A stretch of DNA of 64,000 nt from Rubrivivax albus (lineage in GTDB: Bacteria > Pseudomonadota > Gammaproteobacteria > Burkholderiales > Burkholderiaceae_C), in NCBI RefSeq assembly GCF_004016515.1, contig NZ_SACT01000001.1:1054001-1118000 (forward strand), in the 5' to 3' direction. The notes below the pieces were generated by a model. The model made no database searches and was not told where the DNA came from. It worked only from the letters and a program-made list of their open reading frames with translations. Both the position numbers and the translations under genes were made by a program. Below, in pieces: positions 1 through 64,000 of this stretch (positions are counted from its first letter, which is position 1; the number at the start of each line of letters is the position of its first letter).

Positions 1-2199
<2,199 letters not shown>

Positions 2200-2350
2200 A
2201 CACCGCCGACGGGCGCGCTGCGGGAAATCCGGCCCCGGGGAAACGCGGGGTCGGGCCCTCTGCGTCAGAACGCCGTAAGACGCCGGGCCAACAGTGCCGA
2301 GGGCGGCCCTGGCCATGGCGGCCGGCGCACCCCGATGGGCCCGCGGCCCG

Positions 2351-2647
2351 ATGCTCACTGTCCTCAACGTCCTGCAACTCGTGCTCTACATCGCCCTGCT
2401 GGCCCTGGCCGGGCAGGGCTTGCTGTACCTGCTGGCCGGGCCGGCGCGCGAGCACAACCTGTTCTACCAGCTGCTGCGCGTCGTTGGCCGGCCGTTCACC
2501 GGCACCTTGAGGCGGTTGACGCCGGCGCAGGTGTCGGACCGGCAGGTCGGCCTGCTGACCTTCGTGATGCTGGCGCTGGCCTACGTCGTGGTCACGATCG
2601 AAAAGGTGCGCTGGTGCGTGCGCATCGGCTTGGAGCAGTGCCGATGA
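2351..2647 (+). CDS. Small two-helix membrane protein, function unknown
   Basis: A 98-residue protein with hydrophobic segments at about residues 5-28 and 66-82 and a basic loop between them (RPFTGTLRRLTPAQ), so probably a two-helix inner-membrane protein. I do not recognise a named family. The reading frame is open further upstream (GTG/ATG-like codons from 2294), but the ATG at 2351 places the first hydrophobic helix at the N-terminus as expected. Its stop overlaps the start of the downstream TPR gene by four bases (ATGA), so the two are probably co-translated and may act together, perhaps as membrane anchor and soluble partner (inference). Confidence 0.7.
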   Translation: MLTVLNVLQLVLYIALLALAGQGLLYLLAGPAREHNLFYQLLRVVGRPFTGTLRRLTPAQVSDRQVGLLTFVMLALAYVVVTIEKVRWCVRIGLEQCR

Positions 2648-3216
2648 TGGACGCGCTCGGTCTGCGATGGCTGCGCTGGCGCGCGTTGGCGATGCTAGCC
2701 CTGGGCCGTCCGGCGGCGGCGCTGGCGCTGTTCGAGCGGCTGCTCGTGCGCTGCCCGGCCGACCGCCACGCCCAGGCCAGCCGCGCCCACCTGCTGGCCG
2801 CGGCCGGTCGGCTGGCGGAGGCCGAAGCCGCATACATGCAGCTGCTCGGCGATGCCCCGGTGGACGCGGCGTCCTGGTTCAACCTGGGCTGGGTCCGTGA
2901 GCAACGCGGTGACGACGCGGGCGCCATCGTCGCCTTCACCCGCGCCACCGAGGTGGACGCCCGGCTAGACCGTGCCTGGTTCGGCCTCGGCCAGGCCCTG
3001 TGGCGCCAGCGCCAGCTCGACGGCGCCGCGCAGGCGCTGGAGCGGAACACGGCGCTTCAGCCGATGAGCCCGCACGGCTGGGTGGCCCTGGCCCAGGTGC
3101 ACCAGGCCCGCGGCCGGCCGGACGAAGCCAAGCGCATCGTGCACCACCTGCAGGGCTTCGAGCCGCGCGCGGCGGCGGCGCTGCAGCGCTCACTCGGCCC
3201 GATGCTGGCCGGCTGA
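2644..3216 (+). CDS. TPR-repeat protein
   Basis: A 190-residue all-helical protein made of tetratricopeptide repeats; recognisable units include the stretches around A-S-W-F-N-L-G-W-V and R-A-W-F-G-L-G-Q-A-L-W-R-Q-R, where Trp/Gly/Ala/Leu positions follow the TPR pattern. TPRs are protein-interaction scaffolds; no catalytic domain is visible. There is no clear signal peptide, although the N-terminus (LRWLRWRALAMLALG) is hydrophobic and basic. Translation starts at ATG-ATG 2644, overlapping the stop of the small membrane protein gene. Partner and process are unknown. Confidence 0.8.
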   Translation: MMDALGLRWLRWRALAMLALGRPAAALALFERLLVRCPADRHAQASRAHLLAAAGRLAEAEAAYMQLLGDAPVDAASWFNLGWVREQRGDDAGAIVAFTRATEVDARLDRAWFGLGQALWRQRQLDGAAQALERNTALQPMSPHGWVALAQVHQARGRPDEAKRIVHHLQGFEPRAAAALQRSLGPMLAG

Positions 3217-3281
3217 GGCCCCCACGGCCTCGAACGAGCACCTGGCCGCACGACACAACAAGACGACCGAGGAGGACCCCC

Positions 3282-3539
3282 GTGACCGCGAGCGAACACC
3301 ACCGCGCCTACTGGCGCAGCAACCTGCGCCTGACGACGGTGCTGATGGCCGTCTGGTTCGTGGTCAGCTTCGTCGTCGCCTACTTCGCGCGCGAACTCAG
3401 CTTCGACTTCTTCGGCTGGCCCTTCAGTTTCTGGGTCGCGGCCCAGGGGGCCTTGGTCGTCTACGTGCTGATCATCGGCGTCTACGCGCGCACGATGAAC
3501 CGGCTCGACCAAGAGCACGGCGTGGCCGAGGACGAGTGA
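3282..3539 (+). CDS. DUF4212 small subunit of sodium/solute symporter
   Basis: An 85-residue protein with two transmembrane helices (about residues 17-38 and 47-70) and the family-typical beginning HHRAYWRSNLRL and the F-D-F-F-G-W-P-F-S-F-W motif between helices. DUF4212 proteins are always encoded next to a large sodium:solute symporter and are thought to be its accessory subunit. GTG at 3282 is chosen because GGAGG lies six bases upstream (3271-3275) and homologues start here; the frame is open further upstream without a ribosome binding site. One base separates its stop from the next gene's ATG. Confidence 0.9.
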   Translation: MTASEHHRAYWRSNLRLTTVLMAVWFVVSFVVAYFARELSFDFFGWPFSFWVAAQGALVVYVLIIGVYARTMNRLDQEHGVAEDE

Positions 3540-3540
3540 G

Positions 3541-5652
3541 ATGAGCCGCCCCGCCACCGGCTCCGCAGCGGCCGCCAACCGTGCCTTCAAGGCCCAGCTC
3601 AACCGCGTCTACGGCTGGTACACCGGGGGCTTCATCGCCTTCGTCATCGTGCTCGCGGTGCTGGAGGTGCTGGGCCTGCCGCGCACCTGGATCGGCCTGA
3701 CCTTCCTGCTCGCCACCGTGGCGCTGTACGCCGGGATCGGCGTCATGAGCCGCACCTCCGACGCGTCGGAGTACTACGTGGCCGGCCGCCGCGTGCCGGC
3801 GATCTACAACGGCATGGCCACCGGTGCCGACTGGATGAGCGCCGCCTCCTTCATCGGCATGGCCGGCACCTTGTACCTGACCGGTTACGGCGGGCTCGCC
3901 TTCATCATGGGCTGGACCGGCGGCTACGTGCTGGTGGCGCTGTTCCTGGCGCCGTACCTGCGCAAGTTCGGCCAGTTCACGATCCCCGATTTCCTGGGCG
4001 CGCGCTACGAGGGCAACACCGCGCGCTTCATCGGCATCTTCGCCGCCATCCTCTGCTCCTTCACCTACGTGGTGGCGCAGATCCTCGGCGTGGGCGTGAT
4101 CACCGCGCGGCTGACCGGGCTGGAGTTCACCATCGGCGTCTTCGTCGGCCTGGGCGGCATCCTGGTGTGCTCCTTCCTCGGCGGCATGCGTGCCGTCACC
4201 TGGACGCAGGTGGCGCAGTACATCATCCTCATCATCGCCTACATGATCCCGGTGGTCTGGCTGTCGGTGAAGCAGACCGGCGTGCCGGTGCCGCAGGTGG
4301 TCTACGGCGCGCAGCTGCAGAAGGTCACGGCACTGGAGCAGAAGCTGCTGGACGACCCGAAGGAACGCGAGGTGATCGCGCTGTACCAGGCGCAGGCCGA
4401 CGACTACGCCCGGCGGCTGCAGGACGTGCCCGCCTCGCTGACCGCCGCGCGCAGCACCGCGGAAGCGGAGCTGGCGGCGCTGAAGGCCGAGAACGCGCCG
4501 GTGGCACAGATCCAGGCCGCGGAACGTGCGCTGTCGCGCCTCCCCGGCAACGAGACCGAAGCCGCGGCGGCCTGGTCGGCGGCCCAGGCCGCCGCCGAAT
4601 CGCGGGCCCGTCCGCTGGCCGGCATGCCGCGGCATGCGCAGCAATTCGCCGGCGACCCGGACGGCACGCCGCAGGAGCAGGCGGCTTTCGATGTCTCCCG
4701 GCGCAACTTCCTGGCCCTGGTGTTCTGCCTGATGCTGGGCACGGCGGCGCTGCCGCACATCCTGATGCGCTACTACACCACGCCGTCGGTGAAGCAGGCG
4801 CGCGAGTCGGTGACCTGGTCGCTGTTCTTCATCTTCATGCTCTACGTCACCGCACCGGCGCTGGCGGTACTGGTGAAGTACGAGATGTTCAGCCTCGTGG
4901 TGGGCACGCCATTCGACCAGCTGCCGCAATGGATCGCCGACTGGCACCGCGTGGACCCGGCGCTGCTGACGGTGACCGACATCAACAAGGACGGCATCCT
5001 GCAGCTCGGCGAGATGAAGATCGGCGGCGACATCATCGTGCTGGCCACGCCGGCCATCGCCGGGCTGCCCTACGTGGTCTCGGGCATGGTGGCCGCCGGC
5101 GGCCTGGCGGCGGCGCTGTCCACCGCAGACGGCCTGCTGCTGACCATCGCCAACGCGCTGTCGCACGACATGTACTACAAGATGATCGACCCCAACGCGT
5201 CCACCGCGCGCCGGGTGGCCATCTCCAAGGCGCTGCTGCTGGTGGTGGCGGTGGCCGCGGCGTCGGTGGCGGCCCAGCGGCCGGCCGACATCCTGTTCCT
5301 GGTCTCGGCGGCGTTCTCGTTCGCCGCCGCCGCGTTCTTCCCGGCGCTGACGCTGGGCATCTTCTGGAAGCGCGCCAGCAAGTGGGGCGCCATCTGCGGC
5401 ATGGTCGCGGGCCTGGGCATCACCTTCTACTACATGGCCGTGACGCACCCGTGGCTGCGGGGCGTCTTCGGCGTCACCTCGCCGGTGGAGCTGTGGTGGG
5501 GCATTCAGCCGATTGCCGCGGGGCTGTTCGGTGTGCCGCTGGGCTTCGCGGTCATCGTCGTCGTGAGCCTGCTGACGCCGCCGCCGCGGCCCGAGGTGCA
5601 GGCGCTGGTGGAGCACGTCCGCTATCCCAACCTGGACGGTCTGGCGCGCTGA
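3541..5652 (+). CDS. Sodium/solute symporter, VC_2705 subfamily
   Basis: A 703-residue secondary transporter of the SSS superfamily (ActP/PutP relatives), expected to carry a small carboxylate into the cell with Na+. Many transmembrane helices are evident, with the SSS-type stretches [10 protein letters not shown] near residue 77 and [11 protein letters not shown] near 522. Two unusual soluble insertions occur: a hydrophilic, Ala/Glu/Arg-rich, probably coiled-coil segment at about 243-385, and a canonical EF-hand loop [12 protein letters not shown] at 480-491. Its partner is the adjacent DUF4212 protein. The family is clear; the substrate is not (acetate or another short organic acid is a guess). 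Confidence 0.9.
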
Positions 5653-5704
5653 CCCGCCCCGGGCCGCCCTGGCGGGCAGGGCGGCAGGTGCCACAGCCTG
5701 CCCG

Positions 5705-5713
5705 TGCTATGAT
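5705..5713 (+). promoter_or_regulatory. Putative extended -10 promoter of the S6/L9 operon
   Basis: TG-C-TATGAT at 5705-5713 is an extended -10 element (TGn plus a TATAAT-like hexamer) lying 95 bases before the rpsF start codon. No good -35 hexamer is seen at the right distance, as is common for extended -10 promoters. It is the best sigma-70 candidate in the 155-base gap. Confidence 0.45.
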
Positions 5714-5807
5714 CGCGGGCTTTCCCCTTGCCGCACCCATGCCGACGCACCGGGGCGGCTTCCCCGCGCAGGCCATCCTGGCCGGCCGGAATCCACAAGG
5801 AGTGTTC

Positions 5808-6176
5808 ATGCGTCATTACGAGATCGTTCTGCTGATCCATCCGGATCAGAGCGAACAGGTTCCGGCCATGCTGGAGCGTTACAAGGGCATCGTCACTGCC
5901 GCCGGCGGCTCGGTGCACCGTGTCGAGGACTGGGGTCGGCGCCAGCTGGCCTACATGATCCAGAAGCTGGCCAAGGCGCACTACCTGTGCCTGAACATCG
6001 AGTGCAGCAAGGAAACCCTTGCCGAACTCGAGACCGGCTTCCGCTTCAACGACGCCGTGCTGCGCCACATGACCATCGCCCGCAAGAAGGCCGAGACGGC
6101 CCCGTCGGTGATGATGAAGGCCGTCGAGCGCGAGGAGGCCCGCAAGGCCGCCAGCCAGCAGGAGGCCGCGGCCTGA
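5808..6176 (+). CDS. rpsF: 30S ribosomal protein S6
   Basis: A 122-residue S6 protein, which binds the central domain of 16S rRNA as a heterodimer with S18. The family signature is visible from the start ([19 protein letters not shown]) and in [14 protein letters not shown], followed by a charged C-terminal tail. ATG 5808 has AAGGAG at 5797-5802. It is the first gene of the rpsF-priB-rpsR-rplI operon. Confidence 0.98.
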
Positions 6177-6204
6177 GGACGGCGACCGCGCCTGCCGCAC
6201 GCAC

Positions 6205-6504
6205 GTGAACCGGCTGCTGTTGTCGGGTTCGCTGCTGCAGCGGGGCGCACCGCGGTTCACCCCCGCCGGGCTGCCGGCCCTGGACCTGCTGATCCAGCAC
6301 CAGTCCACGGTCGAACAGGCCGGCCACCCGCGCCAGCTCTCCCTGGAGATGAAGGCGCAGGCGGTGGGGGAGGTCACCGCGGTCCTGGCGGCGATGCCGC
6401 TGGGCAGGCAAGCCCGGTTCGCCGGCTTCCTGGCATCGGCCCGCAACGGGCGCGGCTGGCTGTTCCACGTGACCGAGGTCGAACCTGCAGACGACGCTGT
6501 CTGA
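6205..6504 (+). CDS. priB: Primosomal replication protein N (PriB)
   Basis: A 99-residue single OB-fold protein related to SSB that binds ssDNA and PriA during replication restart. Conserved pieces include the start NRLLLSGSLLQRG, the L-D-L-L-I-Q-H strand and the end A-R-N-G-R-G-W-L-F-H-V-T. The start is GTG at 6205 with a weak ribosome binding site, which suggests translation is kept below that of the flanking ribosomal proteins. Its place between rpsF and rpsR is conserved in beta- and gammaproteobacteria and supports the call. Confidence 0.95.
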   Translation: MNRLLLSGSLLQRGAPRFTPAGLPALDLLIQHQSTVEQAGHPRQLSLEMKAQAVGEVTAVLAAMPLGRQARFAGFLASARNGRGWLFHVTEVEPADDAV

Positions 6505-6555
6505 CCTGTTCGCCCCATCGAATTCCGATCCGGATCAATTTTCAGGAGATTCCCA

Positions 6556-6846
6556 ATGGCACCCCCCCGTGGCAAAGGCCGTTTCGGCAAGGACAAGAAG
6601 CCCAAGCGCAACAGCCAGTCGCTGCTGTTCCGCCGCAAGCGCTTCTGCCGCTTCACCGTCGCCGGCGTCGAAGAGATCGACTACAAGGAGATCGACGTGC
6701 TGCGTGACTTCATCGGCGACAACGGCAAGATCACGCCGGCGCGCCTGACGGGCACGCGCGCGATCTACCAGCGCCAGCTGACCACCGCCATCAAGCGCGC
6801 GCGCTTCCTGGCCCTGCTGCCCTACAGCGACCAGCACAAGGTCTAA
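6556..6846 (+). CDS. rpsR: 30S ribosomal protein S18
   Basis: A 96-residue S18 with the conserved core R-R-K-R-F-C-R-F and I-D-Y-K-E-I-D-V-L and the C-terminal R-L-T-G-T and [13 protein letters not shown]. It is about 20 residues longer than E. coli S18 because of a basic Gly/Lys-rich N-terminal extension ([17 protein letters not shown]), common in Burkholderiales. ATG 6556 is preceded by AGGAG (6543-6547). Confidence 0.98.
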
Positions 6847-6858
6847 GAGGAGAACGGC

Positions 6859-7311
6859 ATGCAAGTGATCCTGCTGGAAAAGATCGGCACCCTGGGCAAC
6901 CTGGGCGACATCGTCAAGGTCAAGGACGGCTACGCCCGCAACTACCTGATCCCGACCAAGCGCGCCCGCCGCGCCACCGAGGCCGCGATCAAGGAGTTCG
7001 AGCAGAAGCGCGCGGACCTGGAGAAGGCCGCCGCCGAGAAGCTGGCCGCCGCCCAGGCCCTGGGCGACAAGATGAGCGGCAAGACCGTGACCATCGCGCA
7101 GAAGGCCGGCGTCGACGGCCGTCTGTTCGGCTCCGTCACCAACGCCGACATTGCCGAGGCCCTGGGCAAGCTGGGCTTCGAGGTCGCCAAGTCGCAGGTG
7201 CGTCTGGCCACTGGCCCGCTGAAGACCGTGGGCGAGTACACGGTGGCCGTGGCGCCGCACACCGACGTCGTGGTCGACGTGACGGTGGCCGTCACCGCGC
7301 TGGCGGACTGA
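6859..7311 (+). CDS. rplI: 50S ribosomal protein L9
   Basis: A 150-residue L9 that binds domain V of 23S rRNA and stabilises the L1 stalk base. The N-terminal signature [15 protein letters not shown] followed by [12 protein letters not shown] is intact, then the long connecting helix (about residues 40-75) and the C-terminal domain. GAGGAG directly after the rpsR stop provides the ribosome binding site. It is the last gene of the operon, followed by a strong terminator. Confidence 0.98.
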
Positions 7312-7393
7312 CTGGCGCGACCAGGCGGTTCGATGCACACTCGGGGCTTCTGCCCCGATCCGAGGGCTGGCTGACGCCGGCACTCCACCCGAG

Positions 7394-7423
7394 AGGGCCG
7401 GCTCACGCCGGCCCTTTGCTTTT
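7394..7423 (+). terminator. Rho-independent terminator of the rpsF-rplI operon
   Basis: A perfect nine-base-pair stem AGGGCCGGC (7394-7402) / GCCGGCCCT (7407-7415) with a TCAC loop is followed by TTTGCTTTT. It separates the ribosomal operon from dnaB. Confidence 0.9.
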
Positions 7424-7476
7424 CGGGGCTGGCGTTGTCCCCACCGTGACCACCGGCTGTCCACAGGTTTGTCCCC

Positions 7477-8901
7477 ATGTCCCTGCTGAGCCCCTCCCGC
7501 AAAGACGGCGCCGAACGCGACGACGAGGTGGCGCGCCTGCGCGTGCCGCCGCACTCCAACGAGGCCGAGCAGAGCGTGCTCGGCGGCCTGCTGCTGGACA
7601 ACCTGGCCTGGGACCGCGCGGCGGACCTGCTCACCGAAGGCGACTTCTACCGCCTGGAGCACCGGCTGATCTACGGCGCCATCGGCACGCTGATCGCCGC
7701 CAGCAAGCCAGCCGACGTGATCACCGTCTTCGAGCAGTTGCAGGGCCTGGGCAAGGGCGAGGACGTCGGCGGCCTGGCCTACCTGAACGCGCTGGCGCAG
7801 AGCGTGCCCAGCGCGGCCAACCTGCGTCGCTACGCGGAGATCGTGCGCGAGCGCGCCATCCTGCGCAAGCTGATCGCCACCAGCGACGAGATCGCCACCA
7901 ATGCCTTCAACCCGCAGGGCCGCGCGGTGGCGCAGCTGCTGGACGAGGCCGAGGCGCAGATCCTGCGCATCGGCGAGGAAGGCGCGCGCCAGCGCCAGGG
8001 TTTCCAGGCCATCGACAAGCTGGCCGTGGCGCTGATCGACCGCGTGATGGAACTGGCCGAGAACGGCGCCGAGGACGTCACCGGCGTGCGCAGCGGCTTC
8101 TTCGACCTCGACCGCAACATGGCCGGTCTGCAGAAGGGCGACCTGATCGTGCTCGCCGCGCGCCCGTCGATGGGCAAGACCGCGTTCGCGCTGAACATCG
8201 CCGAGAACGTGGCCGTGCACGAGGGCCTGCCGGTGCTGGTGTTCTCGATGGAAATGGGCGCGTCGCAGTTGGCGCTGCGTCTGGTGGGCTCGCTGGGCCG
8301 CATCGACCAGACCCACCTGCGAACCGGCAAGCTGGGCGACGACGAGTGGGGCCGCCTGGCCGAGGCGGTGGACAAGCTCAAGCAGGCGCAGCTCTTCATC
8401 GACGAGACGCCGGGCCTGAACGTGGCCGAGCTGCGTGCGCGGGCGCGGCGCATGGCGCGCCAGTTCGGCGGCACGCTGGGCCTGATCGTCATCGACTACC
8501 TACAGCTGATGAGCGGCAGCGGCGGCAGCGACGAGAACCGCGCCACCGAGCTGGGCGAGATCTCGCGGGGCCTCAAGGGCCTGGCCAAGGAACTGCAGTG
8601 CCCGGTGATCGCGCTGTCGCAGCTCAACCGCAGCGTCGAGACCCGCACCGACAAGCGGCCGATGATGAGCGACCTGCGCGAGTCCGGCGCCATCGAGCAG
8701 GACGCCGACGTCATCATGTTCATCTACCGCGACGACTACTACAACAAGATGGATGGCCCGAACCCGAGCAAGGAGCCGGGGGTGTCGGAGATCATCATCG
8801 CCAAGCAGCGCAACGGCCCTGTGGGCACCACCAAGCTCACCTTCCTGAAGCCGCTGACGCGCTTCGAGAACATGGCGCCGGAGTACGGCAACGAGTATTG
8901 A
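7477..8901 (+). CDS. dnaB: Replicative DNA helicase DnaB
   Basis: A 474-residue hexameric 5'-3' helicase of the replication fork. The N-terminal DnaB domain begins at about residue 25 (P-P-H-S-N-E-A-E-Q-S-V-L-G). The RecA-like motor has Walker A RPSMGKT (Lys234), Walker B LIVIDYLQL (Asp340), and the C-terminal S-Q-L-N-R-S-V-E and S-G-A-I-E-Q-D-A-D-V motifs. No intein interrupts it. The length is standard. It follows rplI as in many beta- and gammaproteobacteria but is separated by a terminator, so it needs its own promoter in 7424-7476, where I see no clear consensus. Confidence 0.98.
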   Translation: MSLLSPSRKDGAERDDEVARLRVPPHSNEAEQSVLGGLLLDNLAWDRAADLLTEGDFYRLEHRLIYGAIGTLIAASKPADVITVFEQLQGLGKGEDVGGLAYLNALAQSVPSAANLRRYAEIVRERAILRKLIATSDEIATNAFNPQGRAVAQLLDEAEAQILRIGEEGARQRQGFQAIDKLAVALIDRVMELAENGAEDVTGVRSGFFDLDRNMAGLQKGDLIVLAARPSMGKTAFALNIAENVAVHEGLPVLVFSMEMGASQLALRLVGSLGRIDQTHLRTGKLGDDEWGRLAEAVDKLKQAQLFIDETPGLNVAELRARARRMARQFGGTLGLIVIDYLQLMSGSGGSDENRATELGEISRGLKGLAKELQCPVIALSQLNRSVETRTDKRPMMSDLRESGAIEQDADVIMFIYRDDYYNKMDGPNPSKEPGVSEIIIAKQRNGPVGTTKLTFLKPLTRFENMAPEYGNEY

Positions 8902-8912
8902 CGACAACACGG

Positions 8913-8932
8913 TACTGTATGAACATACAGCA
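8913..8932 (+). promoter_or_regulatory. LexA (SOS) box before the radical SAM gene
   Basis: TACTGTATGAACATACAGCA matches the E. coli LexA operator consensus TACTGTATATATATACAGTA at 16 of 20 positions, with the invariant CTGT-N8-ACAG core at 8915-8930. It fills the 30-base gap between the dnaB stop and the start codon of the next gene, exactly where a repressor would block that gene's transcription. Confidence 0.85.
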
Positions 8933-10032
8933 TGTCCGTGTCATCCGATCTCCCGCCGCCGGCGCCGCTGAAGGGGCGCGGCACGGTCTGGGCGCTGGAA
9001 CATCGCTTCAGCACCACGCAGGCCGACGCTTTCGATGACGGCTGGGGCACGCTGGATCAAGCGGCCGGCGAGGAGCACCTGCCGCCCGACACGCAGATCA
9101 TCGAGGAACAGGCGCGCAGCATCCTGGCGGCCAACGACTCGCCGGACATCGGCTTCGACCTGTCCATCAACCCCTACCGCGGCTGCGAGCACGGCTGCAT
9201 CTACTGCTACGCGCGGCCCACGCACAGCTACCTCAACCTGTCGCCGGGGCTGGACTTCGAGACGCGCATCGTCGCCAAGGTCAATGCTGCCGACTGCCTG
9301 CGCGATGCGCTGAACGCCCGCGACTACCGGCCGCGGTCACTGAACATCGGTTCGGCCACGGACGCCTACCAGCCGGCTGAACGCCGGCTGCGCATCACGC
9401 GCGGCGTCATCGAGGTGCTGGCCGAGGCGCGGCACCCGTTCTCGCTGATCACCAAGTCGGCCGGCGTCGAGCGTGACCTCGACCTGATCGCCCCGATGGC
9501 GGCGCAGCGGCAGGCGGCGGTCTATGTGTCGATCACCACGCTGGACGGTGAACTGGCGCGTCGCCTGGAACCGCGTGCAGCTTCGCCGGTGCGCCGGTTG
9601 CGCACGCTGCGCACACTGGCCGACGCCGGCGTGCCGGTGGGGGTGAGCGTGTCGCCGGTGATCCCGTTCCTCAACGAACCGGAACTCGAGCGCATCCTGG
9701 AGGCGGCCAGAGACGCCGGCGCCACGTCGGCCTTCAGCATCGTGCTGCGCCTGCCCTGGGAGGTGAGCCCGCTGTTCCAGCACTGGCTGCAGCAGCACGT
9801 GCCCGACCGCGCGGCGCGCATCATGGCGCGGCTGCGCGAGATGCGCGGCGGGCGCGACAACGACGCGCGCTTCGGCAGCCGCATGACCGGCGAGGGCGTC
9901 TGGGCGCAGCTGCTGCGCCAGCGCTTCCATAAGGCCTGCCACAGGCTTGGGCTCAACCAGGCGAAGGCGCCTCTCGACGCCGGGCCGTTCAGGCCGCCGG
10001 CGAGACAGCCGGGGCAGGCGAGTCTGTTCTGA
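8932..10032 (+). CDS. PA0069-family radical SAM protein (SplB-like)
   Basis: A 366-residue radical SAM enzyme. The 4Fe-4S motif is CEHGCIYC (Cys at about 83, 87 and 90) in the context N-P-Y-R-G-C, typical of the PA0069/Rv2578c group related to spore photoproduct lyase. The substrate is unknown. The LexA box immediately upstream places it in the SOS response, consistent with a role in DNA damage repair (inference); I recall that P. aeruginosa PA0069 is also LexA-controlled. ATG 8932 overlaps the last base of the box and has no Shine-Dalgarno sequence, so the true start may be GTG 8938 or the mRNA may be nearly leaderless. The 3' end overlaps the convergent regulator gene by 44 bases. Confidence 0.88.
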   Translation: MSVSSDLPPPAPLKGRGTVWALEHRFSTTQADAFDDGWGTLDQAAGEEHLPPDTQIIEEQARSILAANDSPDIGFDLSINPYRGCEHGCIYCYARPTHSYLNLSPGLDFETRIVAKVNAADCLRDALNARDYRPRSLNIGSATDAYQPAERRLRITRGVIEVLAEARHPFSLITKSAGVERDLDLIAPMAAQRQAAVYVSITTLDGELARRLEPRAASPVRRLRTLRTLADAGVPVGVSVSPVIPFLNEPELERILEAARDAGATSAFSIVLRLPWEVSPLFQHWLQQHVPDRAARIMARLREMRGGRDNDARFGSRMTGEGVWAQLLRQRFHKACHRLGLNQAKAPLDAGPFRPPARQPGQASLF

Positions 10033-11698
10033 CGGCCTGGCCCGCTGCGGGGTTGGTGTTGCCACTGGCGTTCCCGGTGCGCAGCACCAGAGCGCCGGCC
10101 GCGCGCTCGCCCTGACCCAGGCGCGGCGCCGCCCAGGAAAGCGCGTATTGGCGTCGCATGTCTTCGATCGATGCGTCCCAGGTCTCCGGGTTTTCGATCT
10201 TCTGCCGATAGCGCTGCAATGTCGCTGCAGCGGTGTCGACCAGCTTGGCGTTCAACGTGCTTCGGGCAGCCTCCATCAGGCCTTCCAGGGCTCGCGACGC
10301 ATGCCCCTCCAGCACGTGGTTCATGGCCTTTTCCGACAGCGAGAGCACGTCGGCATGGCCCTGCTCCACAAGCTCCAGAAACGGCGGATGCCGCGCCACA
10401 GCCCGTGTGAGCAACTCCCCCACACTTCGCGAGGTGGAGAAGCGCCGGGCCAGTTCAAGCACGCAGGTGCCGACATCCTCGATGCACGCGCCAGCCTGAG
10501 TGAGTTCGGCCAACAGGGCCAGCAGATTGCAGGCGGCCTCGATGTCCAATGTGGCGTCGCTGCGTTGTGCGGTGAGTGTCTCGGCCAGTTCGACAGCCCG
10601 TGTCTTCTGCCCGGCGGCCATGCGTTCGAGGCTGGTCACCAGAATGACGAATCGCTCGAGCCGCTCGTTCTCCCCGCCGCGCTTGGCGAAGTGCTCCAGG
10701 TTCTCCTTGCAGCGCTGCAGTCCCTTGGCGTCCTTCAGCCCAAAGCGGGCCAGCCCCAGCACGACCAGGGACTGCATGTCGAACATCTTCGAGTTCACGC
10801 CCAGCAGCACGGCGCGGTCCAGGAGTTTCTCCGCCTCCTGCAGGTCACCGTTGTAGTAGGCCAGCAGCCCCTGCTTCTGCAGCCTGGGTATGGACCCGGG
10901 TGTCAACGAGGCCGCTTTGCGATAGGTCTCCAGCGCCTCGTCGAAGCGGCCCTGCTCGACCTGTACCCGCCCCATCACGTCCCAGGCGTCGGCGTAGTCG
11001 GGCTCGCTGGACAGCAGGGTCTCGAGTGACTTGCGGGCCTGATTCAACTGCCCGGCATCCACCTGGGTACGGGCGACCCCAAGCCTCGCCCACGGAACGG
11101 CACGGGATTCGATGATGGCCTCGTAGAGCTTGGCCGCAATGTCGTGACGGGACAGGCGAAGCAGCAGTTCTGCACCCAGCCGGGCGGCGTAAAGCCAGTA
11201 CTCGCCCTGTTCGCGATACCGCTTGAGGCAAAGTGCCGCAGCCAGTTCGAGTTCGCCGGCTTCCATCGCCGCGAAGATCTGGGACAGTGACCGCTTGCGG
11301 TGGCGGGCATGGCGAAGTCGCTCACACAGCGTCGACGCCGCGTACGGCTTGAGCAAGTAGGAGTCGAGCGCCGATTCCGCCGCCTCGGCCACATGTTCGT
11401 AGCGCGCTTCGCCGGTGACCATCACGAACACCGTGTCGTAGGGCAGCAGGTTGGCTCGCCTCAGGTCTTCCAGGAGTTCCTGCCCGGTCATGTCCTCGCC
11501 GGGAAACACCTGCTCGCAGACCACGATGTCGAAACGCTGGGTTTCCAGTCGCCGTCGACCGTCCGACAGTCGCGGTGCCTGCACGATGTTGGGCACGCCG
11601 AGATCCCGCAACTGCGCGGTGATGATGCTGCGCGAGGACGGGTTGCCGTCGATGACCAGAGCATGGGCTCGGTCGATGTCCTTGTCCAGCATCATCAT
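9989..11698 (-). CDS. Degenerate receiver-TPR protein (paralogue 1)
   Basis: A 569-residue protein with an N-terminal CheY-like receiver (about residues 10-130) and a long TPR/helical region (about 150-540), ending in a low-complexity Ala/Pro tail. In the receiver the phospho-accepting Asp is replaced by Glu (Glu62 in I-V-V-C-E-Q-V-F-P), while the acidic-pocket Asp17, Thr95 and the switch Lys117 (Y-L-L-K-P-Y) are kept. It is therefore probably not phosphorylated in the usual way and may be locked in an active-like state. No output DNA-binding domain exists, so TPR-mediated protein contacts are the likely output. Its start overlaps the stop of the upstream paralogue by four bases (ATGA). Function unknown. 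Confidence 0.85.
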   Translation of the reverse strand: MMMLDKDIDRAHALVIDGNPSSRSIITAQLRDLGVPNIVQAPRLSDGRRRLETQRFDIVVCEQVFPGEDMTGQELLEDLRRANLLPYDTVFVMVTGEARYEHVAEAAESALDSYLLKPYAASTLCERLRHARHRKRSLSQIFAAMEAGELELAAALCLKRYREQGEYWLYAARLGAELLLRLSRHDIAAKLYEAIIESRAVPWARLGVARTQVDAGQLNQARKSLETLLSSEPDYADAWDVMGRVQVEQGRFDEALETYRKAASLTPGSIPRLQKQGLLAYYNGDLQEAEKLLDRAVLLGVNSKMFDMQSLVVLGLARFGLKDAKGLQRCKENLEHFAKRGGENERLERFVILVTSLERMAAGQKTRAVELAETLTAQRSDATLDIEAACNLLALLAELTQAGACIEDVGTCVLELARRFSTSRSVGELLTRAVARHPPFLELVEQGHADVLSLSEKAMNHVLEGHASRALEGLMEAARSTLNAKLVDTAAATLQRYRQKIENPETWDASIEDMRRQYALSWAAPRLGQGERAAGALVLRTGNASGNTNPAAGQAVRTDSPAPAVSPAA

Positions 11699-13431
11699 GC
11701 GGACGGCCTCCGTCGCGTCACCGCCGGCTGGCCTCTCAGGGCCAGCGCACCCGGCGGGCGCCGGGCCCGCATCACGCCGGCCAGGTGGGTCACCGGACGG
11801 CAGTAGCGCTCCTGCAACTGGCTGATCAGGTCCAGCATCGCGTCAGCGTCCTCCAGAGCCGCACGATGCCGGACGGCGATCATGGCTGCCATGTCGATGA
11901 GCTTGGCGTTCAAGGTCGCCCGGCCGCGCTCGAGCAGCAGCTTGATCGCCTGCCGGGGCCGCTGGCGTGCCGACATCGCCACTGCGCGTTCGGCGATGCC
12001 GTGGATCTCGGCGTGGGCCGTCAGGATGATTTCCGCCGTCTGCGGGTCGCGGCCTGCAGCCATGACCAGGATGTCGCTGACCACACGCGACACGCAGCAC
12101 CGCCGCGCCAGGTCCTGCCGCAGGCTGGTGAGTTCGGGTTCATGCCGAAGATCTGCAGGCATCCGGGCTGCCAGCGCCAGCAGGAGCGTAGCTGCCTCGA
12201 CGTCGAAACTGTCGCTTCGGTGCTCGCCCGCCAGCCGCTGGAAGCCTGCTCTGGCCGCGGCCATGTCGCCGTTGCCCAGGGCCTCCAACGTCAGCGGCAC
12301 CAGGGTCATCCGACGCAGCCGAGCCGAACCCGGGTGCCTGCGCTGGAACGCCTGCAACTGTTCCAGTGCCCGGCTCACCGCCTTGGCCTGGCCCAGATCG
12401 TGCCCGCAGAGGGCCAGCAGCGCCAGGGTCAGGGCGTCGAAGAGCCTGGACTCGAGGCCCAGGGCCACCACACGCTCGAGGCAGCGCAGGGCTTCCTCGC
12501 TCGCGCCAGCATAAAAGGCCAGCGTGCCGTTGTGCTGCTGCCGGAGCAGGCAGCCCGGCGTGAGTCGCGATGCCGTGCGGTAGGTCTCCAGTGCGCCGGC
12601 GAACTCGCCCTGGTCGACCTGCAGCATGCCCAGCACATCGTAGGCGTCGGCATAGTCGGGTGAGTCCTTGACCAGCGTCTCGATCTCGCGGCGTGCCAGG
12701 GCCGTCTCGCCGCGCGCCGCACGGGCGCGTGACAATGCCAACCGGGCCCACCCCATCGTCGAGTCCTCTGCCAGGCTCTGGAGCAGATCCACTGCCTCGT
12801 CAAGCCGTTCAGCCTGCAGCAGCAGTTCTGCCGCCAGCCGGGCGCACAGGCGCCAGTAGCTGCCCTTGGCGGTCACGCGGGCCATGGCCAGCTCGATCGC
12901 ATGATCCGTACGGCCAGCCTCCACCGCCGCATACACATCGGCCAGGGCCTGTTTGCGGCGGCGTGCCTCGTGTACGCGGTCGGACAAGTTCTGGGTGCTG
13001 TAGGGGCGAAGCAGGTAGCCGTCAACCACCGATTCCGCGGCTTCGCGCACAGCGCCGTAATCGGCCTCCGCGGTCACCATGATGAACGCCGTACCGTAGG
13101 GCAGCAGCCGCTCGCGGCGCAGTTCTTCCAGCAGGTCGTGCCCCGACTCGTCCGGGTCGGGGAAACTGGCCTCGCAGAAGACGAAATCGTAGGCGCCGCG
13201 CTCGAGCAGTACCCGGGCGTCGGACGGGCAGGCCGCGTGCTTCACCATGCCCACGCCGATGTCACGCAACTGTGCCATCAGCAGGCTGCGCGAGCCTGGT
13301 TGCCCGTCAACGACGAGGGCTCGCGTTGCCGAGATATCGCGCTGGACCGGTGCAGCCTGTGCTGGCGGCGCCTTGGCAGGGGCTACCAGCTCGATGCTGA
13401 AGTCGTAGGACAGGGCGGAAGGCGATTCCAT
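11695..13431 (-). CDS. Degenerate receiver-TPR protein (paralogue 2)
   Basis: A 578-residue paralogue of the downstream gene with the same layout: a Pro/Ala-rich N-terminal tail (about 1-30), a receiver (about 35-155) and TPRs. It has diverged further: the acceptor Asp is again Glu (Glu87 in F-V-F-C-E-A-S-F-P) and the switch Lys is Arg (Arg142 in Y-L-L-R-P-Y), whereas Thr120 remains. The conserved C-terminal block around R-A-T-L-N-A-K-L-I-D-M-A-A is shared by both copies. The pair is translationally coupled and probably forms a complex. No nearby histidine kinase of matching type is seen. No gene name is known to me. Confidence 0.84.
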   Translation of the reverse strand: MESPSALSYDFSIELVAPAKAPPAQAAPVQRDISATRALVVDGQPGSRSLLMAQLRDIGVGMVKHAACPSDARVLLERGAYDFVFCEASFPDPDESGHDLLEELRRERLLPYGTAFIMVTAEADYGAVREAAESVVDGYLLRPYSTQNLSDRVHEARRRKQALADVYAAVEAGRTDHAIELAMARVTAKGSYWRLCARLAAELLLQAERLDEAVDLLQSLAEDSTMGWARLALSRARAARGETALARREIETLVKDSPDYADAYDVLGMLQVDQGEFAGALETYRTASRLTPGCLLRQQHNGTLAFYAGASEEALRCLERVVALGLESRLFDALTLALLALCGHDLGQAKAVSRALEQLQAFQRRHPGSARLRRMTLVPLTLEALGNGDMAAARAGFQRLAGEHRSDSFDVEAATLLLALAARMPADLRHEPELTSLRQDLARRCCVSRVVSDILVMAAGRDPQTAEIILTAHAEIHGIAERAVAMSARQRPRQAIKLLLERGRATLNAKLIDMAAMIAVRHRAALEDADAMLDLISQLQERYCRPVTHLAGVMRARRPPGALALRGQPAVTRRRPSA

Positions 13432-13548
13432 CCTATCGATCTCGGCGTGGCACGCGGGAACTTAAGCAACTCCGTTGCCGCGTCGGCCGTCCAGTCGGCG
13501 TCGGCTATGCGGGCGGCCGGGCCTGCGTGGACCCCGCCAGCCTCCCGC

Positions 13549-14697
13549 CTACTTGAACAGGTCCTTGACGCGGTCCGTCCAGCTCTTGGCGTTGGGCGAG
13601 TGGCGGTCGCCCGCCTTGCTGAAGGACTCTTCCAGTTCCTTCAGCAGCTTGCGCTGGTGCTCGGTCAGCTTGACCGGCGTCTCCACCGTCACGTGGCAGT
13701 ACAGGTCGCCCGGGTAGCTGGAGCGGATGCCCTTGATGCCCTTGCCGCGCAGGCGGAAGGTCTTGCCGTGCTGGGTGCCTTCGGGCAGGTCGATCTCGGC
13801 CTTGCCGCCCAGCGTGGGCACCTCGATGGTGCCGCCCAGCGCCGCCGTGGTCAGGCCCACGGGCACCGTGCAGTGCAGGTCGTCGCCGTCACGCTCGAAG
13901 ACCTCGTGGGCCTTCATGCGGATCTCGATGTACAGGTCGCCAGGCGGGCCGCCGTTGGTGCCCGGCTCGCCGTTGCCGGCCGAGCGGATGCGCATGCCCT
14001 CGTTGATGCCGGCGGGGATCTTCACCTCCAGCGTCTTCTGGCGCTTGATCTTGCCGGCGCCATGGCAGCTGGGGCAGGGCTCGGGGATGATCTTGCCGGT
14101 GCCGTGGCAGTGCGGGCAGGTCTGCTGGATGCTGAAGAAGCCCTGGCGCAGGTGCACCGTGCCGCTGCCGTTGCAGCTGGGGCAGGTCTTGGGCTGGGTG
14201 CCGGGCTTGGCACCGCTGCCGTGGCAGGTGTCGCAGCTGTCCCAGCTGGGGATGCGGATCTGCGTGTCCTTGCCGTGGGCCGCCTCCTCCAGCGTGATCT
14301 CCATCGCGTAGCTCAGGTCGGCACCGCGGTAGACCTGCTGGCCGCCGCCACCGCGCCGGCCGCCACCCTGGCCGCCGAAGATGTCGCCGAAGATGTCGCC
14401 GAAGGCCTCGGCGAAGCCGCCGAAGCCCTCCGGCCCCGGGCCGCCGCGGCCGCCGCCCATGTTGGGGTCCACGCCGGCGTGGCCGTACTGGTCGTAGGCC
14501 GCTCGCTTCTGGGGCTCGGAAAGGATCTCGTAGGCCTCCTTGGCCTCCTTGAACTTCTCCTCGGCCTTCTTGGCGTCGTCACCCTGGTTGCGGTCAGGGT
14601 GGTGCTTCATGGCCAGCTTGCGGTAGGCCTTCTTGATGTCGTCCTCGGAGGCGTTCTTCGGCACGCCGAGGATGTCGTAGTAGTCGCGTTTGGCCAT
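13549..14697 (-). CDS. dnaJ: Chaperone protein DnaJ (Hsp40)
   Basis: A 382-residue co-chaperone that delivers unfolded clients to DnaK and stimulates its ATPase. The J domain carries HPD in H-H-P-D-R-N-Q (about residue 33), followed by a Gly/Phe-rich linker and four CxxCxGxG zinc repeats ([32 protein letters not shown]), then the C-terminal substrate domains. Last gene of grpE-dnaK-dnaJ. The 116-base gap after dnaK contains a GC hairpin (about 14790-14810) that could attenuate read-through. Confidence 0.98.
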
Positions 14698-14813
14698 CAG
14701 TGGGTCCGTATCCTGGAAACGCTGGAAGTGAAACCGCCGCGCCGGGCGTCAGGCGAGGCCTGGCGCGCGGTCGCGGCGCAGAGCGGGGGCGGGCCGGTGG
14801 CCCGCCGGCCACG

Positions 14814-16754
<1,941 letters not shown>

Positions 16755-16792
16755 GTTGTGTGGCTCCTGAAGCTGGAATTCGGTTGTCTGGA

Positions 16793-16820
16793 AGTTGTGG
16801 ATAAGTCGTCCGGTTTCAAG
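16793..16820 (-). promoter_or_regulatory. Sigma-32 promoter of dnaK
   Basis: On the minus strand a perfect heat-shock -35 element CTTGAAA (16820-16814) is followed after 13 bases by CCACAACT (16800-16793), a fair match to the -10 consensus CCCCATNT. It sits about 40 bases before the dnaK start. Confidence 0.7.
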
Positions 16821-16840
16821 TCACCGGACGCTGATGTCGA

Positions 16841-17413
16841 TCATTTCGGCGCGGCCACCGTGACCAGGGCCGGGCGCAGCACGCGGTCGGCGATCAGGTA
16901 GCCCTTCTGCAGCACGGCCACCACGGTGTTGGCCTCCTGCTCGGCCGGCACCATGCTGATGGCCTGGTGGTGGTGGGGGTCGAACCTGGTGCCGGCCGGC
17001 GGGGCGATGGGCACCACCTTGTGGCGCTCCAGCGCGGCGAGCAACTGGCGCAGCGTGGCGTGCACGCCTTCGAGCACCTGGGCGGCCGTGGCATCCGGGA
17101 TGGCGATGGCGGCCTCCAGGCTGTCGGTCACCGGCAGCAGGCTCTCGGCGAAGGACTCGACGGCGAACTTGCGCGCCTTGGCCATCTCCTCGTCGGCCCG
17201 GCGGCGGGTGTTCTCGGCCTCGGCCTTGGCGCGCAGGTAGGCGTCGGCCACCTCGGCATGCTTGGCCTGCAGGGCGGCCAGTTCGGCCGCGGGATCGGAG
17301 GTCGTCGCGCCGGCGGCGGCGTCGTCGGGGGCGGCCGTGCCCTGCGGGTCGGCGGTCTGGGGGTCTTGGGGGTGCATGTCGGAGGCGGTGTCGGAGGAAG
17401 GCTGCGCGGTCAT
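16841..17413 (-). CDS. grpE: Nucleotide exchange factor GrpE
   Basis: GrpE releases ADP from DnaK and acts as a thermosensor. The protein (190 residues from this start) has an acidic, Ala/Asp/Pro-rich N-terminus, a long coiled coil ([16 protein letters not shown]), and the family C-terminus with F-D-P-H-H-H-Q-A-I and [21 protein letters not shown]. An ATG four codons earlier (17425) is rejected because it forms part of the -10 element of the heat-shock promoter. ATG 17413 lies only a few bases after the predicted transcription start and has no Shine-Dalgarno sequence. Confidence 0.95.
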
Positions 17414-17421
17414 GCCCGGGC

Positions 17422-17449
17422 ACATGGGGGCGCTTGCCGGGGTTTCAAG
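17422..17449 (-). promoter_or_regulatory. Sigma-32 promoter of grpE (perfect consensus)
   Basis: Minus-strand CTTGAAA (17449-17443), a 13-base spacer and CCCCATGT (17429-17422) match the RpoH consensus CTTGAAA-N11-15-CCCCATNT at every defined position. Transcription should begin near 17416, almost at the grpE start codon. Confidence 0.85.
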
Positions 17450-17494
17450 AGGGGTCTTTGCGCCGGCGCGGGCCGGGCAGCGACCGGGGCGGGG

Positions 17495-17914
17495 TCAGTC
17501 GTCGTCGAGCGAGGCGCTCCAGCGTTGCCAGCTGCGCAGCTCGCGTCCCTCGCGCTTGGTGGGCCGGCCCTGGGCGATGGCCTGGGCCGGCTCGGCCGCC
17601 AGGCGTCGCGTCTCGGCCGCCTTGGCCCGGTTGGCCAGGCTCTCGGCCGTTTCGGTGTACAGCCCCTGGGCCAGTGGCGCGGGGCCGCGCACGGCCGACA
17701 GCGCCACCACCGCCACGCAGCGCCAGACCTGGTCCTGGCGCATCTCCACCAGGTCACCCGCCTTCAGCTCCCGCGCCGGCTTGGCCGGCTGGCCGTTGAC
17801 GCGCACGCGGCCCTTGTCCACCTCGTCGGCGGCCAGGGCGCGGGTCTTGTAGAAGCGGGCGGCCCAGAGCCACTTGTCCAGGCGCAGGCGGTCGGTCAGC
17901 GGCAGTTCGGTCAT
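17495..17914 (-). CDS. hslR: Heat-shock protein Hsp15 (S4-domain RNA-binding)
   Basis: A 139-residue homologue of Hsp15, which binds stalled 50S subunits carrying nascent chains and helps recycle them. The S4 domain occupies the first ~65 residues (L-R-L-D-K-W-L-W-A-A-R-F-Y-K-T-R, then G-R-V-R-V-N-G-Q-P-A-K-P) and the tail is basic (G-R-P-T-K-R-E-G-R). ATG 17914 overlaps the stop of the upstream histidine kinase gene by four bases, so it is cotranscribed with tctDE, and it is followed directly by the heat-shock grpE promoter. Confidence 0.92.
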   Translation of the reverse strand: MTELPLTDRLRLDKWLWAARFYKTRALAADEVDKGRVRVNGQPAKPARELKAGDLVEMRQDQVWRCVAVVALSAVRGPAPLAQGLYTETAESLANRAKAAETRRLAAEPAQAIAQGRPTKREGRELRSWQRWSASLDDD

Positions 17915-19386
17915 GCGGTGGGGGCGGCGGCCAGCGGCAGGCGGACGATCGCGTCCAGCCCCACCACCTTGCCGTGCTCCCGCCGATTGTCCAACGTCAG
18001 CGTGCCGCCCAGCGTCTCCACGATCTGACGGCAGATGGCCAGCCCCAGCCCGCTGCCCGCTGTGCCGCCGCTGGCCGCCAGCGGTGTGCCGCTGCCGGCA
18101 CCGGCCACGAACGGCTGGAACAGGCGGTCGCCCAGCGCCGGGTCGAGGCCCGGGCCCTGGTCGGCCAGCGTCAGCGCGGCGTGGCGCCCGTCGGCCACCA
18201 GGCTCAGCGTCAGCGGCGCGCCATCGGGCGAGTGCCGGATCGCGTTGTGCAGCAGGTTGCGCAGCAGCTCCCGCAGCATCCACTCGTGCGCCCGCACCGG
18301 CGCCGGCTGGGTCTCCACGGCCAGCGCGATGTCGCGTGCCGCGGCCAGCGGGGCCAGGTCCAGCGCCACGTCGCGCGCCACGGCCGCCAGGTCCACCAGG
18401 CCGGCATCGCCCTGCTGGCGGAGTTGCTCCACCTTGGCCAGCGCCAGCATCTGGTTGGCCAGGGCAATGGCACCGTCCACCGTGTGCGCCATCTCGTCGA
18501 GGGCACGCTCCGGCGGCAGGTCGCCGCGCCGGGCCGACTGCAGCTGTGTTTTCAGCACCGCCAGCGGCGTGCGCAGCTGGTGCGACGCGTCGCGCACGAA
18601 GCGCTGCTGGTGGGCCAGCAGGTGGTCCAGCCGCTGCATCACGTGGTTGGTGGCGTCCAGCAGCGGCGTCAGTTCCCGCGGCGCCTGTTCGGCGTCGATC
18701 GGCGTCAGGTCGCCGGCGGGGCGGTGGTCGATGGCCGCGCCCAGGTCGCGCACCGGGCGCGTGGCGCGCTGCACCACCCACAGCACCACCACCGCGATGA
18801 GGCCCAGCAGCAGGGCCTGCCGCCACGCGGTGTCGAACAGGATCTGCCGGGCCAGCGCCTGCCGCAGTTCCAGCGTCTCGGCCACCTGCACGGTGGCCAT
18901 GCCCTGGGCCTCGGCGCTGGCCACCGGCTGCAGCAGCACGGCCATGCGCACCGGCTCGTCGCGGTAGAACTCGTCGTAGAAGTGCACCAGCGCGGCGTAG
19001 ACGCCGCGGTCGGGCAGGCGGCGGTCGGGCGGGGGCAGGTCGTCGAAGCCGGAAACGACCTCGCCGGCGAAGCCCAGCACGCGGTAGTACAGCCGGCTGC
19101 GGCTGTCGGCCTCGAAGGCCTCCAGCGCGGAGTAGGGCACGGACGCAACGACCCGCGGCGCGCCGCCATCGGCCGCGGCGGCGAGCGCCAGTTGCTCGCC
19201 CAGCGACTTGGCCGTGGCCAGCAGCGTGCGGTCGTAGGCGGTGTCGGCAGCGGCCAGGGCCTGCCGGTAGAGCATCACCGTGTTGAGCGCGACCACGGCC
19301 ACCGTGGGCACCAGGATGCCCAGCAGCAACTGGCGCCGCAGGGATGGCCGGTGGCGCTTCAGGCGTTGGGTCACGCGTCGATTCAC
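17911..19386 (-). CDS. tctE: Sensor histidine kinase, TctE type
   Basis: A 491-residue membrane kinase. A basic N-terminus and first helix (about residues 15-38) precede a periplasmic sensor domain of ~150 residues, a second helix (about 170-190), HAMP-like linker, the phospho-accepting H box D-A-S-H-Q-L-R-T-P-L-A, the N box L-R-N-L-L-H-N-A-I-R-H, and G boxes D-Q-G-P-G-L and G-S-G-L-G-L-A. The start is GTG 19386, overlapping the stop of the regulator gene (GTGA). Adjacent to a divergent tctCBA transporter, so the likely stimulus is a tricarboxylate such as citrate. Confidence 0.88.
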   Translation of the reverse strand: MNRRVTQRLKRHRPSLRRQLLLGILVPTVAVVALNTVMLYRQALAAADTAYDRTLLATAKSLGEQLALAAAADGGAPRVVASVPYSALEAFEADSRSRLYYRVLGFAGEVVSGFDDLPPPDRRLPDRGVYAALVHFYDEFYRDEPVRMAVLLQPVASAEAQGMATVQVAETLELRQALARQILFDTAWRQALLLGLIAVVVLWVVQRATRPVRDLGAAIDHRPAGDLTPIDAEQAPRELTPLLDATNHVMQRLDHLLAHQQRFVRDASHQLRTPLAVLKTQLQSARRGDLPPERALDEMAHTVDGAIALANQMLALAKVEQLRQQGDAGLVDLAAVARDVALDLAPLAAARDIALAVETQPAPVRAHEWMLRELLRNLLHNAIRHSPDGAPLTLSLVADGRHAALTLADQGPGLDPALGDRLFQPFVAGAGSGTPLAASGGTAGSGLGLAICRQIVETLGGTLTLDNRREHGKVVGLDAIVRLPLAAAPTA

Positions 19387-20054
19387 GCCGCAGTCTTCAG
19401 CAGGTAGCCCAGGCCGCGCAGTGTCACCAGCTGCACCGGCAGGTCGGCCAGCTTGCGCCGCAGCCGGTAGGCCACCACCTCCACCGCCTCGGGCTGCACC
19501 TCGGCATCGCCGGGGAACACGAGTTCCAGCAGCCGCTCCTTGGCCACCGCCTGGCCAGGCCGGCTCAGCAGGGCTCGCAGCATGGCGGCCTCGCGCTGGG
19601 TGAGTTCCAGCGGCTGCCCGCCATGCAGCACGGCGCCGGACTCGGCGTCCACGTGCAGGCCGCCGAAGCGCGGTGCGGCATCGGTCCCGGCCGGGTTGCC
19701 GCGACGCGCGAGCGCGCGCACGCGCGCTTCCAGTTCGTCGAGGTCGAAGGGCTTGGCCAGGTAGTCGTCGGCGCCGGTGTTCAGGCCCAGGATGCGGTCG
19801 CCCACGGTGCCGCGGGCGGTGAGGATCAGCACCGGGGTGCGCAGCCCGTCGGCCCGTGCCTGGCTCAGCACCTGCAGGCCGTCCAGGCCGGGCAGGCTGA
19901 GGTCCAGCAGCACCACGTCGGGCAGGCTCGCGCGCCAGCGGTCGAGCGCACGCGCGCCGTCGCCGCACAGCAGCACCTGCATGCCGCGGCGCTCGAAGCT
20001 GCGCTGCAGCGTGGCCTGCATCGCCGGGTTGTCCTCCACCAACAGCAGCTTCAT
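19383..20054 (-). CDS. tctD: Response regulator, TctD type (OmpR family)
   Basis: A 223-residue OmpR/PhoB-type regulator: receiver with the phospho-acceptor Asp51 (V-V-L-L-D-L-S-L-P) and switch Lys in Y-L-A-K-P-F, then a winged-helix DNA-binding domain (about residues 125-220, with E-V-V-A-Y-R-L-R-R-K-L). It pairs with the overlapping kinase gene and probably activates the divergent tctCBA operon through the 113-base intergenic region 20055-20167. QseB-like regulators look similar; the transporter context favours TctD. Confidence 0.88.
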   Translation of the reverse strand: MKLLLVEDNPAMQATLQRSFERRGMQVLLCGDGARALDRWRASLPDVVLLDLSLPGLDGLQVLSQARADGLRTPVLILTARGTVGDRILGLNTGADDYLAKPFDLDELEARVRALARRGNPAGTDAAPRFGGLHVDAESGAVLHGGQPLELTQREAAMLRALLSRPGQAVAKERLLELVFPGDAEVQPEAVEVVAYRLRRKLADLPVQLVTLRGLGYLLKTAA

Positions 20055-20167
20055 GGCGGCCGGATCATAGGCGGCAGCGGGTAATCCCCAGGGCCGTGGA
20101 CAGCCGATTGACAGGCTCGCTGTCGAGCATCGTGGCCATCACGGTTCCTGCAACGAGGAGACAACCC

Positions 20168-21127
20168 ATGCGTCGCGACACCTTCCTGAAGTCCCTGGCC
20201 GCGCTGGCCACCGGCAGCAGCCTGCCGATGACGGCCTGGGCCGCCGGCAACCTGAAGCTGATGATCCCGGCCAACCCCGGTGGCGGCTGGGACGGCACGG
20301 GCCGCGCGCTGGGTGCGGCCATGCAGGAGGCCGGCGTTGCCTCGTCCATCACCTACGAGAACAAGGGCGGTGCCGCTGGTGCCATCGGCCTGGCGCAGTT
20401 CTACAACGCGCGCAAGGGCGATGGCGACGCGCTGATGGTGATGGGCGCGGTGATGCTGGGCGGCGAGATCCGCAACAAGCCGCCGGTGTCGGTGACGCAG
20501 GTGACGCCGATCGCGCGCCTGACCACGGAATACAACGTGTTCGTCGTACCGGCCGACTCGCCCTTCAAGACCATGGCCGACGTCGTGGCGCAGTTCAGGA
20601 AGGATCCGGGCAGCGTGAAGTGGGGGGGTGGCTCGGCCGGCTCCACCGAGCACATCGCCATCGCGATGCTGGCGCGCGAGGTGGGTGTGGACCCGATGAA
20701 GATCAACTACGTGCCCTTCCGCGGCGGTGGCGAGGCCACGGCCGCGATCATCGGCGGCAACGTCAGCGTCGGCGGCAGCGGCTACAGCGAGTTCCAGCCC
20801 TACATCGAGGCCGGCAAGATGCGCGCCATCGGCGTCACGTCCGAGGCCCGCCAGGCCGGCATCCCGGTGCCGACGATGAAGGAGCTGGGCTTCAACGTGG
20901 TGCTGGGCAACTGGCGGGGGGTGTATGGCGCCGCCGGGATCAGCGACGCGCAGCGCAAGGCGCTGGTGGACATGGTGGTGAAGGCCACGAAGACCAAGTC
21001 CTGGGCCGCGTCGCTGGAGAAGAACAAGTGGACGCCGGCGCTGCTGGCGGGCAAGCCCTTCGCCGACTTCGTGGACGAAAGCTTCGCGTCGCTGCGCGCG
21101 ACCATGGTCAAGGCCGGCATGGTCTGA
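20168..21127 (+). CDS. tctC: Tripartite tricarboxylate transporter receptor TctC
   Basis: A 319-residue periplasmic binding protein with a signal peptide (MRRDTFLKSLAALATGSS, cleavage probably after T-A-W-A-A, about residue 26) and the TctC-type stretch M-I-P-A-N-P-G-G-G-W-D. It captures a carboxylate and hands it to TctAB. ATG 20168 has GAGGAG at 20155-20160; the frame is open upstream to 20096 but without a signal peptide or ribosome site. A consensus -35 hexamer TTGACA occurs at 20108-20113 without a convincing -10. First gene of tctCBA. Confidence 0.93.
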   Translation: MRRDTFLKSLAALATGSSLPMTAWAAGNLKLMIPANPGGGWDGTGRALGAAMQEAGVASSITYENKGGAAGAIGLAQFYNARKGDGDALMVMGAVMLGGEIRNKPPVSVTQVTPIARLTTEYNVFVVPADSPFKTMADVVAQFRKDPGSVKWGGGSAGSTEHIAIAMLAREVGVDPMKINYVPFRGGGEATAAIIGGNVSVGGSGYSEFQPYIEAGKMRAIGVTSEARQAGIPVPTMKELGFNVVLGNWRGVYGAAGISDAQRKALVDMVVKATKTKSWAASLEKNKWTPALLAGKPFADFVDESFASLRATMVKAGMV

Positions 21128-21129
21128 CG

Positions 21130-21657
21130 ATGAGCGACCAGCCGCAGGACGCGATGCCCGACGACCGGTGGGCACAGAAGGCCATCGGCGTCGGCGTGCT
21201 GGCCGTGGCGGCCATGCTGGCCTTCGGCGCCGTGCAGATCCCGGGCGAAGCCGGCTACGCCGGCGTGGGCCCGAACTTCCTGCCCTGGGTGATCACGGCA
21301 GCCCTGGCCGTCTGCGGTGCAGGGCTGCTGTGGCAGGCCTTCAGCGGCGGCTTCCGGCCGCGCGAACTGCCGTCGGGCGGCGAGCGTGGCGACTGGCCGC
21401 CGCTGGCCTGGGTGGTGGCCGGCATCGTGCTCAACGCGCTGCTGATCGAGCGCGCCGGCTTCATCGTCGCCTGCACCCTGTGTTTCGTCTGCGCCGTGCG
21501 CGGGCTGCGCCAGTCCGAAGGGGCTGTGGGCGGGGGGCTGCGCCGCTGGGCGCTGGACGTGGCCACGGGGGCGCTGATCGCGGCGCCGGCGTACTGGCTG
21601 TTCACGCTGGTGCTGGACATCAACCTGCCGGGCCTCACCGGCACCGGCTGGCTCTGA
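21130..21657 (+). CDS. tctB: Tripartite tricarboxylate transporter small subunit TctB
   Basis: A 175-residue membrane protein with four predicted helices (about residues 18-38, 50-65, 93-125, 148-165), as expected for TctB, the small membrane subunit of this sodium-driven importer. It starts two bases after the tctC stop and is followed 13 bases later by tctA. Low sequence conservation is normal for TctB; position between tctC and tctA decides the call. Confidence 0.88.
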
Positions 21658-21670
21658 GCGTTCGCTGACG

Positions 21671-23158
21671 ATGGACATCTGGCAGAACCTGATCGCCGGC
21701 TTCGCGACCGCGGCCACGCCCATCAACCTGATGTGGGCCTTCGTGGGCTGCGCCGTGGGCACCGCCATCGGCGTGCTGCCCGGGCTGGGCCCGGCGGTGA
21801 CGGTGGCCATGCTGCTGCCCATCACCGCGCAGGTGGAGCCCACGGCGAGCATGATCTTCTTCGCCGGCATCTACTACGGCGCGATGTACGGTGGCTCCAC
21901 CACGTCCATCCTGCTCAACACGCCGGGCGAGACCGGTACCATGGTGACCGCGCTCGAAGGCTTCAAGATGGCCAAGAGCGGCCGCGCCGGGGCGGCGCTG
22001 GCCACCTCGGCGATCGGCAGCTTCGTGGCCGGCACCATTGCCACTGTGCTGGTGACGCTGTTCGCGCCCATCGTGGCCGACTACGCGGTGCTGCTGGGCC
22101 CGCCGGAATACGCGCTGCTGATGCTGCTGGCCTTCACCACCGTCAGCGCCGTGCTCGGCGGCAGCAAGCTGCGCGGGCTGACGGCGCTGTTCATCGGCCT
22201 GGCCATCGGCCTGGTGGGGCTGGACCAGATCACCGGCCAGGCGCGCTACGTGGGCAGCGTGCCGGAACTGCTGGACGGCATCGAGGTCGTGCTGGTGGCG
22301 GTGGGCCTGTTCGCGGTGGGCGAGTGCCTGTACACGGCGATGTACGAAGGCCGCTTCAAGCCGGATGCCAACCGCATGACCCGCGCCCACATGACGCGTG
22401 CCGAGTGGCGCCGTTCCTGGCCCGCGTGGCTGCGCGGCACGGCGCTCGGCTTCCCGTTCGGCACCATCCCCGCCGGTGGCACCGAGATCCCCACCTTCCT
22501 GAGCTACGGCGTCGAGCGCAAGCTCTCGAAACACAAGGACGAGTTCGGCACCGTCGGCGCCATCGAGGGCGTGGCCGGGCCGGAGGCCGCCAACAACGCC
22601 GCCGTCACCGCCACCCTGGTGCCGCTGCTGACGCTGGGCATCCCCACGTCGGTGACCGCGGCGATCCTGCTGTCGGCGCTGCAGAACTACGGCATCAACG
22701 CCGGCCCGCAGCTGTTCCAGACCAGCTCGGCGCTGGTGTGGGCGCTGATCGCCAGCCTCTACATCGGTAACGTGATGCTGCTGGTGCTGAACCTGCCACT
22801 GGTGGGCCTGTGGGTGAAGCTGCTGAAGATCCCGCGCGCGCCGCTGTACGCCGGCATCCTGATCTTCGCCACGGTGGGCGTCTACGGCATGCGCCAGAGT
22901 GCCTTCGACCTCTACCTGATGCTGGGCTTCGGCCTGGTGGGCGTGGTGATGCGGCGCTTCGACTTCCCCACGGCACCGGTCATCGTCGGCATGATCCTGG
23001 GGCCGCTGGCCGAGGCGCAGATGCGCAACGCGCTGTCCATCGGCGAAGGCAGCTGGCTGGTCTTCGTGCAGCGGCCGATGTCGGCCACGCTGCTGGCGCT
23101 GGTGGTGGCGGTGCTTGTCGGCCCGCCGCTGTGGCGGGCGTTGCAGCGGCGACGCTGA
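21671..23158 (+). CDS. tctA: Tripartite tricarboxylate transporter large subunit TctA
   Basis: A 495-residue permease with 10-12 transmembrane helices and the family signature [13 protein letters not shown] near residue 35 and [16 protein letters not shown] near residue 70, plus the repeat-related [15 protein letters not shown] in the second half. It forms the ion-coupled translocation channel of TctCBA. It ends 32 bases before the convergent hemH gene. Confidence 0.95.
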
Positions 23159-23190
23159 CGCGCGGGCGAGGCGCCGCGGCCCGCCCGTCG

Positions 23191-24282
23191 TCAGTCTGGC
23201 GCACCCATCGCCAATGCGCGCGACCGTTGCGCCGCCAGGGCGTCGGCATCGGGGGCGGTGCGCGTGTCCCAGCCCTGCAGGTGGCGCTCGGTCAGGTCGG
23301 CCAGCGCCGCCAGCCAGTCGGGGCGCGCGTTGAGGCAGTCGATGTAGTGGAAGGTCTCGCCGCCGGACTCGAGGAAGGCGTCGCGCACTTCCTCGCCGAT
23401 CTCCTCCAGCGTTTCCAGGCAGTCGGCCACGAACCCTGGGCACATGACGTCGACGCGCTTGACGCCGTCGGCGGCCAGCTGGCGCAGCGTGGGTTCGGTG
23501 TAGGGCTCCAGCCAGCGTGCCTTGCCGAAGCGGCTCTGGAAGGTGACCAGCAGGCGGTCCTTGTCCAGTCCCAGGGCCTGGCCGAGCAGGCGCGCCGTCA
23601 CGTGGCACTGGCAGTGGTACGGATCCCCCAGCAGCAGCGAACGGTGCGGCACGCCATGGAAGCTGAGCACCAGCCGGTCGGGTTGGCCATGCTGCGCCCA
23701 GTGCTCGCGAACACGCGCGGCCAGCGCGGCGATGTAGCCGGGGTCGTCGGCGTACTCGGCGACGAATCGCATTTCCGGCACCCGGCGGGCGCCGGCCAGC
23801 CACTGGCCGACCCTGTCGCTCACGCTGGCCGTGGTGGCGGCCGCGTACTGCGGGTACATCGGCAGCACCAGCACGCGGGTGGCGCCTTCGGCACGCAACG
23901 CATCCAGCACGTCGGGGATGGCCGGCTGGCCGTAGCGCATGGCCGGGCGCACGAGCACCCGGTGACCGCGCTCGCTGAGCAGCGCCTGGAGGCCGTCGGC
24001 CTGACGCCGGGTCCACACCGCCAGCGGCGAACCTTCAGGGGTCCAGACGGTGGCGTACTTGGCGGCCGATTTCGCCGGACGTGTGTTGAGGATGATGCCG
24101 TGCAGGATCGGCCACCAGGCCAGGCGCGGGATCTCCACGACGCGCGGGTCGCTGAGGAACTCGGCCAGGTAGCGGCGCAGCGCCGGTGCGGTGGGCGCAT
24201 CGGGCGTGCCTAGGTTGACCACCAACACCGCCGTGGTGGCGGCCTGGCCATGGCGGTAGGCGGGTTCCTGGCGGTAGGGCAT
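23191..24282 (-). CDS. hemH: Ferrochelatase
   Basis: A 363-residue ferrochelatase that inserts Fe2+ into protoporphyrin IX, the last step of haem synthesis. Visible are L-V-V-N-L-G-T-P-D near residue 20, the catalytic His209 in L-S-F-H-G-V-P, F-Q-S-R-F-G, and the Glu-rich helix C-L-E-T-L-E-E-I-G-E-E with the conserved Glu near 290. Length is typical for proteobacteria. It begins seven bases after the stop of an upstream response regulator gene, so it appears to be cotranscribed with a signalling pair. HrcA, often next to hemH in betaproteobacteria, is absent. Confidence 0.97.
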   Translation of the reverse strand: MPYRQEPAYRHGQAATTAVLVVNLGTPDAPTAPALRRYLAEFLSDPRVVEIPRLAWWPILHGIILNTRPAKSAAKYATVWTPEGSPLAVWTRRQADGLQALLSERGHRVLVRPAMRYGQPAIPDVLDALRAEGATRVLVLPMYPQYAAATTASVSDRVGQWLAGARRVPEMRFVAEYADDPGYIAALAARVREHWAQHGQPDRLVLSFHGVPHRSLLLGDPYHCQCHVTARLLGQALGLDKDRLLVTFQSRFGKARWLEPYTEPTLRQLAADGVKRVDVMCPGFVADCLETLEEIGEEVRDAFLESGGETFHYIDCLNARPDWLAALADLTERHLQGWDTRTAPDADALAAQRSRALAMGAPD

Positions 24283-24289
24283 GTGTGGT

Positions 24290-24658
24290 TCAGTTCGCGG
24301 CCCGCAGCGCGGCCAGCGTCAGGCGCACGTCGTCGGGCATCACCGGCTTGCGCCAGACGAACTGGAAGCCCGCGGTGATGGCCATGTCGTGCAGGTCGTC
24401 GGGTGCATCGGCCGAACACAGGGCCGCCGGGAGGTCGGGGGCTTGCAGGAGCCGACGCAAGGCGGCCAGCAGGGCCAGGCCATCGGTGTCCGGCAGGTGC
24501 AAGTCGAGCACCACGAGGTCCGGCGACCAGCGCGCGGCCAGGGCCAGTGCGTCGCGGCCACACTCGGCCATCTCGAGTTCGGTCACGCCGGCATCCCGGC
24601 AGCTCTGCTCGAGCAGCATCGCGTTGACGCGGTCGTCCTCGACGCAGAGCAGGCGCAT
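24290..24658 (-). CDS. Single-domain response regulator
   Basis: A 122-residue stand-alone CheY-like receiver with intact acidic pocket (V-E-D-D near residue 6), phospho-acceptor Asp52 (V-V-L-D-L-H-L-P), hydroxyl residue Ser (A-L-C-S-A-D) and switch Lys (W-R-K-P-V). No output domain. The start shares one base with the stop of the cyclase gene (TGATG), so the regulator and the cyclase are coupled and may act in one pathway. No cognate kinase lies nearby. Confidence 0.88.
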   Translation of the reverse strand: MRLLCVEDDRVNAMLLEQSCRDAGVTELEMAECGRDALALAARWSPDLVVLDLHLPDTDGLALLAALRRLLQAPDLPAALCSADAPDDLHDMAITAGFQFVWRKPVMPDDVRLTLAALRAAN

Positions 24659-25656
24659 CAGGTCTGGGTCGGCAGCCAGTCGTCGACGGGCCGCGTTGCC
24701 GTCTGGCTGAAGCGCAGCACCTCGAAGTCCACACAGGCCGTGCCGCTGTCCAGCGGCGTGCCGCCCAGGCCGATGGTGCCGCTGCCGTGCAGCGTGCAGC
24801 TGCCGCGCCGCAGGCTAACGATCTCGCCGTCGGCGAAGCGCACGCAGGTGCCGTTGAAGCTGAGGTCGGTGAGCTGGAAGCTGCCGCCGTGCCAGTCGAT
24901 CCGGCAGTGCGAACGCGAGACGCGGTTGTCGTCGACGCAGAAGGCCGCCTGCGGGCTGCGCCCCACCACCAGCGGCAGGTTTTGGCTGGCGAACAGGCGC
25001 TCCGCGTGCTGCCAGTGCAGCCGCAGGCCGTCAGGCTCCTCGACGGGCGCCGGCATGTCGCCGAACTGCGTCTGCGCCTGGTCCACGGTGCCACGACGGC
25101 CGCCCAGCACGTGCACCTGCACCGGCTCGGCGCGGCCGCGCAGCGCCAGCCGGTCCAGGCTGCGAAAGCGCGTGCGCTGTTCCAGCGGCAGGCCGAGCAG
25201 CACCTCGACGGTGAGCAGGGTTTCGTTGTCGCCCGCGTGGTCGAGCAGCCGGGCAGCGACGTTGACCGCGTCACCGAAGGCGTCACCCCCCATCTCGACG
25301 ATCTCGCCGCGGGCCAATGCCACCTGCAGGCGCAGCAGCCGCAGGCCCGACGAGGCACCGCGCTCCTGGCCGCGCAACACCATCGAGTCGAGCAGGTCGT
25401 GCATCTGTGCCGCCGCCTGCGCGGCGTGATGCGACTGGTCGAACAAGGCCATGAGGCCATCGCCCAGCGTCTTCACGACCCGGCCGCCGCAGCCTTCCAC
25501 CGCACGCGCCAGCGCCCCCACGCAATGCGTGACGACCGAGGTCGCCTCGGCGTTGCCCAGGGTCTCGAACAGCGACGTGCTGCCGCGCAGATCGGCGAAC
25601 AGGACGGTGCTTTCGGTGATGCGGGTCATCAGGCCGCGAAGTGTAACGTCCGTCAC
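24658..25656 (-). CDS. Class III adenylate/guanylate cyclase with FHA domain
   Basis: A 332-residue soluble protein. Residues ~14-180 are a class III cyclase: metal-binding Asp22 (F-A-D-L-R-G-S-T) and Asp66 (L-G-D-G), base-selecting Lys62 and Asp125, and the transition-state Asn132/Arg136 pair (V-N-V-A-A-R). All are present, and Lys/Asp predicts ATP as substrate, hence cAMP. Residues ~225-310 form an FHA phosphothreonine-binding domain with V-V-G-R-S, S-R-S-H and F-N-G-T. The start is GTG 25656; ATG 25629 is an alternative, and neither has a ribosome site. First of a three-gene run with a response regulator and hemH. Confidence 0.9.
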   Translation of the reverse strand: MTDVTLRGLMTRITESTVLFADLRGSTSLFETLGNAEATSVVTHCVGALARAVEGCGGRVVKTLGDGLMALFDQSHHAAQAAAQMHDLLDSMVLRGQERGASSGLRLLRLQVALARGEIVEMGGDAFGDAVNVAARLLDHAGDNETLLTVEVLLGLPLEQRTRFRSLDRLALRGRAEPVQVHVLGGRRGTVDQAQTQFGDMPAPVEEPDGLRLHWQHAERLFASQNLPLVVGRSPQAAFCVDDNRVSRSHCRIDWHGGSFQLTDLSFNGTCVRFADGEIVSLRRGSCTLHGSGTIGLGGTPLDSGTACVDFEVLRFSQTATRPVDDWLPTQT

Positions 25657-25741
25657 GGAACGGGCCCGCAGATGCGGGCCTTGTTCACATGGCGCACGGC
25701 GGCCCGCCGGCGCGGGCCAAGTGCCTGACCAACCCTGCAGG

Positions 25742-25776
25742 CTGTCCAGGTACGTGCGCAGCTTGTGCCTGCGGCG
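25742..25776 (-). pseudogene. Vestige of an RpoD-like C-terminus
   Basis: In the gap after rpoD the minus strand encodes R-H-K-L-R-T-Y-L-D-S-L, against [11 protein letters not shown] at the true end of RpoD 79 bases away. The seven residues KLRTYLD are identical although several codons differ by silent changes, so this is an old, diverged copy of the end of a sigma-factor gene. The frame stays open into the cyclase gene downstream. No start or other sigma domain accompanies it. Confidence 0.55.
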
Positions 25777-25813
25777 CCGCCGCGACCGCCCTTGGCGGCA
25801 CGCATCTCGCCAA

Positions 25814-28120
<2,307 letters not shown>

Positions 28121-28388
28121 GCGGGTCCTCGTAGATGAGCGGGTGTCGCGTCCGGACATGCTGCGACCGGCCTCGGGCCGGGCACCTGCACACCTGGACC
28201 CCAGCGGGTCGACCGGTGCGCGGCCACGGCAGGCCGTTCGTGCTGTCGGGCGGGCAAGCTCGCGTGGACGTCTGGAAGCGCAAGCCTGCGGTCGAGGTGG
28301 CCTTGCATGGGAACCCTTGTCGAGGGTGGCCGGGGACCGGATGGCGTTGCTGTCACTCTTGCCGCTGCAACGAACCCGTAATTATCGT

Positions 28389-30206
28389 TCAGTCGGCTTC
28401 TTTCGTCAAAGCAGCCTGGGCGCGCAGGCGTGCCCGCTCGGCGAGCAGGGCCTTGCCGCGCGCCATGGCCTCGGCCGACATCTCGCCGGATTCCATCAGC
28501 CACTGCAGTTCCTCGTCCACTGCCTGCTGGTGCAGGCGGTGCATCAGGGCGCGCAGGTCATCGCCGGCGTGGTCGTCCTGCTCGAAGTGGTGCAGGCTGC
28601 GCACGCGGGCCATCAGCGCCGCCACCGTCTCCGACTGATCCAGGCTGCCGATCTCGGCGTCCAGCGCGTCCAAGGTCAGGGTGCCGTGGTCGTGCAGGAT
28701 GCGCTCCAGCGCGCAGAAGAAGGGGCCATGCGGCAGCGGCAGGCCGCCGAGGCGGGCATGGTCGGCCTCGGACAGGCTCAGCCAGAGGTCGGGGTGGCGG
28801 GCCAGCAGCCAGGCGGTGCGGTCCAGCAGCTTGGTGGCCTCGCGCGTGCGCTGGCGCGACGGTGCGGCCCACTGGGTCTGCCGCGGCGCGCTGCGCGGGC
28901 GGGGTGCATCGGCCCAACTGGCCTCCAGGGCATCGACCGGCATCGCGGCTGCAGTGGCCAGCGCGGCCAGCACCTGGCCACGCAGCATGCCCGCCGGCAG
29001 TTGCGCCCACAACGGCCGGGCCAGCGCCAGCATCTTCGCCCGGCCCTCGGCGCTGGCCAGGTCCAGGCCCTCGGCAGCGTGCCCGATCAGCTGGCGCGAC
29101 AGCGGCACCGCCTGCGCCACGGCCGCCTCGAAGGCGTCGGCGCCCTGCGCGCGGACGAAGGAGTCGGGGTCGTGCTCCGCCGGCAGGAACAGGAAGCGCA
29201 CGCTGCGAAGGTCCGTCGCGTGGGGCAGGGCGGCCTCCAGCGCACGGCCGGCGGCGCGTCGGCCGGCGGCGTCGCCGTCGAAGGCGAAGACCACGGCGTC
29301 GGTGTGGCGGAAGAGTTTCTGCACGTGCTCGGCGGTGCACGCCGTGCCCAGCGTGGCCACGGCGTTGCCGAAGCCCGACTGCGCGAGCGCCACCACGTCC
29401 ATGTAGCCCTCGACGACCAGCGCGTAGCCACGCTCGCGCAGTGCATGGCGGGCCTCGTACAGGCCATAGAGCTCCCGGCCCTTGCTGAAGACCGGCGTCT
29501 CGGGCGAGTTCAGGTACTTGGGCTCGCCGCCGTCGAGCACCCGGCCGCCGAAGCCGATGACCTCGCCCTTGACGTTGCGGATCGGGAACATCACACGGTC
29601 GCGGAAGCGGTCGTAGCGCTTCTGCTCCGGCCCCTCGTCGCCCTGCACGATGACCAGGCCGGCCTCGGCCAGCAGCGGGTCGTCGTAGCGCGCGAAGGCG
29701 CTGGCCAGGGTGCGCCAGCCCTCGGGCGCATAACCCAGGCCGAAACGGGCGGCCATGCGGCCGGTGAGCCCGCGCCGCTTCAGGTAGTCGATCGCCTTGG
29801 GGCTGGCCTTGAGCTGGCCGCGGTAATGCGCCGCGGCCTTGTCCAGCACCTCGGTCAGCGACAGCTGGCGTTCACGGGCCTGCTTGGCGCGTTCGCGCTC
29901 GGCCGGGTCGGTGTCGTCCTCCGGCACCTGAAGACCGACCTGCTGCGCCAGCTCGCGCACCGCCTCGGGGAAGGGCAGGCCGCCATGCTCGACCAGGAAG
30001 CGGATCGCGTCGCCATGCACGCCGCAGCCGAAGCAATGGTAGGTCTGCCGCGACGGGCTGACGATGAAGCTCGGCGTCTTCTCGCCGTGAAAGGGGCACA
30101 GGCCCTTGTGGTTGATGCCGGCCTTCTTCAGTTCGACATGACGCCCCACCACGTCGACGATGTCGACGCGGCCGAGCAGGTCCTGCAGGAAGCTGGCGGG
30201 GATCAC
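28389..30206 (-). CDS. dnaG: DNA primase DnaG
   Basis: A 605-residue primase that makes RNA primers at the fork. The N-terminal CHC2 zinc finger (C-P-F-H near residue 37, C-F-G-C near 58), the RNA-polymerase core with the TOPRIM motif V-V-E-G-Y-M-D-V (about 265) and F-D-G-D-A-A-G (about 305), and a C-terminal DnaB-interaction domain are all visible. The start is GTG 30206, which overlaps the stop of the upstream GGDEF-EAL gene by four bases (GTGA). The dnaG-rpoD order is that of the macromolecular synthesis operon, but rpsU is not upstream here. Confidence 0.97.
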   Translation of the reverse strand: MIPASFLQDLLGRVDIVDVVGRHVELKKAGINHKGLCPFHGEKTPSFIVSPSRQTYHCFGCGVHGDAIRFLVEHGGLPFPEAVRELAQQVGLQVPEDDTDPAERERAKQARERQLSLTEVLDKAAAHYRGQLKASPKAIDYLKRRGLTGRMAARFGLGYAPEGWRTLASAFARYDDPLLAEAGLVIVQGDEGPEQKRYDRFRDRVMFPIRNVKGEVIGFGGRVLDGGEPKYLNSPETPVFSKGRELYGLYEARHALRERGYALVVEGYMDVVALAQSGFGNAVATLGTACTAEHVQKLFRHTDAVVFAFDGDAAGRRAAGRALEAALPHATDLRSVRFLFLPAEHDPDSFVRAQGADAFEAAVAQAVPLSRQLIGHAAEGLDLASAEGRAKMLALARPLWAQLPAGMLRGQVLAALATAAAMPVDALEASWADAPRPRSAPRQTQWAAPSRQRTREATKLLDRTAWLLARHPDLWLSLSEADHARLGGLPLPHGPFFCALERILHDHGTLTLDALDAEIGSLDQSETVAALMARVRSLHHFEQDDHAGDDLRALMHRLHQQAVDEELQWLMESGEMSAEAMARGKALLAERARLRAQAALTKEAD

Positions 30207-33073
30207 CCGCCGGAGTCTACGGGCGCCTCGGGCCCTGTCCCGGTGGCCAGGCGCGGCGAACCGGCCGGCGCCAGCGCGAACAGCCCGCTGTAGCTGCGCA
30301 CCCAGTCGGCCACCTGGGCGGCGGGCATGGGCGCGGCTATGCCGGTGCCCTGGGCGCTGTCACAGCCCAGGTCCAGCAGCATGCGCGCCTGCGCCGGGGT
30401 CTCCACACCCTCGGCGACCACCGAGCAGCCGAAGGTGCGCGCCAGGCCGATCACGCCCTCGACCAGGGCCTTGTCCTGGGCGTCGTCGAGCATGTGGTTG
30501 ACGAAGCTGCGGTCGATCTTCAGCACGTCCACCGGCAGGCGCTGCAGGTGGGTCAGCGTGGAGTGGCCGGTGCCGAAGTCGTCCAGCGCCGAGCGCACGC
30601 CCAGCGCCCGGCAGCGTGCCAGCAGCTGGGAACTGGCCGCCAGATCGGCGTGCGCCTCGGACTCGACGATCTCGAGCTTCAGGTGCTCGGCCAGCGGGTC
30701 CGGGTGGCGCGCCAGCAGCTCGGCCAGCCGCTGGACGAAGTCCGGCTCCTGCAGGTGGCGGGCGGAGATGTTGACGTTGACCTGCAGGTCCAGCCCGGCA
30801 CGGCGCCACTGCGCCAGGTGCTCCAGCGCCTGCGACAGCACCCAGTCGCCGACGCGCGCCGACAGCCCGGTGTTGGTGATCAGCGGCAGGAACTGCATCG
30901 GCGCGATCAGGCCCTTCTCGGGGTGGTCCCAGCGAAGCAGGGCCTCCAGCCCGAAGACACGCTGGCTGCGCATGTCGACGATGGGCTGGTAGAAGAGCAC
31001 GAACTCGGCCCGGTCCAGCGCCTCCTGCACGCGGCCGATGGCCATCACCCGCTCTTCGGTGCGCCGGCGCAGTTCCGGGTCGAAGAACAGGTAGCCGTTG
31101 CGGCCGCTCTGTTTGGCGCCGTACATGGCGTGATCGGCGTGGCGCAGCAGGGTGTCGGCGTCGCTGCGGTCGATCGGGTAGACGGTGGCACCCAGGCTGG
31201 CGGTGATCTGAACCGGCTCCTGCATCGGGTCGATGACGTAGGGCTGCGAGACCACGCGCAGCACCCGTTCGACGGCCAGCCGCGCCTCTTCCATCGAGCC
31301 GGCGCGCAGCAGCAGCACGAACTCGTCGCCGCCCAGGCGCGCCGCGGCGTCGGCCCAGAGGTCACGGCTGCGCAGCGCACCACGCAGGCGGCCGGCCAGT
31401 TCCACCAGCAGGCGGTCACCGCCCTCGTGGCCGTGCCGGTCGTTCACCGGCTTGAAGCGGTCCAGGTCCAGGTAGCACACGGCCAGCAGGTAGCCGTCGC
31501 GGTCGGCCGCGCGCATGGCGTCGCCGAGCAGCTGGCTCAGGCGGGCGCGGTTGGGCAGCCGCGTCAGTTCGTCGAAGTGCGCCTGGCGTTCCAGGCGCTC
31601 GCGGGCCACGCGCTGCTCGGTGATGTCGGAGATCGCCAGCACGTGGTAGCGCAGGTCGCCCTCCGGCCCGTGTACCTGAGAGATCGTCGCCTGCAGCGTG
31701 CTGATCTGGCCGTCGCGGCGGCGTTCGATCAGTTCGCCGCGCCAGCGGCCATGCTGGCGCAGCCCGGTCCACATCGCCGCACGCTGCTGGCGCGCCAACG
31801 GGTCGCTGGGGTTGGGCTGCAGCAGCGACGGCACGCGGCCGATCAGTTCGGCCAGCGTCACGTCGAGGATCTGGGTGTAGGCGGCGTTGGCATCCAGCAC
31901 GCGCAAGTCGGCGTCGGCGATCAGCAGGCCTTCGTGCAGGTGCTCGAACAGGCTGGCCGACAGGCGCTGGCGCTCCTGGGCCTCGTGGCGCTCGCTGACG
32001 TCGGCCATGGTGGCCACCAGGCGCAGCGGCTGCCCGGCGAGGTCACGCTCCGCCGCCACCACGTTGACCTCCACCCAGTGCCAGCCGTCGTCGCTCTGCA
32101 CGCGCAGTTCCTGCTGCCACTGGTCGCGTTCGCCAAGCGTCACCTCGGACAGCGCTTCCTGCAGCCGCCCGCGATCGTCGATGTGCACGTCGTCGAGCCA
32201 GGCGCGGGGGGTCCAGGTGACGGGGTCGCGGTGGCGCGTCAGCGCCAGCCAGTCGGCCGACAGGTGCACCTCCTCGGCGCGATGACGGTGCCATTCCGCC
32301 ACCGCCAGGCGTGCGGCGCCCAGCGCGGTGACGGCACGGCGCTCGCGCAGGCGCAGTTCCTGCCCGATGCTGCGCGCGGTCAGCAGCATCACCATCAGCG
32401 AACCTAGATAGCCGCAGAGCGCTGCGATGGCGCCGGCCGGCGACAGCGATGCGAAGGGTCCGGTGCCGGTCGCAGTGCCGGCGGCGGCCACCGCCGCCAC
32501 GCCCAGCAGCGCCAGCAGCGGGAGGGTCAGCGTGCCGGCCAACAGCAGGCCGAGCAGCAGCACGTGCGGCCACCAGGCCACGGCCGCACTGGCCACGATG
32601 CTCAGCGACAGGCCGCCGAACCAGAGCCAGGCCGCGGCCACGGCCGACAGCGCCAGGGTCACGCCACCGGCCAGGTGCCAGGCCCCGCGAGTGCGCCGAC
32701 GCGACGCACGCGCCACTGCGATGGCGGGCAAACTGCCGGTCAGCAGGCCCAGCGCATGCCAGGGCCAGGCCAGCAGGTCCAGCAGCGAGGCTTCGGCCGC
32801 GGTGCGCGCCACCGCCGGCATGGCCGTCTGTACGCCGGCCATCAGCGGGCCGCCGACGAGCAGCGCCACCGCGCCGAGCACCAGGGCATCGCGCGCGCGC
32901 TCGAGATCGGCCCGGCCGCCCAGGCGGCGGAGCACCTCGCCGACGGCCCAGGTGGCACCGGCCGGGCCGACGGCCTGCACTGCCACCGCCCAGGGCGACA
33001 GACCCGCCAGCACGCCGGCCAGTGCCCAGACGCCGACCAGCAGCGGCAGACCCTGCCAGCGCACCCGCAGCAC
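30203..33073 (-). CDS. MASE1-PAS-GGDEF-EAL cyclic-di-GMP protein
   Basis: A protein of at least 956 residues combining an N-terminal multi-helix membrane sensor (MASE1-like, to about residue 240), two PAS domains (about 270-380 and 385-505), a GGDEF domain with intact L-G-G-D-E-F and an EAL domain with intact E-A-L-L-R-W, D-D-F-G-T-G, K-I-D-R-S-F and V-A-E-G-V-E. Both cyclase and phosphodiesterase residues are present; the RxxD inhibition site is degenerate (L-W-A-D). GTG 33073 is the first conventional start, but the frame stays open upstream and encodes another hydrophobic segment up to a CTG at 33247, so the N-terminus is probably longer. It overlaps dnaG at its 3' end. Confidence 0.9.
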   Translation of the reverse strand: MLRVRWQGLPLLVGVWALAGVLAGLSPWAVAVQAVGPAGATWAVGEVLRRLGGRADLERARDALVLGAVALLVGGPLMAGVQTAMPAVARTAAEASLLDLLAWPWHALGLLTGSLPAIAVARASRRRTRGAWHLAGGVTLALSAVAAAWLWFGGLSLSIVASAAVAWWPHVLLLGLLLAGTLTLPLLALLGVAAVAAAGTATGTGPFASLSPAGAIAALCGYLGSLMVMLLTARSIGQELRLRERRAVTALGAARLAVAEWHRHRAEEVHLSADWLALTRHRDPVTWTPRAWLDDVHIDDRGRLQEALSEVTLGERDQWQQELRVQSDDGWHWVEVNVVAAERDLAGQPLRLVATMADVSERHEAQERQRLSASLFEHLHEGLLIADADLRVLDANAAYTQILDVTLAELIGRVPSLLQPNPSDPLARQQRAAMWTGLRQHGRWRGELIERRRDGQISTLQATISQVHGPEGDLRYHVLAISDITEQRVARERLERQAHFDELTRLPNRARLSQLLGDAMRAADRDGYLLAVCYLDLDRFKPVNDRHGHEGGDRLLVELAGRLRGALRSRDLWADAAARLGGDEFVLLLRAGSMEEARLAVERVLRVVSQPYVIDPMQEPVQITASLGATVYPIDRSDADTLLRHADHAMYGAKQSGRNGYLFFDPELRRRTEERVMAIGRVQEALDRAEFVLFYQPIVDMRSQRVFGLEALLRWDHPEKGLIAPMQFLPLITNTGLSARVGDWVLSQALEHLAQWRRAGLDLQVNVNISARHLQEPDFVQRLAELLARHPDPLAEHLKLEIVESEAHADLAASSQLLARCRALGVRSALDDFGTGHSTLTHLQRLPVDVLKIDRSFVNHMLDDAQDKALVEGVIGLARTFGCSVVAEGVETPAQARMLLDLGCDSAQGTGIAAPMPAAQVADWVRSYSGLFALAPAGSPRLATGTGPEAPVDSGG

Positions 33074-33248
33074 GATGGCCAGGCCGACGCCGGCGCCCAG
33101 CCAGGGCAGCCCGCTCAGGCCCGGTAGGGCCAGGTAGGTGTCGAACCAGGCCGCCGCCAGCAGTGCAGCCGCCGACCCGGCCCACCAGGCCAGGCTGGGT
33201 CGCCCGGCACCAGGGACCAGGCGATCGAAGGTCGGCAGGGTGTTCAGA

Positions 33249-33560
33249 TCAGAGCTTGAAGTCGTCGATCCGGGCGCCGGCGGCGAGCGCCGACTTCAGC
33301 CACTTGGGCTGCAGGCCGCGCCCCGACCAGGTCTCGCCGGTCTCGGGGTGGCGGTACTTGGGCGCGACGCGGCTGGCGGACGCCTTGCGCGGTGCGGAGG
33401 TGGCGCGGGTGCCCAGGTCGGCCAGCGTGAGGCCGTACTCTGCCATCAGCGCGCGCACCTTGGCGATGGCCTGGCTGCGCTCCTCGCGCTGCGCCTCGAG
33501 GATCTGCTGTTCGAGCGCGGCCTTCTGGGCCAGCAAGTCGCTCAATGACGGGGCTGCCAC
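33249..33560 (-). CDS. H-NS family nucleoid protein
   Basis: A 103-residue H-NS-like protein. The N-terminal half is a coiled-coil oligomerisation region (L-A-Q-K-A-A-L-E-Q-Q-I-L-E-A-Q-R-E-E-R), and the C-terminal half is the DNA-binding domain Y-R-H-P-E-T-G-E-T-W-S-G-R-G-L-Q-P-K-W-L, which matches the proteobacterial H-NS signature. These proteins silence AT-rich genes. GTG 33560 is chosen because GGAG lies eight bases upstream; an in-frame ATG at 33593 has no such site. The MASE1-GGDEF-EAL frame begins immediately after its stop. Confidence 0.92.
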   Translation of the reverse strand: MAAPSLSDLLAQKAALEQQILEAQREERSQAIAKVRALMAEYGLTLADLGTRATSAPRKASASRVAPKYRHPETGETWSGRGLQPKWLKSALAAGARIDDFKL

Positions 33561-33647
33561 GTCTCGGTCTCCCTGATGGTGTGATCGAGCCAATATATCC
33601 CAGCCCCGTGGGCGCCGGGAGGCGTGCGGCCCCCCGAAGTCCCGGTG

Positions 33648-34691
33648 TCAGCGGTAGCCGACGCGGTCGAGCATGCGCTGCACCTCGGCCTGGTGGCCGC
33701 CGATGGCCGACACCGGCACCGCCTCCATCTTGAAGTCGCCCAGGGCCAGCAAGGCCGGGTTTTGCGTGCGCACCGACGTGACGGCCGGCCACTCGTTGTT
33801 GCCTTCGGCGAAGTAGCGCTGTGCCTCGTCGCTGGCCAGGTACTCGAGGAACTTCACAGCCGCGTCGCGGTGCTTGGCATGCTTGGCCACGGCGCCGCCG
33901 GCGATGTTGACGTGGGTGCCGGCACCGTCCTGGTCGGGGAAGACGATGCCGACCTTCTCGATCACCGCCCGGTCCTCGGGCTTGTTCGAGCGCATCAGGC
34001 GCGCGACGTAGTAGGAATTGGAGATGGCCACCGCACACTCGCCGGCCGCCACGGCGCGGATCTGGTCGGTGTCGCCGCCCTTCGGCGCCCGTGCCATGTT
34101 GTCCACCATGCCCTTCAGCCAGGCCTCGGTCTTCTCAGGGCCCATGCGCTCCAGCATGGAGCCGAACAGCGACACGTTGTACGGGTGCGAGCCCGAACGC
34201 GTGCACAGCCGGCCCTTGTTGACCGGGGCGGCCAGGTCGGCGTAGGTGTCGACGTCGGCGCGCTGCACGCGCATCTTGTCGTACACGATGACGCGGGCAC
34301 GGGTGGAGAAGCCGTACCAGGCCGAACCCTGGCCAGTGTCGCTGCTGCGCAGCGTGGCCGGGATACGCTGCGCGAGCACGGCGCTCTTCACCGGCTGGAA
34401 CAGGCCATCGTTCTCCGCGCGCCACAGGCGGGCGGCGTCGACGAGCAGCACCACGTCGGCCGGGCTGGCCGCGCCCTCGCTCTTCAGGCGCGACAGGATG
34501 CCGTTGTCGTCGCCATCGATGCGGTTGATGCGGATGCCGGTGGCCTGGGTGAAGTTGGCGTACAGCGCCTCGTCCGTCTGGTAGTGGCGGGCGGAATAGA
34601 GGTTCAGCACCGGCTGCTGGGCAGCGGCCAGCATGGCAGCCATGGCCAGCGTGGCGGCGGCGAGCGACTTCAGGGCGTGGGACAGGCGCAT
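33648..34691 (-). CDS. Ferric-iron ABC transporter substrate-binding protein (FbpA/FutA-like)
   Basis: A 347-residue periplasmic protein with a signal peptide (cleavage near A-A-A-Q, residue 24) and family 1 iron-binding features: N-L-Y-S-A-R-H-Y near residue 30 and the paired iron-ligand tyrosines Tyr227-Tyr228 in S-N-S-Y-Y-V-A-R-L. It should bind Fe3+ for an FbpABC importer. No permease or ATPase gene is adjacent in this window, so it is an orphan receptor that must use a transporter encoded elsewhere. A Fur box stands 40 bases upstream of the start. Confidence 0.92.
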   Translation of the reverse strand: MRLSHALKSLAAATLAMAAMLAAAQQPVLNLYSARHYQTDEALYANFTQATGIRINRIDGDDNGILSRLKSEGAASPADVVLLVDAARLWRAENDGLFQPVKSAVLAQRIPATLRSSDTGQGSAWYGFSTRARVIVYDKMRVQRADVDTYADLAAPVNKGRLCTRSGSHPYNVSLFGSMLERMGPEKTEAWLKGMVDNMARAPKGGDTDQIRAVAAGECAVAISNSYYVARLMRSNKPEDRAVIEKVGIVFPDQDGAGTHVNIAGGAVAKHAKHRDAAVKFLEYLASDEAQRYFAEGNNEWPAVTSVRTQNPALLALGDFKMEAVPVSAIGGHQAEVQRMLDRVGYR

Positions 34692-34730
34692 GGGACTTCC
34701 AGAGGCAGTGTGAACGACAGGATGAAGTCT

Positions 34731-34755
34731 AATGTAAACAAGAATCCTTATCGTT
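34731..34755 (-). promoter_or_regulatory. Fur box upstream of the ferric-iron binding protein gene
   Basis: Read on the minus strand, A-A-C-GATAAGGATTCTTGTTTAC-A-T-T resembles the GATAATGATAATCATTATC Fur operator; it agrees at about 20 of 25 positions with the extended AATGATAATGATTCTCATTTGCATT form used in many betaproteobacteria and pseudomonads. It is also locally AT-rich in a very GC-rich genome. Confidence 0.75.
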
Positions 34756-34910
34756 CAAAGTCCGACGCCCGGCCTGGGGATCTTCAACGCACCCGCCAGT
34801 CTTCGGACCGCAGCGCCGTGCACCCGGGCCTTCGGCGGCGGCCAAGCCGATGCCGCCGACGGACCATCGCCTCGCGGGGGCCGAGGCGCCGGTGTCTCCG
34901 GCGTCGGGGC

Positions 34911-35183
34911 TCAGGCGCTGGGCGGCACGTAGCCGGCCGGCTTGTCGGCGCCTTCGCTGAACAGGAACAGTTCCATCTGCCGCGCCAGATATTGGCGGGC
35001 GCGCGCATCGGCCAGGTTCAGCCGGTTCTCGTTGACCAGCATGGTCTGATGGCGCTTCCAGAGCTCGAAGGCTTCCTTGGAGATGTTGTCGTAGATGCGC
35101 TTACCCAGGTCGCCCGGGTAGGGCGGGAAGCTCAGGCCCTCGGCTTCCTTCTTCAGGTACGTGCACTGCACCATGCGTGTCAT
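34911..35183 (-). CDS. yggX: Probable Fe(2+)-trafficking protein YggX
   Basis: A 90-residue YggX protein, implicated in protecting Fe-S clusters and handling ferrous iron under oxidative stress. The signature is complete: [14 protein letters not shown] with Cys7, [22 protein letters not shown] and E-L-F-L-F. It follows argA by 12 bases and is probably cotranscribed with it. The 155 bases between it and the Fur box hold nothing recognisable. Confidence 0.96.
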
Positions 35184-35195
35184 CGGTGGACTCCT

Positions 35196-36536
35196 TCAGT
35201 TCAGTTTCTTGACCAGCACCTGCGAGCGCCGGTCCCAGTTGTACTTGCGCTGGCGCGCCTCGGGCAGCCAGCCGGGGTCGACGACGGCGAACCCGCGCTT
35301 GATGAACCAGTGCATCGTGCGCGTGGTCAGCACGAAGATGCTGTCCAGCCCGGCCGCGCGGGCACGCTGCTCGATGCGCTTGAGGATGCGCTCACCGTCG
35401 CCCTGGCTCTGGCTCTGCGGCGAGACGGTCAGCGCCAGCATCTCGCCGGTGCGCGCCTCGGGGTAGGGGTAGAGCGCGGCGCAGCCGAAGATCACGCCGT
35501 CGTGCTCGATCAGTGTGTAGTTGGCGATGTCGCGCTCGATCTCGTGGCGGTCGCGGCGCACCATGGTGCCGTCGCGCTCGAAGGGCTCGATCAGCTGCAG
35601 GATGCCGCCGACGTCGTCGGCGGTGGCCTCGCGCAGGCTCTCGAGCTTCTCGTCGACCACCATGGTGCCGATGCCGTCGTGCGTGAAGACCTCCATCAGC
35701 AGCGCACCGTCCACCGAGAAGGGCAGGATGTGCGAACGCTCGACGCCGCCTTCGCAGGCGCGCACGCAGTGCTGCAGGTAGAAGCCGGTGTCGGTGGGCC
35801 GTTCCGGGCGCGGCAGCGCGATCATCAGTCGCCGGGCCTCGGCCAGCGAGAGTTCGGTGTCGATGGCCGACTCCGGGTCGTCCTGGCGCTCGCGGATGCC
35901 CGGCACCTCGGTCATGAACAGCAGCTTGTCGGCCTGCAGGGCCACGGCCGTGGCGGTGGCGACGTCTTCCATCGTCAGGTTGAAGGCCTCGCCGGTGGGC
36001 GAGAAGCCGAACGGGCTGAGCAGCACCATCGCGCCGCTGTCGATGGCGCGCCGGATGGCCGCACCGTCCACGCGCCGCACGACGCCGCTGTGCATGTAGT
36101 CCACGCCGTCGACGATGCCCACCGGCCGCGCGACGAGGAAGTTGCCGGAGATCACGCGCACCGTGGCGTTGGCCATCGGGGTGTTGGGCAGCCCCTGGCT
36201 GAACGCGGCTTCGATCTCGAAGCGCAGCTGGCCCGCGGCCTCCTGCGCGCAGTCCAGCGCCACCGCGTCGGTGATGCGCATGCCGTGGCTGTAGCGCGAG
36301 GTCTGGCCCTTGGCCGCCAGCTGTTCCGTCACCTGTGGCCGGAAGCCGTGCGCCAGCACGATCTTGATGCCGATGGCGTGCAGGATGGCGAGGTCCTGCA
36401 CGAAGGCGTTGAGCTTGCCCGCGGCAATGGCCTCGCCCGTCAGCCCGACGACGAAGGTCTTGCCGCGGTAGGCGTGGATGTGCGGCGCCACCAGCCGGAA
36501 CCAGGGCACGAAGGTATGCGGGAAAACGAGGCTCAT
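35196..36536 (-). CDS. argA: Amino-acid N-acetyltransferase (N-acetylglutamate synthase)
   Basis: A 446-residue classical ArgA that acetylates glutamate with acetyl-CoA, the first step of arginine synthesis. The N-terminal amino-acid-kinase-like domain (about residues 20-290) serves for arginine feedback, and the C-terminal GNAT domain (about 300-440) carries the acetyl-CoA loop S-Q-S-Q-G-D-G near residue 385. Length and domain order match E. coli ArgA (443 aa). First gene of argA-yggX, divergent from the VOC gene. Confidence 0.96.
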   Translation of the reverse strand: MSLVFPHTFVPWFRLVAPHIHAYRGKTFVVGLTGEAIAAGKLNAFVQDLAILHAIGIKIVLAHGFRPQVTEQLAAKGQTSRYSHGMRITDAVALDCAQEAAGQLRFEIEAAFSQGLPNTPMANATVRVISGNFLVARPVGIVDGVDYMHSGVVRRVDGAAIRRAIDSGAMVLLSPFGFSPTGEAFNLTMEDVATATAVALQADKLLFMTEVPGIRERQDDPESAIDTELSLAEARRLMIALPRPERPTDTGFYLQHCVRACEGGVERSHILPFSVDGALLMEVFTHDGIGTMVVDEKLESLREATADDVGGILQLIEPFERDGTMVRRDRHEIERDIANYTLIEHDGVIFGCAALYPYPEARTGEMLALTVSPQSQSQGDGERILKRIEQRARAAGLDSIFVLTTRTMHWFIKRGFAVVDPGWLPEARQRKYNWDRRSQVLVKKLN

Positions 36537-36591
36537 CGCGCGGCGGATTGTGCCGCAGCATCGTTGGCCACGAAGCCGACGGAGCCTTGCG

Positions 36592-36981
36592 ATGGACGTC
36601 TACAAGACCCACGGTGCCTTCAGCTGGGCCGAGCTGATGACGCCAGACCCGAAGGCCGCGATCGCCTTCTACGGCGCGCTGTTCGGCTGGACCAGCGAGG
36701 ACATGGACATGGGCACTGGCCCCTACCATGTGCTCAAGGCGGGCGACACCCAGGTGGCCGGCGTGATGGGCATGCCGCCCGACGCGCCGCCGGGCATGCC
36801 GCCGATGTGGGGCTGCTACGTCACCGTGGACGACATCGACGCCACGGCGAAGCGCTGCGCCGAGCTCGGTGGCCAGGTGCTGATGCCGCCGATGGACATC
36901 CCCACGGTGGGCCGCATGGCGGTGCTCAAGGACCCGCTGGGCGCCGTCATCAGCGCCATCACGTACAGCAGCGCCTCCTGA
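36592..36981 (+). CDS. VOC-family (glyoxalase-fold) protein
   Basis: A 129-residue protein of the vicinal oxygen chelate superfamily: F-S-W-A-E-L-M-T-P-D-P-K-A-A-I-A-F-Y-G-A-L-F-G-W at the N-terminus and G-G-Q-V-L-M-P-P-M-D-I-P-T-V-G-R-M-A in the second half are typical of the 27 kDa-antigen/CFP30B-type group. One VOC module is present, so a homodimer is expected. Substrate unknown. The start is the first ATG that includes the conserved beginning; the frame is open back to 36478. Confidence 0.85.
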   Translation: MDVYKTHGAFSWAELMTPDPKAAIAFYGALFGWTSEDMDMGTGPYHVLKAGDTQVAGVMGMPPDAPPGMPPMWGCYVTVDDIDATAKRCAELGGQVLMPPMDIPTVGRMAVLKDPLGAVISAITYSSAS

Positions 36982-37018
36982 CGCGGGGCGCCATGGCGCC
37001 GGGGATAATCCGCGCCCC

Positions 37019-40000
37019 GTGTCCTCGCCGCCCCGATCGCCCGCGCGCCCAGCCGCGCCGCTGAAGCTCCACTACCCGGAATCGCTGCCGGTCTCCGCAC
37101 GGCGTGACGAGATCGCGCTCGCGATGCGCGACCATCCCGTGGTCATCGTCTGCGGCGAGACCGGCTCCGGCAAGACCACGCAGTTGCCCAAGATCGCGCT
37201 GGAGATCGGCCGTGGCTGGGCCGGCGGCGGCCGCGGGCTGATCGGCCACACGCAGCCGCGCCGCATCGCCGCCACCAGCGTGGCCAAGCGCATCGCCGAG
37301 GAACTGCAGACGCCGCTGGGCGAGGTCGTGGGCTACAAGGTGCGCTTCCAGGACCGGCTGCAGCGCGGCGCCAGTGTCAAGCTGATGACCGACGGCATCC
37401 TGCTGGCCGAGACCCAGGGCGACCCGCTGCTCAAGGCCTACGACACGCTGATCGTCGACGAGGCGCACGAGCGCAGCCTGAACATCGACTTCCTGCTCGG
37501 CTACCTGAAGGCGCTGCTGCCGCGCCGGCCGGACCTGAAGATCGTCGTCACCTCGGCCACCATCGACGCCGACCGCTTCGCGGCACATTTCGCCTCGACC
37601 CGCGGCCCGGCGCCGGTGATCCAGGTCTCGGGCCGCCTGTTCCCGGTGGAGCAGCGCTGGCGGCCGTTCGAGGAAGGTGTCGCCCCCAAGGCGACTACGT
37701 CGCCGGCCCCCCAAGGGGGCGCGCCGTCCTTGGGGCGGCCCGGCGGACGGCCGTCCTACGACGCCAACGACGCCATCGCCGACGCGGTCGACGAACTGTG
37801 GCGCGGCGCCGCCGGCGACATCCTGGTCTTCCTGCCCGGCGAACGCGAGATCCGCGAGGCGGCCGACCACCTGCACAAGCACCTCGCCCAGCAGCACCGC
37901 GGCGGCCCGCCGGCGGAGATCCTGCCGCTGTTCGCCCGCCTGTCCCAGGCCGAGCAGGAGCGCGTGTTCAACCCGGGCAACGGCCGCCGCATCGTGCTGG
38001 CCACCAACGTGGCCGAGACCTCGCTGACGGTGCCCGGCATCCGCTACGTCATCGACAGCGGCCAGGCGCGCGTCAAGCGCTACAGCTACCGCAACAAGGT
38101 CGAGCAGCTGCAGGTCGAGCCCATCAGCCAGGCCGCGGCCAACCAGCGCGCCGGCCGCTGCGGCCGCGTGGCCGACGGCGTGTGCATCCGGCTTTACGAC
38201 GAGCCCGGCTTCGCCGCCCGGCCGCGCTTCACCGACCCCGAGATCCTGCGCAGCAGCCTGGCCGGCGTGATCCTGCGCATGAAGGCGCTGAACCTGGGCG
38301 CGATCGAGGACTTCCCGTTCCTGGAGCCGCCGCCGCGCAAGGCCATCGCCGACGGCTACGCGCTGCTGGCGGAACTGGGCGCGGTCGACGAGCGCAACGA
38401 ACTCACCGACACCGGCCGGGAACTGTCCCGCCTGCCGCTGGACCCGCGCATCGGCCGCATGATCCTGGCCGCGCGCGACCGTCAGGCGCTGACCGAGGTG
38501 CTGGTGATCGCCTCGGCGCTGTCGGTGCAGGACGTGCGCGACCGGCCGCTGGAGCAGCAGCAGGCCGCCGACCAGAAGCACAAGCTGTTCGACGACGAGA
38601 AGTCGGAGTTCAACGGCTACCTGAAGCTGTGGCGGTGGATCGAGGAAGGGCGTGGGCACGGGGAGGCGTCCAAGACGCACAAGCTCAGCAACCGCCAGCA
38701 GGAACAGCGCCTGCGCGACCACTTCGTCAGCCCGCGCCGCGTGCGCGAGTGGCGCGACATCCACTCCCAGCTGCACACCGTGGTGGCCGAGCACGGCTGG
38801 CGCCTCAATGGCACGCCGGCCACCTACGAGCAGGTGCACCAGAGCATGCTCGCCGGCCTGCTGGGCAACATCGGGCTGAAGGCCGACGACGACGAGTGGT
38901 ACCTGGGCGCGCGCGGCATCCGGTTCTGGCGCCACCCGGGCGCGCACCTGTCGAAGAAGCCGGGCCGCTGGGTCGTGGCGGCGGAACTGGTGGAGACCAC
39001 GCGGTTGTTCGGCCGCGGGCTGGCCGCCATCGAGCCGCAGTGGATCGCCCCCATCGCCGGCCACCTGCTGAAGACGCAGCTGCTGGAGCCGCACTGGGAG
39101 AAGAAGGCGGGCGAGGTGGTGGCGCTGGAGCGCGCCACGCTCTACGGCATCGTGGTCTACGCCAACCGGCGTGTGAACTACGCGAAGGTGGACCCCGCAG
39201 GCGCGCGCGAGCTCTTCATCCGCGAGGCCCTGGTGCGCGGGCTGCGCGAGGACGCCTGGGACAGCAGGATGCCCTTCCTGGCGCACAACCGCAAGCTGGT
39301 GCGCGATCTCGAGGCGCTGGAGCACAAGTCGCGCCGGCAGGACGTGCTGGTCGACGACGAGCTGATCTTCGGCTTCTACGACCGGCTCATCCCGCCCGAG
39401 GTCTGCAGCGGTCCGATGCTCGAGCGCTGGTTCCGTGACGAGGTGAAGCGCCAGCCCGGCCTGCTGCAGCTCAGCCGCGACGAGCTGATGCGCCACGAGG
39501 CCGCCGGCGTCACCAGCGACGCCTTCCCGCGCATGGTGCGCCTGGGCGGCATCGACTGCGCCGCCGCCTACCTGCACGAACCCGGCGACGCCAAGGACGG
39601 CCTGACGGTGACGGTGCCGATCTACGCGCTCAACCAGGTCGCCGAGGACCGCTGCGAGTGGCTGGTGCCCGGCATGCTGAAGGACAAGATCCAGGCGCTG
39701 CTGAAGAGCCTGCCACAGCGGCCGCGTTCGCGGCTGGTGCCGTTGCCGGACACCGCGGCGTCGCTGGCGGCGTCGCTGCCGTTCGGCGACGGCTCGCTGA
39801 TGGACGCACTGCTCAAGGCCGTGCGCGAGCGCACCCAGCTGCCGGTGCAGCGGGCCGACTTCAAGCTGGAGATGCTGGCGCCGCACCTGTTCATGAACCT
39901 GCGCGTGGTCGACGAGCACGGCCGCCAGCTCGGCATGGGGCGCAGCCTGCCGGCGCTGAAGACCGAGCTCGGCAGCCAGGCGCGCAGTGCCTTCCAGGCG

Positions 40001-40957
40001 CTGGCGGCGCTGAAGGTGCCGGCCGCCGAGCCCGCACCGGCCGGCCAGCCGCGCGCGGCCGTGCCGACACGCGCGGCGCCGCGGCCTGCGACCAGCCACG
40101 CGGCGAAGGTCCAGCCGTTGACGGCGTGGACCTTCGGCGAGCTGCCGGAGCTGATGGAGATCGAGCGCGGCGGGCAGGTGCTGATCGGCTTCCCGGCCCT
40201 GGTGGACAAGGGCGCGCATGTCGAGATCGAGGTCTTCGACGAGCCCGAGGTGGCCGCCGCGAAGCACCGCGTGGGCCTGCGCCGGCTGGTCGCGCTGCAG
40301 ATCCGCGAGCCGCTCAAGTACCTCGAGAAGAACATCCCCGACCTGCAGAAGATGGGCGCCGCCTTCATGGCCCTGGGCTCGGTGGAGGACCTGCGCCAGC
40401 AGATCGTCGACCTGGCGCTGGACCGTGCCTTCCTGGCCGACCCGCTGCCCACCGATGCCGCATCGTTCAGCGCACGGGTGGACGAAGGCCGCACGCGGCT
40501 GAACCTGATCGCGCAGGAGGTGGCGCGCCAGTGCGGCGTGGTGCTGGTGGAGTGGCAGGCGGCGCAGCGCAAGCTCAAGGACAGCCGTGCCGACAAGGCG
40601 TTGGTGGACGACGTGACGGCGCAGCTGCAGCGGCTGGTCGGCAAGCGCTTCCTGCTGGAGACGCCCTGGGCGGCGCTGCAGCACCTGCCCCGCTACCTGA
40701 AGGCCGTGGTGCTCCGCCTGGACAAGTGGCGCGCTGACCCCGCCCGCGACGCGGCGCGTCTGGCGGAGCTGCGGCCGCTGGAGCAGCGCTGGCAGCGCCG
40801 CCTGGCCGAGCGCAAGGGCCAGGCCGATGCCCGGCTCGACGAGTTCCGCTGGCTGCTGGAGGAACTGCGCGTGAGCCTGTTCGCGCAGGAGCTGCGCACG
40901 CCGCAGCCGGTGAGCGTCAAGCGGCTGGAAAAGGTCTGGCAGCAGCTGTCGAACTGA
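37019..40957 (+). CDS. hrpA: ATP-dependent RNA helicase HrpA
   Basis: A 1312-residue DEAH-box helicase (E. coli HrpA ~1300 aa), involved in mRNA processing and, in E. coli, rescue of stalled ribosomes. Walker A G-E-T-G-S-G-K-T (Lys52), DEAH at about 147-150, S-A-T motif III, the RecA2 motifs T-N-V-A-E-T-S and Q-R-A-G-R-C-G-R, the HA2/OB region and the long HrpA-specific C-terminus are present. Residues ~222-246 are a Gly/Pro-rich loop encoded by a GC-rich interspersed repeat inserted in frame between RecA1 and RecA2. The start is GTG 37019. The 3' end overlaps the convergent amidase gene by 41 bases. Confidence 0.96.
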   Translation: MSSPPRSPARPAAPLKLHYPESLPVSARRDEIALAMRDHPVVIVCGETGSGKTTQLPKIALEIGRGWAGGGRGLIGHTQPRRIAATSVAKRIAEELQTPLGEVVGYKVRFQDRLQRGASVKLMTDGILLAETQGDPLLKAYDTLIVDEAHERSLNIDFLLGYLKALLPRRPDLKIVVTSATIDADRFAAHFASTRGPAPVIQVSGRLFPVEQRWRPFEEGVAPKATTSPAPQGGAPSLGRPGGRPSYDANDAIADAVDELWRGAAGDILVFLPGEREIREAADHLHKHLAQQHRGGPPAEILPLFARLSQAEQERVFNPGNGRRIVLATNVAETSLTVPGIRYVIDSGQARVKRYSYRNKVEQLQVEPISQAAANQRAGRCGRVADGVCIRLYDEPGFAARPRFTDPEILRSSLAGVILRMKALNLGAIEDFPFLEPPPRKAIADGYALLAELGAVDERNELTDTGRELSRLPLDPRIGRMILAARDRQALTEVLVIASALSVQDVRDRPLEQQQAADQKHKLFDDEKSEFNGYLKLWRWIEEGRGHGEASKTHKLSNRQQEQRLRDHFVSPRRVREWRDIHSQLHTVVAEHGWRLNGTPATYEQVHQSMLAGLLGNIGLKADDDEWYLGARGIRFWRHPGAHLSKKPGRWVVAAELVETTRLFGRGLAAIEPQWIAPIAGHLLKTQLLEPHWEKKAGEVVALERATLYGIVVYANRRVNYAKVDPAGARELFIREALVRGLREDAWDSRMPFLAHNRKLVRDLEALEHKSRRQDVLVDDELIFGFYDRLIPPEVCSGPMLERWFRDEVKRQPGLLQLSRDELMRHEAAGVTSDAFPRMVRLGGIDCAAAYLHEPGDAKDGLTVTVPIYALNQVAEDRCEWLVPGMLKDKIQALLKSLPQRPRSRLVPLPDTAASLAASLPFGDGSLMDALLKAVRERTQLPVQRADFKLEMLAPHLFMNLRVVDEHGRQLGMGRSLPALKTELGSQARSAFQALAALKVPAAEPAPAGQPRAAVPTRAAPRPATSHAAKVQPLTAWTFGELPELMEIERGGQVLIGFPALVDKGAHVEIEVFDEPEVAAAKHRVGLRRLVALQIREPLKYLEKNIPDLQKMGAAFMALGSVEDLRQQIVDLALDRAFLADPLPTDAASFSARVDEGRTRLNLIAQEVARQCGVVLVEWQAAQRKLKDSRADKALVDDVTAQLQRLVGKRFLLETPWAALQHLPRYLKAVVLRLDKWRADPARDAARLAELRPLEQRWQRRLAERKGQADARLDEFRWLLEELRVSLFAQELRTPQPVSVKRLEKVWQQLSN
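37683..37747 (+). repeat. GC-rich interspersed repeat inside hrpA
   Basis: The core GCCCCCC-AA-GGGGGC...TTGGGGCGGCCCGGCGG (37706-37746) is nearly identical to one at 47574-47615. It contains an inverted repeat (CCCCCC/GGGGGC) and here is translated in frame as part of HrpA. Confidence 0.75.
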
Positions 40958-42398
40958 CCGCGGGCGGCCGGCGCGCCAGCAGCTCCGGCACCACGGCCTC
41001 GTAGCCGGCCGCCACGCGCAGCAGCGCCGCGTCGCCGCGCGGCCTGCCGATCAGCTGCAGGCCCATCGGCCAGCGGCCAGTGGCGTCGAAGCCGGCCGGC
41101 ACGCTGATCGCCGGCAGGCCGGCGAAGGTGGCGTAGATCGTCGTCTCCATCCAGCGGTGGTAGGTGTCCATCGGGTGGCCGGCGATCTCGCGCGGCCAGG
41201 GCTGGTCGATGTCGAAGGGCCAGACCTGGGCCACCGGCAGCGCCAGCACGTCGTAGCGCTCGAACAGCGCCAGCAGCGCCTGCAGCAGTGCGCCGCGCTG
41301 CACGCTGGCGGCCATGAAGCTGCCGAAGCGCAGGTCCTGCGCGCCGTCGTGTTCCCACAGGGCCTCGGGCTTGACCTGGCCACGCTGCTCGGGCGTCTGC
41401 ATCACCGCCGCCACGGCCGGTGCGACCAGGGCGCGGCGCCACACCAGCCAGGCGCGCCATACCGCTTCCAGGTCCAGGTCTATCCGCGCCGGGCTCAGAT
41501 GGGCGCCGGCGTCGGCCATGCGGTGCAGCGCCGCTTCGCACACGCCGGCAATGCCAGGCTCCAACGGCAGGTGACCCTCCAGGTCGCCCAGCCAGCCGAT
41601 GCGCACGCCGTCCAGCGTCACGTCGGCCGGCGGCACCAGGCTGTCGTGCGGGTCGTCCAGCGACAGCGGCACGCGCGGGTCGAAGCCGGCCTGGACGGAC
41701 AGCAGCCGCGCCAGGTCGCGCACCGTGCGCGCCATCGGGCCGTCGGTGGCCAGCTGGCTGACGAAGAGCTCGGGCCGCGGCCAGCCTGGCACGCGGCCGG
41801 GGCTGGGCCGCAGGCCGAACACGTGGTTCCAGCCGGCCGGGTTGCGCAGCGAGCCCATGAAGTCCGAACCGTCGGCCACCGGCAGCAGGCGCAGGGCCAG
41901 CGCGACCGCCGCGCCACCGCTGGAGCCACCCGCGCTGCGTGCCGGGTCCCAGGCATTGGGGGTCTTGCCGAACAGGTGGTTGTAGGTGTGCGAGCCCAGC
42001 CCGAACTCCGGCATGTTGGTCTTGCCGATGACGATGCAGCCGGCGGCCTTCATGCGCGCCACGTAGAGGCTGTCGGCGGTGGGCATTGCATCCTTCAGCA
42101 GCGGCGAGCCGAAAGTGGTGGGAAAGCCCACCGCATGCCCGGTGTCCTTGATCGCCTGCGGAATGCCGTGCAGCCAGCCGCGGGAGGGGCCGCGCGCCAG
42201 TTCGGCATCGTGTTCGTCGGCCTGGGCCAGCAGCTGGTCGTCGGCGGCCAGGTTGACGATGGCGTTGGCCTGCGGGTTCAGCGCATGCACACGCGCCAAG
42301 GTGGCCTGCATCACCTCGCGGCACGACACCTGGCGGGCGTGGATGGCCCGCGACAGGGCATCGGCGTCGAGGTCGGTGAGGTCGGCGGGCAGGTCCAT
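40917..42398 (-). CDS. Amidase-signature hydrolase
   Basis: A 493-residue amidase (AS family). The Ser-cisSer-Lys triad is recognisable: Lys in I-P-Q-A-I-K-D-T (about 82), the cis-Ser in A-G-G-S-S-G-G-A-A and the nucleophile Ser in D-F-M-G-S-L-R-N-P-A. It would hydrolyse an amide to acid and ammonia; AS-family substrates cannot be read from sequence. Its stop lies 41 bases inside the end of convergent hrpA. Relative to the other two amidases in this window, the D-x-G-G/A-S motif is changed to D-F-M-G-S, marking a separate subgroup. Confidence 0.9.
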   Translation of the reverse strand: MDLPADLTDLDADALSRAIHARQVSCREVMQATLARVHALNPQANAIVNLAADDQLLAQADEHDAELARGPSRGWLHGIPQAIKDTGHAVGFPTTFGSPLLKDAMPTADSLYVARMKAAGCIVIGKTNMPEFGLGSHTYNHLFGKTPNAWDPARSAGGSSGGAAVALALRLLPVADGSDFMGSLRNPAGWNHVFGLRPSPGRVPGWPRPELFVSQLATDGPMARTVRDLARLLSVQAGFDPRVPLSLDDPHDSLVPPADVTLDGVRIGWLGDLEGHLPLEPGIAGVCEAALHRMADAGAHLSPARIDLDLEAVWRAWLVWRRALVAPAVAAVMQTPEQRGQVKPEALWEHDGAQDLRFGSFMAASVQRGALLQALLALFERYDVLALPVAQVWPFDIDQPWPREIAGHPMDTYHRWMETTIYATFAGLPAISVPAGFDATGRWPMGLQLIGRPRGDAALLRVAAGYEAVVPELLARRPPAVSSTAAARPFPAA

Positions 42399-42577
42399 GG
42401 CGGTCGGGATGGTGTCGTCTGAGACGCGACGATTGTGCGCAGCCCGGCGCCGCCCGGCAGGTCAGCGGGTGGCCGATGCCGGCGAAGGTTTTCCCTATGA
42501 AATTTGTCGCCGATCGACCCGCAAAATGGGCCATCACCCTTGTCTCACGCCGCCGTTCAATGGAAAGGATCGCCCCC

Positions 42578-44164
42578 ATGAAGATCGTCCGTCGCAGCCT
42601 GCTCGCGGCCTCCGCCCTGTCCGTCGCCGCGCTGGTCTCGCTGCCCGCCGTGGCGCAGGAAACGGTGCTGCGCGTCGTGCCGCACTCGAACCTGGCGATC
42701 CTGGACCCGATCTGGACCACGGCCTACATGAGCCGCAACCACGGCTACATGATCTACGACACGCTGTTCGGCACCGATGCCAACGGCCAGGTCAAGCCGC
42801 AGATGGTGGAGAGCTGGAACGTCAGCGACGACAACCGCCTGTGGACCTTCAAGCTGCGCAAGGGCCTGGCCTTCCACGACGGCGCGCCGGTGACCGGCGA
42901 GGACGTCATCGCCAGCCTGCAGCGCTGGGGCAAGCGCGACGCCATGGGCTCGGCGCTGATGCAGTTCGTGCAGCGCATGGACACGCCGGCCCCCGACACC
43001 TTCCGCATCTTCCTCGGCGAGGCCTGCGGCTTCGTGCTCGAGGCGCTGGGCAAGCCGTCGTCGAACGTGCCCTTCATCATGCCCAAGCGCATTGCCGAGA
43101 CCGATGCCACCAAGCAGATCGAGGAGCACATCGGTTCCGGCCCGTACATCTTCGTCAAGGACCAGTTCAAGCCGGGCGACAAGGCGGTCTACGTCAAGAA
43201 CACCAAGTACGTGCCGCGCAGCGAACCGCCGTCGGGCACCACCGGCGGCAAGAACGTCTACGTCGACCGCGTGGAGTGGAACCTCGCGCTGCGTGACGCG
43301 CAGGCGCAGGTGAATGCGCTGCAGAAGGGCGAGGTCGACATCATCGAGGCATTGGGCTTCGACCAGTTCGAGACAGTGAAGGCCGACCCCAACCTGCAGC
43401 TGCCCAAGTACAGCAACTTCGGTCTGCAGTACATGGCGCGCTTCAACCACCTGCACAAGCCCTTCGACAACCCGAAGGTGCGTGCCGCGGCGCTGGCGGC
43501 GTTCTCTCAGGAGCCGTTCCTGCGCGCGCAGGTCGGCGTCAAGGAACTCTACAAGGGCTGCGCGTCGATGTTCATCTGCGGCACGCCCTACGGCAGCACC
43601 GCCGGCAGCGAGATCCAGGCCAAGGGCAACATGCGCAAGGCGCAGCAGCTGCTCAAGGAGAGCGGCTACGACGGCACACCCGTGGTGCTGATGAAGCCCA
43701 CGGACCTGGCGGCCATCCAGAAGCTGCCCGACGTGGCCGCGCAGCTGCTGCGTCAGGCCGGTTTCAAGGTCGACCTGCAGGCCATGGACTGGCAGACCCT
43801 GGTCGGCCGCCGCGCCAAGAAGGACGCACCGTCGGCCGGTGGCTGGAACATGTTCCTGACCGCCTGGCAGGCCTTCGACGTCTGGAGCCCGATCGCCAAC
43901 CCGGCGCTCGACTCGCGCGGTGAGAAGTCGGTCTGGTTCGGCTGGCCCACCGATCAGAAGCTGGTGGAGCTGCGCAACGCCTTCATGCGGGCCACCGACG
44001 AGGCTTCCAAGAAGAAGCTGGCCGACCAGATCCACGCCCGGGCCTTCGAGGTGGGCACGCACGCGGCGCTGGGGGAGTACCAGCAGCCGATGGCCGCACG
44101 CAAGAACATCAGCGGCTTCTTCGTGACCAACGGCAACATCTACTGGAACCTGAAGAAGAACTGA
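42578..44164 (+). CDS. Peptide ABC transporter substrate-binding protein (DppA/OppA family)
   Basis: A 528-residue periplasmic receptor of SBP family 5 with a signal peptide (M-K-I-V-R-R-S-L-L-A-A-S, cleavage near A-V-A-Q-E, residue 28), the conserved I-L-D-P-I-W near 44 and F-K-L-R-K-G-L-A-F-H-D-G-A-P-V near 92. It delivers oligopeptides or similar solutes to the permeases downstream. ATG 42578 has GGAAAGGA upstream; the frame extends to 42476 but lacks a signal peptide there. First gene of the 42578-51622 operon. Confidence 0.92.
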   Translation: MKIVRRSLLAASALSVAALVSLPAVAQETVLRVVPHSNLAILDPIWTTAYMSRNHGYMIYDTLFGTDANGQVKPQMVESWNVSDDNRLWTFKLRKGLAFHDGAPVTGEDVIASLQRWGKRDAMGSALMQFVQRMDTPAPDTFRIFLGEACGFVLEALGKPSSNVPFIMPKRIAETDATKQIEEHIGSGPYIFVKDQFKPGDKAVYVKNTKYVPRSEPPSGTTGGKNVYVDRVEWNLALRDAQAQVNALQKGEVDIIEALGFDQFETVKADPNLQLPKYSNFGLQYMARFNHLHKPFDNPKVRAAALAAFSQEPFLRAQVGVKELYKGCASMFICGTPYGSTAGSEIQAKGNMRKAQQLLKESGYDGTPVVLMKPTDLAAIQKLPDVAAQLLRQAGFKVDLQAMDWQTLVGRRAKKDAPSAGGWNMFLTAWQAFDVWSPIANPALDSRGEKSVWFGWPTDQKLVELRNAFMRATDEASKKKLADQIHARAFEVGTHAALGEYQQPMAARKNISGFFVTNGNIYWNLKKN

Positions 44165-44171
44165 GCCGCCC

Positions 44172-45662
44172 GTGCACGACGTGGCCACCGGGGCGCCCGC
44201 CGCCCCGGCCTTCGACTGCGTGATCGCCGGCGGCACGGTGATCGACGGCACGCGGGCGCCGCGCTTTGGTGCCGATGTGGGCATCGTCGACGGGCGCATT
44301 GCCGCGGTGGGCGACCTCGCCGATCGTGCCGCGGCGCGCCGCATCGACGCCCGTGGGCGCATCGTCGCCCCCGGCTTCATCGATGCCCACACGCACGACG
44401 ACCAGGCGGTCCGTGCGCTGCCCGCGCTGCCGTTCAAGGTGTCCCAGGGCGTGACCACCGTGGTCACCGGCAACTGCGGCATCAGCATCGCACCTTGGCG
44501 GACGGGGGCGCCGTGCCCGCCGCCGCTGGACCTGATGGACCGCGGTGACGAGGTCTTCACGGGCTTCGCCGACTACCTGGGCGCGCTGCAGCGCGACCCC
44601 GCCGCGGTGAACGTGGCGGCACTGGTGGGCCACAGCACGCTGCGCGTGCTGGCCATGGATCGCACCGACCGGCCGGCCACGCGCGACGAGATCGCGGCCA
44701 TGGCCGGCGAAGTCGAGGCGGCGCTGGCGGCGGGGGCCATCGGCCTGTCCACCGGCACCTTCTACCCGCCGGCGGTGGCGGCGACGACCGACGAGATCAT
44801 CGGCGTCGGCGCACCGCTGCGCGGCGGTGCCGGCCTGTACGCCACCCACATGCGTGACGAGGCCGATGCGGTGATGGCCGCCATCGAGGAAACGCTGGAC
44901 ATCGGTCGCGCGCTGGACTGCCCGGTGGTGATCTCGCACCACAAGCTCAGCGGCGCCGCCAACCACGGGCGTTCGCCGCAGTCGCTGGGCCGCATCGCCG
45001 CGGCCATGCGCGGGCAGTGCGTGGCGCTGGACTGCTACCCCTACACCGCCGGCTCGACGATGATCCGCCCCGACCGCGGCATGCTCGACGTGCGCGTGAT
45101 CATCGCCTCCAGCGTGCCGCACCCCGAGTGCGCCGGCCGCGACCTGGCGGACATCGCCGCGGAGTGGGGCGTGGCCCGCGACGAGGCGGCACGCCGCCTG
45201 CAACCGGGCAGCGCCATCTACTTCATGATGGACGAGGGCGACGTGCAGCGCATCCTGGCCTTCGACGAGACCATGATCGGCTCCGACGGCATCCCGCTGG
45301 GCGACAAGCCGCACCCGCGGCTGTGGGGCACCTTCCCTCGCGTGCTTGGCCACTACAGCCGCGGCCTGGGGCTGTTTCCGCTGGAGACCGCGGTCTGGAA
45401 GATGACGGGGCTGACGGCGCGCAACTTCGGCCTGGCCGACCGCGGCACGGTGGCCGTGGGGCAGGCGGCGGACCTGGTGGTCTTCGACGCCGACGCCATC
45501 TCCGACACCGCCACCTACGACGACCCGCAGCGGCCCGCCGCGGGCATCGACGTCGTGCTCGTCAACGGCGAGCCGGTGTGGCAGGGCGGTGCCATCACCG
45601 GCGCACGCCCCGGCCAGGTGCTGCGGCGTACGCCGCGCAACGGCGCGCCGCGCCCCCACTGA
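44172..45662 (+). CDS. N-acyl-D-amino-acid deacylase (D-aminoacylase)
   Basis: A 496-residue zinc amidohydrolase that removes acyl groups from N-acyl-D-amino acids. The metal motif G-F-I-D-A-H-T-H-D-D (about residue 71), the D-aminoacylase-specific Cys in G-N-C-G-I-S, V-V-I-S-H-H-K and the catalytic Asp in M-I-G-S-D-G-I-P-L-G are present, and the P-H-P-R-L-W-G-T-F-P-R-V-L-G block is diagnostic for the subfamily. The start is GTG 44172, seven bases after the binding protein gene. Its insertion between the receptor and permease genes indicates the imported compounds contain D-residues or N-acyl caps. Confidence 0.92.
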   Translation: MHDVATGAPAAPAFDCVIAGGTVIDGTRAPRFGADVGIVDGRIAAVGDLADRAAARRIDARGRIVAPGFIDAHTHDDQAVRALPALPFKVSQGVTTVVTGNCGISIAPWRTGAPCPPPLDLMDRGDEVFTGFADYLGALQRDPAAVNVAALVGHSTLRVLAMDRTDRPATRDEIAAMAGEVEAALAAGAIGLSTGTFYPPAVAATTDEIIGVGAPLRGGAGLYATHMRDEADAVMAAIEETLDIGRALDCPVVISHHKLSGAANHGRSPQSLGRIAAAMRGQCVALDCYPYTAGSTMIRPDRGMLDVRVIIASSVPHPECAGRDLADIAAEWGVARDEAARRLQPGSAIYFMMDEGDVQRILAFDETMIGSDGIPLGDKPHPRLWGTFPRVLGHYSRGLGLFPLETAVWKMTGLTARNFGLADRGTVAVGQAADLVVFDADAISDTATYDDPQRPAAGIDVVLVNGEPVWQGGAITGARPGQVLRRTPRNGAPRPH

Positions 45663-45671
45663 GCACCGGCC

Positions 45672-46613
<942 letters not shown>

Positions 46614-46615
46614 GC

Positions 46616-47545
46616 ATGAGCCGATCCGAATACGACGAACTCAGCGTCGAGGCCGCATCGGTCGTCGAGCAGCCCAGTGCCTGGGCGCGTGCCGGGCGCA
46701 ACCTGTCGGTGCGCATCGGTGGCGGGGTGATGGCGCTGCTGGTGGTGATTGCGCTGCTGGCGCCCTGGCTGGGCACGGTGGACCCGTCGCTGTTCGACCC
46801 CGCCAGCCGCGACCTGCTGCCGGGTGCCGAAGGCGAGATCACCACGCTGGACGGCGAGTACCTGCCGCACCGGTTCCTGATGGGCTCCGACAGCTTCGGC
46901 CGCGACATCTACAGCCGCGTGATCTACGGCACCCAGGTCTCGCTGATCGTGGGCCTGGCCACGGCCGTGGTGGCCATGGCCTTCGGCATCGTCTTCGGCC
47001 TGCTCGCCGGCTTCCTGCGTTGGCTGGACGGGCCGCTGATGCGCGTCATGGACGGCCTGATGGCCATCCCCGCGATCCTGATCGCCATCGCGCTGGTGGC
47101 CATGTGGCGGGGCAGCCTGACCACCGTGGTCATCGCCATCGCCATCCCCGAGATCCCGCGCGTGACGCGCCTGGTGCGCTCGCTGGTGCTCACGATCCGC
47201 GAGGAGCCGTACGTCGAGGCGGCGATCTCGCTGGGCACGCCCACCTGGCGCATCATGGCGCGCCACGTGCTGCCCAACACCGTGGCGCCGCTGATCGTGC
47301 AGGCCACCTTCATCTGCGCCTCGGGCATCCTCACCGAGGCCATCCTGTCGTTCCTGGGCGTGGGCCTGCCGCCAGACGTGCCCACCTGGGGCAACGTGAT
47401 GGCCGAAGGCCGGGCGCAGTTCACCGAGTACCCGCACAACATCTTCTTCCCCGGCATCTTCCTGGCGCTGACCGTGCTGGCCGTGAACATGCTCGGCGAC
47501 GGTCTGCGCGACACGCTGGACCCCAAGATGGCCAAGCGGGTATGA
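46616..47545 (+). CDS. Peptide ABC transporter permease, DppC type
   Basis: A 309-residue permease partner with the DppC/OppC N-terminal cytoplasmic tail, M-G-S-D-S-F-G-R-D-I-Y-S-R after helix 1, and the EAA loop Y-V-E-A-A-I-S-L-G-T-P near residue 205. The stop overlaps the ATPase start (ATGA). Confidence 0.95.
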   Translation: MSRSEYDELSVEAASVVEQPSAWARAGRNLSVRIGGGVMALLVVIALLAPWLGTVDPSLFDPASRDLLPGAEGEITTLDGEYLPHRFLMGSDSFGRDIYSRVIYGTQVSLIVGLATAVVAMAFGIVFGLLAGFLRWLDGPLMRVMDGLMAIPAILIAIALVAMWRGSLTTVVIAIAIPEIPRVTRLVRSLVLTIREEPYVEAAISLGTPTWRIMARHVLPNTVAPLIVQATFICASGILTEAILSFLGVGLPPDVPTWGNVMAEGRAQFTEYPHNIFFPGIFLALTVLAVNMLGDGLRDTLDPKMAKRV

Positions 47546-49236
47546 ACGAGCCCCCAACCTCGCTGCGCTCGGGGCCCCCCGAGGGGGCTGCCGGGCCCTT
47601 GGGGCGGCCCGGCGGGCCCGATACGTCACCGATCCTGCAGGTCGATGGCCTGACCATCGGCCTGCCCAGTGGCGGCGACCGCAGCGTCGCCGTGCGGAAC
47701 GTGTCCTTCACCGTCGGCCGTGGCGAGATCGTCTGCCTGGTCGGCGAATCCGGCTCCGGCAAGTCGGTGATCGCGCAGTCGGTGATGGGGCTGCTGCCCA
47801 AGTCGCTGCCGGTCCAGGCGGGCGCGATCCGCCTGGAAGGCGAGGACATCACGCACGCGCCGCTGTCGCGCCTGCGCGAGCTGCGCGCCACGCGCATGAG
47901 CATGATCTTCCAGGAGCCGATGACGGCGCTGAACCCGGTCATGACCTGCGGCGACCAGATCGACGAGGTGCTGCGCGAGCACACCCCGCTGGATGCCGCC
48001 GCGCGCCGTGCCAAGGTGCTGGACATCGTGCGCGAGGTGCTGCTGCCCGACCCGGAACGCATCGTCGCCAGCTACCCGCACCAGCTCAGCGGCGGCCAGC
48101 GCCAGCGCATCATGATCGCGATGGCGCTGGTGCTCGACCCGGTGCTGCTGATCGCCGACGAACCGACCACCGCGCTGGACGTCACCACGCAGGCGCAGAT
48201 CCTCAAGCTGATCCTGGACCTGCAGGCCCGCCACGGCACCGGCGTGCTGTTCATCACCCACGACTTCGGCGTGGTGGCCGAGATCGCCCACCGCGTGGCG
48301 GTCCTGCGCCTGGGCGACCTGGTGGAGGTGGGCGGCAAGGACGCGGTGCTGCAGCAGCCGCAGCACCCTTACACGCGCATGCTGATGGCCTCGGTGCCCA
48401 CGCTGCGCACCACGGCCCGTGCGCTGCCGCCCGACGCGCCGGTGGTGCTGCAGGTGCAGGGCCTGGCCAAGACCTACGACACGCGCAGCTGGTTCGGCCA
48501 GCGGCGCACCGTGCACGCCGCGCAGGGCGTGAGCTTCGAGATCCGGCGCGGCCAGACGCTGGGCATCGTCGGCGAGTCCGGCTCCGGCAAGAGCACGGTG
48601 GCGCGCTGCATCGTGCGCCTGATCGACCCCAGCGGGGGCGAGGTGTCGCTGGGCGGCGAGTCCATCGCCCGCCTGCCGGCGGCCCGCCTGCGCCCGTTGC
48701 GCCGGCGCGTGCAGATCGTGTTCCAGGACCCGTACCGCTCGCTGAACCCGCGCCGCACCGTGCGCGAGGCGATGATCGAAGGGCCGATGAATTTCGGCAT
48801 GGCGCGTGCCGAGGCGGATGTCAAGGCGGCCGAACTGCTGGGCCTTGTGCGCCTGGACGCCAGCGCGCTGGAGCGCTACCCGCACCAGTTCAGCGGCGGC
48901 CAGCGCCAGCGCATCTGCATCGCGCGCGCCCTGATGCTGGAGCCCGAGCTGCTGGTGGCCGACGAGGCCGTCAGCGCGCTGGACGTGTCGGTGCAGGCCC
49001 AGGTGCTGGAGCTGTTCGCCGAGATCCGCCAGCGCCTGCATATCGCCATGCTCTTCATCACCCACGACCTGCGCGTGGCCTCTCAGGTCTGCGACTTCCT
49101 GGCCGTGATGCGCCAGGGCGAGGTGGTCGAACACGGCCCGGCGCACCAGGTCTTCGGTGCACCGCGCCACGAATACACCCGGGCGCTGTTCGCCGCTGCA
49201 CCGGGCCGCGAGTTCGCTTTCGGGAGTGCGTCTTGA
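47542..49236 (+). CDS. Fused dipeptide ABC transporter ATP-binding protein (DppD-DppF)
   Basis: A 564-residue protein with two complete ABC ATPase domains, equivalent to DppD and DppF. Domain 1 (about 30-280) has Walker A G-E-S-G-S-G-K-S, signature L-S-G-G-Q-R-Q-R and Walker B L-L-I-A-D-E-P; domain 2 (about 300-550) has [17 protein letters not shown] and L-L-V-A-D-E-A, where the usual Pro after Glu is Ala. The H-P-Y-T-R-M-L peptide-transporter motif follows domain 1. The first ~28 residues come from a GC-rich interspersed repeat and are not part of the family. It completes a full importer. Confidence 0.94.
47551..47616 (+). repeat. GC-rich interspersed repeat at the 5' end of the ATPase gene
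   Basis: The second copy of the element found in hrpA; core GCCCCCC-GA-GGGGGC...CCTTGGGGCGGCCCGGCGG at 47574-47615. It is translated as the Gly/Pro-rich N-terminal tail of the ATPase. Confidence 0.75.
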
Positions 49237-50735
49237 CGCGCGTCTTCATCGCCGGCTTCCAGCACGAGACCAACACCTTCGCCCCCAGCCTGGCCGACTG
49301 GCCCGCCTTCCAGCGTGGCGACGGCTTCCCGCCCTGGTCGCGTGGGGCGGCCATGCTCGACACCTTCCGCGGCGTCAACGCGCCCACCGGCGGCTTCATC
49401 GACGCCGCGGCGTCCCGTGGCTGGACGCTGGTGCCTTCCGGCTGGGGCGGTGCCACGCCATCGAGCTACGTCACCGAGGACGCCTTCGAGCGCATCGCCG
49501 GCGCCATCGTGCAGGATCTGCGCGCGGCCGTGGCTGACCCGAAGGGCCTGGACGCGTTGTACCTGGACCTGCACGGCGCCGCCGTCGCGCAGCACGTGGA
49601 CGACTGCGAGGGTGAGCTGCTGGCGCGCGTGCGCGCGGTGGTCGGCCCGGCGTTCCCGCTGGTGGCCAGCCTGGACCTGCACGCCAACGTCACCGAACGC
49701 ATGCTGGCGCTGGCCGACGCGCTGGTGGCCTACCGCACCTACCCGCACGTGGACATGGCCGCCACCGGCGAGCGCGCGGCGCAGATGCTGGTGCGGCGCC
49801 TGCGTGCGGGCACGCGCGAGCCGCTGGCCTGGCGGCGGCTGCCCTTCCTGATCCCGCTGCCGGCACAGAGCACCTGGATGGCGCCCGCCGACGCCTGCTA
49901 CGCGCGCCTGGGCGAACTCGACGAGGCGCACGCCAGCATGCCCAGCTTCTGCATGGGCTTCCCGGCCGCGGACTTCGCCGAATGTGCGCCCGCCGTGTGG
50001 GCCTACGGCGACCAGGCGCAGCGCAGCGTGGACGCCCTGTTCGAGCAGGTCGCCGACCCGTCGATCTGGCGCCTGGACGTGCTGCAGCCCGAGGACGCCG
50101 TGCGCCAGGCCCTGGCGCTCCCCGGCGACAAACCGGTGGTCATCGCCGACACGCAGGACAACAGCGGCGCCGGTGCCGACAGCAACACCACCGGCATGCT
50201 GCATGCGCTGCGCGCCCAGGGCGCCGGGCCGCAGCATCCGGACCGCGTGGTGGTGGGCATGCTCTACGACCCCGAGGCCGCGGCGCGCGCGCATGCCGTG
50301 GGCGTGGGCGGCACGTTCGACGGCCACGTCGGCCGCGCGGTGCCGCTGTGGGCCGGCGGGCCGCTGAGCGACCCGCCGTTCGCCGGCCGCTTCACGGTGC
50401 GCGCCCTGGCCGACGGCCGCTGCACGCTCAAGGGCCCGATGATGACCGGCATGACCACGCAGTTCCGCGCCAGCGCGCTGCTGGCCTGCGACGGCCTGCT
50501 GATCGCCGTGGTCAGCGGCAAGGCGCAGCTGCTGGACCGCGAGATGCTGCGCATGCTGGGCGTGCAGCCCGAGGCCATGCGCATCGTCGTCGTCAAGAGC
50601 TCCAACCACTTCCGCGCCGACTTCACGCCCATCGCCTGCGCGGTGCTGGTGGCCAAGGCGCCGGGGCCGATGGCGGCCGACCCGGCGGACCTGCCCTGGC
50701 GCAAGCTGCCGGCCAGCACCCGCCGACGTCCCTGA
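49233..50735 (+). CDS. M81-family metallopeptidase (MlrC-like), copy 1
   Basis: A 500-residue homologue of MlrC, the zinc peptidase that cleaves the linearised tetrapeptide of the cyanobacterial toxin microcystin in Sphingomonas. Conserved metal and active-site motifs are visible: H-E-T-N-T-F at residues 11-16, Y-L-D-L-H-G-A-A near 110, S-L-D-L-H-A-N-V-T near 149 and Y-P-H-V-D-M near 171. The start is TTG 49233 overlapping the ATPase stop (TTGA). Placement at the end of a peptide importer and D-aminoacylase operon suggests intracellular cleavage of an imported peptide. The substrate is unknown; microcystin itself is not implied. Confidence 0.9.
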   Translation: MTRVFIAGFQHETNTFAPSLADWPAFQRGDGFPPWSRGAAMLDTFRGVNAPTGGFIDAAASRGWTLVPSGWGGATPSSYVTEDAFERIAGAIVQDLRAAVADPKGLDALYLDLHGAAVAQHVDDCEGELLARVRAVVGPAFPLVASLDLHANVTERMLALADALVAYRTYPHVDMAATGERAAQMLVRRLRAGTREPLAWRRLPFLIPLPAQSTWMAPADACYARLGELDEAHASMPSFCMGFPAADFAECAPAVWAYGDQAQRSVDALFEQVADPSIWRLDVLQPEDAVRQALALPGDKPVVIADTQDNSGAGADSNTTGMLHALRAQGAGPQHPDRVVVGMLYDPEAAARAHAVGVGGTFDGHVGRAVPLWAGGPLSDPPFAGRFTVRALADGRCTLKGPMMTGMTTQFRASALLACDGLLIAVVSGKAQLLDREMLRMLGVQPEAMRIVVVKSSNHFRADFTPIACAVLVAKAPGPMAADPADLPWRKLPASTRRRP

Positions 50736-50749
50736 ATCCGTTGCCGGCC

Positions 50750-51622
50750 ATGCCGCTGCGCTGGATCCCGGTGGTGCTGGCGCTGGCCTGGGGCTTGAAC
50801 TGGCCGGCGGTGAAGATCATCCTCGGCTCCGTGCCGCCCTTCCTGGCCCGCGGCATCGGCCTGGGCGGTGGTGTGCTCGTGCTGTTCGCGTTGGCAGCCT
50901 GGCAGGGCAGGGACCTGCGACCCCGCCGCGCCGACGCCATCCCCATCCTGATCGGCGGCGGCTTCACCGTGGCACTGTTCAACTTCGCGACCGCTTTCGC
51001 GCAGCTCAACACCAGCACATCGCGCGCCGCCGTTCTCACGTTCACGATGCCGATGATGAACGCGGCGCTGGCCGCGCTGCTGCTGGGTGAACGGCTGGGC
51101 GCCGCAGGCGCAGCGGCGCTGGCGCTGGGCATGGCCGGCGTGGCCGTGCTCGCCTGGCCGGTGCTCGACGGCGCGCTGCACGGTGCTTCGGTGGCCGGGC
51201 TGGTGTTCCCGCTGCTGGCCGCGCTGGTGTGGGCGCTGGGCAGCATGGTGATGAAGCGCTGGCCGATGACCGGCGACCGTGTCGTGGCCACCGCCTGGCA
51301 GCTGGCCGTGGGTGCACTGGCTGCGCTGGCCGCCGCGGCGGTGGCCGGCGAGGCCTGGCCGACGACCTGGCCCGCGGCAACGCTGGTGGCCATGGGCTTC
51401 CACGTGCTCATCGCCACCGCAGTGGCCTACGTGCTCTGGTACCGCCTGCTGGGCGCCGTGTCGGCCACCGTGGCCGGGCTCACCACGCTGGCGGTGCCGG
51501 TGGTGGGCGTGCTCGGGGCGATGCTGCTGGTGGGCGACCGCCCCGGTGGTCTGGACCTGCTGGGCTTCGCGGCCGTGCTCGGCGGCGCGGCGTTGGCGAT
51601 GCGGGCGATGGCTCGGCGTTGA
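50750..51622 (+). CDS. EamA-family (DMT) transporter
   Basis: A 290-residue membrane protein with about ten transmembrane helices in two EamA repeats; L-A-L-A-W-G-L-N-W-P-A-V-K at the N-terminus and the second-repeat end L-A-V-P-V-V-G-V-L-G-A-M-L are typical of drug/metabolite transporters that export amino acids or metabolites. ATG 50750 is chosen; TTG 50741 is possible. It is the last gene of the peptide operon and may export a product (inference). Confidence 0.88.
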   Translation: MPLRWIPVVLALAWGLNWPAVKIILGSVPPFLARGIGLGGGVLVLFALAAWQGRDLRPRRADAIPILIGGGFTVALFNFATAFAQLNTSTSRAAVLTFTMPMMNAALAALLLGERLGAAGAAALALGMAGVAVLAWPVLDGALHGASVAGLVFPLLAALVWALGSMVMKRWPMTGDRVVATAWQLAVGALAALAAAAVAGEAWPTTWPAATLVAMGFHVLIATAVAYVLWYRLLGAVSATVAGLTTLAVPVVGVLGAMLLVGDRPGGLDLLGFAAVLGGAALAMRAMARR

Positions 51623-51639
51623 ACCGGACGGGCTGCCGT

Positions 51640-52449
51640 TCAGGCCGCCAGCCAAGCGTCCACCAGGCGGTGGAAAGCCTCGGGCTGGTTCACCGTCACC
51701 CAGTGTCCGGCCTTCAGCCCATGAACGGCGCCGCCGGGCGTGGCGGCGATGCGCTCGGCCCAGGCTGGCGCGTGGAACATGAAGGGCTTTCGCGTGCCAT
51801 AGACGAACAGCATCGGGCAGGCTGGGCTCACGCGGCGTGACCCCTTGAAGCCGCCGGTGAACTGCATGACGTACGAATGGTTCATCGTGGCACCGATGGT
51901 GGCCGGATCGCCGGGTGCCCGCAGCTGGCGCGCCATCCAGCGCGTCATGCGGTCGCCCACGGCGCGCGGCAACTGGTACGCCAGCGCCAGCCAGCCCTGG
52001 TAGGCCAGGACGCCGGCCTTGGCCTGCCACGGCAGGCTGCGCAGGAACTCGCCCGAGGCCGTCTCGCCGACGTCGATGCCGACGATGCGTGCCACCCGCT
52101 GCGGGTGCTGCATCGCGAACTGGTAGCCGTAGACCGCGCCCCAGTCGTGCAGCATCAGCGTCACGGGTTCGCCTGGACTCGCGGCGTCGACGATCGCCGC
52201 CAGGTGGTCGACCATGGCCTGCAGCGTGAGAGGACGCCGCGGCCCGTGCATGTCGAAGCCCGGCAGCGTGAAGCGCACGCAGCGGAAGCGGTCGCGGAAG
52301 TGCGCCACCTGCGGGGTCCACAACGCGGCCGTGTCGGGCCAGCCGTGCACCATCACCAGCGTGGCCGGCCCGCTGCCGTCGACCAGGACCTCGGTGCCGT
52401 CGACCGTCAGTCGCGTGCCGGTCTCAGGCACGATAGAACGGCGCGTCAC
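51640..52449 (-). CDS. Alpha/beta hydrolase, epoxide hydrolase/haloalkane dehalogenase-like
   Basis: A 269-residue alpha/beta hydrolase. The oxyanion motif V-H-G-W-P-D lies near residue 34. The nucleophile elbow is L-H-D-W-G with Asp102 rather than Ser, characteristic of epoxide hydrolases and haloalkane dehalogenases, and the catalytic His is in A-G-H-W-V-T near the C-terminus. The start is GTG 52449, 26 bases inside the upstream dioxygenase gene; GTG 52431 is an alternative. Last gene of the minus-strand operon. Confidence 0.87.
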
Positions 52450-53266
52450 CCTTGATCGTGGCGCGGTGCATCACCCGCCGCGACGGCACGTAGTCGGCGG
52501 TGGCGTAGTGCTGCGTCAGGCGGTTGTCCCAGAAGGCGATGTCGCCCAGCTTCCAGCGCCAGCGCACGGTGAACTCCGGCTTGGCGATGTGCGCGTACAG
52601 CTGGCGCAGCACGGCGTCGCTCTCGGTGGGGGTCAGCTCGACGATGCGGGCGGTGAAGCCCTCGTTGACGAACAGCCCCTGGCGGCCGCTGACCGGATGC
52701 GTGCGGATCACCGGGTGCAGCCGCGGCGGGTGATCGATGCGCGCCTGCTCCCAGCGCACCTTCTCTTCCGGCGTGCGGGCAAAGCGCCAGGCCGGGAAGG
52801 AACGCAGGATGTCGTGCTCGGCGTGCAGGCCGCAGAGCATGCGCTGCCAAGGCTTCGACAGGGCCTCGAACGCGGCGATGCCGCTGGCCCACAGCGTGTC
52901 GCCACCGCGCGGCGGCAGGTGCTGCGCCGACAGGATCGCGCCCATCGCCGGCTCGGCCAGGAAGGTGACGTCGGTGTGCCAGTTGTCGTTGTCCGGCGGG
53001 TTGTCATCGCTGGTGTCGAGCACCACGATCTCCGGCACGCCCGGCGCGTGCGGGTAGATCGGGTGCGTGATCAGCTCGCCGAAGCGGCGGGCCAGGTCGC
53101 GCTGCTCGGGGGGCGTGATCGGCTGGTCCTCGAAGAACAGCACGTGGTGCTCGAGCAGCGCCGCCATCAGCGCGTCGCGCGTGGCGTCGTCGATGCCGCC
53201 GGCCAGGCGAACGCCGCTGACGCGGGCGCCGATGGCGGGACTGAAGGGCTGGATCTGCAGGCTCAT
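52424..53266 (-). CDS. tauD: Taurine dioxygenase TauD-like (2-oxoglutarate/Fe(II))
   Basis: A 280-residue oxygenase closely resembling E. coli TauD along its full length, including [13 protein letters not shown] (iron ligands His97, Asp99), H-P-V-S-G-R-Q, F-V-N-E-G-F, R-L-T-Q-H-Y (His253) and the 2-oxoglutarate Arg in R-R-V-M-H-R-A-T-I. TauD releases sulfite and aminoacetaldehyde from taurine. No tauABC transporter is present; it sits among amide hydrolases, so the substrate may be another sulfonate or a different compound. Its 3' end overlaps the hydrolase gene. Confidence 0.88.
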
Positions 53267-53293
53267 GGCCGACTCCTCACGTGTGCCGCGATG

Positions 53294-54217
53294 TTAGCCG
53301 CGCGTGGCCGCCAGGCCGGCTTCGAGCGCCCGCTCGGGCAGCTCGCCCGCCAGGCCGATGGCCACCAGCGCCGGTGCCAGATCCTTGCGCGCGTCGCGCA
53401 GGCGCAGGCTGCCGTGGCGGCCGGCGTACTGCAGCTCGGCCCAACGGCCGTCGGCCAGCGGCAGCAGGCCCTTCAGGCGCAGCACGCCGGCGGGCAGCTG
53501 GCGCAGCCACTGGCGCAGCAGCGCCGGGTCGTAGGGGCCGGCGCCACGCGTGGCCCACTGCGCGAAGCGCTGCCCGTGGCGCGGGTCCGGGCCGGCCGGC
53601 CAGCCGCCGCGTGCCACGTGCAGTCCGGCGCCGCAGACGGCCGGCCAGGGCAGGTCGGCGTGCGAGGTGGTCAGCCGTGGCGCCGTCGGCGCGTGGGCTG
53701 CTGCCCAGGCCTCGGCTGCCGACAGCGTGATGGCGTCGCAGCGGTCGGCGTGGTTCAGCAGCACGAGGTCGGCATGCGCCAGCGGGCGCCGCACGCTGTC
53801 CGCGAGCCGACGGTCGGCATCCATGGCCACGATGGCGGCAGTGTCGACCAGCACCACCACGGCTTCCAGCACCAGCGCCGGGTCGGCCAGCGCGTACTGC
53901 GCCACGCGCCAGGGGTCGGCCACGCCGCTGGTCTCGACGACGATGGCGTCCACGGCAGGCGTCATGGCCAGCACCTGGGTCAGCGCGCCGCCCAGGTCGT
54001 CGCCGACGGCGCAGCACACGCAGCCGTTGGCCAGCGCCAGCGTGCGGTGGCCGGCGGTGTTGTCGAGCAGCGTGCCGTCGACGTCGATGGCGCCGAAGTC
54101 GTTGACCAGCACCGCCAGGCGCTGACCTTCGGCTTCGCGCAGCCAGCGGTTGAGCAGCGTGGTCTTGCCGGCGCCCAGGAAGCCGCCGATCACGACGAAG
54201 GGGATGCGTGGCACCAC
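53294..54217 (-). CDS. CobW/COG0523 GTP-binding metallochaperone-type protein
   Basis: A 307-residue G3E GTPase with Walker A G-G-F-L-G-A-G-K-T-T, the metal-binding C-V-C-C motif in N-G-C-V-C-C, the E-T-S-G switch and a C-terminal CobW domain. The guanine-specificity motif NKxD reads N-H-A-D, an unusual Lys to His change. COG0523 proteins deliver metals to enzymes; lying seven bases after an amidohydrolase gene and downstream of an M81 zinc peptidase, it may metallate one of them (inference). Confidence 0.88.
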   Translation of the reverse strand: MVPRIPFVVIGGFLGAGKTTLLNRWLREAEGQRLAVLVNDFGAIDVDGTLLDNTAGHRTLALANGCVCCAVGDDLGGALTQVLAMTPAVDAIVVETSGVADPWRVAQYALADPALVLEAVVVLVDTAAIVAMDADRRLADSVRRPLAHADLVLLNHADRCDAITLSAAEAWAAAHAPTAPRLTTSHADLPWPAVCGAGLHVARGGWPAGPDPRHGQRFAQWATRGAGPYDPALLRQWLRQLPAGVLRLKGLLPLADGRWAELQYAGRHGSLRLRDARKDLAPALVAIGLAGELPERALEAGLAATRG

Positions 54218-54224
54218 GCGTGCT

Positions 54225-55910
54225 TCAGCCCGCGGCGAAGCAGCGGCCGCCGAGCACCGTGCCGTGCACCGCGATGTCCTTCAGCGCCTCCGGCGACACG
54301 TCGCGCGGGTCCTGCGCCAGCACGGCGAAGTCGGCGCGCTTGCCGACGGCGATGCTGCCGATCTCGCCGTCCAGCCCCAGCGTGGCGGCCGGGCCCAGCG
54401 TGACGGCGTGCAGGGCCTCGTCCACCGTCAGCCGCTCGCCGGCGCCCAGCACACGGCCCGCCGGGGTGACTCGGTTGACCGCACACCACACGCTGAACAG
54501 CGGCCCCAGCGGTGTCACCGGTGCGTCGGAATGGATGGCCAGCGTCACGCCGGCGTCCAGCGCGCTGCGGCAGGCGTTCATGCGCGCCGCACGGTCGGGG
54601 CCCAGTGTCATGTCGTGGTGGGCGTCGCCCCAGTACCAGAGGTGGTTGGGGAACAGGTTGGCGTGCAGGCCCAGCGCGGCCATGCGGCGGAACTGCGCGC
54701 GGTCGATCATCTGCCCGTGCTGCAGCGTGTGCCGGTGGCCGGGCCGCGGGCAGCGGGCCAGCACGCGCTCGATGGCCTCGATGGCGGCCTCGCTGGCCTC
54801 GTCGCCGTTGGTGTGGGTGTGGATGGTCAGGCCGGCGCGGTGATAGGTCTCGAAGTCGGCCTCGTACTGCGCCGGCGCCGTCACCCAGATGCCGTTGGCC
54901 GCGCCGTTGACGTAGCCGGGCCAGCGCAGCCGCGCGGAGTAGCCCTGGATGGAACCGTCCAGCATCATCTTCACCAGGCCGTAGCGCAGCCGTTCGCGGC
55001 TGCGTCTGTGCAGCCCGGCCACGTAGTCCGCGCCGGCGGCCGCGCCGTGCGTGCCATGAAAGGCCTGGAAGGCCGGCAGCAGGCGCACGCGGCAGGCGTC
55101 GTCGTCGTCGGCGTAGGCTTCCAGCCGCGCCAGGTCGGCTTCGGTGAGCTTGTTGACGAGGTCGGTGGCCGTGGTCACGCCGGCGCGGCAGGCGATGCGG
55201 CCGAAGTCGCGCAGCGCGCCGTCGCTCAGCGGCGCCATCGGGCCCACCGGGCCGATGTGCTTGAACACCAGGTACATGGCCGCCGGCTCGCGCAGTTCGC
55301 CGTCGGGCGTGCCGTCGTCCAGGCGGCCCACGCCTTCGACCTCGATGTGCTCGTCGATGCCAGCGCGGGCCAGCATCGTGCGGTTGGCGTTGAGCAGGTG
55401 CACGTTGGCGTGCACGATGACGATGGGCCGCGCGGTGGGGGATTCGTCCACCGCGTCCAGCGTGCGGACCGTCATGCGCTCGCCACCGAAGTAGATGGGG
55501 TCGAAGCCCCAGCCCACCAGCGGCACGTCCGCGCCCAGGCCGGCGGCGGCCATGCGCGCGTCGGCCTCGCGCAGGCGTTCGACCACTGCGGCCATGCTGC
55601 GCAGGGCGGGCCAGACACGGCCGTCCGGGCCGCGGCGTTCGTGCCAGCCGAGGTAGACGTCGCGCCACACGCCGCCCTCGGCCAGGTGGCAGTGGCCCTC
55701 GACGAAGCCGGGCAGCAGCACCTGGTCGGCGAATCGCTCGTCGAGTGTGAAAGGCCCCCAGGCCGCCATGCGCGCCTGGTCGCCGACGGCCAGGATGCGG
55801 CCGTCGCGCACGGCGACGTGCGTGGCCTCGGGCTGGCCCGGTTCCAGCGTGACGATGCGGCGGGCGGCGAAGACGGTGGTGGTGGTGGTGTCGGTGGCGT
55901 GTTCGGTCAC
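54225..55910 (-). CDS. Amidohydrolase, YtcJ-like (N-substituted formamide deformylase group)
   Basis: A 561-residue metal-dependent hydrolase of the YtcJ/Amidohydro_3 type. Metal motifs: G-F-V-E-G-H-C-H (HxH), I-H-T-H-T-N-G-D, L-Q-H-G-Q-M-I and the catalytic Asp in A-I-H-S-D-A-P-V-T-P; D-G-S-I-Q-G near the middle is family-typical. It should hydrolyse an N-acyl or N-formyl amide. The start is GTG 55910, overlapping the M81 stop (GTGA). A long in-frame extension upstream overlaps the M81 gene and is not coding. Confidence 0.9.
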   Translation of the reverse strand: MTEHATDTTTTTVFAARRIVTLEPGQPEATHVAVRDGRILAVGDQARMAAWGPFTLDERFADQVLLPGFVEGHCHLAEGGVWRDVYLGWHERRGPDGRVWPALRSMAAVVERLREADARMAAAGLGADVPLVGWGFDPIYFGGERMTVRTLDAVDESPTARPIVIVHANVHLLNANRTMLARAGIDEHIEVEGVGRLDDGTPDGELREPAAMYLVFKHIGPVGPMAPLSDGALRDFGRIACRAGVTTATDLVNKLTEADLARLEAYADDDDACRVRLLPAFQAFHGTHGAAAGADYVAGLHRRSRERLRYGLVKMMLDGSIQGYSARLRWPGYVNGAANGIWVTAPAQYEADFETYHRAGLTIHTHTNGDEASEAAIEAIERVLARCPRPGHRHTLQHGQMIDRAQFRRMAALGLHANLFPNHLWYWGDAHHDMTLGPDRAARMNACRSALDAGVTLAIHSDAPVTPLGPLFSVWCAVNRVTPAGRVLGAGERLTVDEALHAVTLGPAATLGLDGEIGSIAVGKRADFAVLAQDPRDVSPEALKDIAVHGTVLGGRCFAAG

Positions 55911-57385
55911 AGCGGATCCAGCGGGTAGATGGGCCGCCGCAGGCGGTGGAAGGGCAGGGCGGCGTAGTCCGAGGTGCAGACGCCGGTGCCGTTGCACTCG
56001 ACGATGTGCCGCGCCAGCGACCCCAGACCGGCACGCCAGTGCACGCGGCTCTTGAGCATCAGGAACCGGGCCCGTGCCGGGTCGATGCCGACGGCGTCGA
56101 AGGCGGCGAGGTCGTGCGGCTCCACGTGGTTGGAGATCACGACGATGCGCACGCCACCGGTGTCCAGCACGGCGGTCGGCCCCATGTGATTCGACTCGCC
56201 GGCGGCCATGGGGCCGCGGTTGCGGAAGCGGCCGTCGCCCAGGTGCACCACGCGGCCCGAGACCATGCGAGGCGCACCGGCCAGTCCGAGCGTCGGCATC
56301 GCCAGCTTGCCGCCCAGCGGCAGGGTCAGCGTGGCGCCGACGCCGGCGGCGTGCATGGCCAGCGCAGCTTCCGGGTCGAAGACGGCGAAGGCCACCGCGT
56401 CCTGCAGTCCGGCGTCGAGCATGGCGCCAAGCACCGTCATCGTGTCCATGGTGCCGCCGCTGGCGCAGTTGTCGCAGTGGTCCAGCAGGACCACCGTGCC
56501 GCCGTCGGTGGCCAGCTTCCGAGCGCGGGCCATCGAGTCGGCCAGGGGTTCGGGCGTGAACACGAAGCCTTCGCGCTGCGCCCAGGCCATGTCCAGCAGC
56601 TCGTCGCACCAGAGGCGCGCCAGCGCGGCGTCGCCGTCCGTCACGACCACGGCCGACAGGCCGGCGAATTCGACGTCGGCGTTCGGGAAACCGACGAAGA
56701 CCGTGGCGCACAGCGCGCCCGCGGCCTCCATTTCGCGGCAACGGGCCTGCAGCGCGCGGTTGGGGCCGTCGTGCGTGCCCTGGCGCATCACGTGCGGCAG
56801 CATCGGGCGCCGGCCCCAGGCCATTTCTGGCCGGGCCTGGCCCTGCAACTGGGCCAGCAGCGCGCGGCCGGCGCGCTGGCCGGTGCCGTGCATGTCCACG
56901 TGCGGGTAGGTCTGGTAGCCGGCCATCACCGTGCTGTGCACACCCATGGTGTCCGACAGGTTGGTGTGCATGTCCAGCGCCACGCCGATGGGCACGGTGG
57001 GCGCCACGGCACGCACGCGCCTCAGCAGTTCGCCTTCGCCATCGTCCAGGTGTTCGGCCACCATGGCGCCGTGCAGGTCCAGCAGCACGCCGTCGCAGCC
57101 GGCGGCCACGGCGTCGACGATGCGGCCGGCCATGTGCTCGTAGGCCGCCTCGTCGACCGGCCCGCTGGGCCAGGCGTTGGCGGCGATGGGCAGCACGATG
57201 TCCGCGCCGGCCGCTTCGGCCTGCTCCACGAAGGCGGCCAGTGCCGCGCCCGTGCCGCGGCAGGCCTCGCGCGCGGCGTCACCCGACAAGGGCTCGCCAC
57301 CACCGACGGCAAAGCGCGCCAGCGGCGTGGGCACGGGCGAGAAGGTGTTGGTCTCGTGCTTCATCTGCGCGATCACCAGGCGCAT
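55907..57385 (-). CDS. M81-family metallopeptidase (MlrC-like), copy 2
   Basis: A 492-residue second MlrC-like peptidase, clearly diverged from copy 1 but with all motifs: H-E-T-N-T-F at residues 10-15, L-L-D-L-H-G-A-M, A-L-D-M-H-T-N-L and Y-P-H-V-D-M-H. ATG 57385 has GGGAG eight bases upstream. First gene of a five-gene minus-strand operon (M81, amidohydrolase, CobW, TauD, hydrolase) and divergent from the amidase pair across a 93-base region. Confidence 0.9.
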   Translation of the reverse strand: MRLVIAQMKHETNTFSPVPTPLARFAVGGGEPLSGDAAREACRGTGAALAAFVEQAEAAGADIVLPIAANAWPSGPVDEAAYEHMAGRIVDAVAAGCDGVLLDLHGAMVAEHLDDGEGELLRRVRAVAPTVPIGVALDMHTNLSDTMGVHSTVMAGYQTYPHVDMHGTGQRAGRALLAQLQGQARPEMAWGRRPMLPHVMRQGTHDGPNRALQARCREMEAAGALCATVFVGFPNADVEFAGLSAVVVTDGDAALARLWCDELLDMAWAQREGFVFTPEPLADSMARARKLATDGGTVVLLDHCDNCASGGTMDTMTVLGAMLDAGLQDAVAFAVFDPEAALAMHAAGVGATLTLPLGGKLAMPTLGLAGAPRMVSGRVVHLGDGRFRNRGPMAAGESNHMGPTAVLDTGGVRIVVISNHVEPHDLAAFDAVGIDPARARFLMLKSRVHWRAGLGSLARHIVECNGTGVCTSDYAALPFHRLRRPIYPLDPL

Positions 57386-57478
57386 GCGTGGGCTCCCTGT
57401 GGCTTGGGGCATTCCCCGGGGTGGACGGCCGTGAGCGTCACCGAAGATGCGGGCCTGCGCCACAGGCACAACCCGAGC

Positions 57479-58897
57479 ATGCCCCCCACCGACCTTGCCG
57501 ACTGCAGCGCCACCGAGCTGCTGCAGCTGTACCGCACGCGCGCCGCCTCCCCGGTGGAGGCCACGCGCGCCGCGCTCGACCGCATCGAGCGCCACAACCC
57601 GCGGCTGCGCGCCTTCGTGCACGTGGCCGGCGACGAGGCCATGGCCGCCGCCCGCGCCAGCGAGGCGCGCTGGCTGCGCGACGAACCCATGGGCGCGCTC
57701 GACGGCGTGCCGGCCTCGATCAAGGACCTCATCCTCACCCGCGGCTGGCCCACGCTGCGCGGCAGCCGCACGCAGGACGCCAACCAGCCCTGGGACGTGG
57801 ACGCCCCGGTGACGGCCCGCCTGCGCGAGGCCGGCGCGGTGCTGCTGGGCAAGACGTCGACACCGGAGTTCGGCTGCAAGGGCGAGACCAACTCGCCGCG
57901 CAGCGGCCTGTCGCGCAACCCCTGGGACCCGACGAAGACGCCGGGCGGCTCGTCCGGCGGCGCCGCCATCGCGGTGGCCTGCGGCATGGGGCCGATAGCC
58001 GTGGGCACCGACGGCGCCGGCAGCGTGCGCATCCCGGCGGCCTTCTGCGGCAACGTGGGCCTCAAGCCCAGTTTCGGCCGCGTGCCAGCCTACCCGCTGT
58101 CGCCCTTCGGCAGCGTGGCCCACCTGGGCCCGCACACGATGAGCGTGGCCGATGCGGCGCTGGCGCTCAACGTGATGTGCCGGCCGGATGCGCGCGACTG
58201 GACGGCGCTGCCGCCCACCGACCGCGACCACCGGCTGGGCCTGCAGGATGGCCTGGAAGGGCTGCGCATCGCGTGGTCGCCGACGCTGGGTTACGCGAAG
58301 AGCGTGCACCCGGAGGTGGCGGCCGCCTGCGCATCGGCCGTGCAGCGGCTGGCCGACGCGGGCGCGACCATCGAGGCCATCGACCCCGGCATCGAGGACC
58401 CGCTGGAGATCACCACCGGCCTGTGGTTCGTCGGCTCGTGGACGCTGTGGAACACGCTGAGCCCCGAGCAGCAGGCCGTGGCCGACCCGGACTTCCGGGC
58501 CCAGGCAGAGATCGGCGCGGGCTACAGCGCGCTGGACGTGCAGCGGCTGAACCTGCGTCGCGGCGCCCTCGGTTCGCACATGCGGCAGTTCATGCAGCGC
58601 TGGGACCTGCTGGTGACGCCGGCGGTGGCGGTGCCGGCCTTCGACGTGCGCGAGCCCGGCAGCGCAGCGATGAACCCGCAGAGCATGCTCGGCTGGACGC
58701 CCTTCAGCTACCCGTTCAACCTCACGCAGCAGCCGGCGATCACCGTGCCCTGCGGGCTGACGGCCGGGGGCCTGCCCATCGGCCTGCAGTTCGTGGGCCC
58801 GATGTTCGACGATGCCCTGGTGCTGCGAGCAGCACGTGCCTGGGAGCGGCTGCACCCGGTGCCGCGGCCGGACCTGTCGCGGCTGGAGGCGGCATGA
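57479..58897 (+). CDS. Amidase-signature hydrolase
   Basis: A 472-residue amidase with the complete triad: Lys in P-A-S-I-K-D-L (about 81), cis-Ser in P-G-G-S-S-G-G-A-A and nucleophile Ser in D-G-A-G-S-V-R-I-P-A. A GatA-like L-G-K-T-S-T-P-E-F-G precedes the signature, but no gatB/gatC is adjacent, so a catabolic amidase is more likely than a tRNA amidotransferase subunit. ATG 57479; the next gene overlaps by four bases. Confidence 0.91.
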   Translation: MPPTDLADCSATELLQLYRTRAASPVEATRAALDRIERHNPRLRAFVHVAGDEAMAAARASEARWLRDEPMGALDGVPASIKDLILTRGWPTLRGSRTQDANQPWDVDAPVTARLREAGAVLLGKTSTPEFGCKGETNSPRSGLSRNPWDPTKTPGGSSGGAAIAVACGMGPIAVGTDGAGSVRIPAAFCGNVGLKPSFGRVPAYPLSPFGSVAHLGPHTMSVADAALALNVMCRPDARDWTALPPTDRDHRLGLQDGLEGLRIAWSPTLGYAKSVHPEVAAACASAVQRLADAGATIEAIDPGIEDPLEITTGLWFVGSWTLWNTLSPEQQAVADPDFRAQAEIGAGYSALDVQRLNLRRGALGSHMRQFMQRWDLLVTPAVAVPAFDVREPGSAAMNPQSMLGWTPFSYPFNLTQQPAITVPCGLTAGGLPIGLQFVGPMFDDALVLRAARAWERLHPVPRPDLSRLEAA

Positions 58898-60399
58898 CGC
58901 GGCCGGTGCGATCGGGCGGTGGCGACCCGGCCCTGCTGCCAGCGCACGAACTGGCGCGCGGCCTGCGGCGGCGCGAGTGGTCGTCGCTGGAACTGCTGGA
59001 CCACTTTGCGGCCCGCGTCGAGCGGCTGGACGGGCGCATCAACGCGATGCCGGTGCGCGACCTGGACCGCGCGCGCGACGCGGCACGCGCGGCCGATGCG
59101 CGGCTGGCGGCCGGGCAGGTCGACGGCCCGCTGCACGGCGTGCCCATCAGCGTGAAGGAGAGCTTCAACGTCGCCGGCCTGCCGACGACCTACGGCTTCG
59201 AGGCCTTCCGCCACAACCTGGCCGCCACCGACGCCGTCACCGTGCAGCGCCTGAAGGCCGCCGGCGCCGTCGTCTTCGGCAAGACCAACGTGCCGGTCTC
59301 GCTGGCCGACTGGCAGAGCTTCAACCCGGTCTACGGCACGACGAACAACCCCTGGGACCTGGGCCGCACACCCGGCGGCTCGTCGGGCGGCTCGGCGGCG
59401 GCGCTGGCCGCCGGACTGACGGCGCTGGAACTCGGCAGCGACATCGGTGCCTCGATCCGCAACCCGGCGCACTACTGCGGCGTCTGGGGGCACAAGCCCA
59501 CCTGGGGCGTGGTGCCGCTGGTCGGCCACGAACTGGTGCCGATGGCCGATGCCGACGCCTTCGACATCGCCGTGGCCGGGCCACTGGCCCGCAGCGCGCA
59601 CGACCTGGCGCTGGCGATGGACATCCTGGCCCAGCCGCTGGACGTGACCACGCCGCTGGGCCGCCTGCCCGTGGCCTGGCGCGACCCCGGCCTGCCGCCG
59701 CGCCGCTGCCGCGTGGCGGTGCTGTTCGACGATACCGAGGCCGAGGTCGACGCCAGCGTCCAGCAGGCCCTGCGTGACCTGGTGGACTTCCTGCGCCGCG
59801 AAGGCGTGCAGGTGACCGAGGACGCGCGGCCGGTGGACAGCGCCGAGGCCAACGACGTCTACCTGCACCTGCTGCGCGCGGCCACCGGCTCGCACTACGA
59901 CGACGCCACCTACGCCCAGGTGCAGCAGCGTGCGCGGGGCTACGCCGCCGACGACCGCAGCTACGCCGCACGCCACATGCGCGGCAGCGTCTTCACGCAC
60001 CGCGACTGGGTGCGCATGGACCAGCGGCGCAGCGGGCTGCGCCGGCAGTGGGCGGCGTTCTTCGAGCGCTTCGACCTGCTGATCTGCCCGGTGGCCACGA
60101 CGCCGGCCTTCCCCCACATGCAGACCGGTGAACGCTGGGAGCGCATGATCCCGGTGGACGGGCGAGATGGGCCAACCCGCCAGCCCAGCACCGACGCCCT
60201 GTTCTGGGCTGGCTACCCAGGCATCGTTGGTGTGCCGGCCACGGCCGTGCCGCTGGGGTTGAGCCCACAGGGGCTGCCGGTGGGGGCGCAGATCGTCGGC
60301 CCGCTGTTTGCCGACCCGCTGTGCCTTCGCTTTGCGCAGTGGATCGAAGACCACTACCGCGCATTCGTGCCGCCACCGATCGCGACCGAGACTTCCTGA
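58894..60399 (+). CDS. Amidase-signature hydrolase (second of pair)
   Basis: A 501-residue amidase with Lys in P-I-S-V-K-E-S (about 86), P-G-G-S-S-G-G-S-A and Ser in D-I-G-A-S-I-R-N-P-A. A long C-terminal half contains an insertion with D-D-A-T-Y-A-Q-V-Q-Q-R-A-R-G, so it belongs to a subgroup distinct from its neighbour. Starts with an ATGA overlap, indicating translational coupling; the two enzymes may act on related amides. Confidence 0.9.
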   Translation: MTRPVRSGGGDPALLPAHELARGLRRREWSSLELLDHFAARVERLDGRINAMPVRDLDRARDAARAADARLAAGQVDGPLHGVPISVKESFNVAGLPTTYGFEAFRHNLAATDAVTVQRLKAAGAVVFGKTNVPVSLADWQSFNPVYGTTNNPWDLGRTPGGSSGGSAAALAAGLTALELGSDIGASIRNPAHYCGVWGHKPTWGVVPLVGHELVPMADADAFDIAVAGPLARSAHDLALAMDILAQPLDVTTPLGRLPVAWRDPGLPPRRCRVAVLFDDTEAEVDASVQQALRDLVDFLRREGVQVTEDARPVDSAEANDVYLHLLRAATGSHYDDATYAQVQQRARGYAADDRSYAARHMRGSVFTHRDWVRMDQRRSGLRRQWAAFFERFDLLICPVATTPAFPHMQTGERWERMIPVDGRDGPTRQPSTDALFWAGYPGIVGVPATAVPLGLSPQGLPVGAQIVGPLFADPLCLRFAQWIEDHYRAFVPPPIATETS

Positions 60400-60407
60400 C
60401 CGCTCCC

Positions 60408-61493
60408 ATGACCGACATCGTCACCGTCCATCCTGCCGCGCTCGATGCGGCCGTTCAGGCGCTGTTCCGCGCTGCCGGCAGCCACGAGGAGGAAGCGCGC
60501 CTCGCGGCGGCGCAGCTCGTCGGTGCCAACCTCACCGGCCACGACTCGCACGGCGTGGGCATGATCCCGATCTACGTCGAGATCCTGCAGGCCGGCGAGC
60601 TGCACCTCAACCGCAAGCCCGACACCGTGCTGCGGGCCGGCGCACTGACCGTGCTGGACGGCGGCATGGGCCTGGGCCAGGTGGCCGGGTTCGAGGCCAT
60701 GCAGGTGGCCATCGCAGGCGCCAAGGAACACGGCATCAGCCTCACTGGCCTGCGCATGAGCCACCACATCGGCCGCATCGGCCATTGGGCCGAACTGGCG
60801 GCAGCCGAGGGCCTGGTGTCGCTGCACTTCGTCAACGTGATCAGCACGCCGGTCGTCGCACCCTTCGGTGGCGGCGACGCGCGCCTGGTGACCAACCCGG
60901 TGGCCATCGGCGTGCCGCGGGTGGGTGCGCCGCCGCTGATCCTGGACTTCGCCACCAGCAAGCTGGCCGTGGGCAAGGTGCGCGTGGCGCTCAACAGCGG
61001 CAAGACCCTGCCGCCGGAGGTGCTGCTGGACGCCCAAGGCCGGCCGACGCAGGACCCGGCGCAGCTCTTCGCCGGCGGTGCGCTGCTGCCCTTCGGCGAC
61101 CACAAGGGCTCGGGCCTGGCGCTCATGTGCGAGATCCTGGGCTCGGCCCTGTTCGGCGGCCCGGTGCAGCACGAGGTGCCCACGCGCCGGCGCATCGTCA
61201 ACAACATGCTCACCATCGCCATCGACCCGGCCCGCCTGGGCACGCTGGACGCACTGTCGGCCGACATCGCGCGGCTGGTGGACTGGGTGCGCGCCTCGCC
61301 GGCCACCGGGGAGGGCGGCGTGCAGGTGGCGGGCGAGCCGGAACTGGCCGCGCGTGCGGCGCGCGCCGACGGCGTGCCCATCGACCGCGAGACCTGGCGC
61401 CAGCTGGAGACGGCGGCCGACACCGTCGGCCTGGGCGCGGCTGCGTGGCGCGCCGCCTGCGGGGTGTCCGGCACGGCGGACACCGCGGCCTGA
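60408..61493 (+). CDS. Ldh-family (type 2 malate/L-lactate) NAD(P)-dependent oxidoreductase
   Basis: A 361-residue dehydrogenase of the Ldh2/MDH2 superfamily (malate/ureidoglycolate/2,3-diketogulonate type). The motif T-G-H-D-S-H-G-V-G with the catalytic His is near residue 45, and the cofactor region D-H-K-G-S-G-L-A-L near residue 230 is typical. It would oxidise or reduce a 2-hydroxy/2-oxo acid. ATG 60408 lies eight bases after the amidase stop, so it probably processes the acid freed by the amidases (inference). Confidence 0.88.
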   Translation: MTDIVTVHPAALDAAVQALFRAAGSHEEEARLAAAQLVGANLTGHDSHGVGMIPIYVEILQAGELHLNRKPDTVLRAGALTVLDGGMGLGQVAGFEAMQVAIAGAKEHGISLTGLRMSHHIGRIGHWAELAAAEGLVSLHFVNVISTPVVAPFGGGDARLVTNPVAIGVPRVGAPPLILDFATSKLAVGKVRVALNSGKTLPPEVLLDAQGRPTQDPAQLFAGGALLPFGDHKGSGLALMCEILGSALFGGPVQHEVPTRRRIVNNMLTIAIDPARLGTLDALSADIARLVDWVRASPATGEGGVQVAGEPELAARAARADGVPIDRETWRQLETAADTVGLGAAAWRAACGVSGTADTAA

Positions 61494-61607
61494 ACCTGGG
61501 GTCGGCCCTTCCGGGTCAATGCGGATAAGGGCCGCCGGGTTCGCGGCCTACCATCCGGCGTGAGCCGCCATCGGCCAATCATCACACCATATGACCAAGG
61601 AGACCGC

Positions 61608-62546
61608 ATGACCCGTCGCCACACCTTCGCCACCGTCGCCGTCGCTGCCACCTTGCTCGTCGCCGGTGCGGCGCAGGCCCAGCAGCTGCGCCTGATGACC
61701 GGCCCGCAGGGCGGGTCCTGGTACCCGCTGGGCGGCGCCATCGCCAACATCGGCGAGAAGGCCGGCCTGAAGCTGCAGGTGCTGCCCGGCGCCGGCATCG
61801 CCAACGTCAAGGCCATCCAGGGCGGCAAGGCCGACATGGGCTTCGCCAACTCCATCTCCACCGTCGACGGCGTCGCCGGCCGCGCGCCCTTCACCGAGAA
61901 GGCCACCAACGTCTGCAACGTGGCCACGCTGTACCCGCAGTACTTCCAGGTGGTGGCCAATGCCGACAGCGGCGTGAACTCGCTGGCCGACCTCAAGGGC
62001 AAGGGCCTGGCGGTGCAGCCCAAGGGCAACACGGCCGAGTTCATCAGCCAGCAGGCGCTGGAGGTCTACGGCATGAAGTACGACGACATGGGCCGCGTGA
62101 GCTACGTGTCCTACACCGATGCCGTGTCGCTGATGAAGGACAACAACGCCCAGGCCTTCACGCTGGGCACCACGGTGCCGGCCTCGGCCATCATGGACCT
62201 GGCCTCGGCGCGCGACATCAAGCTCATCTCGATCCCGGACGACAAGTTCCAGGCCATGCGCAAGCTGAACCCGGGCTACACCAAGCTGGTGATCCCGGCC
62301 GGCAGCTACCCCAAGCAGACCGCCGACGTGCAGACCATCGGCTACGCCACGCACGTGATCGCGCGCTGCGACCTCGACGCCGACGCCGTCTACAAGGTGC
62401 TCAAGGGCATGGTCGACAACAAGGGTGACCTCGCCGCCATCGCCAAGGCCATGGCCAGCACCACGCCGAAGATGATGGCCGAGGACATCGGCGTGCCGCT
62501 GCACAAGGGCGCCGAGAAGTTCTACAAGGAAGCGGGCGTCCTCTGA
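61608..62546 (+). CDS. TAXI-family TRAP transporter solute-binding protein
   Basis: A 312-residue periplasmic receptor with a signal peptide (cleavage near A-Q-A-Q, residue 22) and the TAXI hallmark L-R-L-M-T-G-P-Q-G-G-S-W-Y-P-L-G-G. It feeds the fused TRAP permease that follows. ATG 61608 has AAGGAGA upstream; an in-frame GTG at 61560 would add residues before the signal peptide and is rejected. The 114 bases before it separate it from the Ldh gene and could hold a promoter, none of which I can define. Confidence 0.93.
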   Translation: MTRRHTFATVAVAATLLVAGAAQAQQLRLMTGPQGGSWYPLGGAIANIGEKAGLKLQVLPGAGIANVKAIQGGKADMGFANSISTVDGVAGRAPFTEKATNVCNVATLYPQYFQVVANADSGVNSLADLKGKGLAVQPKGNTAEFISQQALEVYGMKYDDMGRVSYVSYTDAVSLMKDNNAQAFTLGTTVPASAIMDLASARDIKLISIPDDKFQAMRKLNPGYTKLVIPAGSYPKQTADVQTIGYATHVIARCDLDADAVYKVLKGMVDNKGDLAAIAKAMASTTPKMMAEDIGVPLHKGAEKFYKEAGVL

Positions 62547-64000
62547 GCGCCGACGCCGTCGCCACGGAAGCGCCGGCCCGCGGGGGCTGGACCGCGCACA
62601 TCGTCACCGCGGTCGCGGTGGCGATGTCGGCCTTTCACCTCTGGGTGGCCTTCGTCGGGCCCCCGGAGGCGTACGTCATGCGCGGCACGCACCTGGCGTT
62701 CGCGCTGGTGCTGGCCTTCCTGGTGATGCCGGGGCTGACCGGCCGCGCCGAACGGCCGGGCTGGTTCGGCTGGGCGCTGGTGCTGGCGGCGGCGGCCTGC
62801 GCGCTGTACGCCAGCGCCAACCTCGAGTACATCCGCAACCGCATGTACTACGTCGACGACCCGGTGGTCGCCGACTACGTCTTCGGCGGCGGCCTGATCC
62901 TGCTGCTGATCGAGGCCACGCGGCGGGCGACCGGCTGGGCGCTGCCGGCCACGGCCATCGTCTTCGCGGCCTACGGGCTGACGCTGGGTGGGCAGTCGCC
63001 GGGCATCATGCTCGACCAGCTGTACCTCACCACCGAGGGCATCTTCGGCATCCCGCTGTATGTCAGCGCCACCTACGTGATGCTGTTCATCCTGTTCGGC
63101 GCCTTCGTCGAGCGCAGCGGGGCGGGGCAGCTGTTCATGGACTTCGCGCTGGCGCTGGCCGGCCACACCAGCGGCGGGCCGGCCAAGGTGGCGGTGATCA
63201 CCAGCAGCCTGTTCGGCACCGTCTCCGGCAGCGCGGTGGCCAACGTGATGACCACCGGCACCTTCACGATCCCGCTGATGAAGCGCAGCGGCTACCGGCC
63301 GGCCTTCTCCGGTGCGGTGGAGGCGGTGGCGTCCACCGGCGGCCAGCTGATGCCGCCGATCATGGGCGCGGCGGCCTTCGTGATGGCCGAGTTCCTGGGC
63401 GTGAGCTACCTGAAGGTGGCCGCCTTCGCGCTGCTGCCGGCGGTTCTGTACTACCTGGCCGTGTTCATGGCGGTGCACTTCGAGGCCCGCCGCATCGGCC
63501 TGAAGGGCCTGCCCAAGGCCGACCTGCCGCGCCTGAAGCAGGTGCTGACCGAGCGTGGCCACCTGTTCCTGCCGCTGGTCATCATCATCGGCGTGCTGCT
63601 CTCCGGCCGCAGTGCCGCCTTCGCGGCGCTGGTGGGCACGTTGTCCGTGGTGCCCACCACCTGGCTGCGGGCCAGCACGCGCCACACCTTCACGCCGCAG
63701 GTCGTGCTGCAGGCGCTGGAGGCCGGTGCGCGCAACACCATTGTCGTGGCGCTGGCCTGCGCCTGCGCCGGCATCGTCATCGGCACCATCACGCTCACCG
63801 GCCTGGGCCTGAGCTTCACCGGAGTGGTGCTGGCGCTGTCGCAGAACTCGCTGATCCTGGCGCTGCTGCTGACCATGCTGGCCGGCATCCTGCTGGGCAT
63901 GGGCCTGCCCACCACGCCAGCCTACATCGTGCAGGTGGCCCTGCTGGTGCCGGCACTGGTGAAGCTGGGCGTGGCGGTGGAGGCGGCGCACCTTTTCGTG
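62543..64000 (+). CDS. TRAP transporter fused permease (DctQM), 3'-truncated by window edge
   Basis: The frame is open to the window end (486 codons). The N-terminal part resembles the small DctQ-like region and G-I-F-G-I-P-L-Y-V-S-A-T-Y-V, S-G-G-P-A-K-V-A-V-I-T-S-S-L-F-G-T-V-S-G-S-A-V-A-N and P-P-I-M-G-A-A-A-F are diagnostic of TAXI-type DctM. No ATG/GTG/TTG precedes the N-terminal segment: a CTG at 62543 overlaps the receptor's stop (CTGA) and reads L-S-A-D-A-V-A-T-E; GTG 62618 is the first conventional start. Substrate is a carboxylate or similar anion. Confidence 0.9.
   Translation, partial: MSADAVATEAPARGGWTAHIVTAVAVAMSAFHLWVAFVGPPEAYVMRGTHLAFALVLAFLVMPGLTGRAERPGWFGWALVLAAAACALYASANLEYIRNRMYYVDDPVVADYVFGGGLILLLIEATRRATGWALPATAIVFAAYGLTLGGQSPGIMLDQLYLTTEGIFGIPLYVSATYVMLFILFGAFVERSGAGQLFMDFALALAGHTSGGPAKVAVITSSLFGTVSGSAVANVMTTGTFTIPLMKRSGYRPAFSGAVEAVASTGGQLMPPIMGAAAFVMAEFLGVSYLKVAAFALLPAVLYYLAVFMAVHFEARRIGLKGLPKADLPRLKQVLTERGHLFLPLVIIIGVLLSGRSAAFAALVGTLSVVPTTWLRASTRHTFTPQVVLQALEAGARNTIVVALACACAGIVIGTITLTGLGLSFTGVVLALSQNSLILALLLTMLAGILLGMGLPTTPAYIVQVALLVPALVKLGVAVEAAHLFV

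Follow-up and report, generated by a model that had tools for sequence, protein, structure and literature searches.

In Rubrivivax albus, the gene for a PA0069-family radical SAM protein belongs, in our judgement quite probably, to the LexA (SOS) regulon. Its transcription would be blocked by an operator merged with the start codon, its message would be leaderless, and its product, with the fold of spore photoproduct lyase (SPL), would act chemically on DNA damage. This reading starts from the LexA box itself, its conservation before orthologues and the other LexA motifs that stand in its place in other lineages, together with the SPL-like fold and the absence of a catalytic cysteine. The gene lies in a window of 64,000 nucleotides (contig NZ_SACT01000001.1, positions 1,054,001 to 1,118,000), and the features discussed are collected in Table 1.

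Table 1. Features around the radical SAM gene, in window coordinates.
Feature	Position	Strand	Remarks
dnaB, replicative DNA helicase	7477..8901	+	ORF; NCBIfam TIGR00665 556 bits, cut-off 385
Candidate -35 element TTGACG	8898..8903	+	17 bases before box core; inferred from sequence
LexA operator (SOS box, predicted) TACTGTATGAACATACAGCA	8913..8932	.	Core CTGT-N8-ACAG at 8915-8930; kept before orthologues
ATG start codon	8932..8934	+	First base common to the 20-bp box; 1 nt past box core
PA0069-family radical SAM protein, 366 aa	8932..10032	+	NF033668 461 bits, curated cut-off 360; Pfam PF04055
CEHGCIYC codons (C85, C89, C92), radical SAM cluster motif	9184..9207	+	Three Cys invariant in 43/43 aligned orthologues
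S141 codon, aligned with H-donor C140 of SPL	9352..9354	+	Aligned by motif

A first-pass annotation of this DNA had described a near-consensus LexA box, TACTGTATGAACATACAGCA at 8913-8932, that lies in the gap between dnaB and the radical SAM gene and reaches the ATG. Both points hold. The core CTGT-N8-ACAG is intact, and 16 of the 20 bases agree with TACTGTATATATATACAGTA, which we take to be the E. coli LexA consensus and used for scoring. The box consists of 19 bases of the 30-base gap and the A of the ATG; read directly from the window, the stretch around it is ...GAGTATTGACGACAACACGGTACTGTATGAACATACAGCATGTCC... The core occurs once in the window, and one core per 64 kb is by itself unsurprising, because 0.63 are expected and 43 of 100 shuffles contain at least one. 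Genome-wide there are 16 exact CTGT-N8-ACAG sites versus 9 for a reversed control pattern, and the form CTGTAT-N4-ATACAG is found among these 16 only in the box at 8913-8932.

The same motif is found at other damage-response genes of this genome. Four genes, those of ruvB, dnaE2, imuA and an integron integrase, have an exact core at the gene start or immediately ahead of it (the dnaE2 and integrase pieces fall slightly short of the model cut-offs, the former being cut by the stretch taken and the latter short). These four are known SOS targets in other bacteria. The lexA gene, about 4 kb beyond the window end, has CTGGATGAAAATACAG and CTGGATACCTTCACAG upstream, and recA has CTGTACAGGCATCCAG; the boxes of both genes keep 7 of the 8 core bases. 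Its occurrence at ruvB, dnaE2, imuA and the integrase gene, with near matches at lexA and recA, marks CTGT-N8-ACAG as this genome's LexA operator. Proteins were scanned at seven of the 15 other exact sites, and no SOS gene could be tied to one of these seven (L019) or to the remaining eight. Because of these untied sites and the control count, a good part of the 16 exact cores may be chance matches.

Several of these sites have features of their own. The exact core at ruvB (L009, G000:C33, locus positions 1999-2014) includes the ruvB ATG (CTGT-ATG...), which makes ruvB a further SOS gene in R. albus with merged operator and start codon. The core at the integrase start (L015, G000:C66, about position 300384) belongs to a fragment of an integron close to the end of a contig; the integrase has 190 residues that cover residues 1-171 of a 337-residue model and is thus shortened, and an ORF for a qacE-like small transporter, named from reading the sequence, lies on the opposite side of the core. 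Two more exact cores (L011 and L012, both G000:C55), one before a cytosine-5 DNA methyltransferase gene and one at the gene for a DUF2188 protein, mark possible further SOS genes.

The first-pass annotation had also suggested that upstream regions of homologues be aligned for the same box. About 350 bases upstream of the match were examined in the best 80 of 588 relatives. The exact core is present in 52 of these 80, and 51 of the 52 share at least 13 of the 20 consensus bases; 7 of the 8 core bases are found in 11 loci and fewer in 17. Among random segments of the same loci, 1 of 1403 contained the exact core, and none had 13/20 as well. Five of the 17 low-core loci bear the LexA motif of another lineage. 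AGAACG-N2-CGTTCT palindromes precede the gene at L079 (Gallionellaceae; AGAACGATCGTTCT) and L081 (Nitrosomonadales; AGAACGTTCGTTCT), and a GAACG..CGTTC motif was reportedly described in a 2015 paper for betaproteobacteria of this sort. L097, L098 and the alphaproteobacterial L101 carry GTTC-N7-GTTC, given as the alphaproteobacterial LexA motif in the available parts of PMC3323433 and PMC8565304. Neither 7 of the 8 core bases nor another recognised LexA motif was found in 12 of the 80, which include the best-scoring relative, L023. All six Pseudomonas/Stutzerimonas loci of this set (L087, L088, L091, L093, L094 and L102) have the exact core.

A second set was drawn from a sample of 397 genomes of the phylum, of which 205 have an NF033668 member above the cut-off. 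Leaving out the window's own genome gives 204 loci; 197 were read by motif search and six by coordinates, and the last, L305, was excluded as a broken copy. In the 197-locus reading, about 400 bases upstream, the exact CTGT-N8-ACAG is present in 45 of the 70 loci of the window's own class. A further four have one mismatch, two have TTAGTAATAATACTAA-like palindromes and one has an AGAACG-type palindrome; no recognised LexA motif was found in 18, for example L172, L175, L198, L218, L219 and L232. The loci of other classes have the exact GTTC-N7-GTTC in 117 of 127 cases and a one-mismatch form in 6, with no recognised motif in 4. Control segments, which come from the same loci and may contain other real sites, show the exact CTGT-N8-ACAG in 6 and the exact GTTC-N7-GTTC in 15 of 1559. 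With one mismatch allowed these counts rise to 105 and 368, and one-mismatch matches therefore count for little. The six coordinate-read loci all have the exact motif (2/2 own class, 4/4 other classes), which brings the totals to 47/72 and 121/131. Within the window's own family the core is exact in 10 of 13 loci and has one mismatch in 3.

The conservation of the box, compared with controls, argues strongly for the LexA control that had been predicted for the radical SAM gene, and the proposed conservation across classes is equally well borne out, Pseudomonas included. The LexA motif of the host lies in the promoter region, and the site is conserved before orthologues. Since most relatives examined carry such a site, the gene very probably takes part in the DNA-damage response. 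The first-pass annotation also suggested that PA0069 itself belongs to the LexA regulon of P. aeruginosa; a literature search pairing PA0069 with LexA found no match. An unlisted LexA-type motif may be hidden among the motif-less loci of the own class, because TTAGTAATAATACTAA-like palindromes occur at L164 and L188, which are of the same family as L172. AGTACG or AGAACG-N2-CGTTCT palindromes precede the gene in L195 (family f9, of the window's order) as well as in L079 and L081, and so represent another LexA-type motif within the class of the window. In L305 (G290:C7, with G290:C143) the family copy is split over two contigs and has an internal stop, being either decayed or misassembled.

The protein carries the CxxxCxxC cluster motif of the PA0069 family. 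The second-best NCBIfam model, for the Rv2578c family radical SAM protein (NF038135), scores 222 bits, far under its curated 430-bit cut-off. Gene neighbours vary by lineage, as judged in 170 loci with a rough ORF caller and unscanned proteins: one cluster of 33 loci has an RNase HII-like protein after the gene, and an Lrp/AsnC-like protein precedes it in 13 loci and dnaB in 4, all named from reading the sequences. The search for an operon partner as a clue to function was dropped because the neighbours are lineage-specific, and no ImuB-C-type neighbour stood out in these rough calls. No conclusion was drawn on a link with ImuA, since its model gives matches in 393 of 397 genomes but exceeds the cut-off in 80. 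In the window, the upstream neighbour dnaB is outside the SOS unit; on the minus strand at 9989-13431, two similar long consecutive ORFs, response-regulator/TPR-like by reading, point at the radical SAM gene.

The box and the start codon stand in a fixed relation in the window's clade. An in-frame ATG follows ACAG by 1-2 nt in the window and in 13/13 loci L024-L036 (with one core mismatch in L028 and L029; L032 carries the label of a Myxococcales MAG). In the wider set of 112 boxed loci, with at most one core mismatch and at least 13/20, the ATG is within 3 bases of the box in 21. The only other in-frame start codon ahead of the conserved core in the window is a GTG at 8938. In L026, L028, L030, L032 and L033 the abutting ATG is the sole ATG, GTG or TTG before the conserved core and there is an in-frame stop within the box, so that a start elsewhere is impossible unless it is an unusual one. 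Shine-Dalgarno runs of at least 4 bases are found in 0/21 abutting loci versus 33/64 loci with a 10-30 base gap; taken alone, this absence is weak evidence, because such runs arise by chance in 299 of 2000 background 13-mers.

Across the clade's 14 loci, a -35-like signal reaches a modest maximum 18 bases ahead of the core (mean 2.64 of 6 versus a background of 1.33, sd 0.40), and in 18 Burkholderia-type loci a maximum lies 19 bases ahead of it; no such peak is found there in 25 loci of Pseudomonas/Stutzerimonas and family f16. With the peak at this position, the -10 would fall within the box in the clade, and transcription would begin at the ATG. The operator at 8913-8932 presumably overlaps the -10 region, and TTGACG of the window fits a transcript start near 8933, but the -10 there is poor. 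On these sequence signals, we lean towards a leaderless radical SAM message that would be blocked by LexA. It would resemble the leaderless lexA mRNA of Mycobacterium tuberculosis, described in the available part of PMC2897130, in that an SOS gene has coinciding starts of transcription and translation; the difference is that the M. tuberculosis case was reported from experiment, whereas the present one is deduced and concerns another gene.

Two other accounts of the site have to be weighed. It is hardly credible that the box arose by chance or acts on a different gene: a window of this size is expected to hold 0.63 such matches, and the box alone would be insufficient against chance, but conservation relative to the controls rules it out. 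As for another gene, dnaB is upstream and ends before the box, and because the neighbours differ between lineages while the box stays, the box belongs to the radical SAM gene. The other account, which we consider unlikely though far from negligible, accepts the box and has LexA act as a roadblock to a promoter upstream of it, with an mRNA leader that includes the box and is translated without a Shine-Dalgarno sequence. In its favour, the promoter geometry of the window is poor, the best -10-like hexamer, TATGAA, being 14 bases from TTGACG, and a generic promoter scan found no promoter. It sits badly with the -35-like peak at -18 in the clade, the TATA-like sequence in the box and the constant 1-2 nt between core and ATG.

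The nature of the product was addressed by comparison with SPL, to which the first-pass annotation had likened it. In fold the resemblance holds, but the protein lacks the cysteine by which SPL catalysis is defined. Structural comparison assigns the SPL fold to the protein, and the top match is a DNA-lesion enzyme, ahead by four Z units; identity to SPL (PDB 4FHC and mutants) is 16%. In SPL the radical relay is carried by the H-donor Cys and the Y98/Y99 residues, according to the available text of PMC3742179 and PMC5368176. The H-donor column (C140 Gt/C141 Bs) holds S, T, V, A, I, G or M, never C, in 199/199 readable loci out of 210, as aligned by motif and spacing rather than by superposed coordinates, and Cys in 0/43 aligned orthologues. 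Since the fold is present and the catalytic cysteine missing, a repair enzyme is only plausible. By sequence, phmmer against the PDB gave nothing up to E 1, and an hhalign comparison between the profile and a single SPL chain gave a probability of 15% (E 0.0017, 69 columns).

It is improbable that the protein is a true SPL repairing 5-thyminyl-5,6-dihydrothymine, the function suggested by the published name splB, and the missing cysteine is the ground on which we hold it so. The family is without an H-donor Cys at either known position, for columns 62-84, which cover the Clostridium-type position (C74 in the Clostridium enzyme), are also Cys-free in 43/43. A fourth invariant Cys is absent from the alignment of 43, the nearest being C336 in 26. 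The equivalent of the relay tyrosine (Y98 Gt/Y99 Bs) is mostly F (141/199; Y in 58/199), although the window protein has Y93 there. The family profile retrieved SkfB and chance-level matches from the PDB and no SPL up to E 10. The hosts, moreover, are not known to form spores. A product that is made under a genuine LexA box and is not a repair enzyme, modifying a nucleotide, RNA or protein during SOS, is a more serious candidate than a true SPL and nonetheless a doubtful one, since an enzyme acting on a DNA lesion leads the structural matches by four Z units and the family keeps its LexA link through changes of motif.

The regulation of the gene is an expected case of a known kind, in print for relatives. 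In the available part of PMC3323433 (2012), LexA control of 'splB' (COG1533) was proposed from motif searches in alpha- and betaproteobacteria, with Burkholderia, Ralstonia/Cupriavidus and Variovorax in the species set, and the trait was reported as not observed in gammaproteobacteria; here, by contrast, exact cores precede the gene in 6/6 Pseudomonas/Stutzerimonas loci. Other accessible excerpts assign splB, or else a radical SAM protein, to the SOS networks of Bacteroidetes (PMC8565304) and of Gram-positives and Balneolaeota (PMC7739468), and list vnz_31145 of Streptomyces venezuelae in the LexA regulon from RNA-seq and ChIP-seq (PMC9380542). These systems, whose genes are possible members of NF033668, share with the present one a radical SAM gene under the LexA/SOS-repressor motif of the lineage. 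In PMC3765255 (in excerpt), SplB-like radical SAM genes adjoin ImuB-C genes; that case is alike in that an SOS link was predicted from gene neighbourhood, and differs in that an ImuB-C-type neighbour is not evident near the family in the loci examined. A 'DNA repair photolyase SplB', possibly a member of the family, is among the P. fluorescens genes raised by a tea polyphenol in the portion of PMC5435343 at hand. PA0069 is not named in the accessible part of the review PMC13114513, a search joining radical SAM, cisplatin and mutant fitness gave no match, and the literature searched yielded neither a reaction for the PA0069 family nor measurements of binding, induction or substrate for the window's clade.

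What is added here is the extension to Pseudomonas, the layout at the start codon and the finding that the cysteine is missing. An operator placed on the ATG is not seen in the excerpts of PMC3323433, PMC8565304, PMC7739468 and PMC9380542; neither it nor the missing cysteine was met in the literature searched, parts of papers for the most part, which is no proof of their being unpublished.

The gene would work as follows. LexA bound at 8913-8932 would block transcription of the radical SAM gene; upon DNA damage, RecA-driven cleavage of LexA would free the site and the enzyme would be made. In this clade, operator, -10 region and start codon appear to be packed into about 20 bases, and transcription probably starts at or within 1-2 bases of the ATG, thus giving a leaderless mRNA. 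The SPL-fold product most likely uses 5'-deoxyadenosyl-radical chemistry on damaged DNA or nucleotides. Without the H-returning cysteine of SPL it probably catalyses another reaction, in which SAM would be consumed and not regenerated.

Of the 397 genomes sampled from the phylum, 205 have the gene, mostly behind the LexA motif of the lineage, and the name under which it seemingly goes in SOS papers derives from a relative with a catalytic cysteine that the family lacks. The vague 'photolyase' label can thus be replaced by testable questions, namely which lesion is acted on and whether SAM is consumed, and an operator lying on the start codon makes it simple to test how the SOS response controls a leaderless mRNA. 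As a tentative proposal, which we put forward as a possibility rather than an expectation, the PA0069 family may be a separate SOS-inducible direct-repair enzyme of the SPL fold that reverses or alters a DNA lesion without a Cys H donor and with SAM as a consumed co-substrate, made in the window's clade from a leaderless message with the LexA operator as promoter. If so, an unrecognised direct-repair activity would have been kept by roughly half the genomes sampled.
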